Under the pieces are notes generated by a model. The model was not told the origin of the DNA. It made no database searches and was given only the letters and a program-made list of their open reading frames with translations. From a virus: 51,328 nucleotides of DNA. The position numbers were made by a program, and so were the translations under genes. Shown in pieces: positions 1-51,328 of the stretch; the first letter of the stretch is position 1, and every line of letters starts with the position of its first letter. The stretch lies in the IMG/VR virus record IMGVR_UViG_3300036822_000043, positions 1-51,328 of that record; one strand, given 5' to 3'.

Positions 1-1
1 C

Positions 2-136
2 GGCAAGTACATCTCAGCTTACCGGCCACTACCACCAGTGCCCGCGCGGCAAGATCAGGAGGAGCTGGCCAAGCAGGCGGTCAACTGGGAGACGACCGAG
101 ATAACCGCACGCAAGTTCGGCTTCGGCGCGGAGTAG
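2..136 (+). CDS. partial hypothetical protein (C-terminal end only)
   Basis: An open frame runs in from the left edge of the window and stops with TAG at 134-136, giving the last 44 residues of a protein whose start lies outside. The tail is polar and ends in KFGFGAE. It is probably the gene directly upstream in the same operon, because the stop is only 4 bases before the next ATG and its last bases supply that gene's GGAG ribosome binding site. Too little is visible to name a function. Confidence 0.5.
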   Translation, partial: GKYISAYRPLPPVPARQDQEELAKQAVNWETTEITARKFGFGAE

Positions 137-140
137 GCAG

Positions 141-674
141 ATGGAACTCGACCGCATCCTCGACAAGATCCGTGCCCTCATCAACAAGGCGGAGTCCCTA
201 GAATCCAGCGGCGACAAGATGCTCGCGAATGAAGCAAATGCCTGTCGCGAGCGCGCCGACGCAATGATGCAGAAGTTGGAATGGAAGCAAATGTACCCAG
301 ACTTCCAAAATTACTGGATAAGCGGTGATGGGCATATAGTAAATCGCAAGAATCAACCAATATCACAGATACTCGGGAAGGATGGATATCTCAGAGTAAA
401 TCTCCACGGCAAGCGTGGGAAAAAGTTCAGGATGATAAGCAGGCTTGTCTGCCTATATTATAATGGTCCACCTCCAAGTGACGGAATAAAGTATCAGGCA
501 GCTCATCTTGACACTAATAAGCTCAACAACAACTTCTGGAATCTAGAGTGGCAAACTAACAAACAAAATAGTAACAATCCAATAACAAGATCGAAAAATT
601 CCATCGCTAAGAAGCAAAATTATTTCGAGGGCAAGATACTCAAACATAACAGGAGGATTAATGGAACTCAATAA
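141..674 (+). CDS. chimeric protein: DUF2786-like N-terminus joined to an HNH homing endonuclease
   Basis: Residues 1-45 are a DUF2786-type helical start (LDKIRALINKAESLE) that matches the start of the next gene at 33 of 45 positions, counted by hand. From about residue 47 the protein changes to a homing-endonuclease pattern: a NUMOD4-like segment (YPDFQNYWISGDGHIVNRK) and an HNH core (AAHLDTNKLNNNFWNLEW, residues about 121-138). Composition changes with it: bases 141-275 are GC-rich like the neighbours, while 276-660 are near 40% GC by eye. The start is supported by GGAG 8 bases upstream. Its 3' end overlaps the next ATG by 14 bases. The likely role is a mobile DNA endonuclease that cuts a cognate site in related phages. 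The fused N-terminus is probably the captured original 5' end of the DUF2786 gene. Confidence 0.8.
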   Translation: MELDRILDKIRALINKAESLESSGDKMLANEANACRERADAMMQKLEWKQMYPDFQNYWISGDGHIVNRKNQPISQILGKDGYLRVNLHGKRGKKFRMISRLVCLYYNGPPPSDGIKYQAAHLDTNKLNNNFWNLEWQTNKQNSNNPITRSKNSIAKKQNYFEGKILKHNRRINGTQ

Positions 675-1623
675 GATTCTCGATAAGATCCGAGGATTGA
701 TTAACAAAGCAGAATCACTAGAAGCTAGTGGCGACCGTAATCAGGGACTAGAGGCGCAAGCCTGCCGAGAACGTGCCGATCAAATGATGCAGCGTTACGC
801 TGTTGAGGAGTGGCAGACAGCGCAGAAGGCACCAGTTGCCGTTGTGCCGACCAGGATCAAGATTGATCTTGGTGATGAGGACAACCCATTCCTCACGGAG
901 CTGGCGACACTCGTCAATATCGTCAGCAAGTTCTGTAAGTGCTCGTCAATCTGGATGGAGCACTCGGGCAGGAAGTCGCTAGGCATTCAGGAGTACGTCT
1001 GGGTCTACGGCTATGAGTCGGATCTCCGGTACTTCGAGATGCTGTTCACCACCATCCACCTCCACATGCTCGGCGCCATCTTCCCCAAGCCAGATCCCAA
1101 CAAGACCCTAGGCGAGAACGCCTATGAACTACACAACGCAGGCCTCAACTGGTTCGACATCGCCAAGGCATACGGCTGGTACCAGGTACCGCCCAACCCC
1201 GGCGAGCCCAGGGATATGTACGTCAGCCGGGAGACAGGCGAACGGGCGAGTTGGGCGCGGTCGATCGGCAGGATCAAGACGGCCTACCGGGCTGAGGTTT
1301 CATCCCGCGCGGAAGAATTTCTGCGAATTTCACCCGCCGGTTCGGAAACATACCGGCGCAACGCGGCTATGGGATACCTGAGCCGAATCAAGCAGAGGCT
1401 CGATGGTATCGCCGGGCAGCGCGGAACGGGCGCGGAGGTTGTACTAGCGGACAAGAGCCAGAACATCGCGGCGGCGCTAGCCGACGACTTCCCGCACGCC
1501 AGGCAGACAGCCAACAAAAAAGCTTCATTCAATGCGACTGCGTACCGGAAGGGAGTAGCGCACGCGAACACGGCGAGCCTGAACCCGCAGGCGACGGCCG
1601 CATCGACCAAAGCGATAGAGTAG
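661..1623 (+). CDS. DUF2786 domain protein
   Basis: A 320-residue protein whose first 50 residues (LDKIRGLINKAESLEASGD, then ACRERADQMMQRY) carry the DUF2786 signature. It is followed by a longer domain of the kind often found after DUF2786 in actinophages and a low-complexity Ala/Thr/Asn tail. DUF2786 proteins are widespread in phages, but their biochemical role is not established. The start has AGGAGG about 6 bases upstream, inside the end of the HNH gene. The first 120-170 bases are AT-rich and use different synonymous codons from the related stretch at 141-275, whereas the rest is GC-rich. This suggests a replaced 5' end. The gene is followed by a 211-base regulatory gap. Confidence 0.75.
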   Translation: MELNKILDKIRGLINKAESLEASGDRNQGLEAQACRERADQMMQRYAVEEWQTAQKAPVAVVPTRIKIDLGDEDNPFLTELATLVNIVSKFCKCSSIWMEHSGRKSLGIQEYVWVYGYESDLRYFEMLFTTIHLHMLGAIFPKPDPNKTLGENAYELHNAGLNWFDIAKAYGWYQVPPNPGEPRDMYVSRETGERASWARSIGRIKTAYRAEVSSRAEEFLRISPAGSETYRRNAAMGYLSRIKQRLDGIAGQRGTGAEVVLADKSQNIAAALADDFPHARQTANKKASFNATAYRKGVAHANTASLNPQATAASTKAIE

Positions 1624-1659
1624 CGCGCTAGCGTCCGCTCGCCGCGCGCTAGGCGTTCG

Positions 1660-1726
1660 CCGCGCGGGTAGGGATAGCCGTACGTACGGCCGGTAATCGC
1701 TCCGTACGGCTTCCCTAGCCGCGCGG
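1660..1726. repeat. 24 bp inverted repeat overlapping a promoter
   Basis: Bases 1660-1684 are the reverse complement of 1703-1726, apart from one mismatch and one unpaired base. The loop is 18 bases. The right arm contains the TTCCCT -35 element at 1711-1716. It could terminate transcription from the DUF2786 gene, act as an operator at the next promoter, or both. There is no T-run after the right arm. Confidence 0.75.
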
Positions 1727-1739
1727 GAAGCGCTATAAT
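1711..1739 (+). promoter_or_regulatory. predicted promoter, TTCCCT-N17-TATAAT
   Basis: TTCCCT at 1711-1716 and a perfect TATAAT at 1734-1739 are separated by 17 bases, directly upstream of the small-gene operon that begins at 1835. The same -35 hexamer at the same spacing recurs at 49402, 50204 and, on the minus strand, 46488, which raises confidence that it is a real phage promoter class. Confidence 0.6.
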
Positions 1740-1747
1740 CGAGAGAC

Positions 1748-1823
1748 GTAGCCGAAATACGGCTACTGGAAAAAGGAGGGTTACCCTCCGTATCGTGAGG
1801 GGAAAAAGGAGGGTAACCCTCCG
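1748..1823 (+). promoter_or_regulatory. leader with three tandem hairpins, the last two a near-identical repeat
   Basis: Starting 9 bases after the TATAAT, GTAGCCG (1748-1754) pairs with CGGCTAC (1760-1766). Two 23-base direct repeats then follow at 1768-1790 and 1801-1823, differing at one base. Each holds the dyad GGAGGGTWACCCTCC. The 5' arm of each dyad (AAAGGAGGG) is also a Shine-Dalgarno-like sequence that would be hidden when the hairpin forms. The leader therefore looks like either paired operators for a dyad-binding repressor or an RNA element controlling translation of the gene at 1835. Which one is not decided by the sequence. Confidence 0.65.
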
Positions 1824-1834
1824 GGAAGGCATCG

Positions 1835-2038
1835 ATGGACTGGCGTACCGAGGATGCTATTGCGAAGTTCAGGAAGCTTGAGCGTATGCTACTGAATCGT
1901 GATATTGCCGAGTACGCGCTGGAGCAGGCGCTGCGCGGACAAGTCAACATGAAGCAGTACCAGGAATCAACCGAGAAGATCCGCAGGGAATTCGAGGGGC
2001 GTCGTGAGGCGCTGACTAGATCCAAGAGGCTACCATAA
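1835..2038 (+). CDS. small hypothetical protein, helical and charged
   Basis: A 67-residue protein rich in Arg, Glu and Lys with no Cys. It is predicted mostly alpha-helical from the spacing of charged residues, with the helical C-terminal stretch EKIRREFEGRREALTRSKR. It is the first gene after the structured leader at 1748-1823, with a GGGAAGG ribosome binding site just upstream. Its TAA overlaps the ATG of the next gene (TAATG). The family is not recognised. Confidence 0.65.
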   Translation: MDWRTEDAIAKFRKLERMLLNRDIAEYALEQALRGQVNMKQYQESTEKIRREFEGRREALTRSKRLP

Positions 2039-2286
2039 TGCGCCAATGCGAGGTGAACATCAGGCCGCTGATGATCCCGTGCGGCAATCCTACCGAAACC
2101 ATGTACGAGGCAAGGTGTGAAAGGGGACATGTACGAATCAAGTGGGCATGCAAGGAATGCGCCGAATACCCACACCCGGTATGTGGCGGCTGCGCGGAAG
2201 TCGGCATGAAGTACTCGCCCGTGAAGATACGGCTTGTAGAGGAGGGTTACGGTGTCAACAATGCCGATTCTAACGGCGACGCATGA
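2038..2286 (+). CDS. small zinc-ribbon-like protein
   Basis: An 82-residue protein with Cys pairs and a His (C-ERGH, then CKEC and CGGC further on) compatible with one or two zinc sites in the middle of the chain. It is translationally coupled to the preceding gene by a TAATG overlap. Its last 35 bases overlap the next gene. Such small treble-clef or ribbon proteins are common in early operons of actinophages and are usually of unknown role. No specific family is recognised. Confidence 0.6.
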   Translation: MRQCEVNIRPLMIPCGNPTETMYEARCERGHVRIKWACKECAEYPHPVCGGCAEVGMKYSPVKIRLVEEGYGVNNADSNGDA

Positions 2287-2500
2287 CAAGGAGGGCATCT
2301 GGGATTTCGTATGCCCGCTTCATGATCCGCCACGCAAGACGCGCGGTATCGCCTCGCCGCGTCAGGCTCCAACCATCATGAAGCTCCACATGGATCTCGA
2401 CCATCCCGGCGTATCCGTATGGCTACTGGTCAGCAGCCAGTACTCCGGGACACGCAAGACCAGGTATACCGCGCCGGAGAACGTCACAAGGAGTCTGTAG
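2252..2500 (+). CDS. small hypothetical protein with a Cys/His pattern
   Basis: An 82-residue protein. The GTG start at 2252 is chosen because GGAGGG lies 5 bases upstream. The segment CPLHDPP followed by KLHMDLDH resembles a single C2H2-like or related zinc knuckle, but this is only a pattern match. It overlaps the previous gene by 35 bases and ends in TAG sharing bases with the GTG of the next gene, the same coupling used throughout this operon. Confidence 0.5.
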   Translation: MSTMPILTATHDKEGIWDFVCPLHDPPRKTRGIASPRQAPTIMKLHMDLDHPGVSVWLLVSSQYSGTRKTRYTAPENVTRSL

Positions 2501-2673
2501 TGAAGAAACGCATAATGCCGCGCAGCCCGCTATTCTGCGACACCGGTCCATACACGGGATATACTCGCGTAGACGTCACCGCACAGATCTACCTTACGGC
2601 TGACGAGCTGAAGGAATACTACGCGAATGGGTTCGACATCATCATCAAGCCCAAGAAAGAGGAGGACAAGTAA
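2500..2673 (+). CDS. small hypothetical protein
   Basis: A 57-residue protein starting at GTG 2500 with AAGGAG 7 bases upstream. The stop of the upstream gene is embedded in the start (TAGTG). The middle (YTRVDVTAQIYLTADELKEYY) looks like a short beta-strand and helix unit, and the end is Lys-rich. A longer reading beginning at 2419 is possible but lacks a ribosome binding site and would overlap the previous gene deeply. Family not recognised. Confidence 0.5.
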   Translation: MKKRIMPRSPLFCDTGPYTGYTRVDVTAQIYLTADELKEYYANGFDIIIKPKKEEDK

Positions 2674-2978
2674 TGCCGTACGTCGTGACCGAGGTGAAGG
2701 CGCCAGGCAAGCGGCGCACCATCTACACTATTTCCAGCTCGTACGACAACAGCGCGGTCGGCAAGGTTATCATCCACGGCCGCCGAAGGCATTGGGCGTT
2801 CACCTCCATTACCGGCACGACTATCCCTATGCGGACGCACGCTAGGCAGATCAACGGCATGCGGCACGCAGTGAACTCATACCTGCGTACTCCATATCCG
2901 CTACCAGCATCCGATCCCATACCGGCCGGATGGCGCCGGATAGACGACGCCGAGCCAGATACCGCAGCATTCAATTGA
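2673..2978 (+). CDS. hypothetical protein, basic
   Basis: A 101-residue basic protein with a patch GRRRHW near residues 36-41 and several predicted beta-strands at the N-terminus. It starts at ATG 2673 overlapping the TAA of the gene before, with GAGGACAAG upstream as ribosome binding site. No family is recognised. Basic charge and operon position would fit a nucleic-acid-binding accessory protein, but that is inference only. Confidence 0.55.
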   Translation: MPYVVTEVKAPGKRRTIYTISSSYDNSAVGKVIIHGRRRHWAFTSITGTTIPMRTHARQINGMRHAVNSYLRTPYPLPASDPIPAGWRRIDDAEPDTAAFN

Positions 2979-3031
2979 CCGTCTGCCGGGTAGCTGCGCA
3001 TGGGCCAGCTACCCGGCCAGATTGGAGCGTA

Positions 3032-3172
3032 ATGCCGGAGCTGATATGGGGATCGATACTGGTGATGATCAAGCTGTACGTTATCCACCTGCTCCACGAT
3101 CCGGCAATGGCACTCGTAATCACTATTGCTTCTACCCGTAGGCTCGTAGTCATGCTCCGCCCATTCCTCTAG
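3032..3172 (+). CDS. putative small membrane protein
   Basis: A 46-residue frame starting at ATG 3032 with TTGGAG upstream (5 bases). It has two hydrophobic stretches (LIWGSILVMIKLYVIHLL and AMALVITIAS) followed by basic residues, consistent with one or two membrane spans. The stop is 8 bases before the next gene. A longer upstream extension lacks a good start. It could have a host-envelope or holin-like role, but nothing specific supports either. Confidence 0.45.
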   Translation: MPELIWGSILVMIKLYVIHLLHDPAMALVITIASTRRLVVMLRPFL

Positions 3173-3179
3173 GAGAGAA

Positions 3180-3398
3180 ATGCCCAGCAAGCTCCACGAC
3201 CCGGTTCGCGACATGATCTACACGTCAATCAAACACCATCTACTTCCGCCGGGAGTTGCGCCGCCGCTGAAGGCTATGCCTGAAGAAGTCGAGTCAGTAG
3301 AGGCAAGAGAGATCACGCCAAACGCGGTGCGCATCTCCGTCAAGCTCCAAACAGGCGGAACAAGGCACTTCTGGGTGAAGGTTAGCGAGGAGTGGTGA
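3180..3398 (+). CDS. small hypothetical protein
   Basis: A 72-residue protein with AGGAGAGAA as ribosome binding site. The C-terminal half is predicted to be beta-strand (AVRISVKLQTGGTRHFWVKV). Its TGA overlaps the ATG of the following gene (TGATG). Family not recognised. Confidence 0.55.
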   Translation: MPSKLHDPVRDMIYTSIKHHLLPPGVAPPLKAMPEEVESVEAREITPNAVRISVKLQTGGTRHFWVKVSEEW

Positions 3399-3595
3399 TG
3401 CCCGACGAACGTGTCCGAATCAAGAACAATGAATCAATGTTCAACGGCAGAACCGGCACAGTCATATCGATGACCGCAACCGGATGGGATTACTGGGTGA
3501 AACTCGATACCGAATTCATGGGCAATTACACATTCGGCTTCATGGAATTCGAGCTTGAAGAGATCCCTTACGATTCGACGGGAAGCGCCGGATAG
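3398..3595 (+). CDS. small SH3/KOW-like protein
   Basis: A 65-residue protein starting at ATG 3398 and coupled to the preceding stop. The opening ERVRIKNNESMFNGRTGTV has the strand-turn pattern of KOW/SH3-like barrels (V-x-I, then G-x-x-GxV). Acidic residues and a Gly-rich end follow. Such domains bind RNA, protein or peptide ligands, and no specific role can be assigned. A promoter-like sequence sits at and just after its 3' end. Confidence 0.5.
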   Translation: MPDERVRIKNNESMFNGRTGTVISMTATGWDYWVKLDTEFMGNYTFGFMEFELEEIPYDSTGSAG

Positions 3596-3603
3596 GCTAT
3601 ACT
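3575..3603 (+). promoter_or_regulatory. predicted promoter, TCGACG-N17-TATACT
   Basis: TATACT at 3598-3603 with TCGACG 17 bases upstream, just before the gene at 3649. The -10 hexamer is the one shared by the predicted promoters at 14504, 25755 and 38981. The -35 is a looser match to their TAGACT. Confidence 0.45.
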
Positions 3604-3648
3604 CGGGTTAGCCGGTAAGGAACCGGCCGGGAATAGAGATGAGATACG

Positions 3649-4239
3649 ATGAGTATCAAGTGTGGTAAGGGCCATGAGCACGAGACCGTCGCGGATGTGC
3701 GGGCCTGCTATGGTGTGACGGAGCCGAACCTTTCCTCGTATCGCAAGAACAGGTACGAGAACGTATGCGCAAGATGTGGCATCCTAGTCCCGCCGGACGG
3801 TGGCCGTGTCGACAAGAACTCCGAAGGCAAGTGGGTGGTCTCCCACCTCGAAGGACAATGCCCCGAAGACGCTGCGCAGCTCAAGATGGAAGCCCCGCAG
3901 TTTCAGGATGCCGACTACTCCGGGATACCGCGCGGGCACTACGCAACCAAGAGCCTCACCGGCAACAACGACTATGACTTCTGGCGAGTCGACCGTCCCG
4001 AGCAGGGCAACTACGCCGGGCGTACATTCGTTAAGCGCATCGTCGGCGGGAAGCCCGACTTTAATGTTTCAAGAGCCGTGAGGATCGCGGCCCTGGAAGC
4101 CATCCTCGCAGAAGGCATCGACGCGACCGGATTCCGGTACGGCCAGGAACTTGGGGCCTGCCGATATTGTAACCGTCACCTCACCGATGAGCTAAGCCGT
4201 TCACTCAGCGCCGGTCCTGAGTGCCGTAGCAAGAACTAA
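3649..4239 (+). CDS. DUF6011-like zinc protein
   Basis: A 196-residue protein with an N-terminal Cys/His region (CGKGHEHETVADVRAC, then CARCGILVPPDGG) and a C-terminal motif ACRYCNRHLTDELSRSLSAG followed by PEC. That C-terminus matches the DUF6011 pattern (CxxC-x-LT-x-S-x-G-x-C) common in actinophage proteins. The pattern indicates a small zinc-binding fold. The biochemical role is unknown. It follows a predicted promoter and precedes the glycosyltransferase by 8 bases. Confidence 0.65.
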   Translation: MSIKCGKGHEHETVADVRACYGVTEPNLSSYRKNRYENVCARCGILVPPDGGRVDKNSEGKWVVSHLEGQCPEDAAQLKMEAPQFQDADYSGIPRGHYATKSLTGNNDYDFWRVDRPEQGNYAGRTFVKRIVGGKPDFNVSRAVRIAALEAILAEGIDATGFRYGQELGACRYCNRHLTDELSRSLSAGPECRSKN

Positions 4240-4247
4240 GAGGAGCA

Positions 4248-5078
4248 ATGGACGTTGTCTACATCCCAACCCTGAGCCGTACCGACATGCTCAAGAAAAC
4301 CGTGCCGAACTGGATCGAGCAAGGTCTTCAGGTACGGCTCGTGATCGACCGCGTAGAATGGAGCATACATACCAAGCTGAAGAGGGAAGAGAATTGGGGC
4401 AAGGATGTCTACATCCTGCCTCTCCCACTCTCCGGGCGCGGTATGGGGTACGCCAGGAACTTCATCGTACATCACGCCAAGAAGACAGCACTCGAATCTA
4501 TCATCATGAGTGATGATGATGTCCACATCCACCCAAACTCGAACGCCAGCCTGCTCTTGGAAGAAGCAGAGAAGCCGCGAGTCCTTGGCGTCGGCGCAGT
4601 ACGATCCCTTCACGATCGGTTCACCGGCGGCGCGATCTCCGCGAACAGCGGCCCAATACTATGTCCTGGCGGCTGGGGATTTACCATCCACGGACTCAAC
4701 ATCGACAACGCTCTCCTGTGCGGCAACTTCGACAAACAACTCCATTCATTCGGAGAAGATGCCGAGCTAGCGCGCAACGGCATAGTCCAGGGAATCCCTT
4801 GGCGTGTTCACTGCGATGTCGAATTCGTCTCACTCAACAAGAGGCTCGATCCGGGAGGCTTCTCGGCAAAGTACAGCACACTGGACGCGCGGCTCGAAGC
4901 CGAGCTAGAGTGTCGCAAGATCATCCATAAGAGATGGCCGGAATACACAAGCCAGCCAGAGAAGAAACCGCGCGTAGCGTGGCAGAAACTCCTGGATGAC
5001 AACATCCCGAACTGGAAGGAAGCATCCGCAATCCACGGCGGATCGCTCGATCGACTGGAGGCAATCAATGGGCGTTAG
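4248..5078 (+). CDS. GT-A fold glycosyltransferase, TAGT-like
   Basis: A 276-residue protein opening with VVYIPTLSR, the first strand of GT-A glycosyltransferases. It then has ILPLPLSGRGMGYARNF (about 56-72) and the metal-binding acidic cluster SDDDV with D89-D91. The later FGEDAELARNG resembles the acceptor-side ED motif. The IPT-x-R start, the G-x-G-x-R and DDD spacing recall TET-associated glycosyltransferases (TAGT) that decorate modified pyrimidines in phage DNA. No TET/JBP oxygenase or DNA cytosine methylase was seen in the window, so DNA as acceptor is only a hypothesis. A protein or small-molecule acceptor is possible. The start has GAGGAG 3 bases upstream, and the end overlaps the next gene by 11 bases. 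Confidence 0.65.
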   Translation: MDVVYIPTLSRTDMLKKTVPNWIEQGLQVRLVIDRVEWSIHTKLKREENWGKDVYILPLPLSGRGMGYARNFIVHHAKKTALESIIMSDDDVHIHPNSNASLLLEEAEKPRVLGVGAVRSLHDRFTGGAISANSGPILCPGGWGFTIHGLNIDNALLCGNFDKQLHSFGEDAELARNGIVQGIPWRVHCDVEFVSLNKRLDPGGFSAKYSTLDARLEAELECRKIIHKRWPEYTSQPEKKPRVAWQKLLDDNIPNWKEASAIHGGSLDRLEAINGR

Positions 5079-5466
5079 CTACAAGCCCGTAGACCATATG
5101 AGGGAGTCATTCAAGACTCGCTCCCTGCTGAATGGCGAATCTAAGGTTTCAGGGCACAAGTATAAGCTGCCTAAGTACGCCCGGCTCGTCCACAAGGTCC
5201 ACGGCATCGACGTCAACGGCGATGTAATTACGGTAGTTGTGCTCGCGTGCCTAGACGGCAAGCGTAAGCGCGAGGAACTGTACATCATCCAGTACCGAGA
5301 GGTCAAGCGCATCATCGACCGAAGCAGCAGGAGGGTCAGGCAGTTCAGCGGATTCGACGCGCGGCTCAGGATGGAAGTCGCGATGTCCGACATAAGCGGC
5401 CTGCTTGAGGGAAGTCGGATAATCGCAGCAGCGGAAGGGAACCCATCATGGCAAGAAGTGTGCTGA
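5068..5466 (+). CDS. hypothetical protein
   Basis: A 132-residue protein. The ATG at 5068 is chosen because GGAGG lies 6 bases upstream, overlapping the glycosyltransferase end. The middle has beta-rich segments (ITVVVLACLDGKRKREELYI) and a basic patch RSSRRVRQF. No recognisable domain. Tight overlap suggests co-translation with the glycosyltransferase. Confidence 0.6.
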   Translation: MGVSYKPVDHMRESFKTRSLLNGESKVSGHKYKLPKYARLVHKVHGIDVNGDVITVVVLACLDGKRKREELYIIQYREVKRIIDRSSRRVRQFSGFDARLRMEVAMSDISGLLEGSRIIAAAEGNPSWQEVC

Positions 5467-5672
5467 TGCTCATAACGGTATCGGACATAGGCAAGATCAG
5501 CGTAGACGTACGCGGCCCGGTCAGCGGCAAGGAGGGGATGCTCGCAATACTCGAATCTGCGCGAGAGCTAGTGAAGCAAGGCAACTATGGCGTCGGAACG
5601 CAAGGCGGACAACGGGGAAATACGAGCACAGAAGAGCCTAGTCACGGTTATCATGAAGCTGGCGACATCTGA
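5448..5672 (+). CDS. small hypothetical protein
   Basis: A 74-residue protein starting at ATG 5448 with GGAAGGGAA upstream. The N-terminal half looks like a small alpha/beta unit (VLMLITVSDIGKISVDVRG, then a helix). The last 25 residues are polar and Gly/Thr-rich. It ends at 5672 in an overlap with the next ATG (TGATG). Family not recognised. Confidence 0.5.
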   Translation: MARSVLMLITVSDIGKISVDVRGPVSGKEGMLAILESARELVKQGNYGVGTQGGQRGNTSTEEPSHGYHEAGDI

Positions 5673-5926
5673 TGCCTACGCCTACCGGACTGCCTAAGGT
5701 CGGGGAAGTATGGGAGAGCACCCGTAAGCTTCCGCCCGACTGGACTCCGAATACAACACGCTTTGTTGTACTGGAGCGCGGACGTGGAGACTACTGGTCG
5801 ATGCGGGTGTACATTCCGGGCATCGGCAGGAAGCTATGGGTCGATCCAGCCTACCAGATGAAGATGGGCGAACTCAAGTACATAGGACCAGCCGGTCCCG
5901 AAACACGCAGGAAGCTAGGCATCTAA
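5672..5926 (+). CDS. small hypothetical protein
   Basis: An 84-residue protein starting in the stop codon of the previous gene. The pattern PKVGEVWES and RFVVLERGRGDYWSMRVY suggests a small beta-barrel of the kind seen in many phage accessory proteins, but no named family is recognised. It is the last gene before the promoter at 5933-5962. Confidence 0.5.
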   Translation: MPTPTGLPKVGEVWESTRKLPPDWTPNTTRFVVLERGRGDYWSMRVYIPGIGRKLWVDPAYQMKMGELKYIGPAGPETRRKLGI

Positions 5927-5932
5927 TCAGGA

Positions 5933-5962
5933 TTCGCTTTCCGGCGGCGACTAGGGTAGGAT
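5933..5962 (+). promoter_or_regulatory. predicted promoter, TTCGCT-N18-TAGGAT
   Basis: TTCGCTTTCCGGC at 5933 closely resembles TTCCCTTTCCGGC at 50204, and both run into GGGTAGG about 20 bases later. It sits in the 73-base gap before the helicase gene. The spacing is 18 rather than 17, and the -10 is weak. Confidence 0.4.
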
Positions 5963-5999
5963 TAAGCTACCGGCGAGACCGGAGCGAGAAAGGACCTTA

Positions 6000-7946
6000 A
6001 TGAAGGCCGTAGTAACAACGGACGGGAAGCGCATCCTTGCGAAGATCGATTATGCCGGAGGCAAAGGTCCTCGGGCAGCGAAGAATGTGCCGGGCGCTCG
6101 CGCTAGCTGGGACAAGTCGGTAACACCGAACATATTCCTCGGTTGGTCGTACCCCTTGACCATGGATACGTGCCGAGCACTGCGGAAGGAATTCGGCGAT
6201 GAGCTAGAGATCCTACCACGGCTAGCTGAATGGGCTCGCGCGGCCATCCAGAAGGAAAACCACCTGGAGGATATCCGCGAGGAGAAGATCCACAACGTCA
6301 GCTTTCCGCGCGTCGAGCAAGAAGCACCCGCCCTTCTAGCGGCGATGCGGAACCGCAAGTACCAGCTAGCAGGAGCCGCCTTCATCCTTGCCGGAAAGAA
6401 CGTGATCCTCGGTGACGATCCCGGGCTCGGCAAGACGCTTCAAGCACTCGCCGCCGTCATCGAGAACGACGCCAAGGAAATCCTCGTCGCCTGCCGCCGT
6501 ACCGCGACCCGTACCGTGTGGGAACGCGAGACGATGCGCTGGGCACCAGGAATTGCTACATTCGTTGCGCAGGGAGGCCGTGCCGAGCGCGAGCAGGCTA
6601 TGTCCGATTTCGCGAACCACTCAGTGGAGATCCCCGGCACGCGGAAGATGCTGATCATCAACATCGAGATGGTCCGCGCTAAGCGCCGCGAGGTATGCCC
6701 GGCAGGACCGGGCGGTATGTGCGCATTTGATGGTAGTCGTCCTCCAGACGGACACCCCAAGCATGAGTACCACGCTACGCCAGAGTGGCCGTTCCTGACC
6801 GAGCGTGAATGGGATGCGATCATATTCGATGAGAGCCACAACCTCCTAGCTAGTACAGCGAACATCCAGAGCAAGCGGATTACGCAGTCTAGGTTCGGCG
6901 CCATGCAGATTCGCAAGCGACTCCGGCCGGGCGGCCTAGCGATAGCCCTATCCGGTACGCCATTCAGGAGCAAGCTTGAGAAGGGATGGGGAACACTCAA
7001 CTGGCTGGACAGTAAGCTATTCAGCAGCTACTGGGGTTGGGCGGAAACGCACTTCGGTGTCGAGGATGGCCGTTACGGCAAGATCGTCGGGAACGGCGGC
7101 AAGGTCCTAGTACCGCGCGACGAACAGGCATGGGACCGGATGCTACGTCCCCACTACATCAAAAGAGAGAAGAAAGATGCGGCACCAGATCTCCCGCCAA
7201 TCAACTACGCAGGAACCCCAATCGACCCCGAAGATCCGAACAGTCAGTGTTACGTTCAGCTTGACATGGAGCAGGTCCAGTTCAAAGCATACTGGAGCAT
7301 GGAGAAGCTTGCCGAAGCAACTCTCCAGGATGGCGCACGGATCACGGCTGCAGGAGTTCTTGCCGAGATCACACGACTGCGACAGTTCGCAACAGCCTCC
7401 CACGTTCTAGGGGAGAGTAGACAACACCTCATCCCAAGGATGCCCTCGAATAAAATTGAGTGGCTTACCGACTTCATGCAGGAGCGCGAGGATACCGGCG
7501 CAAAGGTAGTCGTCGCTAGCAGCTTCAGCAGCATCGTAGGGCTAGCAGCACTACAGATCCGTAACGAGACGGGCCTGGAGGTTCTGACTCTAACAGGCGC
7601 GACCAGCGACAGGGCTCGCGCGGATCTTGTTGCGCGGTTCCAGGACCCGAACGATAGCTTGCGCGTAGTCGTCCTGAATCGTGATGCAGGCGGCGAGTCG
7701 ATTACCCTAGACGCGGCCGATGAGATGGTTGTCCTCGATATGCCATGGATCTCCGACCGGGATGATCAATTGTTCTCCCGTATTCACCGGGTAAGCCGTA
7801 TGCACCAGGTCACCATCTACCGGCTCGTTTCGACGGGCACTATCGACGAGTGGATTGCCATGCTCAATGAGGAGCAGCGGACGGCAGTAGCGACAGCTAG
7901 CCCAGTGAAACTAAGCGAGATGGCTATCGCAGGAAAGGACGCATAA
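6000..7946 (+). CDS. SNF2/superfamily 2 DNA helicase
   Basis: A 648-residue ATP-dependent DNA translocase. Walker A is GDDPGLGKT at about 138-146, with a preceding QLAGAAFIL segment matching the Q-motif region. The DEAD-box-like motif II is FDESHN at about 276-281, and motif III is ALSGTPFRSK. The second RecA domain shows NRDAGGESITL and ends with a motif VI-like FSRIHRVSRMHQVTIYRLVS, typical of SNF2/SSL2 helicases (Q-x-x-R-x-x-R variant). It probably acts in replication or recombination on the phage chromosome. AAAGGA lies 6 bases before the start. It is co-transcribed with the small genes that follow. Confidence 0.9.
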   Translation: MKAVVTTDGKRILAKIDYAGGKGPRAAKNVPGARASWDKSVTPNIFLGWSYPLTMDTCRALRKEFGDELEILPRLAEWARAAIQKENHLEDIREEKIHNVSFPRVEQEAPALLAAMRNRKYQLAGAAFILAGKNVILGDDPGLGKTLQALAAVIENDAKEILVACRRTATRTVWERETMRWAPGIATFVAQGGRAEREQAMSDFANHSVEIPGTRKMLIINIEMVRAKRREVCPAGPGGMCAFDGSRPPDGHPKHEYHATPEWPFLTEREWDAIIFDESHNLLASTANIQSKRITQSRFGAMQIRKRLRPGGLAIALSGTPFRSKLEKGWGTLNWLDSKLFSSYWGWAETHFGVEDGRYGKIVGNGGKVLVPRDEQAWDRMLRPHYIKREKKDAAPDLPPINYAGTPIDPEDPNSQCYVQLDMEQVQFKAYWSMEKLAEATLQDGARITAAGVLAEITRLRQFATASHVLGESRQHLIPRMPSNKIEWLTDFMQEREDTGAKVVVASSFSSIVGLAALQIRNETGLEVLTLTGATSDRARADLVARFQDPNDSLRVVVLNRDAGGESITLDAADEMVVLDMPWISDRDDQLFSRIHRVSRMHQVTIYRLVSTGTIDEWIAMLNEEQRTAVATASPVKLSEMAIAGKDA

Positions 7947-8131
7947 TGACTGAGCCAACCGAAGTAGACCTAGACAACAAGTGGTACGAGGCATTTGCCG
8001 ACAGGGTCCATGAATTTGGGAAAGCCTGGCCAGATGTCCTTACCACAGAAGAGCATGATGAGTGCGAGCGTTACGCCGACTCCATCGTACGCAGGCCAAA
8101 GTCCGAGAGTGACTGGAAGCTCCATGAGTGA
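7946..8131 (+). CDS. small acidic hypothetical protein
   Basis: A 61-residue acidic protein beginning in the stop of the helicase gene (TAATG). It is mostly helical by pattern (WYEAFADRVHEFGKAW). Family not recognised. Coupling to the helicase suggests a partner or accessory role, which is inference. Confidence 0.5.
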   Translation: MTEPTEVDLDNKWYEAFADRVHEFGKAWPDVLTTEEHDECERYADSIVRRPKSESDWKLHE

Positions 8132-8441
8132 GATCGACAGAATCATGACCGAGATCGAACATGAGCTGGAAATATTCCAGTGGTCCTACGGCGTCAACAG
8201 AAGTGACAACCGGGGAGAGATCTCCGTAGACCGGGAAAATCGCAGATTGATCCTGGAGGTATGGACAGCCGATAACGAGTCTGCCGAAGACTACACAATA
8301 AAGCCGCTCCACGTCTCGGTAGATGTAGGCACGTTCTATAGTCCGCGCGAGCAGATACGCAGGCTAATCCACCTGTACCTATGCCACGAAGCCGACGAGC
8401 AGATCTGGTTCGGCGAAGAACGCCCATTCTACCCACACTAG
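8124..8441 (+). CDS. hypothetical protein
   Basis: A 105-residue acidic protein. ATG 8124 is chosen because GGAAG lies 4 bases upstream and the overlap with the previous gene is short. An N-terminal helix (SEIDRIMTEIEHELEIFQW) is followed by a beta-rich part and a helix near the end. No named family is recognised. Confidence 0.55.
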   Translation: MSEIDRIMTEIEHELEIFQWSYGVNRSDNRGEISVDRENRRLILEVWTADNESAEDYTIKPLHVSVDVGTFYSPREQIRRLIHLYLCHEADEQIWFGEERPFYPH

Positions 8442-8449
8442 GAGATCAA

Positions 8450-8590
8450 GTGACGCCCAACTTGAAGAGGATGGCAATCGTCGGCAACATTGCCATGGGA
8501 GTGATGATGTTGATCATCATGCTGTCACTCCTGTCCCTGCTTGCCGCTGTAATATACCCGCCGGTAGTGAATCACTTCTTCAACAAGTAG
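8450..8590 (+). CDS. small membrane protein
   Basis: A 46-residue frame starting at GTG 8450 with GGAG 6 bases upstream. One long hydrophobic stretch (MAIVGNIAMGVMML to LLSLLAAVIYPP, about residues 8-40) is preceded by basic residues, so one or two membrane spans with the N-terminus inside are predicted. Holin-like size, but it lies far from the endolysin in an early operon, so a lysis role is not supported. Confidence 0.55.
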   Translation: MTPNLKRMAIVGNIAMGVMMLIIMLSLLSLLAAVIYPPVVNHFFNK

Positions 8591-8598
8591 GGGAAGCC

Positions 8599-9330
8599 AT
8601 GGCCCGTAATGTCGCCGTCATCATGGAAGCACTCGTTTCCAGCTACGGCCTTACTATCGACATGGCGCGGTTCGTCATGAAGTATACGGCCGATGACACG
8701 AGGAAACCATCAAAAGAATGGAAGGTTCCGAATTCGGATGGCTTCATTACCCTCCGTTATGCCGCGCCAGGCCGTTTCGAGCTAGAGGACCACACCGAAA
8801 GTTCATCCCGAAAGGGGGTAGCCATCCGGCCGATGCCGGAGTATAATCGGAAGGGTAACGCGAAAGTGCCCCACCCCAGAAGGGATTCCCCCATGCCAGC
8901 AGCACGCGGACGCAGGGCGGCCCAGGTCGCACCGCCAGAGCCGGACCCGGAAGAGAACGGCCAGATCGATTTCCAGAGGTACCTCGACAAGGACCTGTCC
9001 CCGACGATGACCGACTACGTGACCTGGTTCGAGGACAACGTCGCGGCCCTGGAGGATGTCCCCGTGGACAAACTTCTGTCGCTCGGCTCGGCCCTGTACC
9101 CGCACTTCCAGAAGTCCGACTTCAACATCAACCAGCGCGAGGCGCGTAAGTCCGAGCGCGCCGCGCCGGAACCAGAGCCTGAGCCCGAGCCGGCCAGGCC
9201 TGCCCGTGGTCGTCCCCGCAAGACCGCCGCAACCGCGCCGGCAACTCCGGCACCGGCCGCTGCGCCCGTCAAGCGTGGTCGCGGGCGTCCGTCCAACGCT
9301 TCCAAGGCGGCGGCAGAGGCCCCCTACTGA
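8599..9330 (+). CDS. AT-hook DNA-binding protein (possibly two genes read in one frame)
   Basis: A 243-residue protein. Residues 1-98 form an unrecognised N-terminal part. From residue 99 (ATG 8893) a separate unit begins, with an acidic spacer, a helical domain (LSPTMTDYVTWFEDNVAAL) and a tail carrying PEPEPEPAR plus AT-hook cores ARGRPRK and GRGRPS. AT-hooks bind the minor groove of AT-rich DNA. An internal start is plausible: AAGGGA lies 8 bases before that ATG, and a TATAAT at 8842-8847 lies about 46 bases upstream of it. Codon choice also becomes more GC-rich after 8893. The product may therefore be the 145-residue short form, the full protein, or both. The gene is followed by a strong hairpin. 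Confidence 0.7.
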   Translation: MARNVAVIMEALVSSYGLTIDMARFVMKYTADDTRKPSKEWKVPNSDGFITLRYAAPGRFELEDHTESSSRKGVAIRPMPEYNRKGNAKVPHPRRDSPMPAARGRRAAQVAPPEPDPEENGQIDFQRYLDKDLSPTMTDYVTWFEDNVAALEDVPVDKLLSLGSALYPHFQKSDFNINQREARKSERAAPEPEPEPEPARPARGRPRKTAATAPATPAPAAAPVKRGRGRPSNASKAAAEAPY

Positions 9331-9355
9331 CGTCAACCCTGATGGAATCCTGAGC

Positions 9356-9405
9356 GTCCTAGACGGCAACAGCCAGCCAGCCCCGGCGACGTTGCCGTCT
9401 AGGAC
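9356..9405 (+). terminator. perfect 15 bp stem hairpin
   Basis: GTCCTAGACGGCAAC at 9356-9370 is exactly the reverse complement of 9391-9405, with a 20-base loop. It lies in the 102-base gap between the AT-hook gene and the nuclease gene. There is no T-run after it, so it may be a factor-dependent terminator, an RNA-processing or stability element, or a protein-binding dyad. Confidence 0.7.
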
Positions 9406-9432
9406 CCTGAAGATTTGAATGAGGTGATTCAT

Positions 9433-10418
9433 GTGACAGCAGCGACACTCCCTACGCTCCGTACTTCCGAGCGTTCGGCATTCAAGCGCTGTCCGTTACG
9501 CAACGCTGGTGGTGGGAATTCCGTCAAGGTTACCGGCAGAACAGTCCGCAAGCCGACGCGCTATGGTTCGGATATGGCGTTCACGAGGCCCTAGCTACCT
9601 GGTATATGAAGGGCAAGCGCCGAGGACCACATCCGGCCGATACGTTTGAGAAGTGGGCCGGTGACGAGATTGCCTTCGCGCGGACATATCTTGACGAGAC
9701 GTTCGATGAGCCGGTTTGGATGGATGCTGTCGAGCTAGGCATAGCCATGCTTGAAGAGTATGCTAACTACTACGGCCGCGATACGCAGTGGGACATAATC
9801 TCGGTCGAGCAGCCTTTCCGCGTGAGGATAACTCGCAGCGGGGTAGCAATTGCCTACTTTACATCACGCTGGGACGGCATAGCTCGCGATGCCAATGACG
9901 GCAAGATATACCTCCTTGAGCACAAGACCGCCGCGCAGATATCTACCGCCTACCTAGAACTTGATGATCAGGCCGGTAGCTACTGGGCGGTAGCATCACA
10001 ACTCTTGAAGGCACAAGACATCCTCAAGCAGAACGAGTCGATCGCCGGCATCATCTACAATTTCCTTCGCAAGGCAAAGCCGGACGACCGCCCGCAGAAC
10101 CTTGACGGCCTACGCCTGAACAAGGATGGTAGCGTCTCGAAGAAACAACCGCCACCGCTATTCGTCCGTACGGTAATCGAGCGTTCCCCGAGCGAGCAAA
10201 GAACTCAGCTAGAGCGGATAGCCGATGAAGTAACCGTGATGAATGCGATGCGTGATGGAACCATTCCGGTAACAAAGACAGCGACGAAAGACTGTCCAAG
10301 ATGCCCATTCTGGGTGCCTTGTTCGCTTCATGAGCGAGGAAGTGACTCATACAAGGCCGTACTCAGGGCACACTTCAGGCAACAAGATCCGTACGCCGAC
10401 ACGAGGAAGGCTGCGTAA
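9433..10418 (+). pseudogene. Cas4/RecB-like PD-(D/E)XK exonuclease interrupted by a frameshift
   Basis: The start is GTG 9433 with GAGGTGA upstream. This frame reads LPTLRTSERSAFKRCP, the conserved opening of the phage Cas4-family exonuclease. The homologous continuation, QRWWWEFRQGY and ALWFGYGVHEALATWY, is in another frame from about 9499 on. An apparent 5-base excess (TTACG, about 9494-9498) separates them. The rest contains the nuclease motif (WDGIARDANDG, then LLEHKTA) and the C-terminal iron-sulfur cysteines DCPRCPFWVPC. The N-terminal cluster cysteine is in the first frame, so a product starting at ATG 9606 would lack it. This is a real mutation, a sequencing error or unusual recoding. 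No canonical slippery heptamer is visible. The gene ends overlapping the next ATG. Confidence 0.75.
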
Positions 10419-10822
10419 TGTCGCAAGCAGGTACCGCATACCTCGCCGCACAATACGAACGCAAGGAGGAAATGCGCAAGTGCCGAGATGACCTATGGGC
10501 GATAAACGTCAAGGTCACATCTACGTGGATAGACAACAACGACCAAGGCGAAGGTCTCGGCGCGGATGACCTAGACAAGATACCGCATATGGGAATCGCG
10601 CCCGCTCTCCTAGACACCGCAGACATCGCGCGAGCGGATGCCTTCATCATGTTCACGAACGGACTCGGCCGAGGTGGTCATCACACAGAACTCGGCATAG
10701 CACTCGCCATGAACAAAGTAATCTTCCTGATAGGCAAACGCGAGAATGTGTTCCACTGCCTATCAGCGATCCAAGCTTTCCCAGACTGGGAGACGTTCAT
10801 GGTTTGGTCACAGGAGCGGTAA
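10418..10822 (+). CDS. nucleoside 2-deoxyribosyltransferase-like protein
   Basis: A 134-residue Rossmann-like protein. The stretch LLDTADIARADAFIMFTN followed by GRGGHHTELGIALAMNKVI matches the NDT/DUF4406-type fold, where the Glu in GG-HTE-G is the active-site or ligand-binding residue. Members exchange bases on deoxyribosides or bind nucleotides. The exact substrate here is unknown. It lies between the nuclease and the ATPase and overlaps both by a few bases. Confidence 0.7.
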   Translation: MSQAGTAYLAAQYERKEEMRKCRDDLWAINVKVTSTWIDNNDQGEGLGADDLDKIPHMGIAPALLDTADIARADAFIMFTNGLGRGGHHTELGIALAMNKVIFLIGKRENVFHCLSAIQAFPDWETFMVWSQER

Positions 10823-11754
10823 TGCCGCCCACACGAGGCCTGCGCGGTGCCAGGGGAGTTGCCCGCCAGTCAGCCAAGCAATCCCGCGAGGCGCCCCTCT
10901 CGATGATGGAAGCCGATGTCGAAATCAAGGTAGAGAACCTTGCGGAATCCGGCGCCAAGGCCACCAAGAACATCCTCATTCATGGACCATCCGGCCATGG
11001 AAAGACCCTCCTTGCTGGAGGTGCCGCCGACGGCTCGCGCGGTGTCTGGTTCCTGTCGACCGAAACGGAGGGTGTCGCATCCGCGCGGGCAGTAGGTAGT
11101 CAGGCACAACTAATCCGTGCGCCCGATTGGGAACACGCAGTCGGCGGCGTAAAATGGGCCGAACAGAACCTCACAGTCGACGACTGGTTCGTGATTGATA
11201 CCGGCACCAAGATGCAGGAATTGTACATGCGCTGGATCCTTCAGCGTGAGAACGATATCAACCCGCAACGCGACCTAGACATCCCGGCGATCCAGAATCA
11301 CCAGAAGTACCAAAACGGATTCAAGAGATGGTGTGACCGTCTTATTGACGGCCTGTTCAACGTCATCTTCATTACGACGTCAATGTCGGTAGACGATGCC
11401 GAAGGGGAGCAGCGAGTTATCCCGCACCTCCTTGGCAAGAAAGGCGAGATCTCCGACTATGTCTCGGCGCAGTTCTCCGTAGCGCTCTACTATGCCGTCG
11501 CGCGGGAATCGAGAGAGATGCGCGGCGCGGTCGTCCGGCGTGCTTTGGCACAACCCTACCCTCCGTGGTACGCCAAGGACAGGTACATGGCCCTAGGCAA
11601 GTTCTGGGATGTCGAGGAGGGCAACTACTTCGCAATGTCCGAGATGATACAGGCAATCGAAAAGGCGACAGGACATGGCTCAGGCACGACGCCGGTACGT
11701 TCCGCCCGAGGTACTGGTCGACCAAGACACTCAGTCCGAGGAGTGGCTACATAA
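10822..11754 (+). CDS. RecA-fold ATPase, Sak4-like
   Basis: A 310-residue P-loop ATPase. Walker A is HGPSGHGKTLL, about 53-63 residues from ATG 10822, which has AGGAGCGG upstream and shares bases with the previous stop. A Walker B-like segment is DWFVIDTGTKM, and FNVIFITTSMS follows. This architecture, next to a Cas4-like nuclease and an OB-like protein, is typical of phage recombination modules with a Sak4-type ATPase that promotes single-strand annealing. The C-terminal 30 residues are Arg/Gly/Thr-rich. It likely works with the proteins encoded at 9433 and 11871 in replication-linked recombination. A weak hairpin sits just past the stop at 11759-11783. Confidence 0.75.
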   Translation: MPPTRGLRGARGVARQSAKQSREAPLSMMEADVEIKVENLAESGAKATKNILIHGPSGHGKTLLAGGAADGSRGVWFLSTETEGVASARAVGSQAQLIRAPDWEHAVGGVKWAEQNLTVDDWFVIDTGTKMQELYMRWILQRENDINPQRDLDIPAIQNHQKYQNGFKRWCDRLIDGLFNVIFITTSMSVDDAEGEQRVIPHLLGKKGEISDYVSAQFSVALYYAVARESREMRGAVVRRALAQPYPPWYAKDRYMALGKFWDVEEGNYFAMSEMIQAIEKATGHGSGTTPVRSARGTGRPRHSVRGVAT

Positions 11755-11870
11755 GCATGTAGGGAAGCGCCATTCCCTGCTACTGTTCGTGACGAAAGGA
11801 GAACACACCGCCGATCATCGTCTCCACCAATTCCGTCTAGATCACACTCACGAAGAGGAAGACACCAACC

Positions 11871-12680
11871 ATGGTGAAGTTGCGCAAGGAAGACACCGCA
11901 GACATCGACGTTGAGGAACTCGATTCCCTCGAATACTCAACCGAGCAGTACGACACGTACGACGGGGAGGTACCTCCCAAGGACATCGAACTCTCCGGCT
12001 ACGTCAAGAAGATGTGGTGGACACGGACGCAGAACAACGACCCGATGCTCAAGATCCTCTGGGTCGCGGACGAGAACGATGGCGACTACGAGGAGTACAA
12101 CGGCTGTCCGTTCTGGCTGAACTACGCCTTGATCGGCGGCGCCAAGTTCAGATGGGCACCGTTCATGGAGAACTACGGCCTCACGCTGAAGCAGGTGAAG
12201 AACAACACCGACGTTGACGACAAGGACGACCAGAACGGCGCGCCCATCAACAAGATCGGCAGCTTCCGGCCCGGCGAGGAAAACGATGAGGCGTGGGCGC
12301 GCATCATCACCGACCGGGAGCGGTACAACGGCGAGTGGAAGCCCGCCATTAAGGAATGGCTTCCGTGGGACGAAGACGAGGAAGCCCAAGACGACGAGGC
12401 GCAAGACGAAGACGAGCCAGAAGAGGAGGAGGAGCCAGAACCCGAGCCGGAACCCGCCCGGACGCGCGGTAGAACACCCGCTCGCGCGGCTCGTACGGCT
12501 ACGGAGAAGACCCCGGCGCGCGGCGCGCGTACGGCTACCCGTTCCGCCGCGAAAGAGCCGGAGAAGCCCGCTCCGGCCCGTGGAGCGAGGGGTGCCCGGA
12601 CGGCTAAGCCCGCTGCGGCTGCTGCCCCTGCTCGCGGTCGCGGTCGCGCTCGCGGCTCCAGCGATGACCCGCCGTTCTGA
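11871..12680 (+). CDS. predicted single-strand DNA-binding (OB-like) protein with acidic and RGR-rich tail
   Basis: A 269-residue protein. Residues about 30-165 resemble the DUF669/OB-type phage single-strand binding domain (LSGYVKKMWW, LKILWVADEN and CPFWLNYALIGG). Then comes a long acidic run (Glu/Asp from about 165 to 192), PEPEPEPAR, and a low-complexity Ala/Arg/Gly tail ending GRGRARGSSDDPPF. The terminal acidic-hydrophobic tip DDPPF is typical of bacterial SSB C-termini that recruit partners. The Arg/Gly tail would add nucleic-acid affinity. Codons are strongly GC-biased, as in the capsid gene, suggesting high expression. A 116-base gap upstream has no clear promoter. Confidence 0.65.
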   Translation: MVKLRKEDTADIDVEELDSLEYSTEQYDTYDGEVPPKDIELSGYVKKMWWTRTQNNDPMLKILWVADENDGDYEEYNGCPFWLNYALIGGAKFRWAPFMENYGLTLKQVKNNTDVDDKDDQNGAPINKIGSFRPGEENDEAWARIITDRERYNGEWKPAIKEWLPWDEDEEAQDDEAQDEDEPEEEEEPEPEPEPARTRGRTPARAARTATEKTPARGARTATRSAAKEPEKPAPARGARGARTAKPAAAAAPARGRGRARGSSDDPPF

Positions 12681-13048
12681 TGGACGGCCCGCTCGACAGT
12701 ATCGCCTACCTCAAGAGTGTCATCCATGCCCTGAACGTAGAGAAGGGATGGCGCGAGAATTTCAGCGGCGACATCCTACCTCCCCGTAGCGGACCATGGT
12801 TCGCCGCGTACGTGGCCCTAGCCCAATCTGAAATGTCGGAAGCCCTAGACGCCTACCGGGACAAGGTATGGTCAGGAACTATGGCGGACACCGGCAAGCC
12901 GATCGGGGTAGGCCCGGAGCTAGCCGACGCACTCATCCGCATCCTAGACATGGTTGATATCTGGGACATCGATATCATCTATGAACTCGAACGCGTCATC
13001 GCGTACGGCCACACCCGTCCATACCAACACGGAGGCAGGATTCTGTAG
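12680..13048 (+). CDS. MazG-like nucleotide pyrophosphohydrolase
   Basis: A 122-residue all-alpha protein. SEMSEALDAYRDK (about 50-62) supplies the ExxE part of the MazG metal site, and ELADALIRILDMVD (about 79-92) supplies the second acidic helix, followed by the typical ending YGHTRPYQHGGR. MazG-like enzymes hydrolyse (d)NTPs to monophosphates and pyrophosphate, clearing unwanted nucleotides or feeding dUMP/dCMP pools. It starts in the stop of the OB-like gene and ends in a TAGTG overlap with the next gene. Context with HAD, ThyX and NDT-like genes supports nucleotide metabolism. Confidence 0.75.
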   Translation: MDGPLDSIAYLKSVIHALNVEKGWRENFSGDILPPRSGPWFAAYVALAQSEMSEALDAYRDKVWSGTMADTGKPIGVGPELADALIRILDMVDIWDIDIIYELERVIAYGHTRPYQHGGRIL

Positions 13049-13824
13049 TGGCCACGATAGCAATACTGGGTTGTGGCCCTGCGGGGCTGGCGGCGGCGGA
13101 AGCCGCCGTCAGTCTCGGCCACTCAGTAATCATCGCAAGCAGTTCGAACAAGCCGAGCAAGATATATGGCTGTCAGTACCTTCACGAGCCAGTCCCCGGA
13201 TATGAGGAAGTGCCTCATACCAGAGTCGGCTACTGGCTGAATGGTACGCCAGATCAGTATCGCAAGAAGGTATACGGCGAAAAGTGGAAAGGCAAAGTAT
13301 CGCCGGAAGACTTTGTCGGGGAACATGACGCATGGGATATCCGCGCGACATATACGGCCATGTGGGATCGCCTTCACAACAACCGTACAGTCCACTTCGT
13401 CAGGATTCACCCAATTGCGAACGGTGAACTTCCCGACACAATATACAACCAAGAACCGAAGATAATCATCTCGACCATACCCGCGCGAGCACTGTGCTAC
13501 GTCCGTGAGCATGAGTTCCTGTTCCACAGTATATGGGCGATGGGCAGTACCACCAAAGGACTTGACGCCGACGACACGATCATATGCGATGGCACGGAAG
13601 AGCACACCTGGTACCGGCAAGCTAGCGTGTTCGGCTACCGGACTACCGAATGGTCGCGCAACCCAACCGGCGGGGAAATTGCTTCCGCCGTAGTCAAGCC
13701 TCTTGCGACAAGCTGTAACTGCTACCCGCATATCTACCGGATCGGCCGGTACGGAAAGTGGCTCAAGAGCTACCTAGTCCACGAAGCATACCCTGATGTA
13801 ACAAGGATTCTCCGAGATGCTTGA
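13048..13824 (+). CDS. FAD/NAD(P)-binding oxidoreductase-like protein
   Basis: A 258-residue protein with an N-terminal Rossmann dinucleotide site IAILGCGPAGLAAAEAA (GxGxxG, residues about 4-20) ending its second strand in SVIIASS. The C-terminal IGRYGKWLKSYLVHEAYPDV resembles the FAD-contacting end of UDP-galactopyranose-mutase-like and related flavoproteins found in many actinophages. The reaction is unknown. The middle is shorter than in full-length mutases. The start is GTG within TAGTG. Its last 8 bases overlap the HAD gene. Confidence 0.65.
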   Translation: MATIAILGCGPAGLAAAEAAVSLGHSVIIASSSNKPSKIYGCQYLHEPVPGYEEVPHTRVGYWLNGTPDQYRKKVYGEKWKGKVSPEDFVGEHDAWDIRATYTAMWDRLHNNRTVHFVRIHPIANGELPDTIYNQEPKIIISTIPARALCYVREHEFLFHSIWAMGSTTKGLDADDTIICDGTEEHTWYRQASVFGYRTTEWSRNPTGGEIASAVVKPLATSCNCYPHIYRIGRYGKWLKSYLVHEAYPDVTRILRDA

Positions 13825-14497
13825 ATCAGATATCTTCAGGTCCGGCGCGGGACGTGGCGTAGTCGCGCTCGACATCGACGGCACTCTAGGAGACTATCAC
13901 GGTAACTTCCTGACGTTTGCCGAAGGATGGCTCGGCCGGAAGATGCCCGATCCGACAACCATTAACCCAGGACTTCGGCTGTCAGAGTTCATGGGCATAG
14001 ACCACTCCATATACCGGAAGATCAAGCTAGCCTACCGGCAGGGCGGCATGAAACGGACGATGCCGGTATACCCCGGCGCGAGCGAGCTAACCGCCTGGCT
14101 GAAGGACCAGGACATCGAAATCTGGATATGTACGACCCGGCCGTACAACCGGCTCGACAACATCGATGAGGACACACGTGAATGGCTCGACCGGAATCGC
14201 ATCAACTTCGACGCAATACTATGGGATGATCCTGACGGTCTCGGTAAGTATCAGGAGCTTGTACGGCAGGTTGGCCTAGACCGGATCATAGCCGCACTAG
14301 ATGACCTACCCGATCAGCTCAAACAAGCCAGAGAAGCCGGCATAGAGAACACCTACCTTCGCGCGCAGCCGTACAACCTGAGAGGTTCTGACCGCGATGG
14401 CATGATTCGTGTCCATAGCCTTTCAGCATTCAGGGAATTCCTACGGTTCCACGTAGCCGCCTGGCGCGAAAAGAACGGTCTAGATACCGGCCGGTAA
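13817..14497 (+). CDS. HAD-family phosphatase (nucleotidase-like)
   Basis: A 226-residue protein with all four HAD motifs: DIDGTLGD (motif I, nucleophile Asp, about 20-27), ICTTRP (motif II, about 98-103), GKYQEL with the motif III Lys, and ALDDLPDQ (motif IV). The layout resembles 5'(3')-deoxyribonucleotidases and the phosphatase half of phage polynucleotide kinases. No kinase domain is present. The likely reaction is dephosphorylation of a nucleotide or a 3'-phosphate end. It overlaps the flavoprotein gene and precedes a predicted promoter. Confidence 0.75.
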   Translation: MLESDIFRSGAGRGVVALDIDGTLGDYHGNFLTFAEGWLGRKMPDPTTINPGLRLSEFMGIDHSIYRKIKLAYRQGGMKRTMPVYPGASELTAWLKDQDIEIWICTTRPYNRLDNIDEDTREWLDRNRINFDAILWDDPDGLGKYQELVRQVGLDRIIAALDDLPDQLKQAREAGIENTYLRAQPYNLRGSDRDGMIRVHSLSAFREFLRFHVAAWREKNGLDTGR

Positions 14498-14509
14498 ACG
14501 CGGTATACT
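14481..14509 (+). promoter_or_regulatory. predicted promoter, TAGATA-N17-TATACT
   Basis: TATACT at 14504-14509 in the 40-base gap after the HAD gene, with TAGATA 17 bases upstream. It would drive the zinc-protein, methyltransferase, SDR and thyX run that begins at 14538. Confidence 0.5.
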
Positions 14510-14537
14510 AGAGAGAGCCGCTACCGGACGGACGGAA

Positions 14538-14804
14538 ATGAAGAGAACATTCTGCGATCGCTGTGATAAGCAATGCGTTAACACCACCGTACAAATCAGG
14601 ATAGAGGTGATACATCACACAAGCGACGGCAAGTTCGTGGGCGAAGACGACTTCAAGACAATAGAAGTATGCCTAGACTGTTCTAACCTAATCAAGGAGA
14701 TGGTGCCGCAAGCATTCGCAACGATGAGCCGTAAGGACGAGATGAACGAGCCGATGATGGCAATGACGGAAGCCCCGGTGCGCGTAGAAGAAAGGCGACA
14801 CTAA
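14538..14804 (+). CDS. small zinc-binding protein
   Basis: An 88-residue protein with an N-terminal CDRCDKQC and a later CLDCSN, together a likely four-Cys zinc ribbon enclosing a beta-hairpin (residues about 5-55). The C-terminal third is Met- and Glu-rich. It follows the predicted promoter at 14481-14509. Its TAA shares bases with the next ATG (TAATG). The family is not named, and regulatory or adaptor roles are possible. Confidence 0.55.
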   Translation: MKRTFCDRCDKQCVNTTVQIRIEVIHHTSDGKFVGEDDFKTIEVCLDCSNLIKEMVPQAFATMSRKDEMNEPMMAMTEAPVRVEERRH

Positions 14805-15385
14805 TGGGTCGTATGGAATTCGATCACCCGGCAACTCTATGGGACCATTTCAACATCGCGATGATTCGCGACTTCGAGATGTGGCGAAACACAAGCCCGG
14901 TATACGGCGGCACTTACCTCCATCTCAGCCCCGGCCGTAAGCATATCATCTCACCTCCTGGCGCCGACTGGGTCCATCTCGACTTCCCGGAATGGGACGC
15001 GAACAAAGGCACGATCCCATTCGACGACGAATCTGTCGACGGCATCTTCACTTCGCACGCGATGGACCACTATGCGCGCCCAATCTGGTTCCTGTCGGAA
15101 GTTCAGCGCGTCCTGAAGACCGGAGGATGGTTCGTCAACGTCGCCGGGCATTATACCAGCGAGCTAGCCCACAACTGCTTCGAACATCGGACGCGGTTCG
15201 CTATCGATGTCTGGAAGAACGCCTTTAGCGATCACTACTACGACCAGACCGGCGCGGTAGATGGCGACACTGGGAGAGGATGGAAATTCAAGATCGGCTT
15301 CAATATGATCATGGGCCTGAAGGAGAACAACGTCGTCCTCGTAACACAACTCATCAAAACCGATCAAGTAGTGAGGTATGAATAG
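14804..15385 (+). CDS. class I SAM-dependent methyltransferase
   Basis: A 193-residue protein with the Methyltransf_11 pattern. YLHLSPGRKHI marks the first strand and SAM loop (weaker than the usual GxGxG), DWVHLDFPEWD carries the second-strand Asp, and IPFDDESVDGIFTSHAMDHY is the typical P-F-x-D-x-S-F-D-x-I segment (about 65-84). VQRVLKTGGWFVNVAG is the post-motif helix and strand. The substrate is unknown. Small-molecule or sugar methylation is typical of this subfamily. It overlaps the SDR start (TAGTG). Confidence 0.75.
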   Translation: MGRMEFDHPATLWDHFNIAMIRDFEMWRNTSPVYGGTYLHLSPGRKHIISPPGADWVHLDFPEWDANKGTIPFDDESVDGIFTSHAMDHYARPIWFLSEVQRVLKTGGWFVNVAGHYTSELAHNCFEHRTRFAIDVWKNAFSDHYYDQTGAVDGDTGRGWKFKIGFNMIMGLKENNVVLVTQLIKTDQVVRYE

Positions 15386-16074
15386 TGACAATCACAAACA
15401 AGTGCCTCATCATCGGCGGCAACTCCGGCATCGGGAAGACTACCGCAAAAGTCATGGCCGAGAAACTAGGACGCGACATCCACACTCCGCACAGGAACGA
15501 GCTAGATGTTGAGTCGTCAGCAAGCGTTTCCACGTACATCCGTACGCACGGCCCATTCCCATACATCGTGTACTCGGCGGGCTATAACGAGCTAGCCTGG
15601 GTACGTGATCAGAACATCGACGTAACAATGGAATACCTATTCAGCATCAACTGCGCCGGATTCGTGCTCACGATCTCGGAACATCTACGAATCTTCCCTG
15701 GCGAAGTCATGTCCGCCGTCGCGGTTAGCTCCGACGCCGCACGTATCCCGATGCGCGGTTCCGTCGCCTACTGCGCATCAAAGGCCGCGCTCGACATGGC
15801 TGTCAAGGTGCTCGCGCGGGAGCTGGCGCCGCTCAACCGAATCAACGCGGTCGCGCCGGGTATGGTCGAGGATACCCCTATGACCGAGTACATCGACAAG
15901 ACCATCCCGGAATTCCGGGGGTGGACTCCTGAACATGCCCGCGAGTACGAGGAGCAGAATACTCCAACCGGCAGAAGAGCCACTCGCAAGGAGGTAGCCA
16001 AGACAATAGCCTGGGTCCTAACCGGCCCCGAACAGATGACAGGCGCCATAATTGAGATCAACGGAGGCAGATGA
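15385..16074 (+). CDS. short-chain dehydrogenase/reductase (SDR)
   Basis: A 229-residue classical SDR. The cofactor loop is LIIGGNSGIGKTTAK (TGxxxGxG variant, about 8-22), VYSAGYN stands for the NAG motif, the catalytic Ser lies in AVSSDAAR, YCASK (about 131-135) is the YxxxK catalytic pair, and the end MTGAIIEINGGR is typical. It oxidises or reduces an alcohol/keto group using NAD(P). The substrate is unknown. Phage SDR genes are uncommon. Its position between a methyltransferase and thyX suggests sugar or nucleotide chemistry. The start is GTG in TAGTG. Confidence 0.85.
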   Translation: MTITNKCLIIGGNSGIGKTTAKVMAEKLGRDIHTPHRNELDVESSASVSTYIRTHGPFPYIVYSAGYNELAWVRDQNIDVTMEYLFSINCAGFVLTISEHLRIFPGEVMSAVAVSSDAARIPMRGSVAYCASKAALDMAVKVLARELAPLNRINAVAPGMVEDTPMTEYIDKTIPEFRGWTPEHAREYEEQNTPTGRRATRKEVAKTIAWVLTGPEQMTGAIIEINGGR

Positions 16075-17039
16075 TGAGTGAGTGGACTAGCCACGAAGAG
16101 AAGGAGCAGGACTACATGCCATCAGAGAACAAGCACCTTCCGATCAAGTGGGCCGACGAAGCAATGTACCCTGCCGCGCCGATCTCGTTCGGCGGCACGG
16201 AAGTCAGGCCAAGGGCAGTTCTCGTCTCTATGACGGAAAATCCGCTCCGGGTTATGGCCGCCGCATCGGAATTGTACCAGGGAGGCATCTACGACGACCC
16301 GAGGTACATCACCAACGAACAGGCCATGAAATGGCTAGAGGGATTCCGCGCGAGCAAGATCAGTGCGCCGCTGGAGTTCATAAGCCTCCACTTCTACATC
16401 GAGGGCGTGACGCGGGCATTCACGCACCAGCTTGTACGGCAGCGTACGGCGGTATTCGTTCAGGAGTCGATGCGGTTCGCCGTGAAGGAGAACGCGGCAT
16501 TCGAGGTTCCTACTCCACCATCTCTTGCCGACACCACCAAGGGAGCGCCTGATGATAACGGCATGGCCCAATGGCAGCGGAACATCTGGGACGAATGCGT
16601 CGAACATGTCGCCCAGACGTACCTACACCTAGTCGGCTCGGGCATGCCCGCCGAGGAGGCGCGCGGGCTCCTGCCGACTGACATCACGACGCGAATCCAC
16701 TACCACACCGACCTACGCAACCTAGTCAACCAGGCGGGTATGCGGCTGTGCTCGCAGGCACAGTCCGAATGGAAGCGAGTATGGGCCCAGTTCATCAAAG
16801 CCATCCTCAACTATGGCCCTGAAGAGGAACGCTGGCAACAACGCGAGATAACCAAGCTCTTCAAGCCCATATGTTACCAGACGGGCAGCTGCGGCTTCAA
16901 CGGCCCGGCCGACCGGTGGTGCGTAATCCGCGATCGGGTTAACGCCCACTCAGCAGCAGGCGACCCTCCCGATACATGGACCGACATCGACCCTCAAGAA
17001 CCACTCCGCCACAACGCCGCGCGGAAGCCGATGATGTAA
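16074..17039 (+). CDS. thyX: flavin-dependent thymidylate synthase
   Basis: A 321-residue ThyX that makes dTMP from dUMP using FAD, NADPH and methylene-tetrahydrofolate. The signature region reads FTHQLVRQRTAVFVQESMRF (about 116-135), where the usual RHR-x7-S core has Gln in place of His. The nucleotide-binding tail is LPTDITTRIHYHTDLRN followed by AGMRLCSQAQSEW. The length fits the longer phage subfamily. ATG 16074 is preferred over 16071 because GGAGG then lies 6 bases away. It overlaps the SDR stop. The enzyme would sustain dTTP supply or, if recruited differently, a modified pyrimidine pathway. Confidence 0.9.
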   Translation: MSEWTSHEEKEQDYMPSENKHLPIKWADEAMYPAAPISFGGTEVRPRAVLVSMTENPLRVMAAASELYQGGIYDDPRYITNEQAMKWLEGFRASKISAPLEFISLHFYIEGVTRAFTHQLVRQRTAVFVQESMRFAVKENAAFEVPTPPSLADTTKGAPDDNGMAQWQRNIWDECVEHVAQTYLHLVGSGMPAEEARGLLPTDITTRIHYHTDLRNLVNQAGMRLCSQAQSEWKRVWAQFIKAILNYGPEEERWQQREITKLFKPICYQTGSCGFNGPADRWCVIRDRVNAHSAAGDPPDTWTDIDPQEPLRHNAARKPMM

Positions 17040-17296
17040 TGACTGAGCCGGATCCAGCATCAGAACCAATCCCATATAAACCACCCGTCAAGCCGGAACA
17101 CGTTCACGTATGGAATATCCTGGATGTATGGCAGCCATCGACACAGGGATACCATCCTAGGATAGCTCCGACAGACATGACGGTAGTCCTCATCAGGTGT
17201 CGTACATGCGAACTTCCGCAGACGATTGAGCTGCGTGGAATATGGACACTCGAACAGATCCTCAAGAACCACGCTAGAATCGAGCGGAAGTTATGA
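17039..17296 (+). CDS. small zinc-ribbon-like hypothetical protein
   Basis: An 85-residue protein starting at ATG 17039, overlapping the thyX stop (TAATG). HVHVWNILDVW, VLIRCRTCELPQTIEL and the C-terminal helix fit a small beta-hairpin with a CxxC pair, and His residues near the start could complete a zinc site. Many actinophages carry such proteins of unknown role next to thyX-type genes. Confidence 0.5.
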   Translation: MTEPDPASEPIPYKPPVKPEHVHVWNILDVWQPSTQGYHPRIAPTDMTVVLIRCRTCELPQTIELRGIWTLEQILKNHARIERKL

Positions 17297-17640
17297 GCTT
17301 TAGCAATGACGGTATGCACGATGCCGCGTACGACTTCCTGCGGAAGCTGGGCCTAGAACCTACCCCGGACGCCATCGACCAGCTATCCGGCCCGTTCGCG
17401 GTAGCGCTACGCCTAATGTGCGAGCGCGGCTACGACCCGATAGGGGATACCTGGAAGACAAAAGGATGGAAGGGACTCGTCCACGACATCCTGAACAAGG
17501 CCGGACGCATCAAGTACCACTCATGGCGAAACAATGACTTCGACGGGGACTCCGCTATCGACATCATCAACTTCGCAGGGTTCTACTACCGGCTCGCGAA
17601 CAGCGGAACTAAATGGGGCGAGCTAGGGGAGCCAGGATAA
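17293..17640 (+). CDS. conserved-looking phage protein of unknown function
   Basis: A 115-residue mainly helical protein. Its second half, GWKGLVHDILNKAGRIKYHSW followed by DSAIDIINFAGFYYRL, has an invariant-looking acidic/aromatic pattern reminiscent of small phage proteins associated with nucleotide metabolism, including a faint likeness to DUF1599/Nmad1 helices. That likeness is weak and should not be read as assignment. It overlaps both neighbours by 1-4 bases. Confidence 0.55.
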   Translation: MSFSNDGMHDAAYDFLRKLGLEPTPDAIDQLSGPFAVALRLMCERGYDPIGDTWKTKGWKGLVHDILNKAGRIKYHSWRNNDFDGDSAIDIINFAGFYYRLANSGTKWGELGEPG

Positions 17641-18005
17641 TGCCGAAACGAGAAGGCCTGTCGGAAAAGGACCCACGCATCCCGGCAGCAATAGACCTCA
17701 TCAGGCGTACCGGCGCTAGCGAATTCAGCTTTCGGTACAGCGACGATGAGCCGCCAGTAGTCTGGATGGCCATTGCCAAATGGGGCAAGACATGGGACAT
17801 CGGCGCGGGAGTAAACCCCACCATAGCCCTATTCCGGCTACTCGACCAGGTCATCGACGGCGGTCAATGCGTTCACTGTAAGCGGCCGACCGGGTTCGAG
17901 GAAAGCGTAGATGAGATGCCGCTCGACAAACTGGTGTGCTGGTACCAGTGGGATCCAGAACGCAAGATCTTCCGGCGCGGATGTGAAGGAGGTGAAGATA
18001 AGTAG
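17640..18005 (+). CDS. hypothetical protein with CxxC
   Basis: A 121-residue protein. ATG 17640 is coupled to the previous stop (TAATG) with AGGA upstream. A central beta-rich part (VVWMAIAKWGKTWDIGAGVN) precedes a CVHCKRPTGF knuckle and CWYQWDPERKIFRRGC, together a possible zinc site. Family not recognised, though this layout is common in actinophage accessory genes. The TAG ends one base before the HNH gene. Confidence 0.55.
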   Translation: MPKREGLSEKDPRIPAAIDLIRRTGASEFSFRYSDDEPPVVWMAIAKWGKTWDIGAGVNPTIALFRLLDQVIDGGQCVHCKRPTGFEESVDEMPLDKLVCWYQWDPERKIFRRGCEGGEDK

Positions 18006-18377
18006 ATGAGCGTCAAGGGGCTAGGCTATCGTTTCCCGAACTGTGTTGTGTGCGGGAAGAAATTGTACCGCTATAACACCACGGGATATTGCCAGTCCTG
18101 CTGGCTCATCCATCTGAACAAGGAAAGAATGGGAGAAAATCATCATGCTTGGACAGGAGATAACGTAGGTTACCTAGGAATGCATGATCGAATATATCAC
18201 AGACGCGGAAAAGCGTCTGGCTACAAGTGCGTGGATTGCGGAAAGCAAGCGGAAGACTGGTCTCTGGTAAAAGGGTATCATCCAAATGATGCCGAAAATT
18301 ACGATCCACGCTGTACTAAATGCCACACAGAATATGACGGTCCTCGCGAACGAGACGACAAAGGAAGATTCGCATGA
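18006..18377 (+). CDS. HNH-type homing endonuclease-like protein
   Basis: A 123-residue protein with two zinc pairs (NCVVCGKKL and CQSCW), then YHRRGKASGYKCVDCGKQAE and GYHPNDAENYDPRCTKCH, an HNH-like core with zinc knuckle. Proteins of this layout are free-standing endonucleases, often inserted next to DNA polymerase genes. GC is near 47% by eye, lower than most of the window. AGGAGGTGA lies 11 bases upstream of the start. It sits directly upstream of the split dnaE, consistent with homing into the polymerase locus. Confidence 0.7.
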   Translation: MSVKGLGYRFPNCVVCGKKLYRYNTTGYCQSCWLIHLNKERMGENHHAWTGDNVGYLGMHDRIYHRRGKASGYKCVDCGKQAEDWSLVKGYHPNDAENYDPRCTKCHTEYDGPRERDDKGRFA

Positions 18378-18393
18378 AGGAGGTGATACCGCA

Positions 18394-19341
18394 ATGAGCA
18401 AGAAGATGAGGTACGTATCACTGCACCACCACAGCACGTTCAGTCACGGCGACGGCCATAAGCTTCCTGCTGTCCATGTTCAGCGCGCCGCTGAGCTAAA
18501 TTATACAGCCATGGCGCTTACTGAACATGGTTTACTCGGCGGAACATCAAGTCACTTTCAATTCGAGAAAGCGGCACTTGCCGCCGGGATCAAGCCAATA
18601 TTCGGCTTGGAATCTTATACAGGACCCGTAGACGAAACACGCAGCCAATGGAAGTACCACCTCACAATCCTCTCGGAGAACGCAAATGGATATAGGAATC
18701 TCTGTCAGCTCGTCACACAATCTTGGCGAGATCACCACTATCATCCCACGGTTTCTGGAAGCAATCTCCAGAGTAATTCGGAAGCTCTATACGCTCTTTC
18801 TGGATGCACTGGAAGCATGCTCGCATGCGCTCTTGTCGGCGGTAAAGGAATCCCTACCCCAACTTCAAGAGATGGCTACGGCTGGGATGACGCCCGACGC
18901 GTCATCAGCCGTTTTCACAGGCTATTTGGGGACCATTACTTTCTCGAAGTCCAGCCCTTCTGGGAACTCGACAAGACTTGCCGAATCAATCCTGCGTACG
19001 AACGCCTATCGCGAGAGACAGGCGTACCGCTCGTAGCGACGTGCGACGTCCACTACCCGCGACCCGAAGACTCGAACATGCAGGCCATCCTCCACGCGGT
19101 ACACCGGAAGAATCAATCAATCGATGACGCGATGCGATCCTGGAATTACGATGTACCCATGACCTTGCCGGAAAGCGATAAGGCCCTAGGCGAACGCCTC
19201 ATGAAAACCGGCCTGTCGCGAGGAGCTGCCTGGGAGGCTATCCTGAACACCGAATACATCGCCGAACAGTGTAATGTGACTCTTCCCAAGGCGGCAAGGC
19301 TAGAGTACCCGATATCCGACGACGATTGGAAGCCGTGGTGA
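18394..19341 (+). CDS. dnaE: DNA polymerase III alpha subunit, N-terminal (PHP) half
   Basis: A 315-residue protein starting at ATG 18394 with AAGGAGGTGA upstream. VSLHHHSTFSHGDG (about 8-21) and ALTEHGLLGG are PHP-domain metal motifs, and VPLVATCDVHYPRPED is another. The chain ends LPKAARLEYPISDDDWKPW, exactly where the palm region starts in ordinary DnaE. The polymerase half is a separate gene at 19681. The first 500-600 bases are poorer in GC than the rest. The PHP part may give structural support or proofreading. The two halves presumably associate after translation. Confidence 0.85.
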   Translation: MSKKMRYVSLHHHSTFSHGDGHKLPAVHVQRAAELNYTAMALTEHGLLGGTSSHFQFEKAALAAGIKPIFGLESYTGPVDETRSQWKYHLTILSENANGYRNLCQLVTQSWRDHHYHPTVSGSNLQSNSEALYALSGCTGSMLACALVGGKGIPTPTSRDGYGWDDARRVISRFHRLFGDHYFLEVQPFWELDKTCRINPAYERLSRETGVPLVATCDVHYPRPEDSNMQAILHAVHRKNQSIDDAMRSWNYDVPMTLPESDKALGERLMKTGLSRGAAWEAILNTEYIAEQCNVTLPKAARLEYPISDDDWKPW

Positions 19342-19514
19342 AAGTAGACATCTACATCAGCCGTAAGATCAGCCGCTGCGCGGGATGTGGCTTCCCAATC
19401 CTAGCGGGCGGCCGTTACGGCGAAGTCTTTGACCACGATTGGCTATTCGACATCCTCAACTTCCCGACGAATGACTGGTTCTTTAAGATATTCCACAACG
19501 AGGACAATCCATGA
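19338..19514 (+). CDS. small zinc-knuckle protein inserted between dnaE halves
   Basis: A 58-residue protein starting at GTG 19338 (overlap GTGA with the dnaE N-half stop). It has a CAGCGFPI knuckle, then aromatic and acidic residues. It could be an accessory protein or a remnant of an inserted element. Family not recognised. Confidence 0.45.
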   Translation: MKVDIYISRKISRCAGCGFPILAGGRYGEVFDHDWLFDILNFPTNDWFFKIFHNEDNP

Positions 19515-19771
19515 CTGACTTCACATGCCAATGTACAATTCTCACAATGGGATGCCAACTCAGGGCAACGCAAGAAGACATGCTATGCGATGGCTGTCGC
19601 AGCCATAAATGTAACACGGCAATCTTCGGCTTCGTCAGCGGAGAACAAATGCACGCAGTAATCGAAGGAATGAACATACAATGGAAGCAACAAAACTTGA
19701 AGGTAGCCGACCCGAAGCCGTGGAACTTCTATGGCAATGGGTCAGGTTCGGATGGCGCTACCGACACATAG
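19511..19771 (+). CDS. small Cys-rich protein between dnaE halves
   Basis: An 86-residue frame starting at ATG 19511, overlapping the previous stop. Several Cys residues (CQC at 6-8, C15, and CDGC at 26-29) may bind zinc. It is AT-richer than its surroundings. Its last 91 bases overlap the start of the dnaE polymerase half, an unusually long overlap for this genome, so the true end or reality of the gene is uncertain. Confidence 0.4.
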   Translation: MTDFTCQCTILTMGCQLRATQEDMLCDGCRSHKCNTAIFGFVSGEQMHAVIEGMNIQWKQQNLKVADPKPWNFYGNGSGSDGATDT

Positions 19772-21957
19772 GTTCACTACCGCGCGAGGACCAGGACTGG
19801 TACGCCGACCGCATCCTCTATGAAATGTCTCTCATCCTGCCGCGCGGCCTAGCAGACTTCTTTCTGTTCACGAGCGATACGATCCGATGGGGCAAGGATC
19901 ACGGCATAGCGTTCGGCCCCGGACGCGGCAGCACAGCGGCATCGGCCGTAGCCTACCTACTCCGTATTACGGAGATCCCGCCACATAAATACAAGGGTAT
20001 GCTATTCGAGAGGTTCATCGACATTACGCGGCCCGACCCTCCCGACATCGACGTTGACTGCTCTGATGAGGATCGCTGGAGAGTCTGGGAATACCTCGAA
20101 GACAAGTACCGCGCGGACCATGTCGGGCACATAGCCAACTTCGTGCGATACCGAGGCAAGAATTCCCTCGCGGACGTGACGAACGTCTACAACATCCCCA
20201 TCTGGGCGCGGGAAGGGGTAGCCAACCTGCTCATCGAGCGAAGCGGCGGCGACTCCCGGTTCGACTCGACATTGGAAGACACGTTCGAGCTATTCCCCGA
20301 AGCCCAGAAGATTCGGGATGAGTACCCAGACATCGAGAAAGCCTGCCGCCTCGAAGGTGACGTGCGCGGTATGTCTGTCCACGCGGCCGGGCTAATTATC
20401 GCAAACAGTCCTCTCACCGACATATGCGCCGTATACGAGAAGGACGGCGTCAAGGTGATGAGCATTGATAAGTACGACGCCGAGTACGCCGGTGCGCTAA
20501 AGCTTGACTTCCTCGGCCTAAGCACAATGGGAATGATCGCGCGGTGCCTCCGTATGGCCGGCCTAACACTAAACGACCTATACGCAGTACCGGACGACGA
20601 TCCTAAGACGATTGATGTCTTTAGGAGAGGCGACGTAGTAGGGGTATTCCAGTTTGAAGGCCGCGCGACCCGTCTAGTAAACCGTGATGTTCACCCAGAA
20701 CACTTCATGCATATTGCTGACATTAATGCCCTCTCTCGTCCCGGCCCGCTGTTCTCCGGACAGACCGCCGCATACGTAGACATAAGGCATGGACGCAAGA
20801 GGCCGGAAAAACTCCACCCAATTGTAGACGATATCGCGGCCGATACGTACGGCCAGATCATCTACCAGGAACAGATCCTTCGCATACTCAGGGACATCGG
20901 GGGATTCGACTGGTTTTCGGTAAGCCAAATCCGAAGGATCATCTCCAAGAAAATGGGCGAGGCCGCCTTCCAGATGTCGTACCGGCAATTCGCCGACGGG
21001 GCAAGGAACCTTCACGGTATCCCGGAGGAGACGGCCGACAAGATCTGGAAGCGCTTGGTGACTTCCGGCACATATAGCTTCAACATCGCCCACTCGATCT
21101 CGTACGGGATGCTCGCGTTCTGGACGGCATGGCTGAAGGCGAACTACCCGGTCGAGTTCTATGCCGCCAGCCTTCAGAAGACGACCGGTAATGCCGAGAC
21201 ACAGTTCAGGCTGATGCGTGATGCCCTGTCTCATTCGTACGACGTAAAGCCACCATCCATCGAACATTCCCGAGCCAACTGGAGGCCTGTTAAGGATCTC
21301 GGCCTCGTCGCCGGATGGCAGCAAATCCCAAAGATAGGCGAGAAGACCGCACTACGCATAGAAGAACAGGCAGGTGATTACGGATTCGATGACTGGATTG
21401 AACTCAAGCAGATCCCAGGCATAGGCGACAAGACGATCGCGCGGATGGAAGAGTGGACCCTAGCGAAGGACCCATTCGGCCTATACCGTACGGAGAAGCG
21501 CCTAGCCGCCGTAATGCGGTTCCTGCGCGGTAAGGGGAAGGGCGAGGCGCCACTACCTACCCACAACGGAGACCGGCTAGCCGGCATAGTAGTCAAGCAA
21601 AGTAAGAAAGCAAATACATGGGTTCCAGGACCGCGCGTCATCTATATGGGTATGGTGCGCAAGGTAGAGTACAAAGACATCGTAGAAGACGAACGCTCCA
21701 GGTCTGGCCGCGAAGTAGAGGAGATCCTCCGCACCATAAAGCGTCCTGACCTCATAAAGCGAGCAACTCTTCACTGCTATGACACTAGTGATGAGGAAGT
21801 GTACGCCCGAGTGAATCGATGGAGGTATCCCAGGATACAGAAACAACTGGCGCTGATACGCCCGAACCGCGACGTAGTAGTCATCGTTGGGAACCGCATC
21901 TCTGGATTCGGTACCCCGATTACAGTCAATGATATCTACATCCTAGATCCCGACTAG
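19681..21957 (+). CDS. dnaE: DNA polymerase III alpha subunit, polymerase half
   Basis: A 758-residue protein holding the catalytic core of DnaE. The palm motif is FGPGRGSTAASAVAYLL (about 79-95), with the metal-binding aspartates in PDPPDIDVDCSDEDR. Further conserved blocks are VHAAGLIIAN, KLDFLGLSTMGMI, GVFQFEGRATRL, LSRPGPLFSGQ, YGQIIYQEQIL and the finger segment FNIAHSISYGMLAFWTAWLKANYP. Tandem helix-hairpin-helix repeats (IPKIGEKTALRIEEQ and IPGIGDKTIARMEE) follow, then a C-terminal OB-like part. It would be the phage replicase. Start ATG 19681 is fixed by homology of the residues just after it. The PHP half is encoded separately upstream. Confidence 0.92.
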   Translation: MEATKLEGSRPEAVELLWQWVRFGWRYRHIGSLPREDQDWYADRILYEMSLILPRGLADFFLFTSDTIRWGKDHGIAFGPGRGSTAASAVAYLLRITEIPPHKYKGMLFERFIDITRPDPPDIDVDCSDEDRWRVWEYLEDKYRADHVGHIANFVRYRGKNSLADVTNVYNIPIWAREGVANLLIERSGGDSRFDSTLEDTFELFPEAQKIRDEYPDIEKACRLEGDVRGMSVHAAGLIIANSPLTDICAVYEKDGVKVMSIDKYDAEYAGALKLDFLGLSTMGMIARCLRMAGLTLNDLYAVPDDDPKTIDVFRRGDVVGVFQFEGRATRLVNRDVHPEHFMHIADINALSRPGPLFSGQTAAYVDIRHGRKRPEKLHPIVDDIAADTYGQIIYQEQILRILRDIGGFDWFSVSQIRRIISKKMGEAAFQMSYRQFADGARNLHGIPEETADKIWKRLVTSGTYSFNIAHSISYGMLAFWTAWLKANYPVEFYAASLQKTTGNAETQFRLMRDALSHSYDVKPPSIEHSRANWRPVKDLGLVAGWQQIPKIGEKTALRIEEQAGDYGFDDWIELKQIPGIGDKTIARMEEWTLAKDPFGLYRTEKRLAAVMRFLRGKGKGEAPLPTHNGDRLAGIVVKQSKKANTWVPGPRVIYMGMVRKVEYKDIVEDERSRSGREVEEILRTIKRPDLIKRATLHCYDTSDEEVYARVNRWRYPRIQKQLALIRPNRDVVVIVGNRISGFGTPITVNDIYILDPD

Positions 21958-21971
21958 AAAAGTAGGAAATT

Positions 21972-22208
21972 ATGACTATGTCAGAACAAGAGCAGGAACA
22001 AGAGCAAGTAGCAGTCCGTAATGCTGACGATATGGACTCGTACAACTTCCGCAAACACATGGACTTCAGGCACTCGAATTCCCTTGGAGGCTTCCGTCGG
22101 CTACCTCCCTTCCCAAATGCCTATGTTGAGGAATGCTGGCGATCGTTCCACGACACACTTCACCGGCTCCACCTTTACGGCTACATCAATCACGATCACG
22201 GGGAATGA
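21972..22208 (+). CDS. small hypothetical protein
   Basis: A 78-residue protein beginning with a Glu/Gln repeat (EQEQEQEQ) and ending His-rich (YGYINHDHGE). It has GTAGGAAATT upstream and lies 14 bases after dnaE. Family not recognised. Confidence 0.5.
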   Translation: MTMSEQEQEQEQVAVRNADDMDSYNFRKHMDFRHSNSLGGFRRLPPFPNAYVEECWRSFHDTLHRLHLYGYINHDHGE

Positions 22209-22209
22209 C

Positions 22210-22572
22210 ATGAAGATCTGCATGTGCTATACATGCCACATACGCCCGGCCGGTAACGACTACGGCGGGTCATATTCAGCCTACTGTGCTGAATGCCAGC
22301 CAGTAAGCCAGGACCCGAAGCTAAAGGGAATTCAGTGTCTCTGCCGAGGTTGTGGAGAAGTCTTCGCTACCCTGACTGACTTCGAATCACACCGCCGGGA
22401 ATTCTCCTGTCTGGAACCGCGCGAGACGGGCATGGAACTTGACAATGGAGTATGGGGAACTCCCGAAGGCAACATGCGGCGCGCGGAGAAGCGGGCAACA
22501 GTCTCGGCCGCTATAGAGGCAATAAATCAGAGGCGATCGGCCCCGAAGTTACGGAGAGCTACCGCTCCATAG
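22210..22572 (+). CDS. hypothetical protein with two zinc knuckles
   Basis: A 120-residue protein starting at ATG 22210 (GGGGAATGAC upstream). Zinc-type motifs are CMCYTCHIRP, YCAEC, and a C2H2-like CLCRGCGEVFATLTDFESH followed by REFSC. It is the last gene of the plus-strand left arm. Its C-terminal tail is basic. The function is unknown, and DNA-binding is plausible from the zinc finger. Confidence 0.55.
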   Translation: MKICMCYTCHIRPAGNDYGGSYSAYCAECQPVSQDPKLKGIQCLCRGCGEVFATLTDFESHRREFSCLEPRETGMELDNGVWGTPEGNMRRAEKRATVSAAIEAINQRRSAPKLRRATAP

Positions 22573-22613
22573 CTAATCGTCGAATAGCTCGGGAAGGTCC
22601 CCTTTACCGTCCT

Positions 22614-22669
22614 AGGACGCGCGATAGACCGGAACGTACCCTAGCCCGAATCGGCCCTAAGCGCGTCCT
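22614..22669. terminator. inverted repeat between convergent operons
   Basis: AGGACGCGC at 22614-22622 is the reverse complement of 22661-22669 with a 38-base loop. It lies in the 150-base gap between the rightward early operon and the leftward late operon, where a two-way terminator is expected. The rest of the gap is GC-rich with no other clear signal. No T-run on either strand. Confidence 0.45.
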
Positions 22670-22722
22670 CTAGCCGCCTAGGAGAGCGCGCCGCGACGGG
22701 CGCGAAACGAGCCGCCGGTAGG

Positions 22723-23853
22723 CTAGGGGGACGTAAACGCCTTGAAGGAGGACCAAGAGCCGCCCGCCGCGCGAACCCGCCACTGGTACCTGATGTCCTT
22801 GTTGACTACAAGGTTGGCGATATGCGTTGTTGCCAGGTTCTCATCCACGACAGTATTGCCTTTGTCAGTAACTAGCTGGAACTCATACCCAGGCGCTCCG
22901 GTGACCGAACCCCACGAGAAGTTAACGATGTCGTGTGCCGTCTGCGACAATCCGACTGGAGGTGGCAATGTCATCAGGGTGGGAGTGGGCGTCGGCGTAG
23001 GCGTCGGGGTAGGTGTCGGGGCAGGGCCGCCATTCGCCGTGAGCGTAAGCCGCGACACGGTGAAGTTCTGCGCGACACCTCCGGTTGTGACTACCTCTGC
23101 TCCATAGTCGAATCCATTGAAGCCTGAGTTCGCCGGGAGGTACCCGTGGTTCACGAGCCACGTCATCATGGTGAGGACATCGATCGTACCGGACGACTCG
23201 TTCGGCCCATGCCAGATGAGTTCCTGGCCGGGACCCGCATTACCATGCCGACACAAGTTCCACGACTGCCCGCCGAATACGACACCCTTCACAAGATCAG
23301 ACAGACCCGAACACCCGGATGACGAGCCGGGACCTTCCAGATTTGCCTGGTCAGTCCAGATCATTGTCTCGTATGACCAGTCGGAGAAGACATTGCCAGC
23401 GACTCCGGTCCAGATGTCGTAACCCGCATCCCACTTGTTGCTGTTCCCCGTTCCGAAGCCCGGCGTGGAGATAGTGAATGAAGACACTAGGCTCGTGAAA
23501 TCGCTGAATGGCCGTGGCGTGTTAGACGTTGTCGTCATCACGAGCTGCGTGTTCGGGTAGGACACCACAGAGTTGCTAGAAGCGGAAACGTCGGCCGTAG
23601 CCGTCCAATGTTCAGGACCAGAAGCGGTCATTGTCTGCGTAGCGCCAGAGATGGGGTTCCACATGTCGTTGTCGACGTACAGCACGAACCCACCACCTGA
23701 CCCATCGATAGCCGGATCAACATACGGGCCACACGTACCGCTCGGCGCGGTTACGGTACACGTAGCCGCCGATGCTGGCATTTCTACAGCTACGGCCATA
23801 CTACTCATGGCCATAAGTGCCGCAAGTACAGCTAGCGAACGTGGACGCCTCAT
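22723..23853 (-). CDS. secreted GH12-like glycoside hydrolase with FN3-like domain
   Basis: A 376-residue protein with a Sec-type signal peptide (MRRPRSLAVLAALMAMSSMA, cleavage near ASA-A at about residue 30). A GH12-type beta-jelly-roll follows (about 38-274). YDIWTG then YETMIWTD places the nucleophile at E162, GGQSWNLCRHGN matches the next strand, and YGAEVVTT places the acid/base at E253, as in actinobacterial cellulase CelB. A Thr-Pro linker and a fibronectin-III-like domain (about 300-376) close the chain. It would cut beta-1,4-linked glucans or related exopolysaccharides outside the cell. As the last gene of the late operon it may help release or spread. It is an unusual phage cargo. 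The start has GGGGAG upstream. Confidence 0.8.
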   Translation of the reverse strand: MRRPRSLAVLAALMAMSSMAVAVEMPASAATCTVTAPSGTCGPYVDPAIDGSGGGFVLYVDNDMWNPISGATQTMTASGPEHWTATADVSASSNSVVSYPNTQLVMTTTSNTPRPFSDFTSLVSSFTISTPGFGTGNSNKWDAGYDIWTGVAGNVFSDWSYETMIWTDQANLEGPGSSSGCSGLSDLVKGVVFGGQSWNLCRHGNAGPGQELIWHGPNESSGTIDVLTMMTWLVNHGYLPANSGFNGFDYGAEVVTTGGVAQNFTVSRLTLTANGGPAPTPTPTPTPTPTPTLMTLPPPVGLSQTAHDIVNFSWGSVTGAPGYEFQLVTDKGNTVVDENLATTHIANLVVNKDIRYQWRVRAAGGSWSSFKAFTSP

Positions 23854-23866
23854 GACTGACTCCCCA

Positions 23867-24478
23867 CTACAAGCCAGGCCCTGGAGTAGGCACTAGCGGA
23901 TCGAATGGTTCTTGCCTCTTGATCATCGCATCATAGACGGGAATGGCCGGGGCGGCAGGCTTCACCCATACACCGCGGAATGGCGCCCGGTAGTAGCACG
24001 GCCATGAATACGGCTTAGCCGCCGTGTACGCCATCATGATGACCGCGCCGGGGCGCATGTTCTCCCAGACGGATCTCTCCCACGCGATCTCGACATCATC
24101 AGCCTTGAATGGCCGCGCGGTGTAGACGATGTCGAACTTGTTCCACGGAGGCGAGTCGGTACGCAGATCCATATACCGTGCGTCGACTCCTAGAGCAATA
24201 GCCTTCGTGATATAGTCGTCATTGATTTCATACCCGACTGCCCCGAGACCATGGTAATGTTGCGCAAGGTATAGCTTGGTGCCGATGCCGCATCCAGCTT
24301 CGCCGAACATTATCGGATCGGTACCAGCGAGCAGATGTGTAGCGACAGAAAGCATCTTGTCGAATTCCGCTAGCTCTAGCGGACTCCACCTCCACATCTC
24401 TGGATCTGGCTCGGTAGTCTCCCGTTCGAGGTAGAGCTGCTCTAGCTCCATGTCCCAGAGTTCTTGCCTACTGAGCAT
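23867..24478 (-). CDS. class I SAM-dependent methyltransferase in the lysis region
   Basis: A 203-residue protein. FGEAGCGIGTKLYLAQ is the SAM-binding loop, VGYEINDDYI carries the acidic ribose-binding residue, and KFDIVYTARPF is motif IV-like but lacks the NPPY/DPPY signature of DNA adenine/cytosine-N4 methylases, so the target is more likely a small molecule, protein or cell-wall component. ATG 24478 is chosen over a TTG further upstream. It overlaps the preceding gene by 11 bases and lies between the endolysin and the GH12 gene. Confidence 0.7.
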   Translation of the reverse strand: MLSRQELWDMELEQLYLERETTEPDPEMWRWSPLELAEFDKMLSVATHLLAGTDPIMFGEAGCGIGTKLYLAQHYHGLGAVGYEINDDYITKAIALGVDARYMDLRTDSPPWNKFDIVYTARPFKADDVEIAWERSVWENMRPGAVIMMAYTAAKPYSWPCYYRAPFRGVWVKPAAPAIPVYDAMIKRQEPFDPLVPTPGPGL

Positions 24479-24692
24479 GACGCGCCCCGTGGTCAAACAG
24501 CTTGCCGGTAGGCACTAGCGAAAAGCAGACAGCACACATCGACACCCGAAGTGCCCCGTCGGTGCGGAGAACATCCGCAACAAACTTCTCCTGCTCCTCG
24601 ACTTCGATAACTAGCCGGACGGGAACATCTATTGTGCTCACTTGCTCCTCCTCCTCATCGACTAGGATGTAGCGGACACCAGTAACAAGCAT
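24468..24692 (-). CDS. small hypothetical protein with Cys/His end
   Basis: A 74-residue acidic protein. The first half is beta-strand-like with a run of glutamates (LVDEEEEQVSTIDV). The end, MCAVCFSLVPTGKLFDHGARH, is a possible CCHH zinc site. The start at 24692 has only a weak ribosome binding site, so an upstream TTG is possible. Family not recognised. No hydrophobic segment, so it is not a holin. Confidence 0.5.
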   Translation of the reverse strand: MLVTGVRYILVDEEEEQVSTIDVPVRLVIEVEEQEKFVADVLRTDGALRVSMCAVCFSLVPTGKLFDHGARHAQ

Positions 24693-24715
24693 CCGCCACA
24701 ACCATATCGCTGCCC

Positions 24716-25519
24716 TTACGTCACCGGGGCGTTCCACGTCGCGTTCCACGTCTCCGGTCCAACCATGCCGTCTACCGACAGTCCCTTTTCCGACTGGAAC
24801 TGACGGCACTGACCTTCCGATTCGCCGCCGTAGATTCCGTCTACACCAAGCGACCACCCGCGCGAGGACATCTTGGACTGCCAGGTCCCGACATCCGGAC
24901 ACATGTAGTTGTGGCCATACTGCGGCCCGAAGTAGTCGACTGACATTGCCGGAGCAGCTCCACCACCACTAGGGGGCGGCGTACCACCGGACGGAGGCGC
25001 AGGCGTACCACCGCGCGCCAGGTCGAGAACATAGTCCATGGGGAACCCATTCCCGCAGTCAGAATGGTTCCCTCCCCACGTCCCTAGGTCGCGATGCTGG
25101 CAGACACCCCGGCCAGATCCCTGTGCCTGCGAGGCAGTCAGCTTGGTGATCGGGATGCCGAACTTGCTCGCCTCTTCCGCGACCCAGTCGGCCGCGTTCA
25201 GAAGCATGTTGCCGTGGCTATTACGCCACGTCGAATCCGACCAGGACGCAAAGCCGCATAGCTCGGCGGCCACACACACAGGATTAGCGTTCCCCTGTGT
25301 CCAAGCTTTGTTGCCGCGCGAGACGTACTCGCCGATCTTGCCCCGCTTGTCGTCGATGCCGGTGTGCGAGGAAACGCCAGAACTGCTACTGGCAAAGAAG
25401 TTCCCTAGCGACTCGTACGTCGTGCTCCCTTCCGCCGTGTGGAGTACGATAAGACGCACCGACGAGCCACCGCGCGTCGAGTAGTTTGGAGATGGGATCC
25501 ACACTCTCTGGAGCGCCAT
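24716..25519 (-). CDS. endolysin: N-acetylmuramoyl-L-alanine amidase with PG-binding domain
   Basis: A 267-residue lysin. The N-terminal Amidase_2/PGRP domain (about 1-170) has VLHTAEGS with zinc ligand H27, CQHRDLGTWGG with H142, and HSDCGNGFP with C155 as third ligand. A Gly/Pro linker precedes a C-terminal peptidoglycan-binding-like domain (DVGTWQSKM, LGVDGIYG, then QFQSEKGLSVDGMVGPETW), the repeat pattern of PG_binding_1. It cuts the amide between muramic acid and L-Ala in the peptidoglycan. No signal peptide, so export needs a holin, which was not identified. ATG 25519 is supported by AGAAGGGAAG upstream. Confidence 0.9.
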   Translation of the reverse strand: MALQRVWIPSPNYSTRGGSSVRLIVLHTAEGSTTYESLGNFFASSSSGVSSHTGIDDKRGKIGEYVSRGNKAWTQGNANPVCVAAELCGFASWSDSTWRNSHGNMLLNAADWVAEEASKFGIPITKLTASQAQGSGRGVCQHRDLGTWGGNHSDCGNGFPMDYVLDLARGGTPAPPSGGTPPPSGGGAAPAMSVDYFGPQYGHNYMCPDVGTWQSKMSSRGWSLGVDGIYGGESEGQCRQFQSEKGLSVDGMVGPETWNATWNAPVT

Positions 25520-25520
25520 G

Positions 25521-25721
25521 CTACTTCCCTTCTGGTTCCGGCCGGACGCTTCCGCCGTCAGATTCCCAGGACTGTTCACCGGGCGGCTCTACTGTGTCGC
25601 CTAGCGCCCAGTGTTCGTTCTGCTCCTCCGGGGGCAGCTCCCGGCTCCGGCGGACCTGTCGTAGCTCCGGTTGTGCCGGGTCGCGCGGTGCCTCGTCTTC
25701 CTGCTGTTGCTTGCCTGTCAT
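25521..25721 (-). CDS. small charged hypothetical protein upstream of the endolysin
   Basis: A 66-residue hydrophilic protein rich in Glu, Pro and Arg (RRSRELPPEEQNEHW) with no membrane segment. ATG 25721 has GGAAGGGAG upstream. It lies under the predicted minus-strand promoter at 25755-25783 and is probably co-transcribed with the endolysin. Family not recognised. Confidence 0.5.
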   Translation of the reverse strand: MTGKQQQEDEAPRDPAQPELRQVRRSRELPPEEQNEHWALGDTVEPPGEQSWESDGGSVRPEPEGK

Positions 25722-25754
25722 TACGACTCCCTTCCTTGAAACACCCATACCGCT

Positions 25755-25783
25755 AGTATACGCTCCCGGCGCGGCTACGTCTA
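25755..25783 (-). promoter_or_regulatory. predicted minus-strand promoter, TAGACG-N17-TATACT
   Basis: On the minus strand, TAGACG (25783-25778) and TATACT (25760-25755) are 17 bases apart, 34 bases before the small gene that opens the lysis group. The same arrangement is seen at 38981-39009. Confidence 0.55.
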
Positions 25784-25791
25784 GTCCTTCC

Positions 25792-26727
25792 CTACGTTGT
25801 GTATCCCTCAACCTGAATTGATGCCTTCGTAAGGCGCCATGAAGCGGATGATGAGTAGGCTGTATTCTTGATTGTATGAAGACCGGCATTAAGTGTCCCA
25901 GTCCATACCCCACAAATGGAGCTAAGATCACCATTAATAATATTCCTATCGCGACCTATTTCGAACTGAGCTCCATCTATCTGAATTCTGTTGACATGCA
26001 CCGTAGCTGGGCCACTTGTAACCTGTTGGCCGATCATGGACGAACTTATAGTTGCGATAGTCGTTGTTGGGAATGTAACCTGAATTGATGCTTGGTCTGT
26101 CCATGCCGGGCCGATGTCTCCTAGTGGCCCATCGCCGTACCCGAATAGGATTGTTGATAGGGAAGGCCATGCAGAGCCATTCCAGACCAACACATTTCCG
26201 GTATCCGTTTCAAGGCCGATACGCGGATTCGCCGGTGATGGGTGATATGCTGACGTCATTGAGACTACGGAACGGCCGCAGTACTGCCTTTCATCAACTA
26301 GTGTGTCAATAGTGCCAGAAGCATGAGATGTCCAGTGACTTACCGGGATATCCCACAAGCCAGTCGGCGTCTGCTGAAGCGGCGGCAATACCGGGGAACC
26401 ACTAGGCGCTCCGGTGATGACAACCGGCGATATTACCGTCGCGGATGTTGATGCTGTGCGGTTAAGGCGCACTACTAGGCGGTCAAGCCTGTCCTGTGCC
26501 GAAGCTGCCGGGATAGCCGTCTTCACGGTAGCCGTCGCATTCCACAACTGCCCTTTGATAAGACACGATCCCGCGCCGAGGTTCGCGGTACGGTTTGTAG
26601 TGTCAAGCCCAGGCGTAAAGCTAGCCGTGCCATCTGCGCCATCATAAATGCCAGCTGCCGACATGAACATTTCCCAGTCGGTAGTGGTAGTCAGCTGAGT
26701 AAAACCACTCGGCCTCGCGTCAGGCAT
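25792..26727 (-). CDS. minor tail protein
   Basis: A 311-residue protein with the look of actinophage tail-tip accessory proteins: a polar N-terminus (WEMFMSAAGIYDGADG), Ser/Thr-rich beta-strands, a short LVWNGSAW segment and a jelly-roll-like C-terminal part. AGGAGGAGAA precedes the start. It follows the large tail-tip protein by 8 bases. It may bind carbohydrate or decorate the tail tip. No catalytic motif is visible. Confidence 0.6.
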   Translation of the reverse strand: MPDARPSGFTQLTTTTDWEMFMSAAGIYDGADGTASFTPGLDTTNRTANLGAGSCLIKGQLWNATATVKTAIPAASAQDRLDRLVVRLNRTASTSATVISPVVITGAPSGSPVLPPLQQTPTGLWDIPVSHWTSHASGTIDTLVDERQYCGRSVVSMTSAYHPSPANPRIGLETDTGNVLVWNGSAWPSLSTILFGYGDGPLGDIGPAWTDQASIQVTFPTTTIATISSSMIGQQVTSGPATVHVNRIQIDGAQFEIGRDRNIINGDLSSICGVWTGTLNAGLHTIKNTAYSSSASWRLTKASIQVEGYTT

Positions 26728-26735
26728 TTCTCCTC

Positions 26736-29597
26736 CTACTTTGTCGATAGTCTCTTCTCGACAGTCTTAATCCTGTGAACAAGCTGCGCAATAATTTTAT
26801 TGTCCGTAGCCGTTGAACTAGTGGAGTTGCCTATCGTAGGCACAACATTAATAACAGGCTGCTGCGACGGGTCGGCCGTAAGCGTAACCCCGGAAACGAT
26901 ATCAGAATAAACATCCCCATTACGCACCTGAACGGTTACTACATCACCGAGACCATAATCCTGCCCGAATACCAGATATGGTGTATCAGTGACGGTAGTA
27001 CTCATAGCGGGACCATACGTGCCGGAGATCAGCGCGTCCTGCGCAGCTGCGGTAAGGTTCGGGGTACTAGTCTCGCTCGAATTGTCAATGAACTGCTCAA
27101 CCTTATTCCATTGAGTCACACCAGCAGACTGCGCCTGAACAAAAGCAGAAGCCCCCTGAACAAGAGCGTCGGTACACGTCGGGTCGGTAAGCGAAAGCTG
27201 AATGGATGTAAGGTTGCCGGTATCCTCCGAGAACCAGACAGTCTTGGACAGGTCGCGCGGTATATAAACATCGAACAGGAGACGACTACCGTTCCGCTTC
27301 AGGCTAATGCCCATACTCGAAAGTGGGTTGGTATAGTTCTGTGAAATTATCAACCGTATTATATCAAGCAGATTCAAGCCGACGCCAGAATTGAACTTGA
27401 CGACGTAGTTGATAGCAGGACCACGCGACTGATCGGCAGCGAAATCAATCAGCGACATTTGCCGCGAAGCAATCGCTCCGGCCGATTGTGATGGCGGCGA
27501 ACCAATAGGTATTGATGTTGGCCCAATATTGGCATTCACGAGAGCCTTTATTGACGATTCAATATGTACATTAGTTACACTCCAAGAACTACTCGCCAGT
27601 TGTGCGTTCCATGCCTTAGTAGGATCGGGATACGCTATCTTGTTCGCAATAAGCCCTAGGTAATCCGCGCCGGCCAAGGCAATGAACGGGCCAGCTAGTC
27701 CACCACCAGCAGTCATCCCCGTCGAGCCGGGTATCGAGTCCATATAGGATGGTGTCTCGCACTTACCACCGAACGTGAATATGCCGCGCCAGTTGATGCT
27801 AACAATGAACTGACCATTCAGCGTATGCATCATCAGGTTCCATAGGTCATCAGTATACTGCGCCAAAATAGACCATGATCCGACGGCATTGTAGTAAAGC
27901 TGTGCATTAATTGACGCATACTGAATAAGTCCATGACTAACAAGATTCGTGTCCAAGATTTCCGCCCACACTTCATCAGGCGGTATCGGCGGTACGGTAA
28001 TCCTGATAGTAGTAATCTGCTGAACAGAACTGCTACTAGCACCAACACTATCCGTACACGTAAGCGTGACGCTATATACCGCGCCGGCAGTAGGCGCACC
28101 GGTAACCGTATTCCCGCTAACGGACAGCCCCAGAGGTAGGCCACTCGCCTGCCATGTATATGGCGGACGGCCGCCCGTCGCGGTAAGTACAGCCTGGTAC
28201 GCAACTCCGACAGCACCATTTGGCGGCAACGTTGAAGTTATCGTCGGCGGCGTCGGAGTCATAAAGTGGAGAATCATTCCCCATATAGTAGTAGCGGCAC
28301 CATTAAGCGCTACCGTAACGCCAGCAGGATTAGTAACATTCGCATAGCTGGTATGCATATAACCATTCGAATTCCCCGAAACCGCACCACCAAGAGCTAT
28401 AGACGGAACTAGCCACGACAATGCGCTTGTCCAATTGCCTTCGAATGCTAGCATCAATGCCGGCACATTAGCAATAGCTCCTGTAGCCAATGATGGCACC
28501 GAAGTATTCATCCCGGTTGGGCCATTTGCGCGAGTAAGTGGACCGGCAACGGTAATTGCTACAGCCGATACGGCCGCAGTCGCAGGCGCAACAACACTAA
28601 TACTACCGCCAGCCGGCAATGCTGGCGCATTATCAAGCACCCATACGGATGTGTCACCATTCGGGCTGTTCCAAAGCAAACTGGCTATCATGGTGAACGC
28701 ATTGCCGAGACTATCAGCAACACTAGTTGGGTACACAGTATTCGATGTCAAAGCGTGAACAAATACGGTCGTGCCTTGCGGATACCCGGCGGGAACCGGG
28801 ATAACGTAAGGGCCGGTACCAGCAGCGCCATTAACAGATCCAACCCGTACCGGGACCGGAAGAATTACGCCAAGCAACGAAGAGTAATGGGAAGCAATTT
28901 CCCCAGCACTAAGAGCGCGGGTATAGATGGCTATATGCGCAAGACTACCGGTAAAGTAGCCAAGAGTACCACTACTGCCGGCACTCGTTAGGAAAGTGTG
29001 GCCAATTCGCCAGAAAAATGCGGCAACATAAACTCCAGTCACTGCTATTATTGCAACTTGTCCGCCATCCCGGTATAGAGTCATTGTGCTAGTTCCATCA
29101 TGCGTCAGCACGCAATGATGCCAGTTACCGTCATTCGTAGCAGCAACATCAACAACATGAACGCCACTAGTTGAATAATTATAACCATTCAACGTAGTAC
29201 CGCCGCTGCCTGACATAACGACGTCACGCGAATACGAACCAGATATCGTACCGGCAGCAGAAGTTTGATTGTGCTCGATCACGCCGCCAACAGTACCGGT
29301 TGTCCTGTAGAAGAACTCTATCGAGTATGGCGAACCAGTATTGGCCGAAGTCCAGGAATTAGAATCTACAATCTCACCAGTAGAGCCATCGAATGTAGCC
29401 GCTCCAGACTGGCCCCAAGGATCAGCAACTCCGAGCGTAACCCCGCCATAAATATTGCCGACAGAATTAGATACACGCTCCCGCGCGACAGATGAACCGG
29501 GAGCATCATCTAGCGGCCAGTAACGCGAAGGACTGGAAGCCATAACCCTCGACTGGTACTGGCTAGATGAGGCTAGAGCTAGCGTCTCAACACTCAT
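26736..29597 (-). CDS. tail-tip protein: LamG-like, Ig-like and ReqiPepy6 Gp37-like domains
   Basis: A 953-residue protein. ATG 29597 (GGAG 6 bases upstream) is preferred to 29609. An N-terminal concanavalin/LamG-like domain (WPLDDAPGS, GAATFDGSTGEIVDS, then LYRDGGQVA) is followed by beta-rich modules and a putative-Ig (He_PIG) repeat with GVAYQAVLTATGGRPPYTWQ and LPLGLSVSG. The C-terminal half, from about 540, has the ReqiPepy6 Gp37-like pattern that joins the tail to the tip (Tal-like role). The LamG part suggests binding to cell-surface glycans. The sequence is AT-richer than the head genes. It follows the distal tail gene with a 4-base overlap. Confidence 0.75.
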   Translation of the reverse strand: MSVETLALASSSQYQSRVMASSPSRYWPLDDAPGSSVARERVSNSVGNIYGGVTLGVADPWGQSGAATFDGSTGEIVDSNSWTSANTGSPYSIEFFYRTTGTVGGVIEHNQTSAAGTISGSYSRDVVMSGSGGTTLNGYNYSTSGVHVVDVAATNDGNWHHCVLTHDGTSTMTLYRDGGQVAIIAVTGVYVAAFFWRIGHTFLTSAGSSGTLGYFTGSLAHIAIYTRALSAGEIASHYSSLLGVILPVPVRVGSVNGAAGTGPYVIPVPAGYPQGTTVFVHALTSNTVYPTSVADSLGNAFTMIASLLWNSPNGDTSVWVLDNAPALPAGGSISVVAPATAAVSAVAITVAGPLTRANGPTGMNTSVPSLATGAIANVPALMLAFEGNWTSALSWLVPSIALGGAVSGNSNGYMHTSYANVTNPAGVTVALNGAATTIWGMILHFMTPTPPTITSTLPPNGAVGVAYQAVLTATGGRPPYTWQASGLPLGLSVSGNTVTGAPTAGAVYSVTLTCTDSVGASSSSVQQITTIRITVPPIPPDEVWAEILDTNLVSHGLIQYASINAQLYYNAVGSWSILAQYTDDLWNLMMHTLNGQFIVSINWRGIFTFGGKCETPSYMDSIPGSTGMTAGGGLAGPFIALAGADYLGLIANKIAYPDPTKAWNAQLASSSWSVTNVHIESSIKALVNANIGPTSIPIGSPPSQSAGAIASRQMSLIDFAADQSRGPAINYVVKFNSGVGLNLLDIIRLIISQNYTNPLSSMGISLKRNGSRLLFDVYIPRDLSKTVWFSEDTGNLTSIQLSLTDPTCTDALVQGASAFVQAQSAGVTQWNKVEQFIDNSSETSTPNLTAAAQDALISGTYGPAMSTTVTDTPYLVFGQDYGLGDVVTVQVRNGDVYSDIVSGVTLTADPSQQPVINVVPTIGNSTSSTATDNKIIAQLVHRIKTVEKRLSTK

Positions 29598-30496
29598 GCT
29601 CGGCTCCATCTATTTGTCCAGCTACATACCACACTTGACGCAGTAGTAGCGCCGGCAAGCCCTATTGTCACACTATTGATGCCGCCAACAAGAGGCCACA
29701 AATTTCGCGGAGTATTAACCACCAATTGATTCCATATATTGGTCTGCGTAGTAATATTCACTACCGACTGCTGTCCGCGCTGTGTAACTACCTGTACCTG
29801 CTGTCCTGCTGGTATAGCGGTATTAAGGGACCATGAAAGTCCGGTAGTGTTGTTCGTTATCGTCGGAGTCCCCGGCCCGGTAATGGTCCATATAGGCCAG
29901 GCAAGCCCAGTCCCCCTGTTGTTTATAGTATTGTCGCCAATAACTGCCGCCCCATTAAACTGTATAGGCAGCAATGGAAGGATACCGGCCGCCGACTGAG
30001 CTAGGGCATAAAGCCGCTGATTGGCGACAAGATCACTCCAGTACGGGTCCGGCGTCGAGAGCGAGAACGAGTACACGGCCATATCATTCTTGCCAACATC
30101 CGGGGTATCGAGGCCGGATGTCGTGTACGTCGCTATTTGCCGCGCGGAACCGTCGGGGCGTCCGATTATTAGTGTCCCCGGCTTGGGCACTTCATTACGC
30201 CGTGATAGGAATGCGCGCACTAGGCTATCGAGAAGCGTATAGTAGTCATTCCCATTATCGCTCGCGGGACGACCGACAAGAATAGCGAGGCCAATCGTAC
30301 CTGGCTGCGGTATGTAAATATTTGGAATCGCAGTACCGTCCAAGAATGGGATAATCTGCATCATCACAGGGAATCCATCAATCCCAGCGATAGCCGAACA
30401 GACGTACCCATTACTCATCGAACGATCAGACAAGTTCCACGTTTTGCCATCAGGATCAATATACGTTATGTTCAGCGGTGTAGGCGCGACAGACAT
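29594..30496 (-). CDS. distal tail protein (Dit-like)
   Basis: A 300-residue protein. ATG 30496 has GGAGG 8 bases upstream, with an in-frame TTG just before it. Opening LNITYIDPDGKTWNL and the middle FSLSTPDPYWSD match the siphovirus Dit/tail-component family, whose ring connects tube and tip. After about residue 170 a second beta-sandwich follows. Position directly downstream of the tape measure supports the call. Confidence 0.75.
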   Translation of the reverse strand: MSVAPTPLNITYIDPDGKTWNLSDRSMSNGYVCSAIAGIDGFPVMMQIIPFLDGTAIPNIYIPQPGTIGLAILVGRPASDNGNDYYTLLDSLVRAFLSRRNEVPKPGTLIIGRPDGSARQIATYTTSGLDTPDVGKNDMAVYSFSLSTPDPYWSDLVANQRLYALAQSAAGILPLLPIQFNGAAVIGDNTINNRGTGLAWPIWTITGPGTPTITNNTTGLSWSLNTAIPAGQQVQVVTQRGQQSVVNITTQTNIWNQLVVNTPRNLWPLVGGINSVTIGLAGATTASSVVCSWTNRWSRA

Positions 30497-33400
30497 CAAG
30501 ACCGCCTCCCTTGCCGGTAAAGATTCCCTTGCTGCATGTTCATTAGCTGGAATGCGGTACGTACGTGCGACTCGATAGCCGCGCCGGTCAGGCCATCGAA
30601 GTGCGCATGGTACTGAGCACCACTAGCCGACATTGCCTTCAGCTCGGTAGGCGACAGGATACGCTCCGGCTGCCCAGTCATGTTGTACGCGAGCGTTACG
30701 CCGGTAGGTAGCCATCCACCCGAATCATACCCATGCCCCGATCCGATACCGCCTCGGCTGTTAGCAAGGTTTGGGCCATACACATGCCTAGCGTAATTCA
30801 AGGCCGAAGCGATATTGGCGAGCGGGTCATATATATTCCACGAAGTACCAGGAACATGATATGCCGAGAACGTCGAGCCAATAACCTGCATTAGGCCGCG
30901 CGACGGGTCACCACGCTTCGCATTGATGTCTGTAAGGTTGATGGCGTTCACGTTCCCGCCTGACTCAGTCTGCATCTGATACAGAACCGCGCCCGAAAGA
31001 GATTGCGGAAGTCCCAGCATCGTAAGCGCCCTGGAAACAGTACCGGCCCACTTAGCAACATTACCGCCGCCACCACCAGTCAGCATATGCCAGAAACCGC
31101 TAACGGCGGCACCAATTCCTCGTCCAGCAAATCCCAAGACACCACCGAGAGAGGCAATAGCCTTTGACGGCAGCTTCATTATTTGACCCATGTTGATGAG
31201 CCCCTTTGAAAGGTAGCTCATGATCGCATGAGGCCATGATCCGAATACCTTGGCGACAAAGTGCCCAATATTCTTGCCCTCGCCGATCATGCCATGGATG
31301 ATGCCGGTGATGATCTGCCTGCCGATCGGGATCATCTTCCTGGACGGTGAGTGTATGCTGAATCCGGTCGGACTCAAGAGGAAGTTGATAACTGGCTTGA
31401 CGATATCGTTGTAGCCCCATGAGGCAACATCCTTCATCGCGCCGACGATACCGCTCTTGAATCCGGCAATAAGATCGCTGCCCATCTTTACTAGCCAGGT
31501 CAGGGCATCCTTGCCCCAATTGATGATGTTATTCTTCCAACCGGTAAACAAAGTCATGGCGCGGCCAGTCAGGCGGATTATCGCGCCTATTGTATCGTTG
31601 TAGATAGTATCCCAAGCAATAATAAACGCATTCTCAGTATTGGTAAACCAGTTTAGTACATTGTGGTACCAACCATCAAACAGAGAACCGGCATGAGCAA
31701 TCAACCGGATGATAGCGCCAATGGTATGATCATAGACCCAGTTCCAGCCTTTCTCGAAAGCGCCCTTGACATCATCGAACCAATGAGCGATGTCATGACC
31801 CCATCCTACCATAAGGTTGTGGCCATGTTGCCATGTATGTATAATCCATTGTACAGTAGTATTGTAGACCGTATTCCAGCCGACGATGAAAAAATGCTTG
31901 ACGTCATCGAACCAGTGAGCGATATCATGGCCCCACCCAACCATGAGATTATGACCACGCTGCCACGTATGGACGATCGCGGATATCGACGTATCCCACG
32001 CAACCGTAGCCCAGTGACCGATATTTCGCCCTAGGCTGACAAAGAAAATTCTGACGTCATCGACAACGTGACTCATCGACTGATTTGAGAATGCCTGTGC
32101 CCATCCCGGCGTAGCACTTTTCTGGAAAGTTACAGACTGATTAATTGCTCTGCCTGCAGCTCCAGCAGCCCTTCTTGTAGCGGGAATATTTCCGGTACCC
32201 AGATCCCATAGCGCATTATTTACATCAACAACACCTTTTACAGCTTCAGTCGTGTGCCGGGTAGTAGCCGCAACAGCATGCCCGGCCGCGCCGCCATGCC
32301 ACTTCTCGATGACTACGGCAATCTTTGCTAGATCGGCCGTGCTCGCGATGAGGAAGTTGATAATGCTGACTATGTAATTGAACACATTAGCCATTGCCTG
32401 CGGATTCGCCGCAATAGTGTTGGCAAGTTTTGTCATGGAGTTTGCCAACGTCCCTACGTCACGACCAATGGACGGAGTGACAGCAGTCAAGATAGACTGG
32501 AAGGCATTAGCTACCGCGAGAATAGAAGTCTGAACCGACTTCTGGCCGAACGCCCTCACAATAGCATCAAGGAACTTCTGGAAAGGAACGCCAAGAATCT
32601 TGCTAGCCTTGGCAAATATAGGCGTCATCTCATGGGTGACTATGGCTATCTCTTTCATTACCTCTCTAAGCGGCGCTACAAACGGCGTCCCGATCTGCTT
32701 CATGTCATCGGAAATCTGCTTCGTCAGCGACTTAAATGGCGCGGAAAGCTTCCCGGTCATCGCCGCGCCGGCAAGACCCAAGCCAAGAAGGGCAGAACCC
32801 ATGACACCAACGATAGCCCCGCCAACAATCTGCCCGATGAACGGAGCAGCCGCTACAACTACTGCTCCAATTCCAATAGGACCAGCTAGCCCTCCGAGCG
32901 CCGCAAGTCCTCCACCTCCACCGCCACCTGCCGCCGGAGCACCGGCCGCTGCCCCGACAATACCACCACCACCGCCACCGCCACCGCCACCTCCACCGAA
33001 GAACCCCTTGATTCCCCCGAAGAACGCCATAATATTTCCAAGAACGCCGGTACCGGCCGACGCAGCTCCTGACGCCGTTGATATAGCAGCTTCGAGACTT
33101 GCAACAGTAGGGCCTTTAGTTGCCTTATCACCGCCACCCGGAGCACCACCAAGCAGAATTTTCGATTCCGCGAGGCGTAGCTCCGCTATCTTGCCTAGTG
33201 CATCCTTGGTGTTGAAGTCTAGCTTGACGCCCTTGGCCATATCTGCTAGGGCCTTGACATCAGCCTCTATCATAGTCAGGTTCGAGATGGCCTTCTTGGA
33301 GTCAAGAAGATTAGTCTTGCTAAGTATCATCAACTTTGTTTTGATCTCATTCAGTTTCCTGTCGATCGGCGTTGCGTCACCATCAAGCTGTACCTTGGGA

Positions 33401-33630
33401 AGTGTATCCATCATCTCCTTGATACGGACCTTGAACATTTCCCCAAAGTCTTTGGCCGACTTATCCCCAGCTTCAGCCATCCCACTCTCTACACTATCGC
33501 CGATCTCCTTGCCTACTTCATCCCCGACCTTTCGTGAAGGCGGAAGTAGCTGCTGACGCATCCTGTCTTCCCAGCCCCGCGCGTCGGGAACTACTCCGAC
33601 GGCTACTGATCCTACGAAGATGTCGGTCAC
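30496..33630 (-). CDS. tape measure protein with C-terminal lytic transglycosylase domain
   Basis: A 1044-residue protein, the longest gene here, setting tail length. It has an N-terminal coiled region, a hydrophobic centre with long Gly runs, then about five 44-residue tandem repeats (GHNLMVGWGHDIAHWFDDVK appears twice exactly). The C-terminus has an SLT-like fold: YQMQTESGGNVNAIN with the catalytic Glu, GDPSRGLMQVIGSTF, then NIYDPLANIASALNYARH. The SLT part would open peptidoglycan during DNA entry. By the usual rule of about 0.15 nm per residue the tail would be near 150 nm. Start GTG 33630 follows the chaperone stop. Confidence 0.92.
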   Translation of the reverse strand: MTDIFVGSVAVGVVPDARGWEDRMRQQLLPPSRKVGDEVGKEIGDSVESGMAEAGDKSAKDFGEMFKVRIKEMMDTLPKVQLDGDATPIDRKLNEIKTKLMILSKTNLLDSKKAISNLTMIEADVKALADMAKGVKLDFNTKDALGKIAELRLAESKILLGGAPGGGDKATKGPTVASLEAAISTASGAASAGTGVLGNIMAFFGGIKGFFGGGGGGGGGGGGIVGAAAGAPAAGGGGGGGLAALGGLAGPIGIGAVVVAAAPFIGQIVGGAIVGVMGSALLGLGLAGAAMTGKLSAPFKSLTKQISDDMKQIGTPFVAPLREVMKEIAIVTHEMTPIFAKASKILGVPFQKFLDAIVRAFGQKSVQTSILAVANAFQSILTAVTPSIGRDVGTLANSMTKLANTIAANPQAMANVFNYIVSIINFLIASTADLAKIAVVIEKWHGGAAGHAVAATTRHTTEAVKGVVDVNNALWDLGTGNIPATRRAAGAAGRAINQSVTFQKSATPGWAQAFSNQSMSHVVDDVRIFFVSLGRNIGHWATVAWDTSISAIVHTWQRGHNLMVGWGHDIAHWFDDVKHFFIVGWNTVYNTTVQWIIHTWQHGHNLMVGWGHDIAHWFDDVKGAFEKGWNWVYDHTIGAIIRLIAHAGSLFDGWYHNVLNWFTNTENAFIIAWDTIYNDTIGAIIRLTGRAMTLFTGWKNNIINWGKDALTWLVKMGSDLIAGFKSGIVGAMKDVASWGYNDIVKPVINFLLSPTGFSIHSPSRKMIPIGRQIITGIIHGMIGEGKNIGHFVAKVFGSWPHAIMSYLSKGLINMGQIMKLPSKAIASLGGVLGFAGRGIGAAVSGFWHMLTGGGGGNVAKWAGTVSRALTMLGLPQSLSGAVLYQMQTESGGNVNAINLTDINAKRGDPSRGLMQVIGSTFSAYHVPGTSWNIYDPLANIASALNYARHVYGPNLANSRGGIGSGHGYDSGGWLPTGVTLAYNMTGQPERILSPTELKAMSASGAQYHAHFDGLTGAAIESHVRTAFQLMNMQQGNLYRQGRRS

Positions 33631-34432
33631 AATAACGCACCCCTCCCCGCCATCCGTGCGCGCACTTCATCATCATCAAGGCCGCGTAGACGAGGGTCAA
33701 GTGTCCGCGCGGACTCGACACTCATCAGTTTGCCACGTTGAGTGCCGGCACCCGGCCTACGAACAAGCTCTGGCCTCTTGATGTTCTGGCCGCCGGAATT
33801 CACGCTCGCGAACATCCAGTTGAGCTGCCGCACCTCATCGACAAGCGCGGCAGTCAACATCTCAAGAGAACTCCATGGCGCCTGCGAGGAATCGCCAGCC
33901 GAGACAGCGAGCATATCGGCCGGTGTCGCATTCCGAATCGCGGTATTCAAGGCACCCTCCGCAGGAAGATGGTCTACCAGTACCAGTAGTCTGCGCCAGG
34001 AAAGGCTACTGCCTAGGCTGGACAAAGCTACACCGTAATAGCGCTGCAGGTCTGCTTCTACCTCCTCTGGGAACGATTCGGTGACCCAGAGCGCTTTCTG
34101 GATTTTCCCATGTTCATCCGGGACTGCCTGCCGCACTCCTCGAATACGGCCTCGACCTGGTAGTTCTTGAGGTCGGCCTCGACCCACACACGGAACTCGG
34201 CGTCATCATCGATGACTTCCCGAGCCCACGTATCCCAGTCACCAGCCGACGCCGCGCGCATCGCGGAAGACGACCAGTCCTTCGCGTGCGACACATGAAT
34301 GACCTTGCCGTCGATGCGTACCGTGACGCCCTCGCCGACAACTTCCTTGCGCAGCACATCGTCGATCGCGTCAAGATCGACATCGACCGGCTGCTCGTCT
34401 TGGGGCACTTCCACCCAATCGTCGGTGCTCAT
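33627..34432 (-). CDS. tail assembly chaperone, long form made by -1 frameshift
   Basis: The short chaperone frame (34432 down) contains the heptamer GGGAAAA at 34109-34103 in the correct X XXY YYZ phase (ATG GGA AAA). Slipping back one base continues as IQKALWVTESFPEEVEADLQ in the second frame, which stays open to 33627. The fusion would be 110 + 158 = 268 residues. This gpG/gpGT arrangement, both forms upstream of the tape measure, is the hallmark of siphovirus tail assembly, where the long form recruits tail tube protein to the tape measure. Confidence 0.85.
34058..34432 (-). CDS. tail assembly chaperone, short form
   Basis: A 124-residue acidic protein (VDVDLDAIDDVL near the start, then a helical centre and a basic Arg/Ser-rich end after the slippery site). 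It starts in the stop of the major tail protein (ATGA overlap). It is the unshifted product at the gpG position, expected to coat the tape measure before tube polymerisation. Confidence 0.8.
   Translation of the reverse strand: MSTDDWVEVPQDEQPVDVDLDAIDDVLRKEVVGEGVTVRIDGKVIHVSHAKDWSSSAMRAASAGDWDTWAREVIDDDAEFRVWVEADLKNYQVEAVFEECGRQSRMNMGKSRKRSGSPNRSQRR
34103..34109 (-). other. slippery heptamer for programmed -1 frameshift
   Basis: Read on the minus strand the bases are GGGAAAA in frame with ATG GGA AAA TCC. Both tRNAs can re-pair after slipping by -1, and the new frame is long and open. The same heptamer class is used in lambda (GGGAAAG). Confidence 0.85.
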
Positions 34433-35343
34433 GCGAAGTACGCCGATACGTCCTTGCCGTAGCCGATGTAGCGCTGCGCGACGGCGTTGTTGACAGTCCC
34501 GATCGTGCCGGGGTAGAAGGTGAACGTGAGGTCTGTCATGGTGATGTCGCCCTGCTGCGTCTGGTCGTTGCCGCGCGCCGTCACCTTGGCGAACGGGGCG
34601 TAGAGACGCCGCCTCTTCACGCCGTCGATGCTGTCGAAGATCAGCGAGTACCGGTTGTCGGCGGGCGGGTCCGGGAGGATGTAGGCGGCAATGAAGCTGC
34701 CAATCGTCAAGGAGACAGCCGCACCGGTCGCCGTCGCCGGCAGGGACATCGTGAAGCTAGCACCAGCCGTAACGGCCGTGATCGTTGAGCCGATCTGGAC
34801 GCCCACGCCGGATACGCCCTTGCCGACATCTCCAGCGAGAACCGCGACGTCCGTGACAACTGCGCTATTGATTGTCGTGCCGCATGAAGCGTCAACACGA
34901 CCGGGCGGAGGCTTGAGCGGCGATGATGCGGCCGGGAAGATCGACACATCGTCGTAGAGCGCCTGGACGTTCGGGTTGAGCGCTTCCAGGAAGATGACCT
35001 GACAGGTCTTGACGCCGCCGGTGAGGATGGACCGGATCGGGGTAAGAACCCCGGCGGCCGGGATGTCCTTGATGGTCTCGTCGAGCTTGAAGATGTAGCC
35101 GGACACGTCCGTCCAGCCACAGCAGTGATAACTGCCGCCGACGATCGTAGTCGGGTCCTCAAACCCGACTGGCGGCGCTACGTTCGGCGGCCCGACCCAC
35201 GCAACGACATCGCCTGCTGCGTAAAGCAGCGTATTGTCTTTGTACGGCCCGGTGCTGGGGGCCGGCAAGCCAGCCAGTGGAACGGGACCTTCTACGTCGT
35301 ACTCGGCTACTCCTGCCGCTGCTGCTCTACTACTAGGTGACAT
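34429..35343 (-). CDS. major tail protein
   Basis: A 304-residue protein with AGGAGGAAACAGA upstream. The N-terminal and C-terminal parts form the tube fold (ends in FTFYPGTIGTVNNAVAQRYI). A beta-module is inserted at about 152-217 (VTDVAVLAGDVGKGVSGVG and ITAVTAGASFTMSLPATATG), seen also in the gene at 45196. The inserted module probably projects from the tube. Codons are GC-biased, consistent with high expression. It lies directly upstream of the frameshifted chaperones, the standard location. Confidence 0.8.
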   Translation of the reverse strand: MSPSSRAAAAGVAEYDVEGPVPLAGLPAPSTGPYKDNTLLYAAGDVVAWVGPPNVAPPVGFEDPTTIVGGSYHCCGWTDVSGYIFKLDETIKDIPAAGVLTPIRSILTGGVKTCQVIFLEALNPNVQALYDDVSIFPAASSPLKPPPGRVDASCGTTINSAVVTDVAVLAGDVGKGVSGVGVQIGSTITAVTAGASFTMSLPATATGAAVSLTIGSFIAAYILPDPPADNRYSLIFDSIDGVKRRRLYAPFAKVTARGNDQTQQGDITMTDLTFTFYPGTIGTVNNAVAQRYIGYGKDVSAYFA

Positions 35344-35354
35344 TCTGTTTCCTC

Positions 35355-35744
35355 CTACGGGTGTACACTAAGTTCATACGTTGCGGAATACCGCACCAAG
35401 CTTGGGTTAACCTCCGGTAGTTGACGTGGACTGCTGACTGTGGTAACGCGCTGAAACACTCCATTCGGTACGACGGCGCTCATGAGCGACATCATCTGTG
35501 ATTGGATTTCTCTCGCAGCAGCGGAGACACTACCAATCTGGGACTTAGGGCCGAACACATCAATATCAATGACAGGACGATCAAGACCAACATGGACAAC
35601 TATGCCGCCGGTACGCCGGATACGCGCGGTGATCTTAGTTGGGTCTCCGTACGGCATGACTGTAACAAAACGGATGTCAGGGTTCTGCGGCACGAGCGCG
35701 TACATCAACATCGTCTCAGGATCGGGGAAGACCGGGTACGTCAT
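35355..35744 (-). CDS. tail terminator protein
   Basis: A 129-residue protein. FPDPETMLMYALVPQNPDI and VIDIDVFGPKSQIGSVSAAA resemble the phage tail terminator (gpU/DUF3168-like) pattern. It caps the tail tube so that it can join the head. The order (head-tail genes, terminator, major tail protein) fits. It starts right at the stop of the previous gene. Confidence 0.65.
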   Translation of the reverse strand: MTYPVFPDPETMLMYALVPQNPDIRFVTVMPYGDPTKITARIRRTGGIVVHVGLDRPVIDIDVFGPKSQIGSVSAAAREIQSQMMSLMSAVVPNGVFQRVTTVSSPRQLPEVNPSLVRYSATYELSVHP

Positions 35745-36082
35745 CAGCCAGCCACCCCCTTCAGCGGGATGAATGCCGCGCGAGCCAGTATATGCTCAGG
35801 CTCGGCACCCCAGTGAGCAAACTCTACGTAGAACGCTTCCGGCGCATCATTGTACACAACCGCCTCGGCGCGGTCATTCGTCGCGCCTCCATGAAGATTA
35901 GACCTGACATGGAAACTCGCCTTATACCGGCCAGGATGCTTACTCTTGCGATCAACGGGAGCTATAACCTCGGCCCGCATCTTGATTTCTTCGGCAATAA
36001 TCTCCATGCCGAAACGCATTTGGTCAGAGTTGAGGAATTTGCCCATCCCATCATGATCAGGAATGTACCTAGCATCAGTCAT
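35744..36082 (-). CDS. HK97 gp10-like tail completion/connector protein
   Basis: A 112-residue protein. ATG 36082 overlaps the previous stop (ATGA). A longer frame upstream is antisense-like and lacks a start signal. MGKFLNSDQMRFGMEIIAEE and APEAFYVEFAHWGAEPEHIL match the HK97 gp10/neck family with its typical near-terminal Y-VEFG-like segment. It joins head and tail. Confidence 0.7.
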   Translation of the reverse strand: MTDARYIPDHDGMGKFLNSDQMRFGMEIIAEEIKMRAEVIAPVDRKSKHPGRYKASFHVRSNLHGGATNDRAEAVVYNDAPEAFYVEFAHWGAEPEHILARAAFIPLKGVAG

Positions 36083-36432
36083 GATGGCGACCCTCCCGTT
36101 ATCAGCGAAACATTCACGCGGATAGGGGATACCCGGCCGGAGAACGGCGACGTCCATGCCGAGATCTCGCCGGTGACCTCGTACGTGTCGCCATTGTACT
36201 GAATAGCATCGAGAGCCGAGACATCCGTACCACCAGGCATGAAGATTGTGTCGGTCGTCGACACCTGATCGGCAAAAATGAGGTTCTCCGTGCTTCCGGC
36301 AGGCTGGAACACACATTGCGGAATCTGAAGCGGAGTCTCGGTATAGGTGTCATTGCCATACTCATCCTGTCCGGACACCGCACGCTTCAACAGCGTCATC
36401 GTAACGGCGTACGGCAGGTACGGCATCGACAT
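36079..36432 (-). CDS. head-tail stopper-like protein
   Basis: A 117-residue beta-rich protein (VTMTLLKRAVSGQDEYGND and VFQPAGSTENLI). Size, position after the gp6-like adaptor and beta-barrel pattern fit the stopper (gp16/FII-like) that closes the portal channel. GAGGAGG precedes the start. Confidence 0.65.
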   Translation of the reverse strand: MSMPYLPYAVTMTLLKRAVSGQDEYGNDTYTETPLQIPQCVFQPAGSTENLIFADQVSTTDTIFMPGGTDVSALDAIQYNGDTYEVTGEISAWTSPFSGRVSPIRVNVSLITGGSPS

Positions 36433-36444
36433 AGCTACACCTCC

Positions 36445-37092
36445 TCACAAAGCAATCTTCAGAGTCCCAAGACTCTTGCGGTAATCAGCGAGCACAGTCT
36501 TCATACCGGCGTCGAGCAGCGCAGCGTTCAAACCCGCGCCGGACGTACGCCGCATCGAGTACGAGTAAGCCCCGACGGACTCGCTCATCAGGGTGGCCGA
36601 CATCGTCGGTGTCGCTAGCTCGGAAGTGACCGCCGAGCACAGTACGGCCGACACGTCTGCCGGAGTATCCGTGAACCCGTGCGAGCCAGTTATCTTGAAG
36701 CTACCACCCCACCAGAACGTCTCCTGGTACCAGATCTCCGGCAGGTTAATGATCCCGGAGTAGGCCGGATTGAACACCGTGATCTTGTCGACCGCATCGA
36801 AATGGTACCACGTAACCGGGATGTCCATAATGCCGGGCGTACCGCCGAGAGCGATAACCGAGGTGATGCTAACGATTGGCTTCCATGCCGTCAGCATAAT
36901 AATGCCGCCGTCAGCAACCAGAGTCGTGGTGTCTGTGTCGTAGAACAGGAAGTCCCTACGGCAGAACCTGCGCAGGATAGCACTTCCGTCATCCAGAAGC
37001 CCCTGAACCCGCGCGGCTTCGTTCTGATTCAGGTTGCGGCCCAGCCTCGCCGCGATGTCATCGGGCGTGGCGAGACTGGGCAGCGACGACAT
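36445..37092 (-). CDS. head-tail adaptor (gp6-like)
   Basis: A 215-residue protein with helical ends and a beta-rich centre. LATPDDIAARLGRNLNQNEA and GLLDDGSAILRRFCRRDF are the opening helices of gp6/gp15-type connectors. AAGGAG lies upstream. It follows the major capsid gene, as expected. Confidence 0.75.
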   Translation of the reverse strand: MSSLPSLATPDDIAARLGRNLNQNEAARVQGLLDDGSAILRRFCRRDFLFYDTDTTTLVADGGIIMLTAWKPIVSITSVIALGGTPGIMDIPVTWYHFDAVDKITVFNPAYSGIINLPEIWYQETFWWGGSFKITGSHGFTDTPADVSAVLCSAVTSELATPTMSATLMSESVGAYSYSMRRTSGAGLNAALLDAGMKTVLADYRKSLGTLKIAL

Positions 37093-37095
37093 GAA

Positions 37096-38256
37096 CTACT
37101 CCTTGGAGGTTGAGCGCGGCGTCCGGCCGCGAGTGTGGGTAGCTCCACCGTTGCCGGCGGACTCCTCTTCCACCTTCTCCGCGTCCTCGGCAGCGCCCTC
37201 CGCATCCGCGCCGGTCGTGCCTGCGACGTCGGTAGTGGTACGCGTGCCGCCGGGGTACGCCTGGATGACATTGATCGGGCCACTAGCGGGCGCAACCGTA
37301 CCAACACCAAGAACCGCGCCGAACGGCCACCGTTGGGTGATCGTCTGGTTCTTCTGCATGACGGTGACCGGGTTGACAGTCGCGTAGGCGAGGCGCATAA
37401 CCATGCGCATCGCGACGGCATCCTGCTGCATGAGGTTGAGGATGACCTTGCCGGTGTCGTCGGAGATGACGCCCTCGGTGAACATCTTGAAATTGATGTC
37501 CTGCCGGACTCCGATGATGGCCTTGGTGAAGTCCCCGGCAAGCATGAGCGCGCCAGCAGTCGGGTTGATCCATGAGCCGTTGTTGATCTCGGACATCTGG
37601 TACCCATAGAGTTTACCTCCGGGGGTATCCGTCATGTCCGGCTGGTAGATGGGAACGCCTTGTGCCGACCGGATTCCGGCCAGCTTCCAGCTGATGCCCG
37701 GCATCGCAGCGAAACCGCTGACCGTGTATCCGGTCTGCGCTAGCAACTGCCCCAGGACGGTGACGTCTTGACCAAGATCAAGGCCAGCGCCCTCAGTCGA
37801 GAAGTGCCCCGACTTCCCAGCTCCGGTGAACACCGACTCGCCCCAAGTAGCGGGCTTGTTGACGCCCCAAAGAACCGCCGAGTCGATCAGCGCGCCGACA
37901 GCCTCCGTGATGCGAGGTTGAACCTGCGACCACAACGGCACGTCCGCGTCGTCAAGGTACGCAAGCGGAATCGGCACGATGCAAGCAAGCTCCTCGACCA
38001 CCATGATGACGTTTTGCCACGCCATCTGGGAAGTCTGCTTGAGACCGGTGTCCCCGCCGACCCAGTACGCCATCGGGAGCACGTCGAGAACGGGCATCCT
38101 CTGGGTCTTGGAAGACAGGACGGTCTTGTTCATCAGGGTGAGAGCCGCCGAGGCTTTTGGAGCCTCCTGGATAATCGCCGTAGCCAAGGGCTGCGGCACG
38201 AGAGGATCAGGAGTCCCGGACGACCGGAAGATCCCCTCATTGTAAGTGCCTGCCAT
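37096..38256 (-). CDS. major capsid protein (HK97 fold)
   Basis: A 386-residue protein. The pattern MPVLDVLPMAYWVGGDTG, ELACIVPIPLAYLDDADV, then GALIDSAVLWG and FGAVLGVGTVAPASGPINVI is that of HK97-type phage capsid proteins (Phage_capsid family). The C-terminal 40 residues are low-complexity Gly/Ala/Glu. No separate protease-fold domain is seen upstream, so maturation protease is unidentified. GGGAAGG precedes the start. Codons are strongly GC-biased. Confidence 0.9.
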   Translation of the reverse strand: MAGTYNEGIFRSSGTPDPLVPQPLATAIIQEAPKASAALTLMNKTVLSSKTQRMPVLDVLPMAYWVGGDTGLKQTSQMAWQNVIMVVEELACIVPIPLAYLDDADVPLWSQVQPRITEAVGALIDSAVLWGVNKPATWGESVFTGAGKSGHFSTEGAGLDLGQDVTVLGQLLAQTGYTVSGFAAMPGISWKLAGIRSAQGVPIYQPDMTDTPGGKLYGYQMSEINNGSWINPTAGALMLAGDFTKAIIGVRQDINFKMFTEGVISDDTGKVILNLMQQDAVAMRMVMRLAYATVNPVTVMQKNQTITQRWPFGAVLGVGTVAPASGPINVIQAYPGGTRTTTDVAGTTGADAEGAAEDAEKVEEESAGNGGATHTRGRTPRSTSKE

Positions 38257-38293
38257 CTGAAGCCTTCCCGCACTAAGGCGGAAGCCGAAGTGC

Positions 38294-38947
38294 CTACGTG
38301 TTATGGAGCAGGTTACGGAACCATTGCTCGTTGTTCATCGGCGTTCCGCCAGATGGGGCCGATCCAGGCCTCATGGATTCAACCGGACGTGCGCCCGGTT
38401 GTGGCTGCTGCTGCTGCGGTTGCGGCGTAGACCCATTCAGGTCAATACCCGCGTCCGCCACGAGCTGTTCCGCTATCGCCTGGGCCGTCTCGTCTATGAT
38501 CCGGGAGAATAGCTCTGCTCGCTCATTGATTTCCTCTTCCGTTCCGGTGCCGAGGTGATCAATGAGTTCTGGAGGAAGGTTGTTGGAAGCGGCCGCCATA
38601 ACGCGAGCATGCGAGGATCTTGCCTCATCACGCTCACGCTCGGCCGTTGCTTGCGCGTCTTGCGCCTTCTGGAGTTCGGTCTTGTTTGCGTCCTCGATCT
38701 GCTGAAGCCTCGAAGCCGCGCTGGAGTTGGCCTTGGCCCGCTGCTCATGCTTGCGGGACATCTGCTTCCAGTGCTCGACCTGCGCAGCAAGGTCATCATC
38801 CTGACCTTGACCGTTTTCGAGCATGCTGCCTAGCAAACCGGCAGCATCCTGGTCTTCCGTAGCCGTACCGGCCGCACCCGTGTCAGGTGCCGCGCCGGCA
38901 GTGCCCGTTGCGGGCCCAGCTCCGGCATCCCCAGCAGCTCCGCTCAT
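38294..38947 (-). CDS. scaffolding protein
   Basis: A 217-residue protein with an Ala/Gly/Thr-rich N-terminus, a coiled-coil centre (about 55-125, VEHWKQMSRKHEQRAKANSS onward), a Gln/Pro run (TPQPQQQQPQPG) and a basic C-terminus. The layout and position directly upstream of the capsid gene are those of actinophage scaffold proteins that guide procapsid assembly. GGAGGG precedes the start. It follows a predicted promoter. Confidence 0.8.
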   Translation of the reverse strand: MSGAAGDAGAGPATGTAGAAPDTGAAGTATEDQDAAGLLGSMLENGQGQDDDLAAQVEHWKQMSRKHEQRAKANSSAASRLQQIEDANKTELQKAQDAQATAERERDEARSSHARVMAAASNNLPPELIDHLGTGTEEEINERAELFSRIIDETAQAIAEQLVADAGIDLNGSTPQPQQQQPQPGARPVESMRPGSAPSGGTPMNNEQWFRNLLHNT

Positions 38948-38980
38948 ATCGCGCCCTCCAGATTCACGTCTCTACGCGGG

Positions 38981-39009
38981 AGTATATACCCTATCGGCCC
39001 GGAAGTCTA
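38981..39009 (-). promoter_or_regulatory. predicted minus-strand promoter, TAGACT-N17-TATACT
   Basis: TAGACT at 39009-39004 and TATACT at 38986-38981, 17 bases apart, in the gap before the scaffold and capsid genes. It would boost head protein expression within the late operon. Confidence 0.6.
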
Positions 39010-39013
39010 GTCC

Positions 39014-39274
39014 CTAGCGCGAACGGCTTTCGCGGGCTTTCGTAAGGGCCTCTTCCACGCCAGGAGCATGGCCGGGCCAGCCGCCCGTCGCATGCCTGTG
39101 TATGTTGGCACACAACCCCTTCACCATGCCCGACGAAACATACTTTGACAGCTCTGTCACGCACGCATCGAAATCACCAGGCACTCCCCAATGAAGCTTG
39201 GCCGCACCAGCGCCAGTAGTCCAGTACTTAAGCAACTGGCCTGGCATGTTCGTGTGCTCTTCCTTCTGTGCCAT
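39014..39274 (-). CDS. small conserved-looking protein in the head module
   Basis: An 86-residue protein. ATG 39274 lies 4 bases after AGGAGG. LLKYWTTGAGAAKLHWGVPG and ATGGWPGHAPGVE form a pattern often found as a small gene before or after the MuF/scaffold genes in actinophages, of unknown function. It overlaps the previous gene's stop. Confidence 0.65.
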   Translation of the reverse strand: MAQKEEHTNMPGQLLKYWTTGAGAAKLHWGVPGDFDACVTELSKYVSSGMVKGLCANIHRHATGGWPGHAPGVEEALTKARESRSR

Positions 39275-39651
39275 CACACCTCCTTCACAAGAAGCGTTCC
39301 GTACCCAACAGTACTTACATCCCCGGAGGAATCAATAGCATCGATCCTCCACCAGAATGACCCGGCAACCCCATTGTCTGCAGCCGGTATGTCGAGTACC
39401 GACATACATGTCCCTGAACTGTTCGGGTTGTTCACAATAGGAGCCGCATATGTCTTCGTGGTTGGATCACTATCACTCGTCTCCCGGCTTTTCTTGTAGT
39501 AAAACTTCGAGGATGCTCCGGTGCCATCGGCAACCTCGGGATAATACACAGTCACGGCAATATCGTTGCCTTGCGGGAAGTAGAACGCCAACAAGGCATT
39601 CGGAACAGTCTCGATGACAACACTAGTGCCACTAACATCAAGCGACATCAT
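39274..39651 (-). CDS. hypothetical head-associated protein
   Basis: A 125-residue protein. ATG 39651 is chosen for GGGAGG 3 bases upstream, with a second ATG directly following. It is beta-rich (DVSGTSVVIETVPNALLAFY and GSFWWRIDAIDSSGDVSTV) in the manner of a small immunoglobulin-like or decoration domain. No named family is recognised. Confidence 0.55.
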   Translation of the reverse strand: MMSLDVSGTSVVIETVPNALLAFYFPQGNDIAVTVYYPEVADGTGASSKFYYKKSRETSDSDPTTKTYAAPIVNNPNSSGTCMSVLDIPAADNGVAGSFWWRIDAIDSSGDVSTVGYGTLLVKEV

Positions 39652-39941
39652 GAACCTCCCGTCGTCAGCGTCCCGTCCGGCTTCCAGGTCTTGGGAATAT
39701 CGTCGGACCACCCCTTTGTCTTCGCGACGCCCATGATGTAGCGCCGAACCTTAGCACGCTCCTCTGGCGTGTTAGGCTTCGCGCGGCCGACTGCCCGGAT
39801 AGCCGCCGACAAGGAATTCGTCGGCCCGCTACGGGTATTGATTGGGAATCGCGGCGAGTCACTTTGATTCTGCGCCGACGGCGGCATTGCCTGCTTCTTC
39901 TTGAGCAGTCCCCGTAGTGCTTCCTCTTTCAGGTCCGACAT
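39648..39941 (-). CDS. hypothetical head-module protein (DUF6582-like pattern)
   Basis: A 97-residue basic protein. ATG 39941 has GGAG 8 bases upstream. FPINTRSGPTNSLSAAIRAV and ERAKVRRYIMGVAKTKGWSD follow the short pattern FPI...AI...R..RRYI...A...G that recurs next to phage maturation or MuF proteins (DUF6582-like). The match is by eye, and function is unknown. Confidence 0.5.
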   Translation of the reverse strand: MSDLKEEALRGLLKKKQAMPPSAQNQSDSPRFPINTRSGPTNSLSAAIRAVGRAKPNTPEERAKVRRYIMGVAKTKGWSDDIPKTWKPDGTLTTGGS

Positions 39942-40683
39942 CTTTCCCACTCCAGTACTGATTCCAGGCCGCTGTTGCGGCTTTGCCTTGTTTCCCGGTA
40001 GTCACCGATTTCCATTCGGCCTGAATACCGGCATTAACCGACTGCTGTCCGTTGAAGACTGACCGTGCGAGACAGTAACAACTATCATGCGCATGGAATC
40101 GTGCGGCAGATTCCTTCTGTACTCCAGTACTACCCGTCAACATCGAACAATAATTACACGCCTTGTGATCAGACTCCAAGATGCGTTCCCATCCAAGAGA
40201 GTTGTCATCACTCGATACCGCCTTCAACACGGTATCGCGCCCGCCATTCATCACAAGACGTGAGCTAGCGCCCTTCAAGGCATCTAGCGCCTTCACTGAT
40301 GCCGTCGGAGCATCATCACCGTCCCCAAGGAAATGGAAGAACTGCCCAACACCCATCACATTGATTACATGCGACCGGTACTCGTCCGAAAGCGTAACAC
40401 CAGGCACCGTCGCGCCGTAGAAGCCAGCTACCGCGCGAGACAGAGAATAGTACTCAGCAGCATCAGCAGCCGACATATCATGATGCGTATCGACAATCCC
40501 CGAAACTAGCGGCTCAAGACGATGCCACGAATCATTGAAGTGGACAGGATCAATCATCTGCGCCCACAAGCCCGAGATCGCCGCCTCGACACGATGTCCG
40601 ATAGCGTACTGATTGCCCCTGTACCTGCCGAACAGCAGGGCTGAAGACTGTCCAGCAGGCACAGGGAGTCCGGGCATGCTCAC
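39859..40683 (-). CDS. MuF-like minor capsid protein
   Basis: A 274-residue protein. The C-terminal half has WERILESDHKACNYCSMLTG and FHAHDSCYCLARSVF, the Cys/His pattern of the MuF/SPP1 gp7 head morphogenesis domain. The extreme C-terminus is polar. A GTG at 40683 overlapping the portal stop or the ATG two codons later could start it. It is probably packaged in the head or attached to the portal. Confidence 0.75.
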   Translation of the reverse strand: MSMPGLPVPAGQSSALLFGRYRGNQYAIGHRVEAAISGLWAQMIDPVHFNDSWHRLEPLVSGIVDTHHDMSAADAAEYYSLSRAVAGFYGATVPGVTLSDEYRSHVINVMGVGQFFHFLGDGDDAPTASVKALDALKGASSRLVMNGGRDTVLKAVSSDDNSLGWERILESDHKACNYCSMLTGSTGVQKESAARFHAHDSCYCLARSVFNGQQSVNAGIQAEWKSVTTGKQGKAATAAWNQYWSGKDVGPERGSTTGTAQEEAGNAAVGAESK

Positions 40684-42263
40684 GGCGCACCCTCAGGTGG
40701 CTGAGCAGGAGGCAGCGCCGCTGGAGCTGCCGGAGCAGAGGCAGCAGCAGGAGCAACGGCCGGAGCACCAGGCATTACCGGGATAGGCATCGGAATTGGA
40801 GGAGCACCTGGAGCCGGAATCGGCGGTATGCCAGACTGTACGGCAGCAAGCTGCTGAACTATCTGCTGTGCCCGCTGCCGCTGTGCCGCTAGCTGCCAGG
40901 CAGCGACATCATCCGCTGTGGCGCCAGGAATCCTAGCCCACAATTCCTCAGCAGGCACGCCGAGCATCTGTGCGATCTTGCCAAGGCCGTCGATCGTCGC
41001 GCCGAATGCGCGTGCTGACGTATCACGCCACACTATCGTGCCGAACAAGTCAGACCAGCCATCCTTATTGCCCCCGGCAAGCGACGATAGCCGGAACACA
41101 TTGCGCCATGGATCTGTCATAGATGCCTGTAGTTCCTCGATCTTCCGGTCAAGGCCATCCCGCGCGGCGGCTAGCGCTTCGGCTGACATATTCGCCACCT
41201 GTCCCAGCAGGTGGTATGGAGGCACCTGCGAAATTGTGGACATGTGTCGAATGCCATCCTCGCGAACAGACGAGTACGGCATCAATGACGTCTCGCCAAA
41301 CTCGCCGAACTTCGTAGTTGCGTCGTCACTAGCCCAGACACGATCGACACCGGGCCGGAACGGCGCAGCCTCATGACCCTCCTCATCAACGGGCGACATC
41401 CCGGTAACCCAGCGCTGCCGGAACGCAGCGAACTGTGTCGAGATCATCAAGTTGAACGTGTCGAAGTTGATTTGGTCCTGAATCGGCATGAGCGGCTCGA
41501 TCTCGCCGGTACAGTCAACTTCCCCGTCCAGGTCCGTCTCGTACAGGAACCGCACAACCGGACACATCCCTAGTCCATGCGACGCTATAACAGGCTGCCC
41601 GTTCAGCAGTATATCATCCTGGTCGGCAAGATGTAGCGCCGCCTGAGTCGGGTCCGCCACAGCATTCCCAGTCAGGATGTACCGGTTGACTTCATCGTAG
41701 ACATACACGACCAGCTTCGCGTTGCCTTGCGGCATGTTGATCATATTGACCTCGACTGCGAACTGAGGCCATTCATCATCCACCTCATCGGCATAGAACG
41801 CCGTCATGCGCCGGGGCGATACCGGCCGGATGACCGGAACATTCTGCCCCTGCTCTTCGTCAGAAGCCATCCTCCCAGGCAACACGACCGTATACGCCGA
41901 GCCATACTGGATGACCGAGCGATGAACGCCATGCTGCCGCGACACCATACGGTTAGCACGAAACGCATCCCACTCTGGCTGCGGCCTTTGCGGAGACGCA
42001 AGCTCATTGGACGTTGTCCCGGACGGCCGATAGCCATCAACGTGAAGGTTCTCAGAGACCACCGAGATGACAAGCGGCAAAAAGTTACGCTTTGCCTTCT
42101 TGGCGATCCAGCGATACTCGGCATTCACACCGCGCGGAACGTACGGCGGATCTTGACGCCCCCTGACATACTGGCTAATCCTTCGCAGTCGTGTCTGCTC
42201 CGACATCCGCGCCTGGAGCGCCTTGGTCGTCAGTTCGGTAACGTTGTCAATACCGATAATCAC
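40680..42263 (-). CDS. portal protein
   Basis: About 527 residues. GTG 42263 is preferred (GGAG 9 bases upstream) over a TTG three codons earlier. VISVVSENLHVDGYRPSG, GSAYTVVLPGR, RFLYETDLDGEVDCTGEIEP and SAEALAAARDGLDRKIEEL match the SPP1_portal/gp6-like family of actinophages. The C-terminal 50 residues are Pro/Ala-rich. The dodecameric portal conducts DNA into the head. Confidence 0.88.
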   Translation of the reverse strand: MIIGIDNVTELTTKALQARMSEQTRLRRISQYVRGRQDPPYVPRGVNAEYRWIAKKAKRNFLPLVISVVSENLHVDGYRPSGTTSNELASPQRPQPEWDAFRANRMVSRQHGVHRSVIQYGSAYTVVLPGRMASDEEQGQNVPVIRPVSPRRMTAFYADEVDDEWPQFAVEVNMINMPQGNAKLVVYVYDEVNRYILTGNAVADPTQAALHLADQDDILLNGQPVIASHGLGMCPVVRFLYETDLDGEVDCTGEIEPLMPIQDQINFDTFNLMISTQFAAFRQRWVTGMSPVDEEGHEAAPFRPGVDRVWASDDATTKFGEFGETSLMPYSSVREDGIRHMSTISQVPPYHLLGQVANMSAEALAAARDGLDRKIEELQASMTDPWRNVFRLSSLAGGNKDGWSDLFGTIVWRDTSARAFGATIDGLGKIAQMLGVPAEELWARIPGATADDVAAWQLAAQRQRAQQIVQQLAAVQSGIPPIPAPGAPPIPMPIPVMPGAPAVAPAAASAPAAPAALPPAQPPEGAP

Positions 42264-42275
42264 GACACCCAACTC

Positions 42276-43937
42276 CTAAGAAAATGACCAGACACGACCG
42301 CTCCCCTTTTTGCCGCCTGTTGCCTTGCGTTCTTTGTAGGTCTTGTTCGCGAGCACAAGACGCCTAGCATGCCGTGCGCCGATCATGCACACACACGCGT
42401 CAATCTTGTTCGGCGACTTAGGACTCTCTTTGCCAATAGAGATCCCCCACCGGTTTGGACGTCGCCGAGCATTGATGACATGTCGGCCTAGGGCGGAATC
42501 ACCGTCGTGCCGGAACCCGGTCCCGGTGGCTGCGTTTTGGTCGATTTCCGAGAGAACCATTTCGCAAGCTTGCGTGAACTCGCCAACATGCGATCGCATA
42601 TCCCACGCAACCGGCTGCGGATCTCTTCCGCTCGGGACTGCCCAGACATCAACTTCCTCCTCAAACAGCGCACGCCACGTTATCTTGGTGGACTCTTCCC
42701 ACTCCTTGACGTCCGCGAAGAACGCACGCACACTCCACCGGTCCTTGGCGGCCAGTACAGCAGCATGAACCTCATCCATGGGGATTCGCCGCGAGCCGCG
42801 CGGCTCCCATATACCAAGCGTGAATACGAATCCCGTCTCTACATGACACCCAACAAGAGCGGTAGCATCCTCCACCCGCGAGCCATCAAAGAACATGACG
42901 ATATCATCGTCATCTTCAATCCTGAACTCGGGATCGGCCATCATGGCCCACTTCTGCTGCGTCGTCCAGGCATCCTCGGCCGACTCAGGCCAGTTCAGGT
43001 AGTACCGCTTCGACACATCAAGCTTGGTACGTGGCGACAGGATGCGGTTCTCGACTATGTCATCAATATCAGCCCAGTAAGCATCCCCGTACGCGAACTC
43101 GACAGCCTTGCGTATCGACGCGATATCATCCCAATCGACATCAGGAGGCGCCATCCTAGCGTCATACAGTATCCGGCCTTTCCCCTTGAGACGACCTTCC
43201 TCCTGCGCAACCCAAGCATCAAACGTATTCTCAGCAACAGTTTCCTTGCCCGGCTCCCAGGAGTTCGATGTCTCAATAATCCTGTTGCCCTGCTTCGCGA
43301 CGTTACGGTCCATAACCTCAGCAAGATCTACGCCACCATTCGACGGCGTGAACGATTCAGTCTGGTCTAGGATCGCGAACGTGACTAGCGCACCCTCCTC
43401 GGTTGTCGGCGAGGAGGTAATGACCATAAGCTGTCCGCCACCGGGGATGTAGAAGATGGTCTTGCCGGCATCAATGTCATAGTCGCGGAACAGCCTGGAG
43501 TTCTTTGGCAGTAGCGCCCTGACCATTCGCATCGTGTTGATGTTAGCCTGGTCGTGCGAGGATGCCCCAATCTGGACTAGCGGCATCGATACCGGCCTGC
43601 CAACACATCCGCCAGGCATTGAGTCATCGAACCGCGCGAGCCGTACAGGCGCTAGCAGTTCCATCATGGCTATTACGGCCGCAAATGGAGACTTCCCGGC
43701 ACCTTTTGGCCACCTACGCACTCCATGATAGAAAAGCCAACGGCCATCAGGATCGATAGCGTACCACCACAACAGGAACCGTACCTGCGACTCGATGAAC
43801 TCCCATCGCATCCCAGCATTAGGGCCATCTGGCTGGCGCAGGTACTTTGTAGCCCAATGTATTGACTCCCAGCCAAGGGTGAGCTCCGGGAGTCCCTCAG
43901 GCAGCGTTACCAGCCTATCTCTCGGAGCAATATCCAC
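42276..43937 (-). CDS. terL: terminase large subunit
   Basis: A 553-residue motor-nuclease. Walker A is VRRWPKGAGKS (about 73-83), and Walker B is FAILDQTES. The C-terminal nuclease domain begins with VMFFDGSRVEDATALVG, carrying an RNase H-type metal Asp. It pumps DNA into the procapsid and cuts the ends. GTG 43937 is the start. The gene lies between the basic protein at 43947 and the portal. Confidence 0.92.
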   Translation of the reverse strand: MDIAPRDRLVTLPEGLPELTLGWESIHWATKYLRQPDGPNAGMRWEFIESQVRFLLWWYAIDPDGRWLFYHGVRRWPKGAGKSPFAAVIAMMELLAPVRLARFDDSMPGGCVGRPVSMPLVQIGASSHDQANINTMRMVRALLPKNSRLFRDYDIDAGKTIFYIPGGGQLMVITSSPTTEEGALVTFAILDQTESFTPSNGGVDLAEVMDRNVAKQGNRIIETSNSWEPGKETVAENTFDAWVAQEEGRLKGKGRILYDARMAPPDVDWDDIASIRKAVEFAYGDAYWADIDDIVENRILSPRTKLDVSKRYYLNWPESAEDAWTTQQKWAMMADPEFRIEDDDDIVMFFDGSRVEDATALVGCHVETGFVFTLGIWEPRGSRRIPMDEVHAAVLAAKDRWSVRAFFADVKEWEESTKITWRALFEEEVDVWAVPSGRDPQPVAWDMRSHVGEFTQACEMVLSEIDQNAATGTGFRHDGDSALGRHVINARRRPNRWGISIGKESPKSPNKIDACVCMIGARHARRLVLANKTYKERKATGGKKGSGRVWSFS

Positions 43938-43946
43938 ATTACACCC

Positions 43947-44747
43947 CTACCTTGTTGCTACGTACTTGGCCAGATTCGCCATCACAGCAGCCGACGGAGT
44001 GACCTTGGTCGCAGTGCCGCCAACCCTTGCTACAGTAGGTGCCCTCCCGACCGGGGCACGAGTACGAGCCGCTAGCGCCGCGCCACGCCGCTGCGCCGCC
44101 GCTGCCGCTGCTGCATTCCGTCGTGCCGCTGCTGCTGCCGCTCGTGCCCTTGCCGCTGCCGCCCTATTGGCAGCAGCTGCCGCCCGTACTCTTGCCCGTG
44201 CTGCGGCCTTAGACTTTGCCATCGCGGCCTTCTGCGCAGCAGTCTGCTTCTTGACTGGAGCCTTTTTCGCCTTGGCTGCCTTAGCCTTTTTTGGCTTCTT
44301 GGCGGCTGCCGCTTTCCTGCCGTGTGCCGCCATTCCGAGCCGGGCAACTCCACCTGCGCCCCTGGCCAGCCCTCCAGCACCACGGCCAGCCGCACCAGCG
44401 CCCCTGGCAAGCCCGGCAACGTTTCTTGCTCCACCACCGCCGCCCTTTGCCTTTTTGGCGGGAGCTTTCGCAGCAGGCTTCCTTGCCGGTGGCTTAGCGC
44501 CAGCCGGCCTCCTAGCGCCCTCCTTTGGCTTGACGCCAGACCGGGCGGCATGATGCTCTCGCATTGCCTGATGCTGTTCTGCCGATACCTTCTTCTCAGC
44601 AGCCTTGACTTCAGCATGAGTTGCCGGATGTACGGCATCCCGGACGATCTTGCCAGACTTCAGGTGCCGAAGATGCCCCTTCACGACACCCCCGAATCCC
44701 CACCGCCCATGGTACCCGCGCAGCTCGCTGGGATTGAAGTCAACCAT
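43947..44747 (-). CDS. histone-H1-like basic protein between terminase genes
   Basis: A 266-residue protein. Its N-terminus (MVDFNPSELRGYHGRWG, then LRHLKSGKIVRDAVHPAT) is a short ordered region resembling the FNP-x-R-x-x-x-G-RW opening seen in some phage head proteins. From about residue 65 to 245 it is almost only Ala, Lys, Arg, Gly and Pro (PARKPAAKAPAKKAKG and KAKAAKAKKAPVKKQ), like eukaryotic H1 or bacterial Hc1-type tails. It would bind DNA by charge. It begins in the terminase small subunit's end and sits between the two terminase genes, so a role in packaging or condensing DNA is plausible but unproven. Confidence 0.75.
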   Translation of the reverse strand: MVDFNPSELRGYHGRWGFGGVVKGHLRHLKSGKIVRDAVHPATHAEVKAAEKKVSAEQHQAMREHHAARSGVKPKEGARRPAGAKPPARKPAAKAPAKKAKGGGGGARNVAGLARGAGAAGRGAGGLARGAGGVARLGMAAHGRKAAAAKKPKKAKAAKAKKAPVKKQTAAQKAAMAKSKAAARARVRAAAAANRAAAARARAAAAAARRNAAAAAAAQRRGAALAARTRAPVGRAPTVARVGGTATKVTPSAAVMANLAKYVATR

Positions 44748-45186
44748 TGGAATCCCTCACAACTCCGAGGCGCCCATGCCACGCAATGACGGCCTCATCA
44801 GCAGCATCCTCATCAGCATCACTCGCATCAGGCTCATCCAGCTCGATGCGATTGCGCTTCCGGTCGATGACCGTAACGCCGAGTCTCTCACTAAGCCGCA
44901 CGAATGACGGCAGGAGAGTTGCCTTGTATGTGCGCAGGAACATGTCATAGATCTGCGCACAAAAGACGGCCGTGGCCCAGTCACTCGCCTCATAGAAGTC
45001 TGACTGCCCCGACAGCGCAAGCGACCTGAACCACGACTGCGCTGTCGGGTGCCATGAAGGGTTTGCCTCCGGGATGGGGATGCCCGCTCGCCGGGAGGTT
45101 CCCTTGGCGATCGCAACGAAGCGCGGATCATCCGCAAAGCCGGACGCCGCACCTGTGCGATCTTCTGGGCGCTTTCTAGCTGCCAT
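44740..45186 (-). CDS. terS: terminase small subunit
   Basis: A 148-residue protein. NPSWHPTAQSWFRSLALSGQ and FYEASDWATAVFCA match the actinophage terminase small subunit pattern (PSW-x-P-x-A-x-x-WF-x-S-L-x-x-SGQ). The C-terminus is acidic (DASDADEDAADEA). It recognises the packaging site and hands DNA to the large subunit. Its stop overlaps the start of the basic protein gene by 8 bases. Confidence 0.85.
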   Translation of the reverse strand: MAARKRPEDRTGAASGFADDPRFVAIAKGTSRRAGIPIPEANPSWHPTAQSWFRSLALSGQSDFYEASDWATAVFCAQIYDMFLRTYKATLLPSFVRLSERLGVTVIDRKRNRIELDEPDASDADEDAADEAVIAWHGRLGVVRDSNG

Positions 45187-45195
45187 TCACATGCC

Positions 45196-45702
45196 CTAGT
45201 TTGAGTAGCTGAGTGTTGTGGAGACAGGAAGTGCCCCTGCGCCAACCACGAATGTCAGCCCGGAAGCGGTAGCGGTTGCCGCTGCCGAGATGACATAACC
45301 GGTTCCGGCCGTGACAGTGGTGATTGTGGCTCCGGCTGGAATGCCAGGCCCACTAATGGTCTTGCCGGCATCCGCCGCAACAGCCGCAGGATCGGTGACC
45401 GTCGTGGTAGTATTGGTACCACAGCCGGTGTCGGAACGGCCCCCAACAACAGCGCCGAGGTTGATGACGTTGGACCGGACATACTGCGCCGCAGCGTGAA
45501 GACCAGCTATGGCCCAGCGATTCCCGCCAGTGACCGCGTCCGCCACAGTCCATGTGGCGCCGTCGGGACTCGTCTCCAGGTTCACGACACAGTCCGGCGC
45601 GTTGCCCGAGACCCTCATCCCAAGATGCTTGTACGTCTTGCCGGCTCCGGCATTGACGCCAGGACCAGGCCCCGCGACCGTGGCCGTATGATTGAACTGC
45701 AT
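45196..45702 (-). CDS. structural-like beta protein, shares a module with the major tail protein
   Basis: A 168-residue protein. N-terminal beta domain (YKHLGMRVSGNAPDCVVNLE) and a C-terminal module (TDPAAVAADAGKTISGPG and ITTVTAGTGYVISAAATAT) that matches the insert in the major tail protein at 34429-35343. Likely a virion decoration or surface protein, although it sits upstream of the terminase genes. GGAGGG precedes the start. Confidence 0.65.
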   Translation of the reverse strand: MQFNHTATVAGPGPGVNAGAGKTYKHLGMRVSGNAPDCVVNLETSPDGATWTVADAVTGGNRWAIAGLHAAAQYVRSNVINLGAVVGGRSDTGCGTNTTTTVTDPAAVAADAGKTISGPGIPAGATITTVTAGTGYVISAAATATASGLTFVVGAGALPVSTTLSYSN

Positions 45703-45707
45703 CTCAA

Positions 45708-45938
45708 CTACCCTCCACTTGTCTTGCCACCGGAGCCGCCCTCCATGTAGCTATCGTCGTCAGAACCGGAATGCTTGACCGGGCCGTCTCCCGGCTTCCA
45801 CGCCTCAGGAACCGCGCCAGCCCCGTGACATGTTGGGCAGACATGCGTGTTGACCCGCCCAGTACCACTACACGGCGGGCAGGTCTTCTCGCCGTCCTTG
45901 GGCTTCCGGTTCTTCTGGATCTTCACAAACGGCGGCAT
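45708..45938 (-). CDS. small DnaJ-type zinc-finger protein
   Basis: A 76-residue protein with CPPCSGTGRV and CPTCHGAGAV, the paired CxxCxGxG repeats of DnaJ-type zinc ribbons. The end is Gly/Ser-rich. It overlaps the HNH gene end by 16 bases. It may bind unfolded protein or RNA. The role is unknown. Confidence 0.7.
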   Translation of the reverse strand: MPPFVKIQKNRKPKDGEKTCPPCSGTGRVNTHVCPTCHGAGAVPEAWKPGDGPVKHSGSDDDSYMEGGSGGKTSGG

Positions 45939-46204
45939 AACACATCATCCCATTCTGTGCGCAAAACTCCCGGATGCGGCTCACGAGGTAGCATACGCAT
46001 GAACTTGCGCGCCTCATTCTGCGCAGCCACCTGACCGGCCGTGCGCCGCCGATGATGTGATGTACATAGACCGCGCAGCATCTCTGGACGATGGTCATCA
46101 GGATCGCCCATGTGGTCAACTTCAGTGGAGTCCTGTCCACAACCCCACTCCTCGCCAGGAAGCCGCCCCCATTGACATCCAGGATCACGAACAAGGATGG
46201 ACAT
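45923..46204 (-). CDS. HNH endonuclease at the packaging end
   Basis: A 93-residue protein starting at ATG 46204. The core is STEVDHMGDPDDHRPEMLRG, LCTSHHRRRTAGQVAAQNEA, a classic phage HNH with a Cys preceding and following. HNH proteins next to the terminase genes commonly assist genome packaging or cos cleavage. A longer upstream frame starting with TTG is rejected because that region is GC-rich intergenic and contains a promoter. Confidence 0.8.
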   Translation of the reverse strand: MSILVRDPGCQWGRLPGEEWGCGQDSTEVDHMGDPDDHRPEMLRGLCTSHHRRRTAGQVAAQNEARKFMRMLPREPHPGVLRTEWDDVLCRRL

Positions 46205-46564
46205 GCGCAGACGCCCCCACCCAGGGGGCAGGGGCGTCGAACGCCAGGAGCCGCCGCTCACAGCCAACCGCCAGCAGTGAGGGGGATACGGCGACACATC
46301 TGGTAACCAGGGGACCCCTGACAATGACAACCCTGGCAAGACACGACCGCGCAACCACCAGGCGCGATGGAGTGGGTCGATCTCGCCACCACACCTTCAA
46401 CCTCCGCAGGACCGAAGTCCATCCAACCCACCTCCTTCAGCGCAACCGTGCTACCGAGAAGTATACCGCGCCATCCCCGGCTAGGGAAGAAAGGGTCGAC
46501 TACTCTCGACCGAGTAGCCCCGTTTCCCTTGATGTAGTAGACTAGAACCGGCGAAAGGAACGAA
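46205..46564. other. intergenic control region between late operon and right arm
   Basis: About 360 bases without a convincing gene. Next to the HNH start is a dyad, GACGCCCC (46210-46217) against GGGGCGTC (46231-46238), with an inner GCCCCC/GGGGGC. Further out lie TGGTAACCA (46301-46309) and the palindrome CAGGGGACCCCTG (46308-46320). A minus-strand promoter is at 46460-46488. This is where a cos or pac site would be expected by gene order, but none is proven. Confidence 0.5.
46460..46488 (-). promoter_or_regulatory. predicted minus-strand late promoter, TTCCCT-N17-TATACT
   Basis: TTCCCT at 46488-46483 and TATACT at 46465-46460 on the minus strand, 17 apart, lie about 255 bases before the HNH start. 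The ten bases TTCCCTAGCC are identical to those at the 1711 promoter. It is the best candidate for the head of the late operon. Confidence 0.6.
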
Positions 46565-46906
46565 ATGCTAACCGGTGAACTCGCAGAACAACTCGAACGC
46601 CTCGGCACTATGGTAGTCAATACAATAACCGACGATGGACAAATCCTCACAGGCATCCGCGTCAACGTCATCATGTACCCAGACATGGTATTCGGCGGCA
46701 TCATTGAGGCCCGCCCAACCGGTACGCCAAAGACCGCGTCACAAACCGCGCGAGAACTGGCACAACTTGATGCCGAGGGAGAAGCCCTAATCTGTTTCCT
46801 CCCGGTCGACGGCGACTCATTCGTATACTTCACCATTCGCGACATCTCTCCCGATTCTGATACCCATACCGTAACAATTAATCTCGGCGACTTCCATACT
46901 TGTTGA
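46565..46906 (+). CDS. hypothetical protein
   Basis: A 113-residue protein with AAAGGA upstream. The first half is alpha/beta (LERLGTMVVNTITDDGQIL), a central helix follows (SQTARELAQLDAEGEALIC), and the end is beta-rich. It diverges from the late operon. A weak TAGACT lies about 22 bases upstream as possible -10. Family not recognised. Confidence 0.6.
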   Translation: MLTGELAEQLERLGTMVVNTITDDGQILTGIRVNVIMYPDMVFGGIIEARPTGTPKTASQTARELAQLDAEGEALICFLPVDGDSFVYFTIRDISPDSDTHTVTINLGDFHTC

Positions 46907-46939
46907 CCAAAGCGCGGCGCGGGAAAAGGGTTTGGTAGA

Positions 46940-47017
46940 CGCCTTGGTTATGGTACCGTCTATACTCTTACGGACCCCTTACGGGTCCGAGAGAAGAGAG
47001 GGTATCTAACCAAGGCG
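46940..47017. repeat. long imperfect hairpin at a convergent gene junction
   Basis: CGCCTTGGTTA (46940-46950) pairs with 47007-47017 over 11 bases. GGTACC (46952-46957) pairs with GGTATC (47001-47006) with one G-U pair, CTCTT (46965-46969) with AAGAG (46994-46998), and CGGACCC (46971-46977) with GGGTCCG (46983-46989). The whole folds as one arm of about 78 bases, far longer than a usual terminator. It lies in the 132-base gap between the gene at 46565 and the ATPase stop at 47039. TAGACG and TATACT (46936, 46961; 19 apart) lie at or within its left arm. Confidence 0.65.
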
Positions 47018-47038
47018 GATCCAGCCCATCCCTCGGAT

Positions 47039-48220
47039 CTAATCTGGTAGAGAATATCTCTTCTCGGTGCCTACTCTTTTGAGTATTATCCGCCCATCCT
47101 CTACTGCTTCCCGTATGAGGATAGTCTTCTCACTATTATCGCACTTCATCTCTTTTTGTAGTTCGCCCGCTCGCGCGTAGTCGCGATCCGGGTATTTGAG
47201 TATCAATAGTTCTAGTATCTCTTCTACGGGGCTATCAACACTCCATGGAATAGGCTCTTCCCAGTTTCCGGGGATGAAAACCATAGTTCCTTCATCGCAT
47301 TCTACATCAATATACATCATCTCTCTCGCGGGTAGTGTACCGGAACGATCCTTGTTTACCTGTATCGATACCTGTCCATTTTTGCCTATCGCGAACGGCG
47401 ATTCGGCCTTGAATATCAAGTCTACATCACATACCGCGCCCTTATCGGAACTGCCCCGGCCGCGCGACGAATCGAAGTGCCCTGTGTGGTCGATGATGAT
47501 GGCGCATTCCGTTCCCGAGCATGCCGATACGGTCCAGTCACGCACTCCCTGTGGGTCGTTTTCCGACATCCCGGACGCGGCGAGGAATGGCGTCATTGAG
47601 TCGTATAGGATGCCCGAACATCCACGTGACACCACAGATCTGGCGAGCGCGCGGCCATGTTCGATGAGGTCAGGCGTCATGTTGTCCGGCATATCGATGT
47701 AGAATAGGCGCCCAAGATCATGATCCGTAGCGCCGAGCTGCCGCATCGCTTGCCTAGTTCTTGATGCACCCATCTCAAGGTCGCATATAGCCCATTTCTC
47801 GCCCGCGCGGACTCGCTGTAGCACGCACCAATAGGCAAACCTAGTCTTGCCACTTCCCGCCGGGCCGGAGATCCTATGTACTCCGGTTGACAGGAGTACG
47901 CCGCTTGCGTCTAGTTCTACGGGTTCCGGATCGAAGACATCCAGAAGGCTAGTCGGCACGAATTTACTCTCATCCCCACCTTGTCGCATGAGTTCTTCGC
48001 GCAGGAAAATATCAGCTTCGCGATTTGCCCGCTTGAATTCGATTGCCCTACTTACGGCGGCCCTATTCGCCGCATCCTGTTCTGCTGTTGGGCCGGAGTA
48101 CGGCGTGTCTGGATTCTCGCGGTTTACGCCAGGACCCGTACCGCGTAGCTGATAGTTGTCATCGAAGTCATCATTGAAGTCGCCATACTCGTGGTTGTCG
48201 TCACGGTTGTTGTTACTCAT
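47039..48220 (-). CDS. RecA/RepA-like AAA ATPase
   Basis: A 393-residue protein. ATG 48220 has GGAGG 8 bases upstream. The first 90 residues are a polar Asn/Asp-rich arm. The ATPase core has HRISGPAGSGKTRFAYW (Walker A), AICDLEMGASRTRQ, and GILYDSMTPFLAASG with CAIIIDHTGHFDSSRGRGSS (Walker B and adjoining loop), as in RepA/AAA_25-type helicases. The C-terminus has a winged-helix-like segment (ARAGELQKEMKCDNSEKTI). With the primase-polymerase overlapping upstream, it probably forms the replication initiation helicase pair. Confidence 0.8.
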   Translation of the reverse strand: MSNNNRDDNHEYGDFNDDFDDNYQLRGTGPGVNRENPDTPYSGPTAEQDAANRAAVSRAIEFKRANREADIFLREELMRQGGDESKFVPTSLLDVFDPEPVELDASGVLLSTGVHRISGPAGSGKTRFAYWCVLQRVRAGEKWAICDLEMGASRTRQAMRQLGATDHDLGRLFYIDMPDNMTPDLIEHGRALARSVVSRGCSGILYDSMTPFLAASGMSENDPQGVRDWTVSACSGTECAIIIDHTGHFDSSRGRGSSDKGAVCDVDLIFKAESPFAIGKNGQVSIQVNKDRSGTLPAREMMYIDVECDEGTMVFIPGNWEEPIPWSVDSPVEEILELLILKYPDRDYARAGELQKEMKCDNSEKTILIREAVEDGRIILKRVGTEKRYSLPD

Positions 48221-49290
48221 GTGATCTTCCTCCAGTCGGCGCTCGCCATCGAGCACACGTCTATCTCTTCCTGCGGAATAGCAGCGGCGTTAGCCATTGC
48301 CGTGTTAACCGCCCCGGCCCACTCTGAGCGCATGTTCCGGCGGCGTCCTGCGTGCGAAAAGTCATACTCTATAATGCCTAGTGCCTGTTCTAGGCCAAGA
48401 TGCCCCTCGGCCGCATTCATACATAGATGCGTAACTGCCTGGCATAGTGTATCATGAAGGCCGCCGAGCGCCCCAGCAATACGCACCTTGGCTGCCTCCC
48501 GCTCGGCCGACTGTGACATCCATGTACACATAGCTCCCGGACCTACGCGAGCATACCACTCAAGTACTTCAGGCCCTTGCGCCTGCTTCGCAATGGCGTA
48601 GTCACGCTGCGACATCAGGTACTGCCACCACGGCACAGGCAACTCTGGAAGATCACTAGGCAAAGGGGCTTCTACCCGTGCGTCACCATACCACCACTTA
48701 TACACGCGCCCCGTCGAGTTGTGGACACTCGGCGCTACGGTCGCGAACCGGTGATGGTACTGCGCTATCTCGACACCGCTGCCAGGACCAAGGTCAGTCA
48801 CCCACACTCGCCGCGCGGTTCTTGGTGCGTGGAACAGGTAGATGCCTGATACACCATCTCCCGGCGCACGTGAAGTGCTTTTCCACGTTAGTGGCAAGTG
48901 ACAGCCGAGACGCCGGGCCAAATCGATGATTGTAGCGCCGCCCTGTCGGCCTTCATAAGCATCAACGTCAATGCCTATAATGTTCCACGGCAGCCGAAGC
49001 CCTAGGTTCGCCTGTGGGTACTGCCTGATGAGCCGGCGCAGCTCGCCATCATCGACATCCTTGCCATTGTGACCCGTAACGCCTTTGACCAGTGGGGCTT
49101 TTGTACCTTGCCGCGCGACCGGGATAGTGCCTGTCCATCCTAGCGTCCGGTAGTACCCGGCCCCTTCCCGGAATGGGAAAGATTTCATGCCGCGAAGGTC
49201 TTTACTTCCATCGCCCGGTCGGCTATACTCGTTAATGATGGACCCTCCTCCATCCGGGCGGGCCGGAGCTGCCAACTCTGGGCCCGCCAT
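48217..49290 (-). CDS. bifunctional DNA primase-polymerase
   Basis: A 357-residue protein. The prim-pol active site IIGIDVDAYEG has Asp108 and Asp110. LTWKSTSRAPGDGVSGIYLF and VEIAQYHHRFATVAPSVHN follow the archaeo-eukaryotic primase pattern (DUF/bifunctional primase N-terminal domain). It would start DNA synthesis at forks. It overlaps the ATPase gene by 4 bases. Start ATG 49290 has only GGAACG upstream, so M35 is a second possibility. Confidence 0.85.
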   Translation of the reverse strand: MAGPELAAPARPDGGGSIINEYSRPGDGSKDLRGMKSFPFREGAGYYRTLGWTGTIPVARQGTKAPLVKGVTGHNGKDVDDGELRRLIRQYPQANLGLRLPWNIIGIDVDAYEGRQGGATIIDLARRLGCHLPLTWKSTSRAPGDGVSGIYLFHAPRTARRVWVTDLGPGSGVEIAQYHHRFATVAPSVHNSTGRVYKWWYGDARVEAPLPSDLPELPVPWWQYLMSQRDYAIAKQAQGPEVLEWYARVGPGAMCTWMSQSAEREAAKVRIAGALGGLHDTLCQAVTHLCMNAAEGHLGLEQALGIIEYDFSHAGRRRNMRSEWAGAVNTAMANAAAIPQEEIDVCSMASADWRKIT

Positions 49291-49333
49291 CTATTTACGT
49301 TCCGTTTTCCCGGCGTTTACCCGGAAGTTCCCG

Positions 49334-49363
49334 ATTATACGCCAGTCAAAGGGTACAAGTCTA
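49334..49363 (-). promoter_or_regulatory. predicted minus-strand promoter, TAGACT-N18-TATAAT
   Basis: TAGACT at 49363-49358 and TATAAT at 49339-49334 on the minus strand, 18 apart, ahead of the primase-polymerase gene. The -10 is perfect and the -35 hexamer is identical to that at 39004. Confidence 0.55.
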
Positions 49364-49401
49364 GCCCCTCTTTCCGCTCGAAAATTGTTTCGTTTGCCCC
49401 C

Positions 49402-49430
49402 TTCCCTTCCCCTCGCCGGTAGGGTAAGCT
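49402..49430 (+). promoter_or_regulatory. predicted promoter, TTCCCT-N17-TAAGCT
   Basis: TTCCCT at 49402-49407 and TAAGCT at 49425-49430, preceded by GGG as extended -10. It faces the RuvC-like operon and lies back to back with the promoter at 49334-49363, leaving only 38 bases between their -35 elements. Confidence 0.5.
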
Positions 49431-49538
49431 AGAGACGCGCGTTCCGGTTTTATTCGCCTTTCTCCGGGGCCGCACCGGGCCGGTTGTGGGGAGGTAGAGC
49501 GCACCCCATGACCGGCTCGGCACTTTCGAGGGGGAGGA

Positions 49539-49649
49539 ATGCCGACAGATCATCTTCAGAGAGAGGCGATATCAAGAAAACTAAAAGGCAAGCCATGGCC
49601 AGAAGCACGTCGCGCCGCGTATGAGCGGAGCCGGAAGAAAGGAGGTTAG
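49539..49649 (+). CDS. short peptide with repeated gene start and NUMOD3-like segment
   Basis: A 36-codon frame with GGGGGAGGA before its ATG. Residues 1-6 (MPTDHL) repeat the start of the next gene, and 19 of 20 bases from the ATG are identical. The rest (REAISRKLKGKPWPEARRA) resembles the NUMOD3-type DNA-binding repeat of homing endonucleases. It looks like the remnant of a mobile element inserted at the start of the resolvase gene, or a real short DNA-binding peptide. Confidence 0.5.
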   Translation: MPTDHLQREAISRKLKGKPWPEARRAAYERSRKKGG

Positions 49650-49654
49650 GGATC

Positions 49655-50266
49655 ATGCCAACAGATCATCTTCATATCATGGGTATCGATCCAGGATTAG
49701 GAGGTACCACGGGATGGTATCTCATGACAGTACCGCGCGCCTGCATATTCGGGGATGCCCCTTCGGCCATATGGGAGCATGACTGGGGAGAATTCGACGG
49801 GCCAGAACCCGCGCAGGCCATCGAACTTGCCCGTCTCGCGCGGGAAGTTCAGTCCCTCGATTACAAGACTGGCGTGGCCCTCATCGTGGAAGCCTGGGAC
49901 CAGGACCCTACGTTCCACTCGACCGACCCTGAGGCTCTATCCCCCGTACGCATAGGCGCGATGCTTCAGCTCCTCAAGCACCAGAAACAACTTGGGGACT
50001 CGACCCTTCACTTCCAGAGCCGCTCGATGGCATTCTCAACGGCCACAGACGAGCGCCTGAAGGCATGGAATCTTTGGCCAAAGGGAAGTGACCATGTCCG
50101 CGCGGCCCTTAGACATACCATAACCGGACTCCGCCGAGCACGCAATAGCCCGGAGTTTGCGGCAGAACTCTGGACATACTTAAAATTGTTTCCGGGGAAA
50201 GCCTTCCCTTTCCGGCCGGTATCGGGTAGGCTAGTCCTAGCGACGAAGGGGGAAGAGTGCTACTGA
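49655..50266 (+). CDS. RuvC/RNase H-fold Holliday junction resolvase-like protein
   Basis: A 203-residue protein. LHIMGIDPGLGGTTGWYLM gives the first catalytic Asp (about residue 11) of the RNase H fold, LIVEAWDQDP the second acidic site, and GSDHVRAALRHTI the third. It probably resolves recombination intermediates before packaging. AAGGAGGTTAGGGATC precedes the start. Its 3' end contains the promoter at 50204 and overlaps the next start by 10 bases. Confidence 0.75.
   Translation: MPTDHLHIMGIDPGLGGTTGWYLMTVPRACIFGDAPSAIWEHDWGEFDGPEPAQAIELARLAREVQSLDYKTGVALIVEAWDQDPTFHSTDPEALSPVRIGAMLQLLKHQKQLGDSTLHFQSRSMAFSTATDERLKAWNLWPKGSDHVRAALRHTITGLRRARNSPEFAAELWTYLKLFPGKAFPFRPVSGRLVLATKGEECY
50204..50232 (+). 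promoter_or_regulatory. predicted promoter, TTCCCT-N17-TAGGCT
   Basis: TTCCCT at 50204-50209 and TAGGCT at 50227-50232 lie inside the resolvase 3' end, before the gene at 50257. The surrounding TTTCCGGC and GGGTAGG are shared with the sequence at 5933-5962. Confidence 0.5.
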
Positions 50267-50523
50267 TATCGCAGTACCTTGATGAGCATTGGCCTATCGA
50301 CCGGAACGATGCCATCAGGCTCATGCACGTGATGCTCGACGTAGCTTACCGGGCGAACGCACTTGAGATGGACGGCGACCAGCTTCCGCTCTTTACGCTG
50401 GACCTGCTAGACTGGCTCCTCAAAACTTCCGAGGAGGAGGGATGGGCATTCACCCCGAACGAGCGTAGCCTGGTGATGTCAGTCATGATCCGGTCTAAAG
50501 GCAACAACGCGAACAAGTTCTGA
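50257..50523 (+). CDS. hypothetical protein, helical
   Basis: An 88-residue mainly helical protein starting at GTG 50257 with GGGGGAAGA upstream. DRNDAIRLMHVMLDVAYRAN and FTLDLLDWLLKTSEEEGWAF form the core helices. It follows a promoter predicted inside the previous gene. Family not recognised. Confidence 0.6.
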   Translation: MLLISQYLDEHWPIDRNDAIRLMHVMLDVAYRANALEMDGDQLPLFTLDLLDWLLKTSEEEGWAFTPNERSLVMSVMIRSKGNNANKF

Positions 50524-50533
50524 AAGGCGAAAG

Positions 50534-50944
50534 ATGCTAGAACCACAGTTCAAGAAGTGGGTCGGCGAGGTTGATACAGTTATCCTGGTGTGCTGGGATC
50601 TCGGCCACATATGGAACGCCGACCTGTACGACAACATCGAGAAGCGCCCGCACGGAGCGCACCTCCTCGTCGGCTCGTGCGACCGTGGCTGCGGCGTAGT
50701 CCGGGCGCGGTACCTGACGTCTTCCTGGACGCCGGACGCGGCGAAGAACAGCTACAAGTACCCCCGGAACTACAGTCCCAAAGGACTCATCGAGTCCGGG
50801 TTCTTCATGTCCCGCGAACACCGCGGTGCTATTCGCAAGGAGATCGCCCGTCGTGCCAAGGAAGATGCCAAGAGTCCTACTGTCGAGGTACGAACCTCCA
50901 GAGGGACAAGCGTCATCGAAGCCAAATCCCGGTTCTCGGGGTAG
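50534..50944 (+). CDS. zinc-ribbon phage protein of a common actinophage type
   Basis: A 136-residue protein. CWDLGHIWNADLYDN, then GSCDRGCGVVRARYL and YKYPRNYSPKGL, follow the pattern C-x-x-x-GH-x-W ... C-x-x-CG-x-x-R ... Y-x-YP-x-x-Y known from many actinophage genomes. It probably binds zinc. The role is unknown. The C-terminal part is basic and helical. GGCGAAAG precedes the start. Confidence 0.65.
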   Translation: MLEPQFKKWVGEVDTVILVCWDLGHIWNADLYDNIEKRPHGAHLLVGSCDRGCGVVRARYLTSSWTPDAAKNSYKYPRNYSPKGLIESGFFMSREHRGAIRKEIARRAKEDAKSPTVEVRTSRGTSVIEAKSRFSG

Positions 50945-50949
50945 CGCCA

Positions 50950-51030
50950 TGACCTACCAGGACAGGCTCCCCGAGATCATCAAAGCCTGCGACATGCCGC
51001 TCAACCTGCCTCCTCGTAGGCCCCAATAAC
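50950..51030 (+). CDS. possible short peptide gene
   Basis: A 26-residue frame (MTYQDRLPEIIKACDMPLNL and a short tail) starting 5 bases after the preceding stop with GGGG 7 bases upstream. The helix-like first half is plausible for a real peptide, but length and a weak start signal leave it uncertain. Confidence 0.3.
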
Positions 51031-51031
51031 T

Positions 51032-51120
51032 CCCGCCCGCGTGACGACCATTCCCCCAAAGGCGCGTTGCGCGGGCGGGGCTAACTGACCGAGGCCCGGT
51101 ACGCCAAGTGCGTGCCGGGC
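51032..51120. terminator. two hairpins ending the right-arm operon
   Basis: CCCGCCCGCG (51032-51041) pairs with 51070-51079 over 10 bases with a 28-base loop. Directly after, GCCCGGTACGC (51094-51104) pairs with 51110-51120 over 11 positions (one G-U) with a 5-base loop, followed by TTCATT. The second is a good terminator shape. Beyond it, 51121-51328 shows no supported gene, only GC-rich sequence with a GGGGG-TCCT-CCCCC dyad at 51232-51245. Confidence 0.6.
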
Positions 51121-51328
51121 TTCATTACATCTGCACGTGCAACATGAACAGAATGGCAAAATGACAAGCTTTCGAGATTGGCCGCGATTTACGACGGCTA
51201 GTGCCCCATGGTCCCCGGCCTCGACCCTCCTGGGGGTCCTCCCCCACCCCACTGGTGACGGATAGGCGTGCAGACAGCCCCACAGCCCCAGCTGCACCTC
51301 ACCGATAGTCGTCGCACAGGATGATGCT

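Follow-up and report, generated by a model that had tools for sequence, protein, structure and literature searches.

How does an endonuclease gene come to lie between two copies of the start of another gene that is itself still intact? The question is raised by the left end of the window analyzed here, a 51,328-nucleotide IMG/VR virus record from a soil phage that also carries tailed-phage genes for a terminase, portal, tape measure, DNA polymerase, and helicase. All features at this end lie on the plus strand. The 3' end of an upstream gene (positions 2–136), truncated by the contig start, is followed by the first 45 codons of a DUF2786-type gene (copy 1, 141–275), which are fused in frame to an HNH endonuclease (276–674) within a single open reading frame of 177 aa (141–674). 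A second start (copy 2, from 661) heads an intact gene of 320 aa (661–1623), and the stop codon of the nuclease (672–674) overlaps this new start. The new start has its own ribosome-binding site, AGGAGG at 651–656, read from the sequence within the 3' end of the nuclease gene. An Rfam match to the hsp17 RNA thermometer lies over this site (622–663); it is sub-threshold (23.4 of 45 bits) and probably due to chance. Just 3' of the intact gene, a palindromic block, AAAAAGGAGGGT(T/A)ACCCTCC, was found by eye in two copies (1766–1825), possibly terminators or an operator pair.

The first-pass annotation had placed a DUF2786 start on either side of the nuclease, with 33 of 45 residues and 89 of 135 bases shared by the copies (141–275 and 661–795). 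The same counts were obtained here, the nuclease gene between the copies is intact, and the protein-level repeat spanning it has E = 9e-19. The many synonymous changes that had been described were also recovered, as 17 of the 33 identical residues are encoded by different codons. Copy 1 is GC-rich (GC3 0.78) and joined to an AT-rich nuclease (GC3 0.46), as the annotation had stated, and the GC3 of copy 2 is about 0.40–0.42 versus 0.75 in the gene body (first 42 codons against body, p = 1.4e-5). This 5' drop of −0.35 is the largest among the 45 open reading frames of the window; in 16 relatives, it ranged from −0.17 to +0.02. Copy 2 had been called AT-rich over its first 120–170 bases. Its AT-richness held up but that extent did not: the shift is clearest over about the first 90 bases, followed by a gradual rise to about base 840. 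Because the composition is graded, the right end of the anomalous segment can be placed only within some tens of bases.

Alignment with relatives that lack the insert was the check that the annotation had proposed. Searches of viral contigs returned 11 and then 21 relatives in overlapping sets, about 19 of them close, and all of these were uninterrupted; none of the about 19 had an HNH gene directly upstream or a second start. L001 and L002 (82% and 76% amino acid identity to the window gene) retain the same upstream gene just 5' of a single unbroken DUF2786 gene; their flank and start match window positions 6–272 (79%), and the body matches from 660 onward. In L001, window 6–272 corresponds to 5866–6132 and window 660–2600 to 6000–7946; therefore, the HNH segment is simply missing there. 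Because L001 and L002 are thus empty-site alleles, colinear on both flanks, copy 1, relative-like in its GC3, is the native start. As judged from these alignments, the gene was ancestrally uninterrupted, and a unit of about 515 bp (about 276–790), comprising the nuclease and diverged codons 1 to about 44, splits the old start from the restored gene. HNH-free relatives with an AT-rich 5' end and two ancestral DUF2786 genes would speak for a different history; among the about 19 relatives, neither an AT-rich start nor a pair of genes was seen. The empty alleles support the earlier proposal that a nuclease with a diverged replacement 5' end landed in the gene, fused to the old start, and restored the gene with its own. 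We therefore favor the reading that the locus is an endonuclease-driven, 5'-end-replacing homing cassette, with a probability of roughly 0.75.

The junctions of this cassette coincide within the gene. From codons 44–45 (about 785–790), copy 2 carries L001-specific codons (CAG CGT TAC GCT GT..., ACA GC), and copy 1 ends at codon 45/46; both junctions therefore fall at one gene position, codons 42–46, beside the invariant ATGATGCAG. This motif is the same in all aligned relatives. In copy 1, it occupies codons 42–44 (264–272), with the left junction directly 3' of it; in copy 2, it lies at 784–792, and the sequence is L001-like from there onward. Both GC3 and L001 identity shift across the AT-shifted replacement 5' end (661–790, codons 1 to about 44), the right boundary of which is uncertain (about 750–840). 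We also considered whether the nuclease targets the best-conserved stretch of this gene and rejected this, because the conservation of codons 44–52 is high, at about the 90th percentile, without being the highest.

As to the origin of the new start, copy 2 is 63% identical to L001 over the first 42 codons and 81% over the rest (p = 2e-5), whereas the values against L002, 69% and 74%, do not differ significantly (p = 0.28). Because it is anomalous against L001 but not against L002, the replacement start is an allele that diverged within this gene family, using A/T-ending codons; a remote foreign origin was rejected, since its distance to L002 is not unusual. A donor allele of the AT-shifted 5' end was not found among phages searched by DNA, viral contigs searched with a degenerate 5'-end pattern, or bacterial genomes, and a search of viral contigs with the HNH protein returned no close relative or donor. 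Copy 1 with its flank is a mosaic, L001-like at 76–175 and L002-like at 176–275 (p = 6e-5). This was given no weight as a sign of left-arm recombination because the whole family is mosaic.

The nuclease matches HNH_3 above cut-off (435–572, residues 99–144; 31.5 vs 24.8, E = 1.3e-7) and NUMOD4 slightly under it (279–407, residues 47–89; 21.9 vs 23.4), and the HNH-motif columns H77, N85, N89, and N98 are conserved. Its domains and motif residues identify it as a predicted NUMOD4-HNH_3 homing endonuclease. It is complete from its natural start, since the TTG codon at 276 aligns with the initiator methionine of homologues, which begin M-[EK]-W at this column; the fusion point with copy 1 is exactly this start. 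The host gene matches PHROG 421 (1.4e-23) and reaches 17.2 of the 23.9 bits required for gathering against DUF2786 (PF10979), below threshold, which makes it a remote, DUF2786-like gene. A search by fold for the function of the host gene gave no PDB match at E < 0.001 (model mean pLDDT 69).

An HNH reading frame continuous with an upstream exon occurs in group I introns, and the present fusion has this form; moreover, if the nuclease and copy 2 were spliced out, the reading frame would run on from codon 45 of copy 1 into codon 46 of the body. Nevertheless, such a group I or II intron or intein is highly improbable here, the least likely of the explanations weighed. No intron family matched window 1–1800 at E ≤ 5, and none matched, at gathering thresholds, the five other duplicated-start loci or the L068 locus described below; copy 2, for its part, is served by a separate ribosome-binding site and opens an unbroken reading frame. 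An intron-encoded endonuclease was rejected because a self-splicing core was not found, and an intein because Pfam splicing domains are absent and the exteins do not share one frame, the HNH reading frame stopping at 672–674 in a different frame from the gene that begins at 661.

The contig is a metagenomic assembly and the locus lies 141 bases from its end (141–830 of the record), a setting in which two phage strains could have been joined by the assembler. Such a chimera is only marginally less improbable than splicing: copy 1 is joined in frame where the nuclease naturally begins, the stop codon of the nuclease overlaps the start that follows, and independent contigs show this architecture too. 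These contigs came from a survey in which HNH loci were collected with three degenerate HNH-motif patterns and the proteins upstream and downstream were compared at 329 usable HNH places among the matches listed, with HNH–HNH paralogue repeats excluded. Besides the window, at least five more candidate loci have duplicated gene starts flanking an HNH gene, a rough rate of 1.5–2% among the matches listed, with a spacing of 512–691 nt and 20–60% of the shared residues differently spelled. They comprise a terminase large subunit (TerL) gene (L355; 20/21 aa, 12/20 shared codons synonymous), another TerL gene (L401; 17/31 aa), a third TerL locus (L076), a small pelagiphage gene (L177; 15/15 aa, copies identical at 42/45 nt), and a small zinc-ribbon-like gene (L406; 16/20 aa). 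Shuffled upstream/downstream pairs gave 3 matches in 329, all HNH domain against HNH domain and none a duplicated gene end. The first-pass view that a 5' version in a phage is unusual thus needs revision insofar as this locus is not a one-off. In pelagiphage relatives of the L177 gene, no endonuclease is annotated at that place. A duplicated 3' end around an HNH gene was seen in L068 (813–2373) and L118, counted as one 3' case, in which a gene ends GEDTKCLMYCPVAQFCP, an HNH gene follows, and then an orphan fragment ends GEDTKCDSYCPVSDFCP; from its C-terminal cysteines, we read the gene as Cas4-like. The string IQGGTS beside an HNH gene in L351 was rejected as a terminase fusion, as it belongs to a non-terminase gene.

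One TerL system preserves exact junctions. In the uninterrupted allele of L423 (L412 is also empty), GATGGAGTTTAA is followed by GTACACG (more fully, GGCGATGGAGTTTAA by GTACACGACC), whereas in the occupied alleles L064, L099, L053, and L422, GATGGAGTTTAA is followed by TATACC, the HNH gene, and the new start (more fully, GGCGATGGAGTTTAA by TATACCAAGGGGG, the HNH gene, and ATGTTTAGTTACACA); the junction in L421 is GGGGATGGACTTTAA followed by TATACC. The L064-type cassette is thus inserted after the start of the fourth codon and provides a new start. L076 contains the same cassette, but there it is preceded by 16 codons of an L423-type start, so the left junction can vary. Its copy 1 is of the L423 type (35/39 nt) and its copy 2 of the cassette type (39/39 nt to L064); therefore, the two copies derive from two alleles, which supports replacement and disfavors local duplication.

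This bears on the possibility that the 5' end was first duplicated in tandem, for example by nuclease-induced segmental amplification, and that the HNH gene was inserted between copies that diverged later. Homing endonucleases such as SegB can trigger segmental amplification (PMC13096335), and the near-identical copies of L177 (42/45 nt) are what a recent duplication would leave. We nevertheless regard duplication first as unlikely, because the two L076 copies are alleles found separately in other phages, and in the window the compositionally odd copy is the functional one, not the fragment. A stronger competitor, which we judge possible and clearly less probable than the favored reading, is ordinary intronless homing with co-conversion from a relative carrying a free-standing HNH gene just 5' of DUF2786, the old start being the product of imperfect repair on the left rather than part of an organized cassette. 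Free-standing phage endonucleases do spread with flanking co-conversion (PMC2988022), replacement by the donor allele is the standard view of resistance (PMC12724721), and two distinct left junctions exist among the TerL cassettes. Against this, the order of leftover start, HNH gene, and recoded start repeats in unrelated genes. What separates co-conversion from a replacement cassette is chiefly the way the left end is attached.

The same terminases have a further peculiarity. In 20 contigs (L053, L064, L076, L099, and L412–L427; e.g., L064 6711–6750), the P-loop is broken by an identical non-coding stretch, reading GGTSAG (GGA), a 29-nt hairpin with UAA in its loop, and GGA AAA ACA (GKT...), with the frames conserved on both sides. 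With its matched GGA codons, stop codon, and hairpin, this arrangement recalls translational bypassing in T4 gene 60. The HNH cassette lies directly 5' in 6 of these 20 contigs. At the same P-loop position of the different terminase of L355 (9782–9850), a 42-nt in-frame gap with a UAA and a ACCCCCTA/TAGGGGGT hairpin separates QGGTSA from GKTY, 3' of the start-replacing cassette.

Under the favored homing-cassette reading, the nuclease would cut or nick HNH-free alleles near codons 31–46, as the homing literature leads us to expect, and repair would copy the donor's HNH gene together with the adjoining new 5' end. Homology within the gene body would guide repair on the right. On the left, the remnant of the native start may serve as a homology arm, as the old end does in the WHO elements of yeasts, or joining may need little homology. 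The captured start would plausibly place the nuclease behind a putative native ribosome-binding site. The recoded 5' end would preserve protein function while escaping targeting. Resistance through replacement by the donor allele is the general view for free-standing homing endonuclease genes (PMC12724721) and, through allelic difference, has experimental support for WHO elements (PMC7282813). At codons 44–54, copy 2 differs little from the HNH-free L001; resistance there is therefore not obvious.

More broadly, the chances seem about even that phages hold a recurrent class of homing elements, so far undescribed, that exchange the 5' end of the target gene, combining an HNH gene with a resistant recoded start and leaving the old start as an expression leader and possibly a homology arm. 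Since such elements recur, together with 3' versions, in a DUF2786 gene, several terminase genes, and small genes from unrelated phages, they may be mirror-image counterparts of WHO elements with an independent origin. Such an element shows how a selfish nuclease can reside within a gene with neither an intron nor an intein to splice it out, namely by supplying a spare gene end. If true, chimeric gene starts and protein-neutral recoding in phages would arise directly through homing. Reading frames in which a truncated N-terminus is fused to an HNH gene, which annotation would regard as odd, would also find an explanation. The idea of resistance by recoding is directly testable.

The known kind to which this element would belong is the gene-end-replacing homing element, with the 5' end, the phage hosts, and the recurrence provisionally new, as searches of the open literature yielded no phage case. 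Free-standing phage HNH genes of the I-HmuI/NUMOD4 type (e.g., PMC12724721) share the NUMOD4 and HNH_3 make-up and sporadic presence, but are usually intergenic and lack a duplicated target-gene end. T4 mobA, with split gene 39/60 and the 50-nt bypass insert (PMC2988022, PMC5009743), likewise places a free-standing HNH gene in an essential phage gene with a linked change thought to be protective; there, however, the gene is split in two, whereas here a second start restores the whole gene and leaves no coding gap. In mitochondrial introns of the fungus Tremella fuciformis (PMC7315562), a foreign host-gene fragment travels with a mobile element and is exchanged into the gene, but the 5' end of the intron resembles the following exon, whereas here the fragment is 3' of the nuclease and no intron was found. 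The annotation had ascribed the 3'-end version of this arrangement to fungal mitochondrial genes; mitochondrial cases do exist, but its best-known examples are the nuclear WHO elements, by which the 3' end of FBA1 is replaced in Torulaspora and Lachancea yeasts (PMC7282813). Like the present locus, WHO elements combine a homing endonuclease gene with a replacement target-gene end, leave the old end as a fragment on the far side, and keep the host gene intact; allelic difference is said to give resistance in WHO, and the recoded 5' end here may do the same. They differ in that their endonuclease derives from an intein, carries zinc fingers, and is transcribed separately, whereas here a phage NUMOD4-HNH protein continues in frame from the old start. 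The defining marks of a gene-end-replacing element are present here in mirrored, 5' form, namely an empty uninterrupted allele and an old end left as a fragment together with a new diverged end. The order in WHO is body, new 3' end, nuclease, and old 3' fragment; in the window, it is old 5' fragment, nuclease, new 5' end, and body. The locus thus appears to work like a mirror-image WHO element from outside the WHO protein family.
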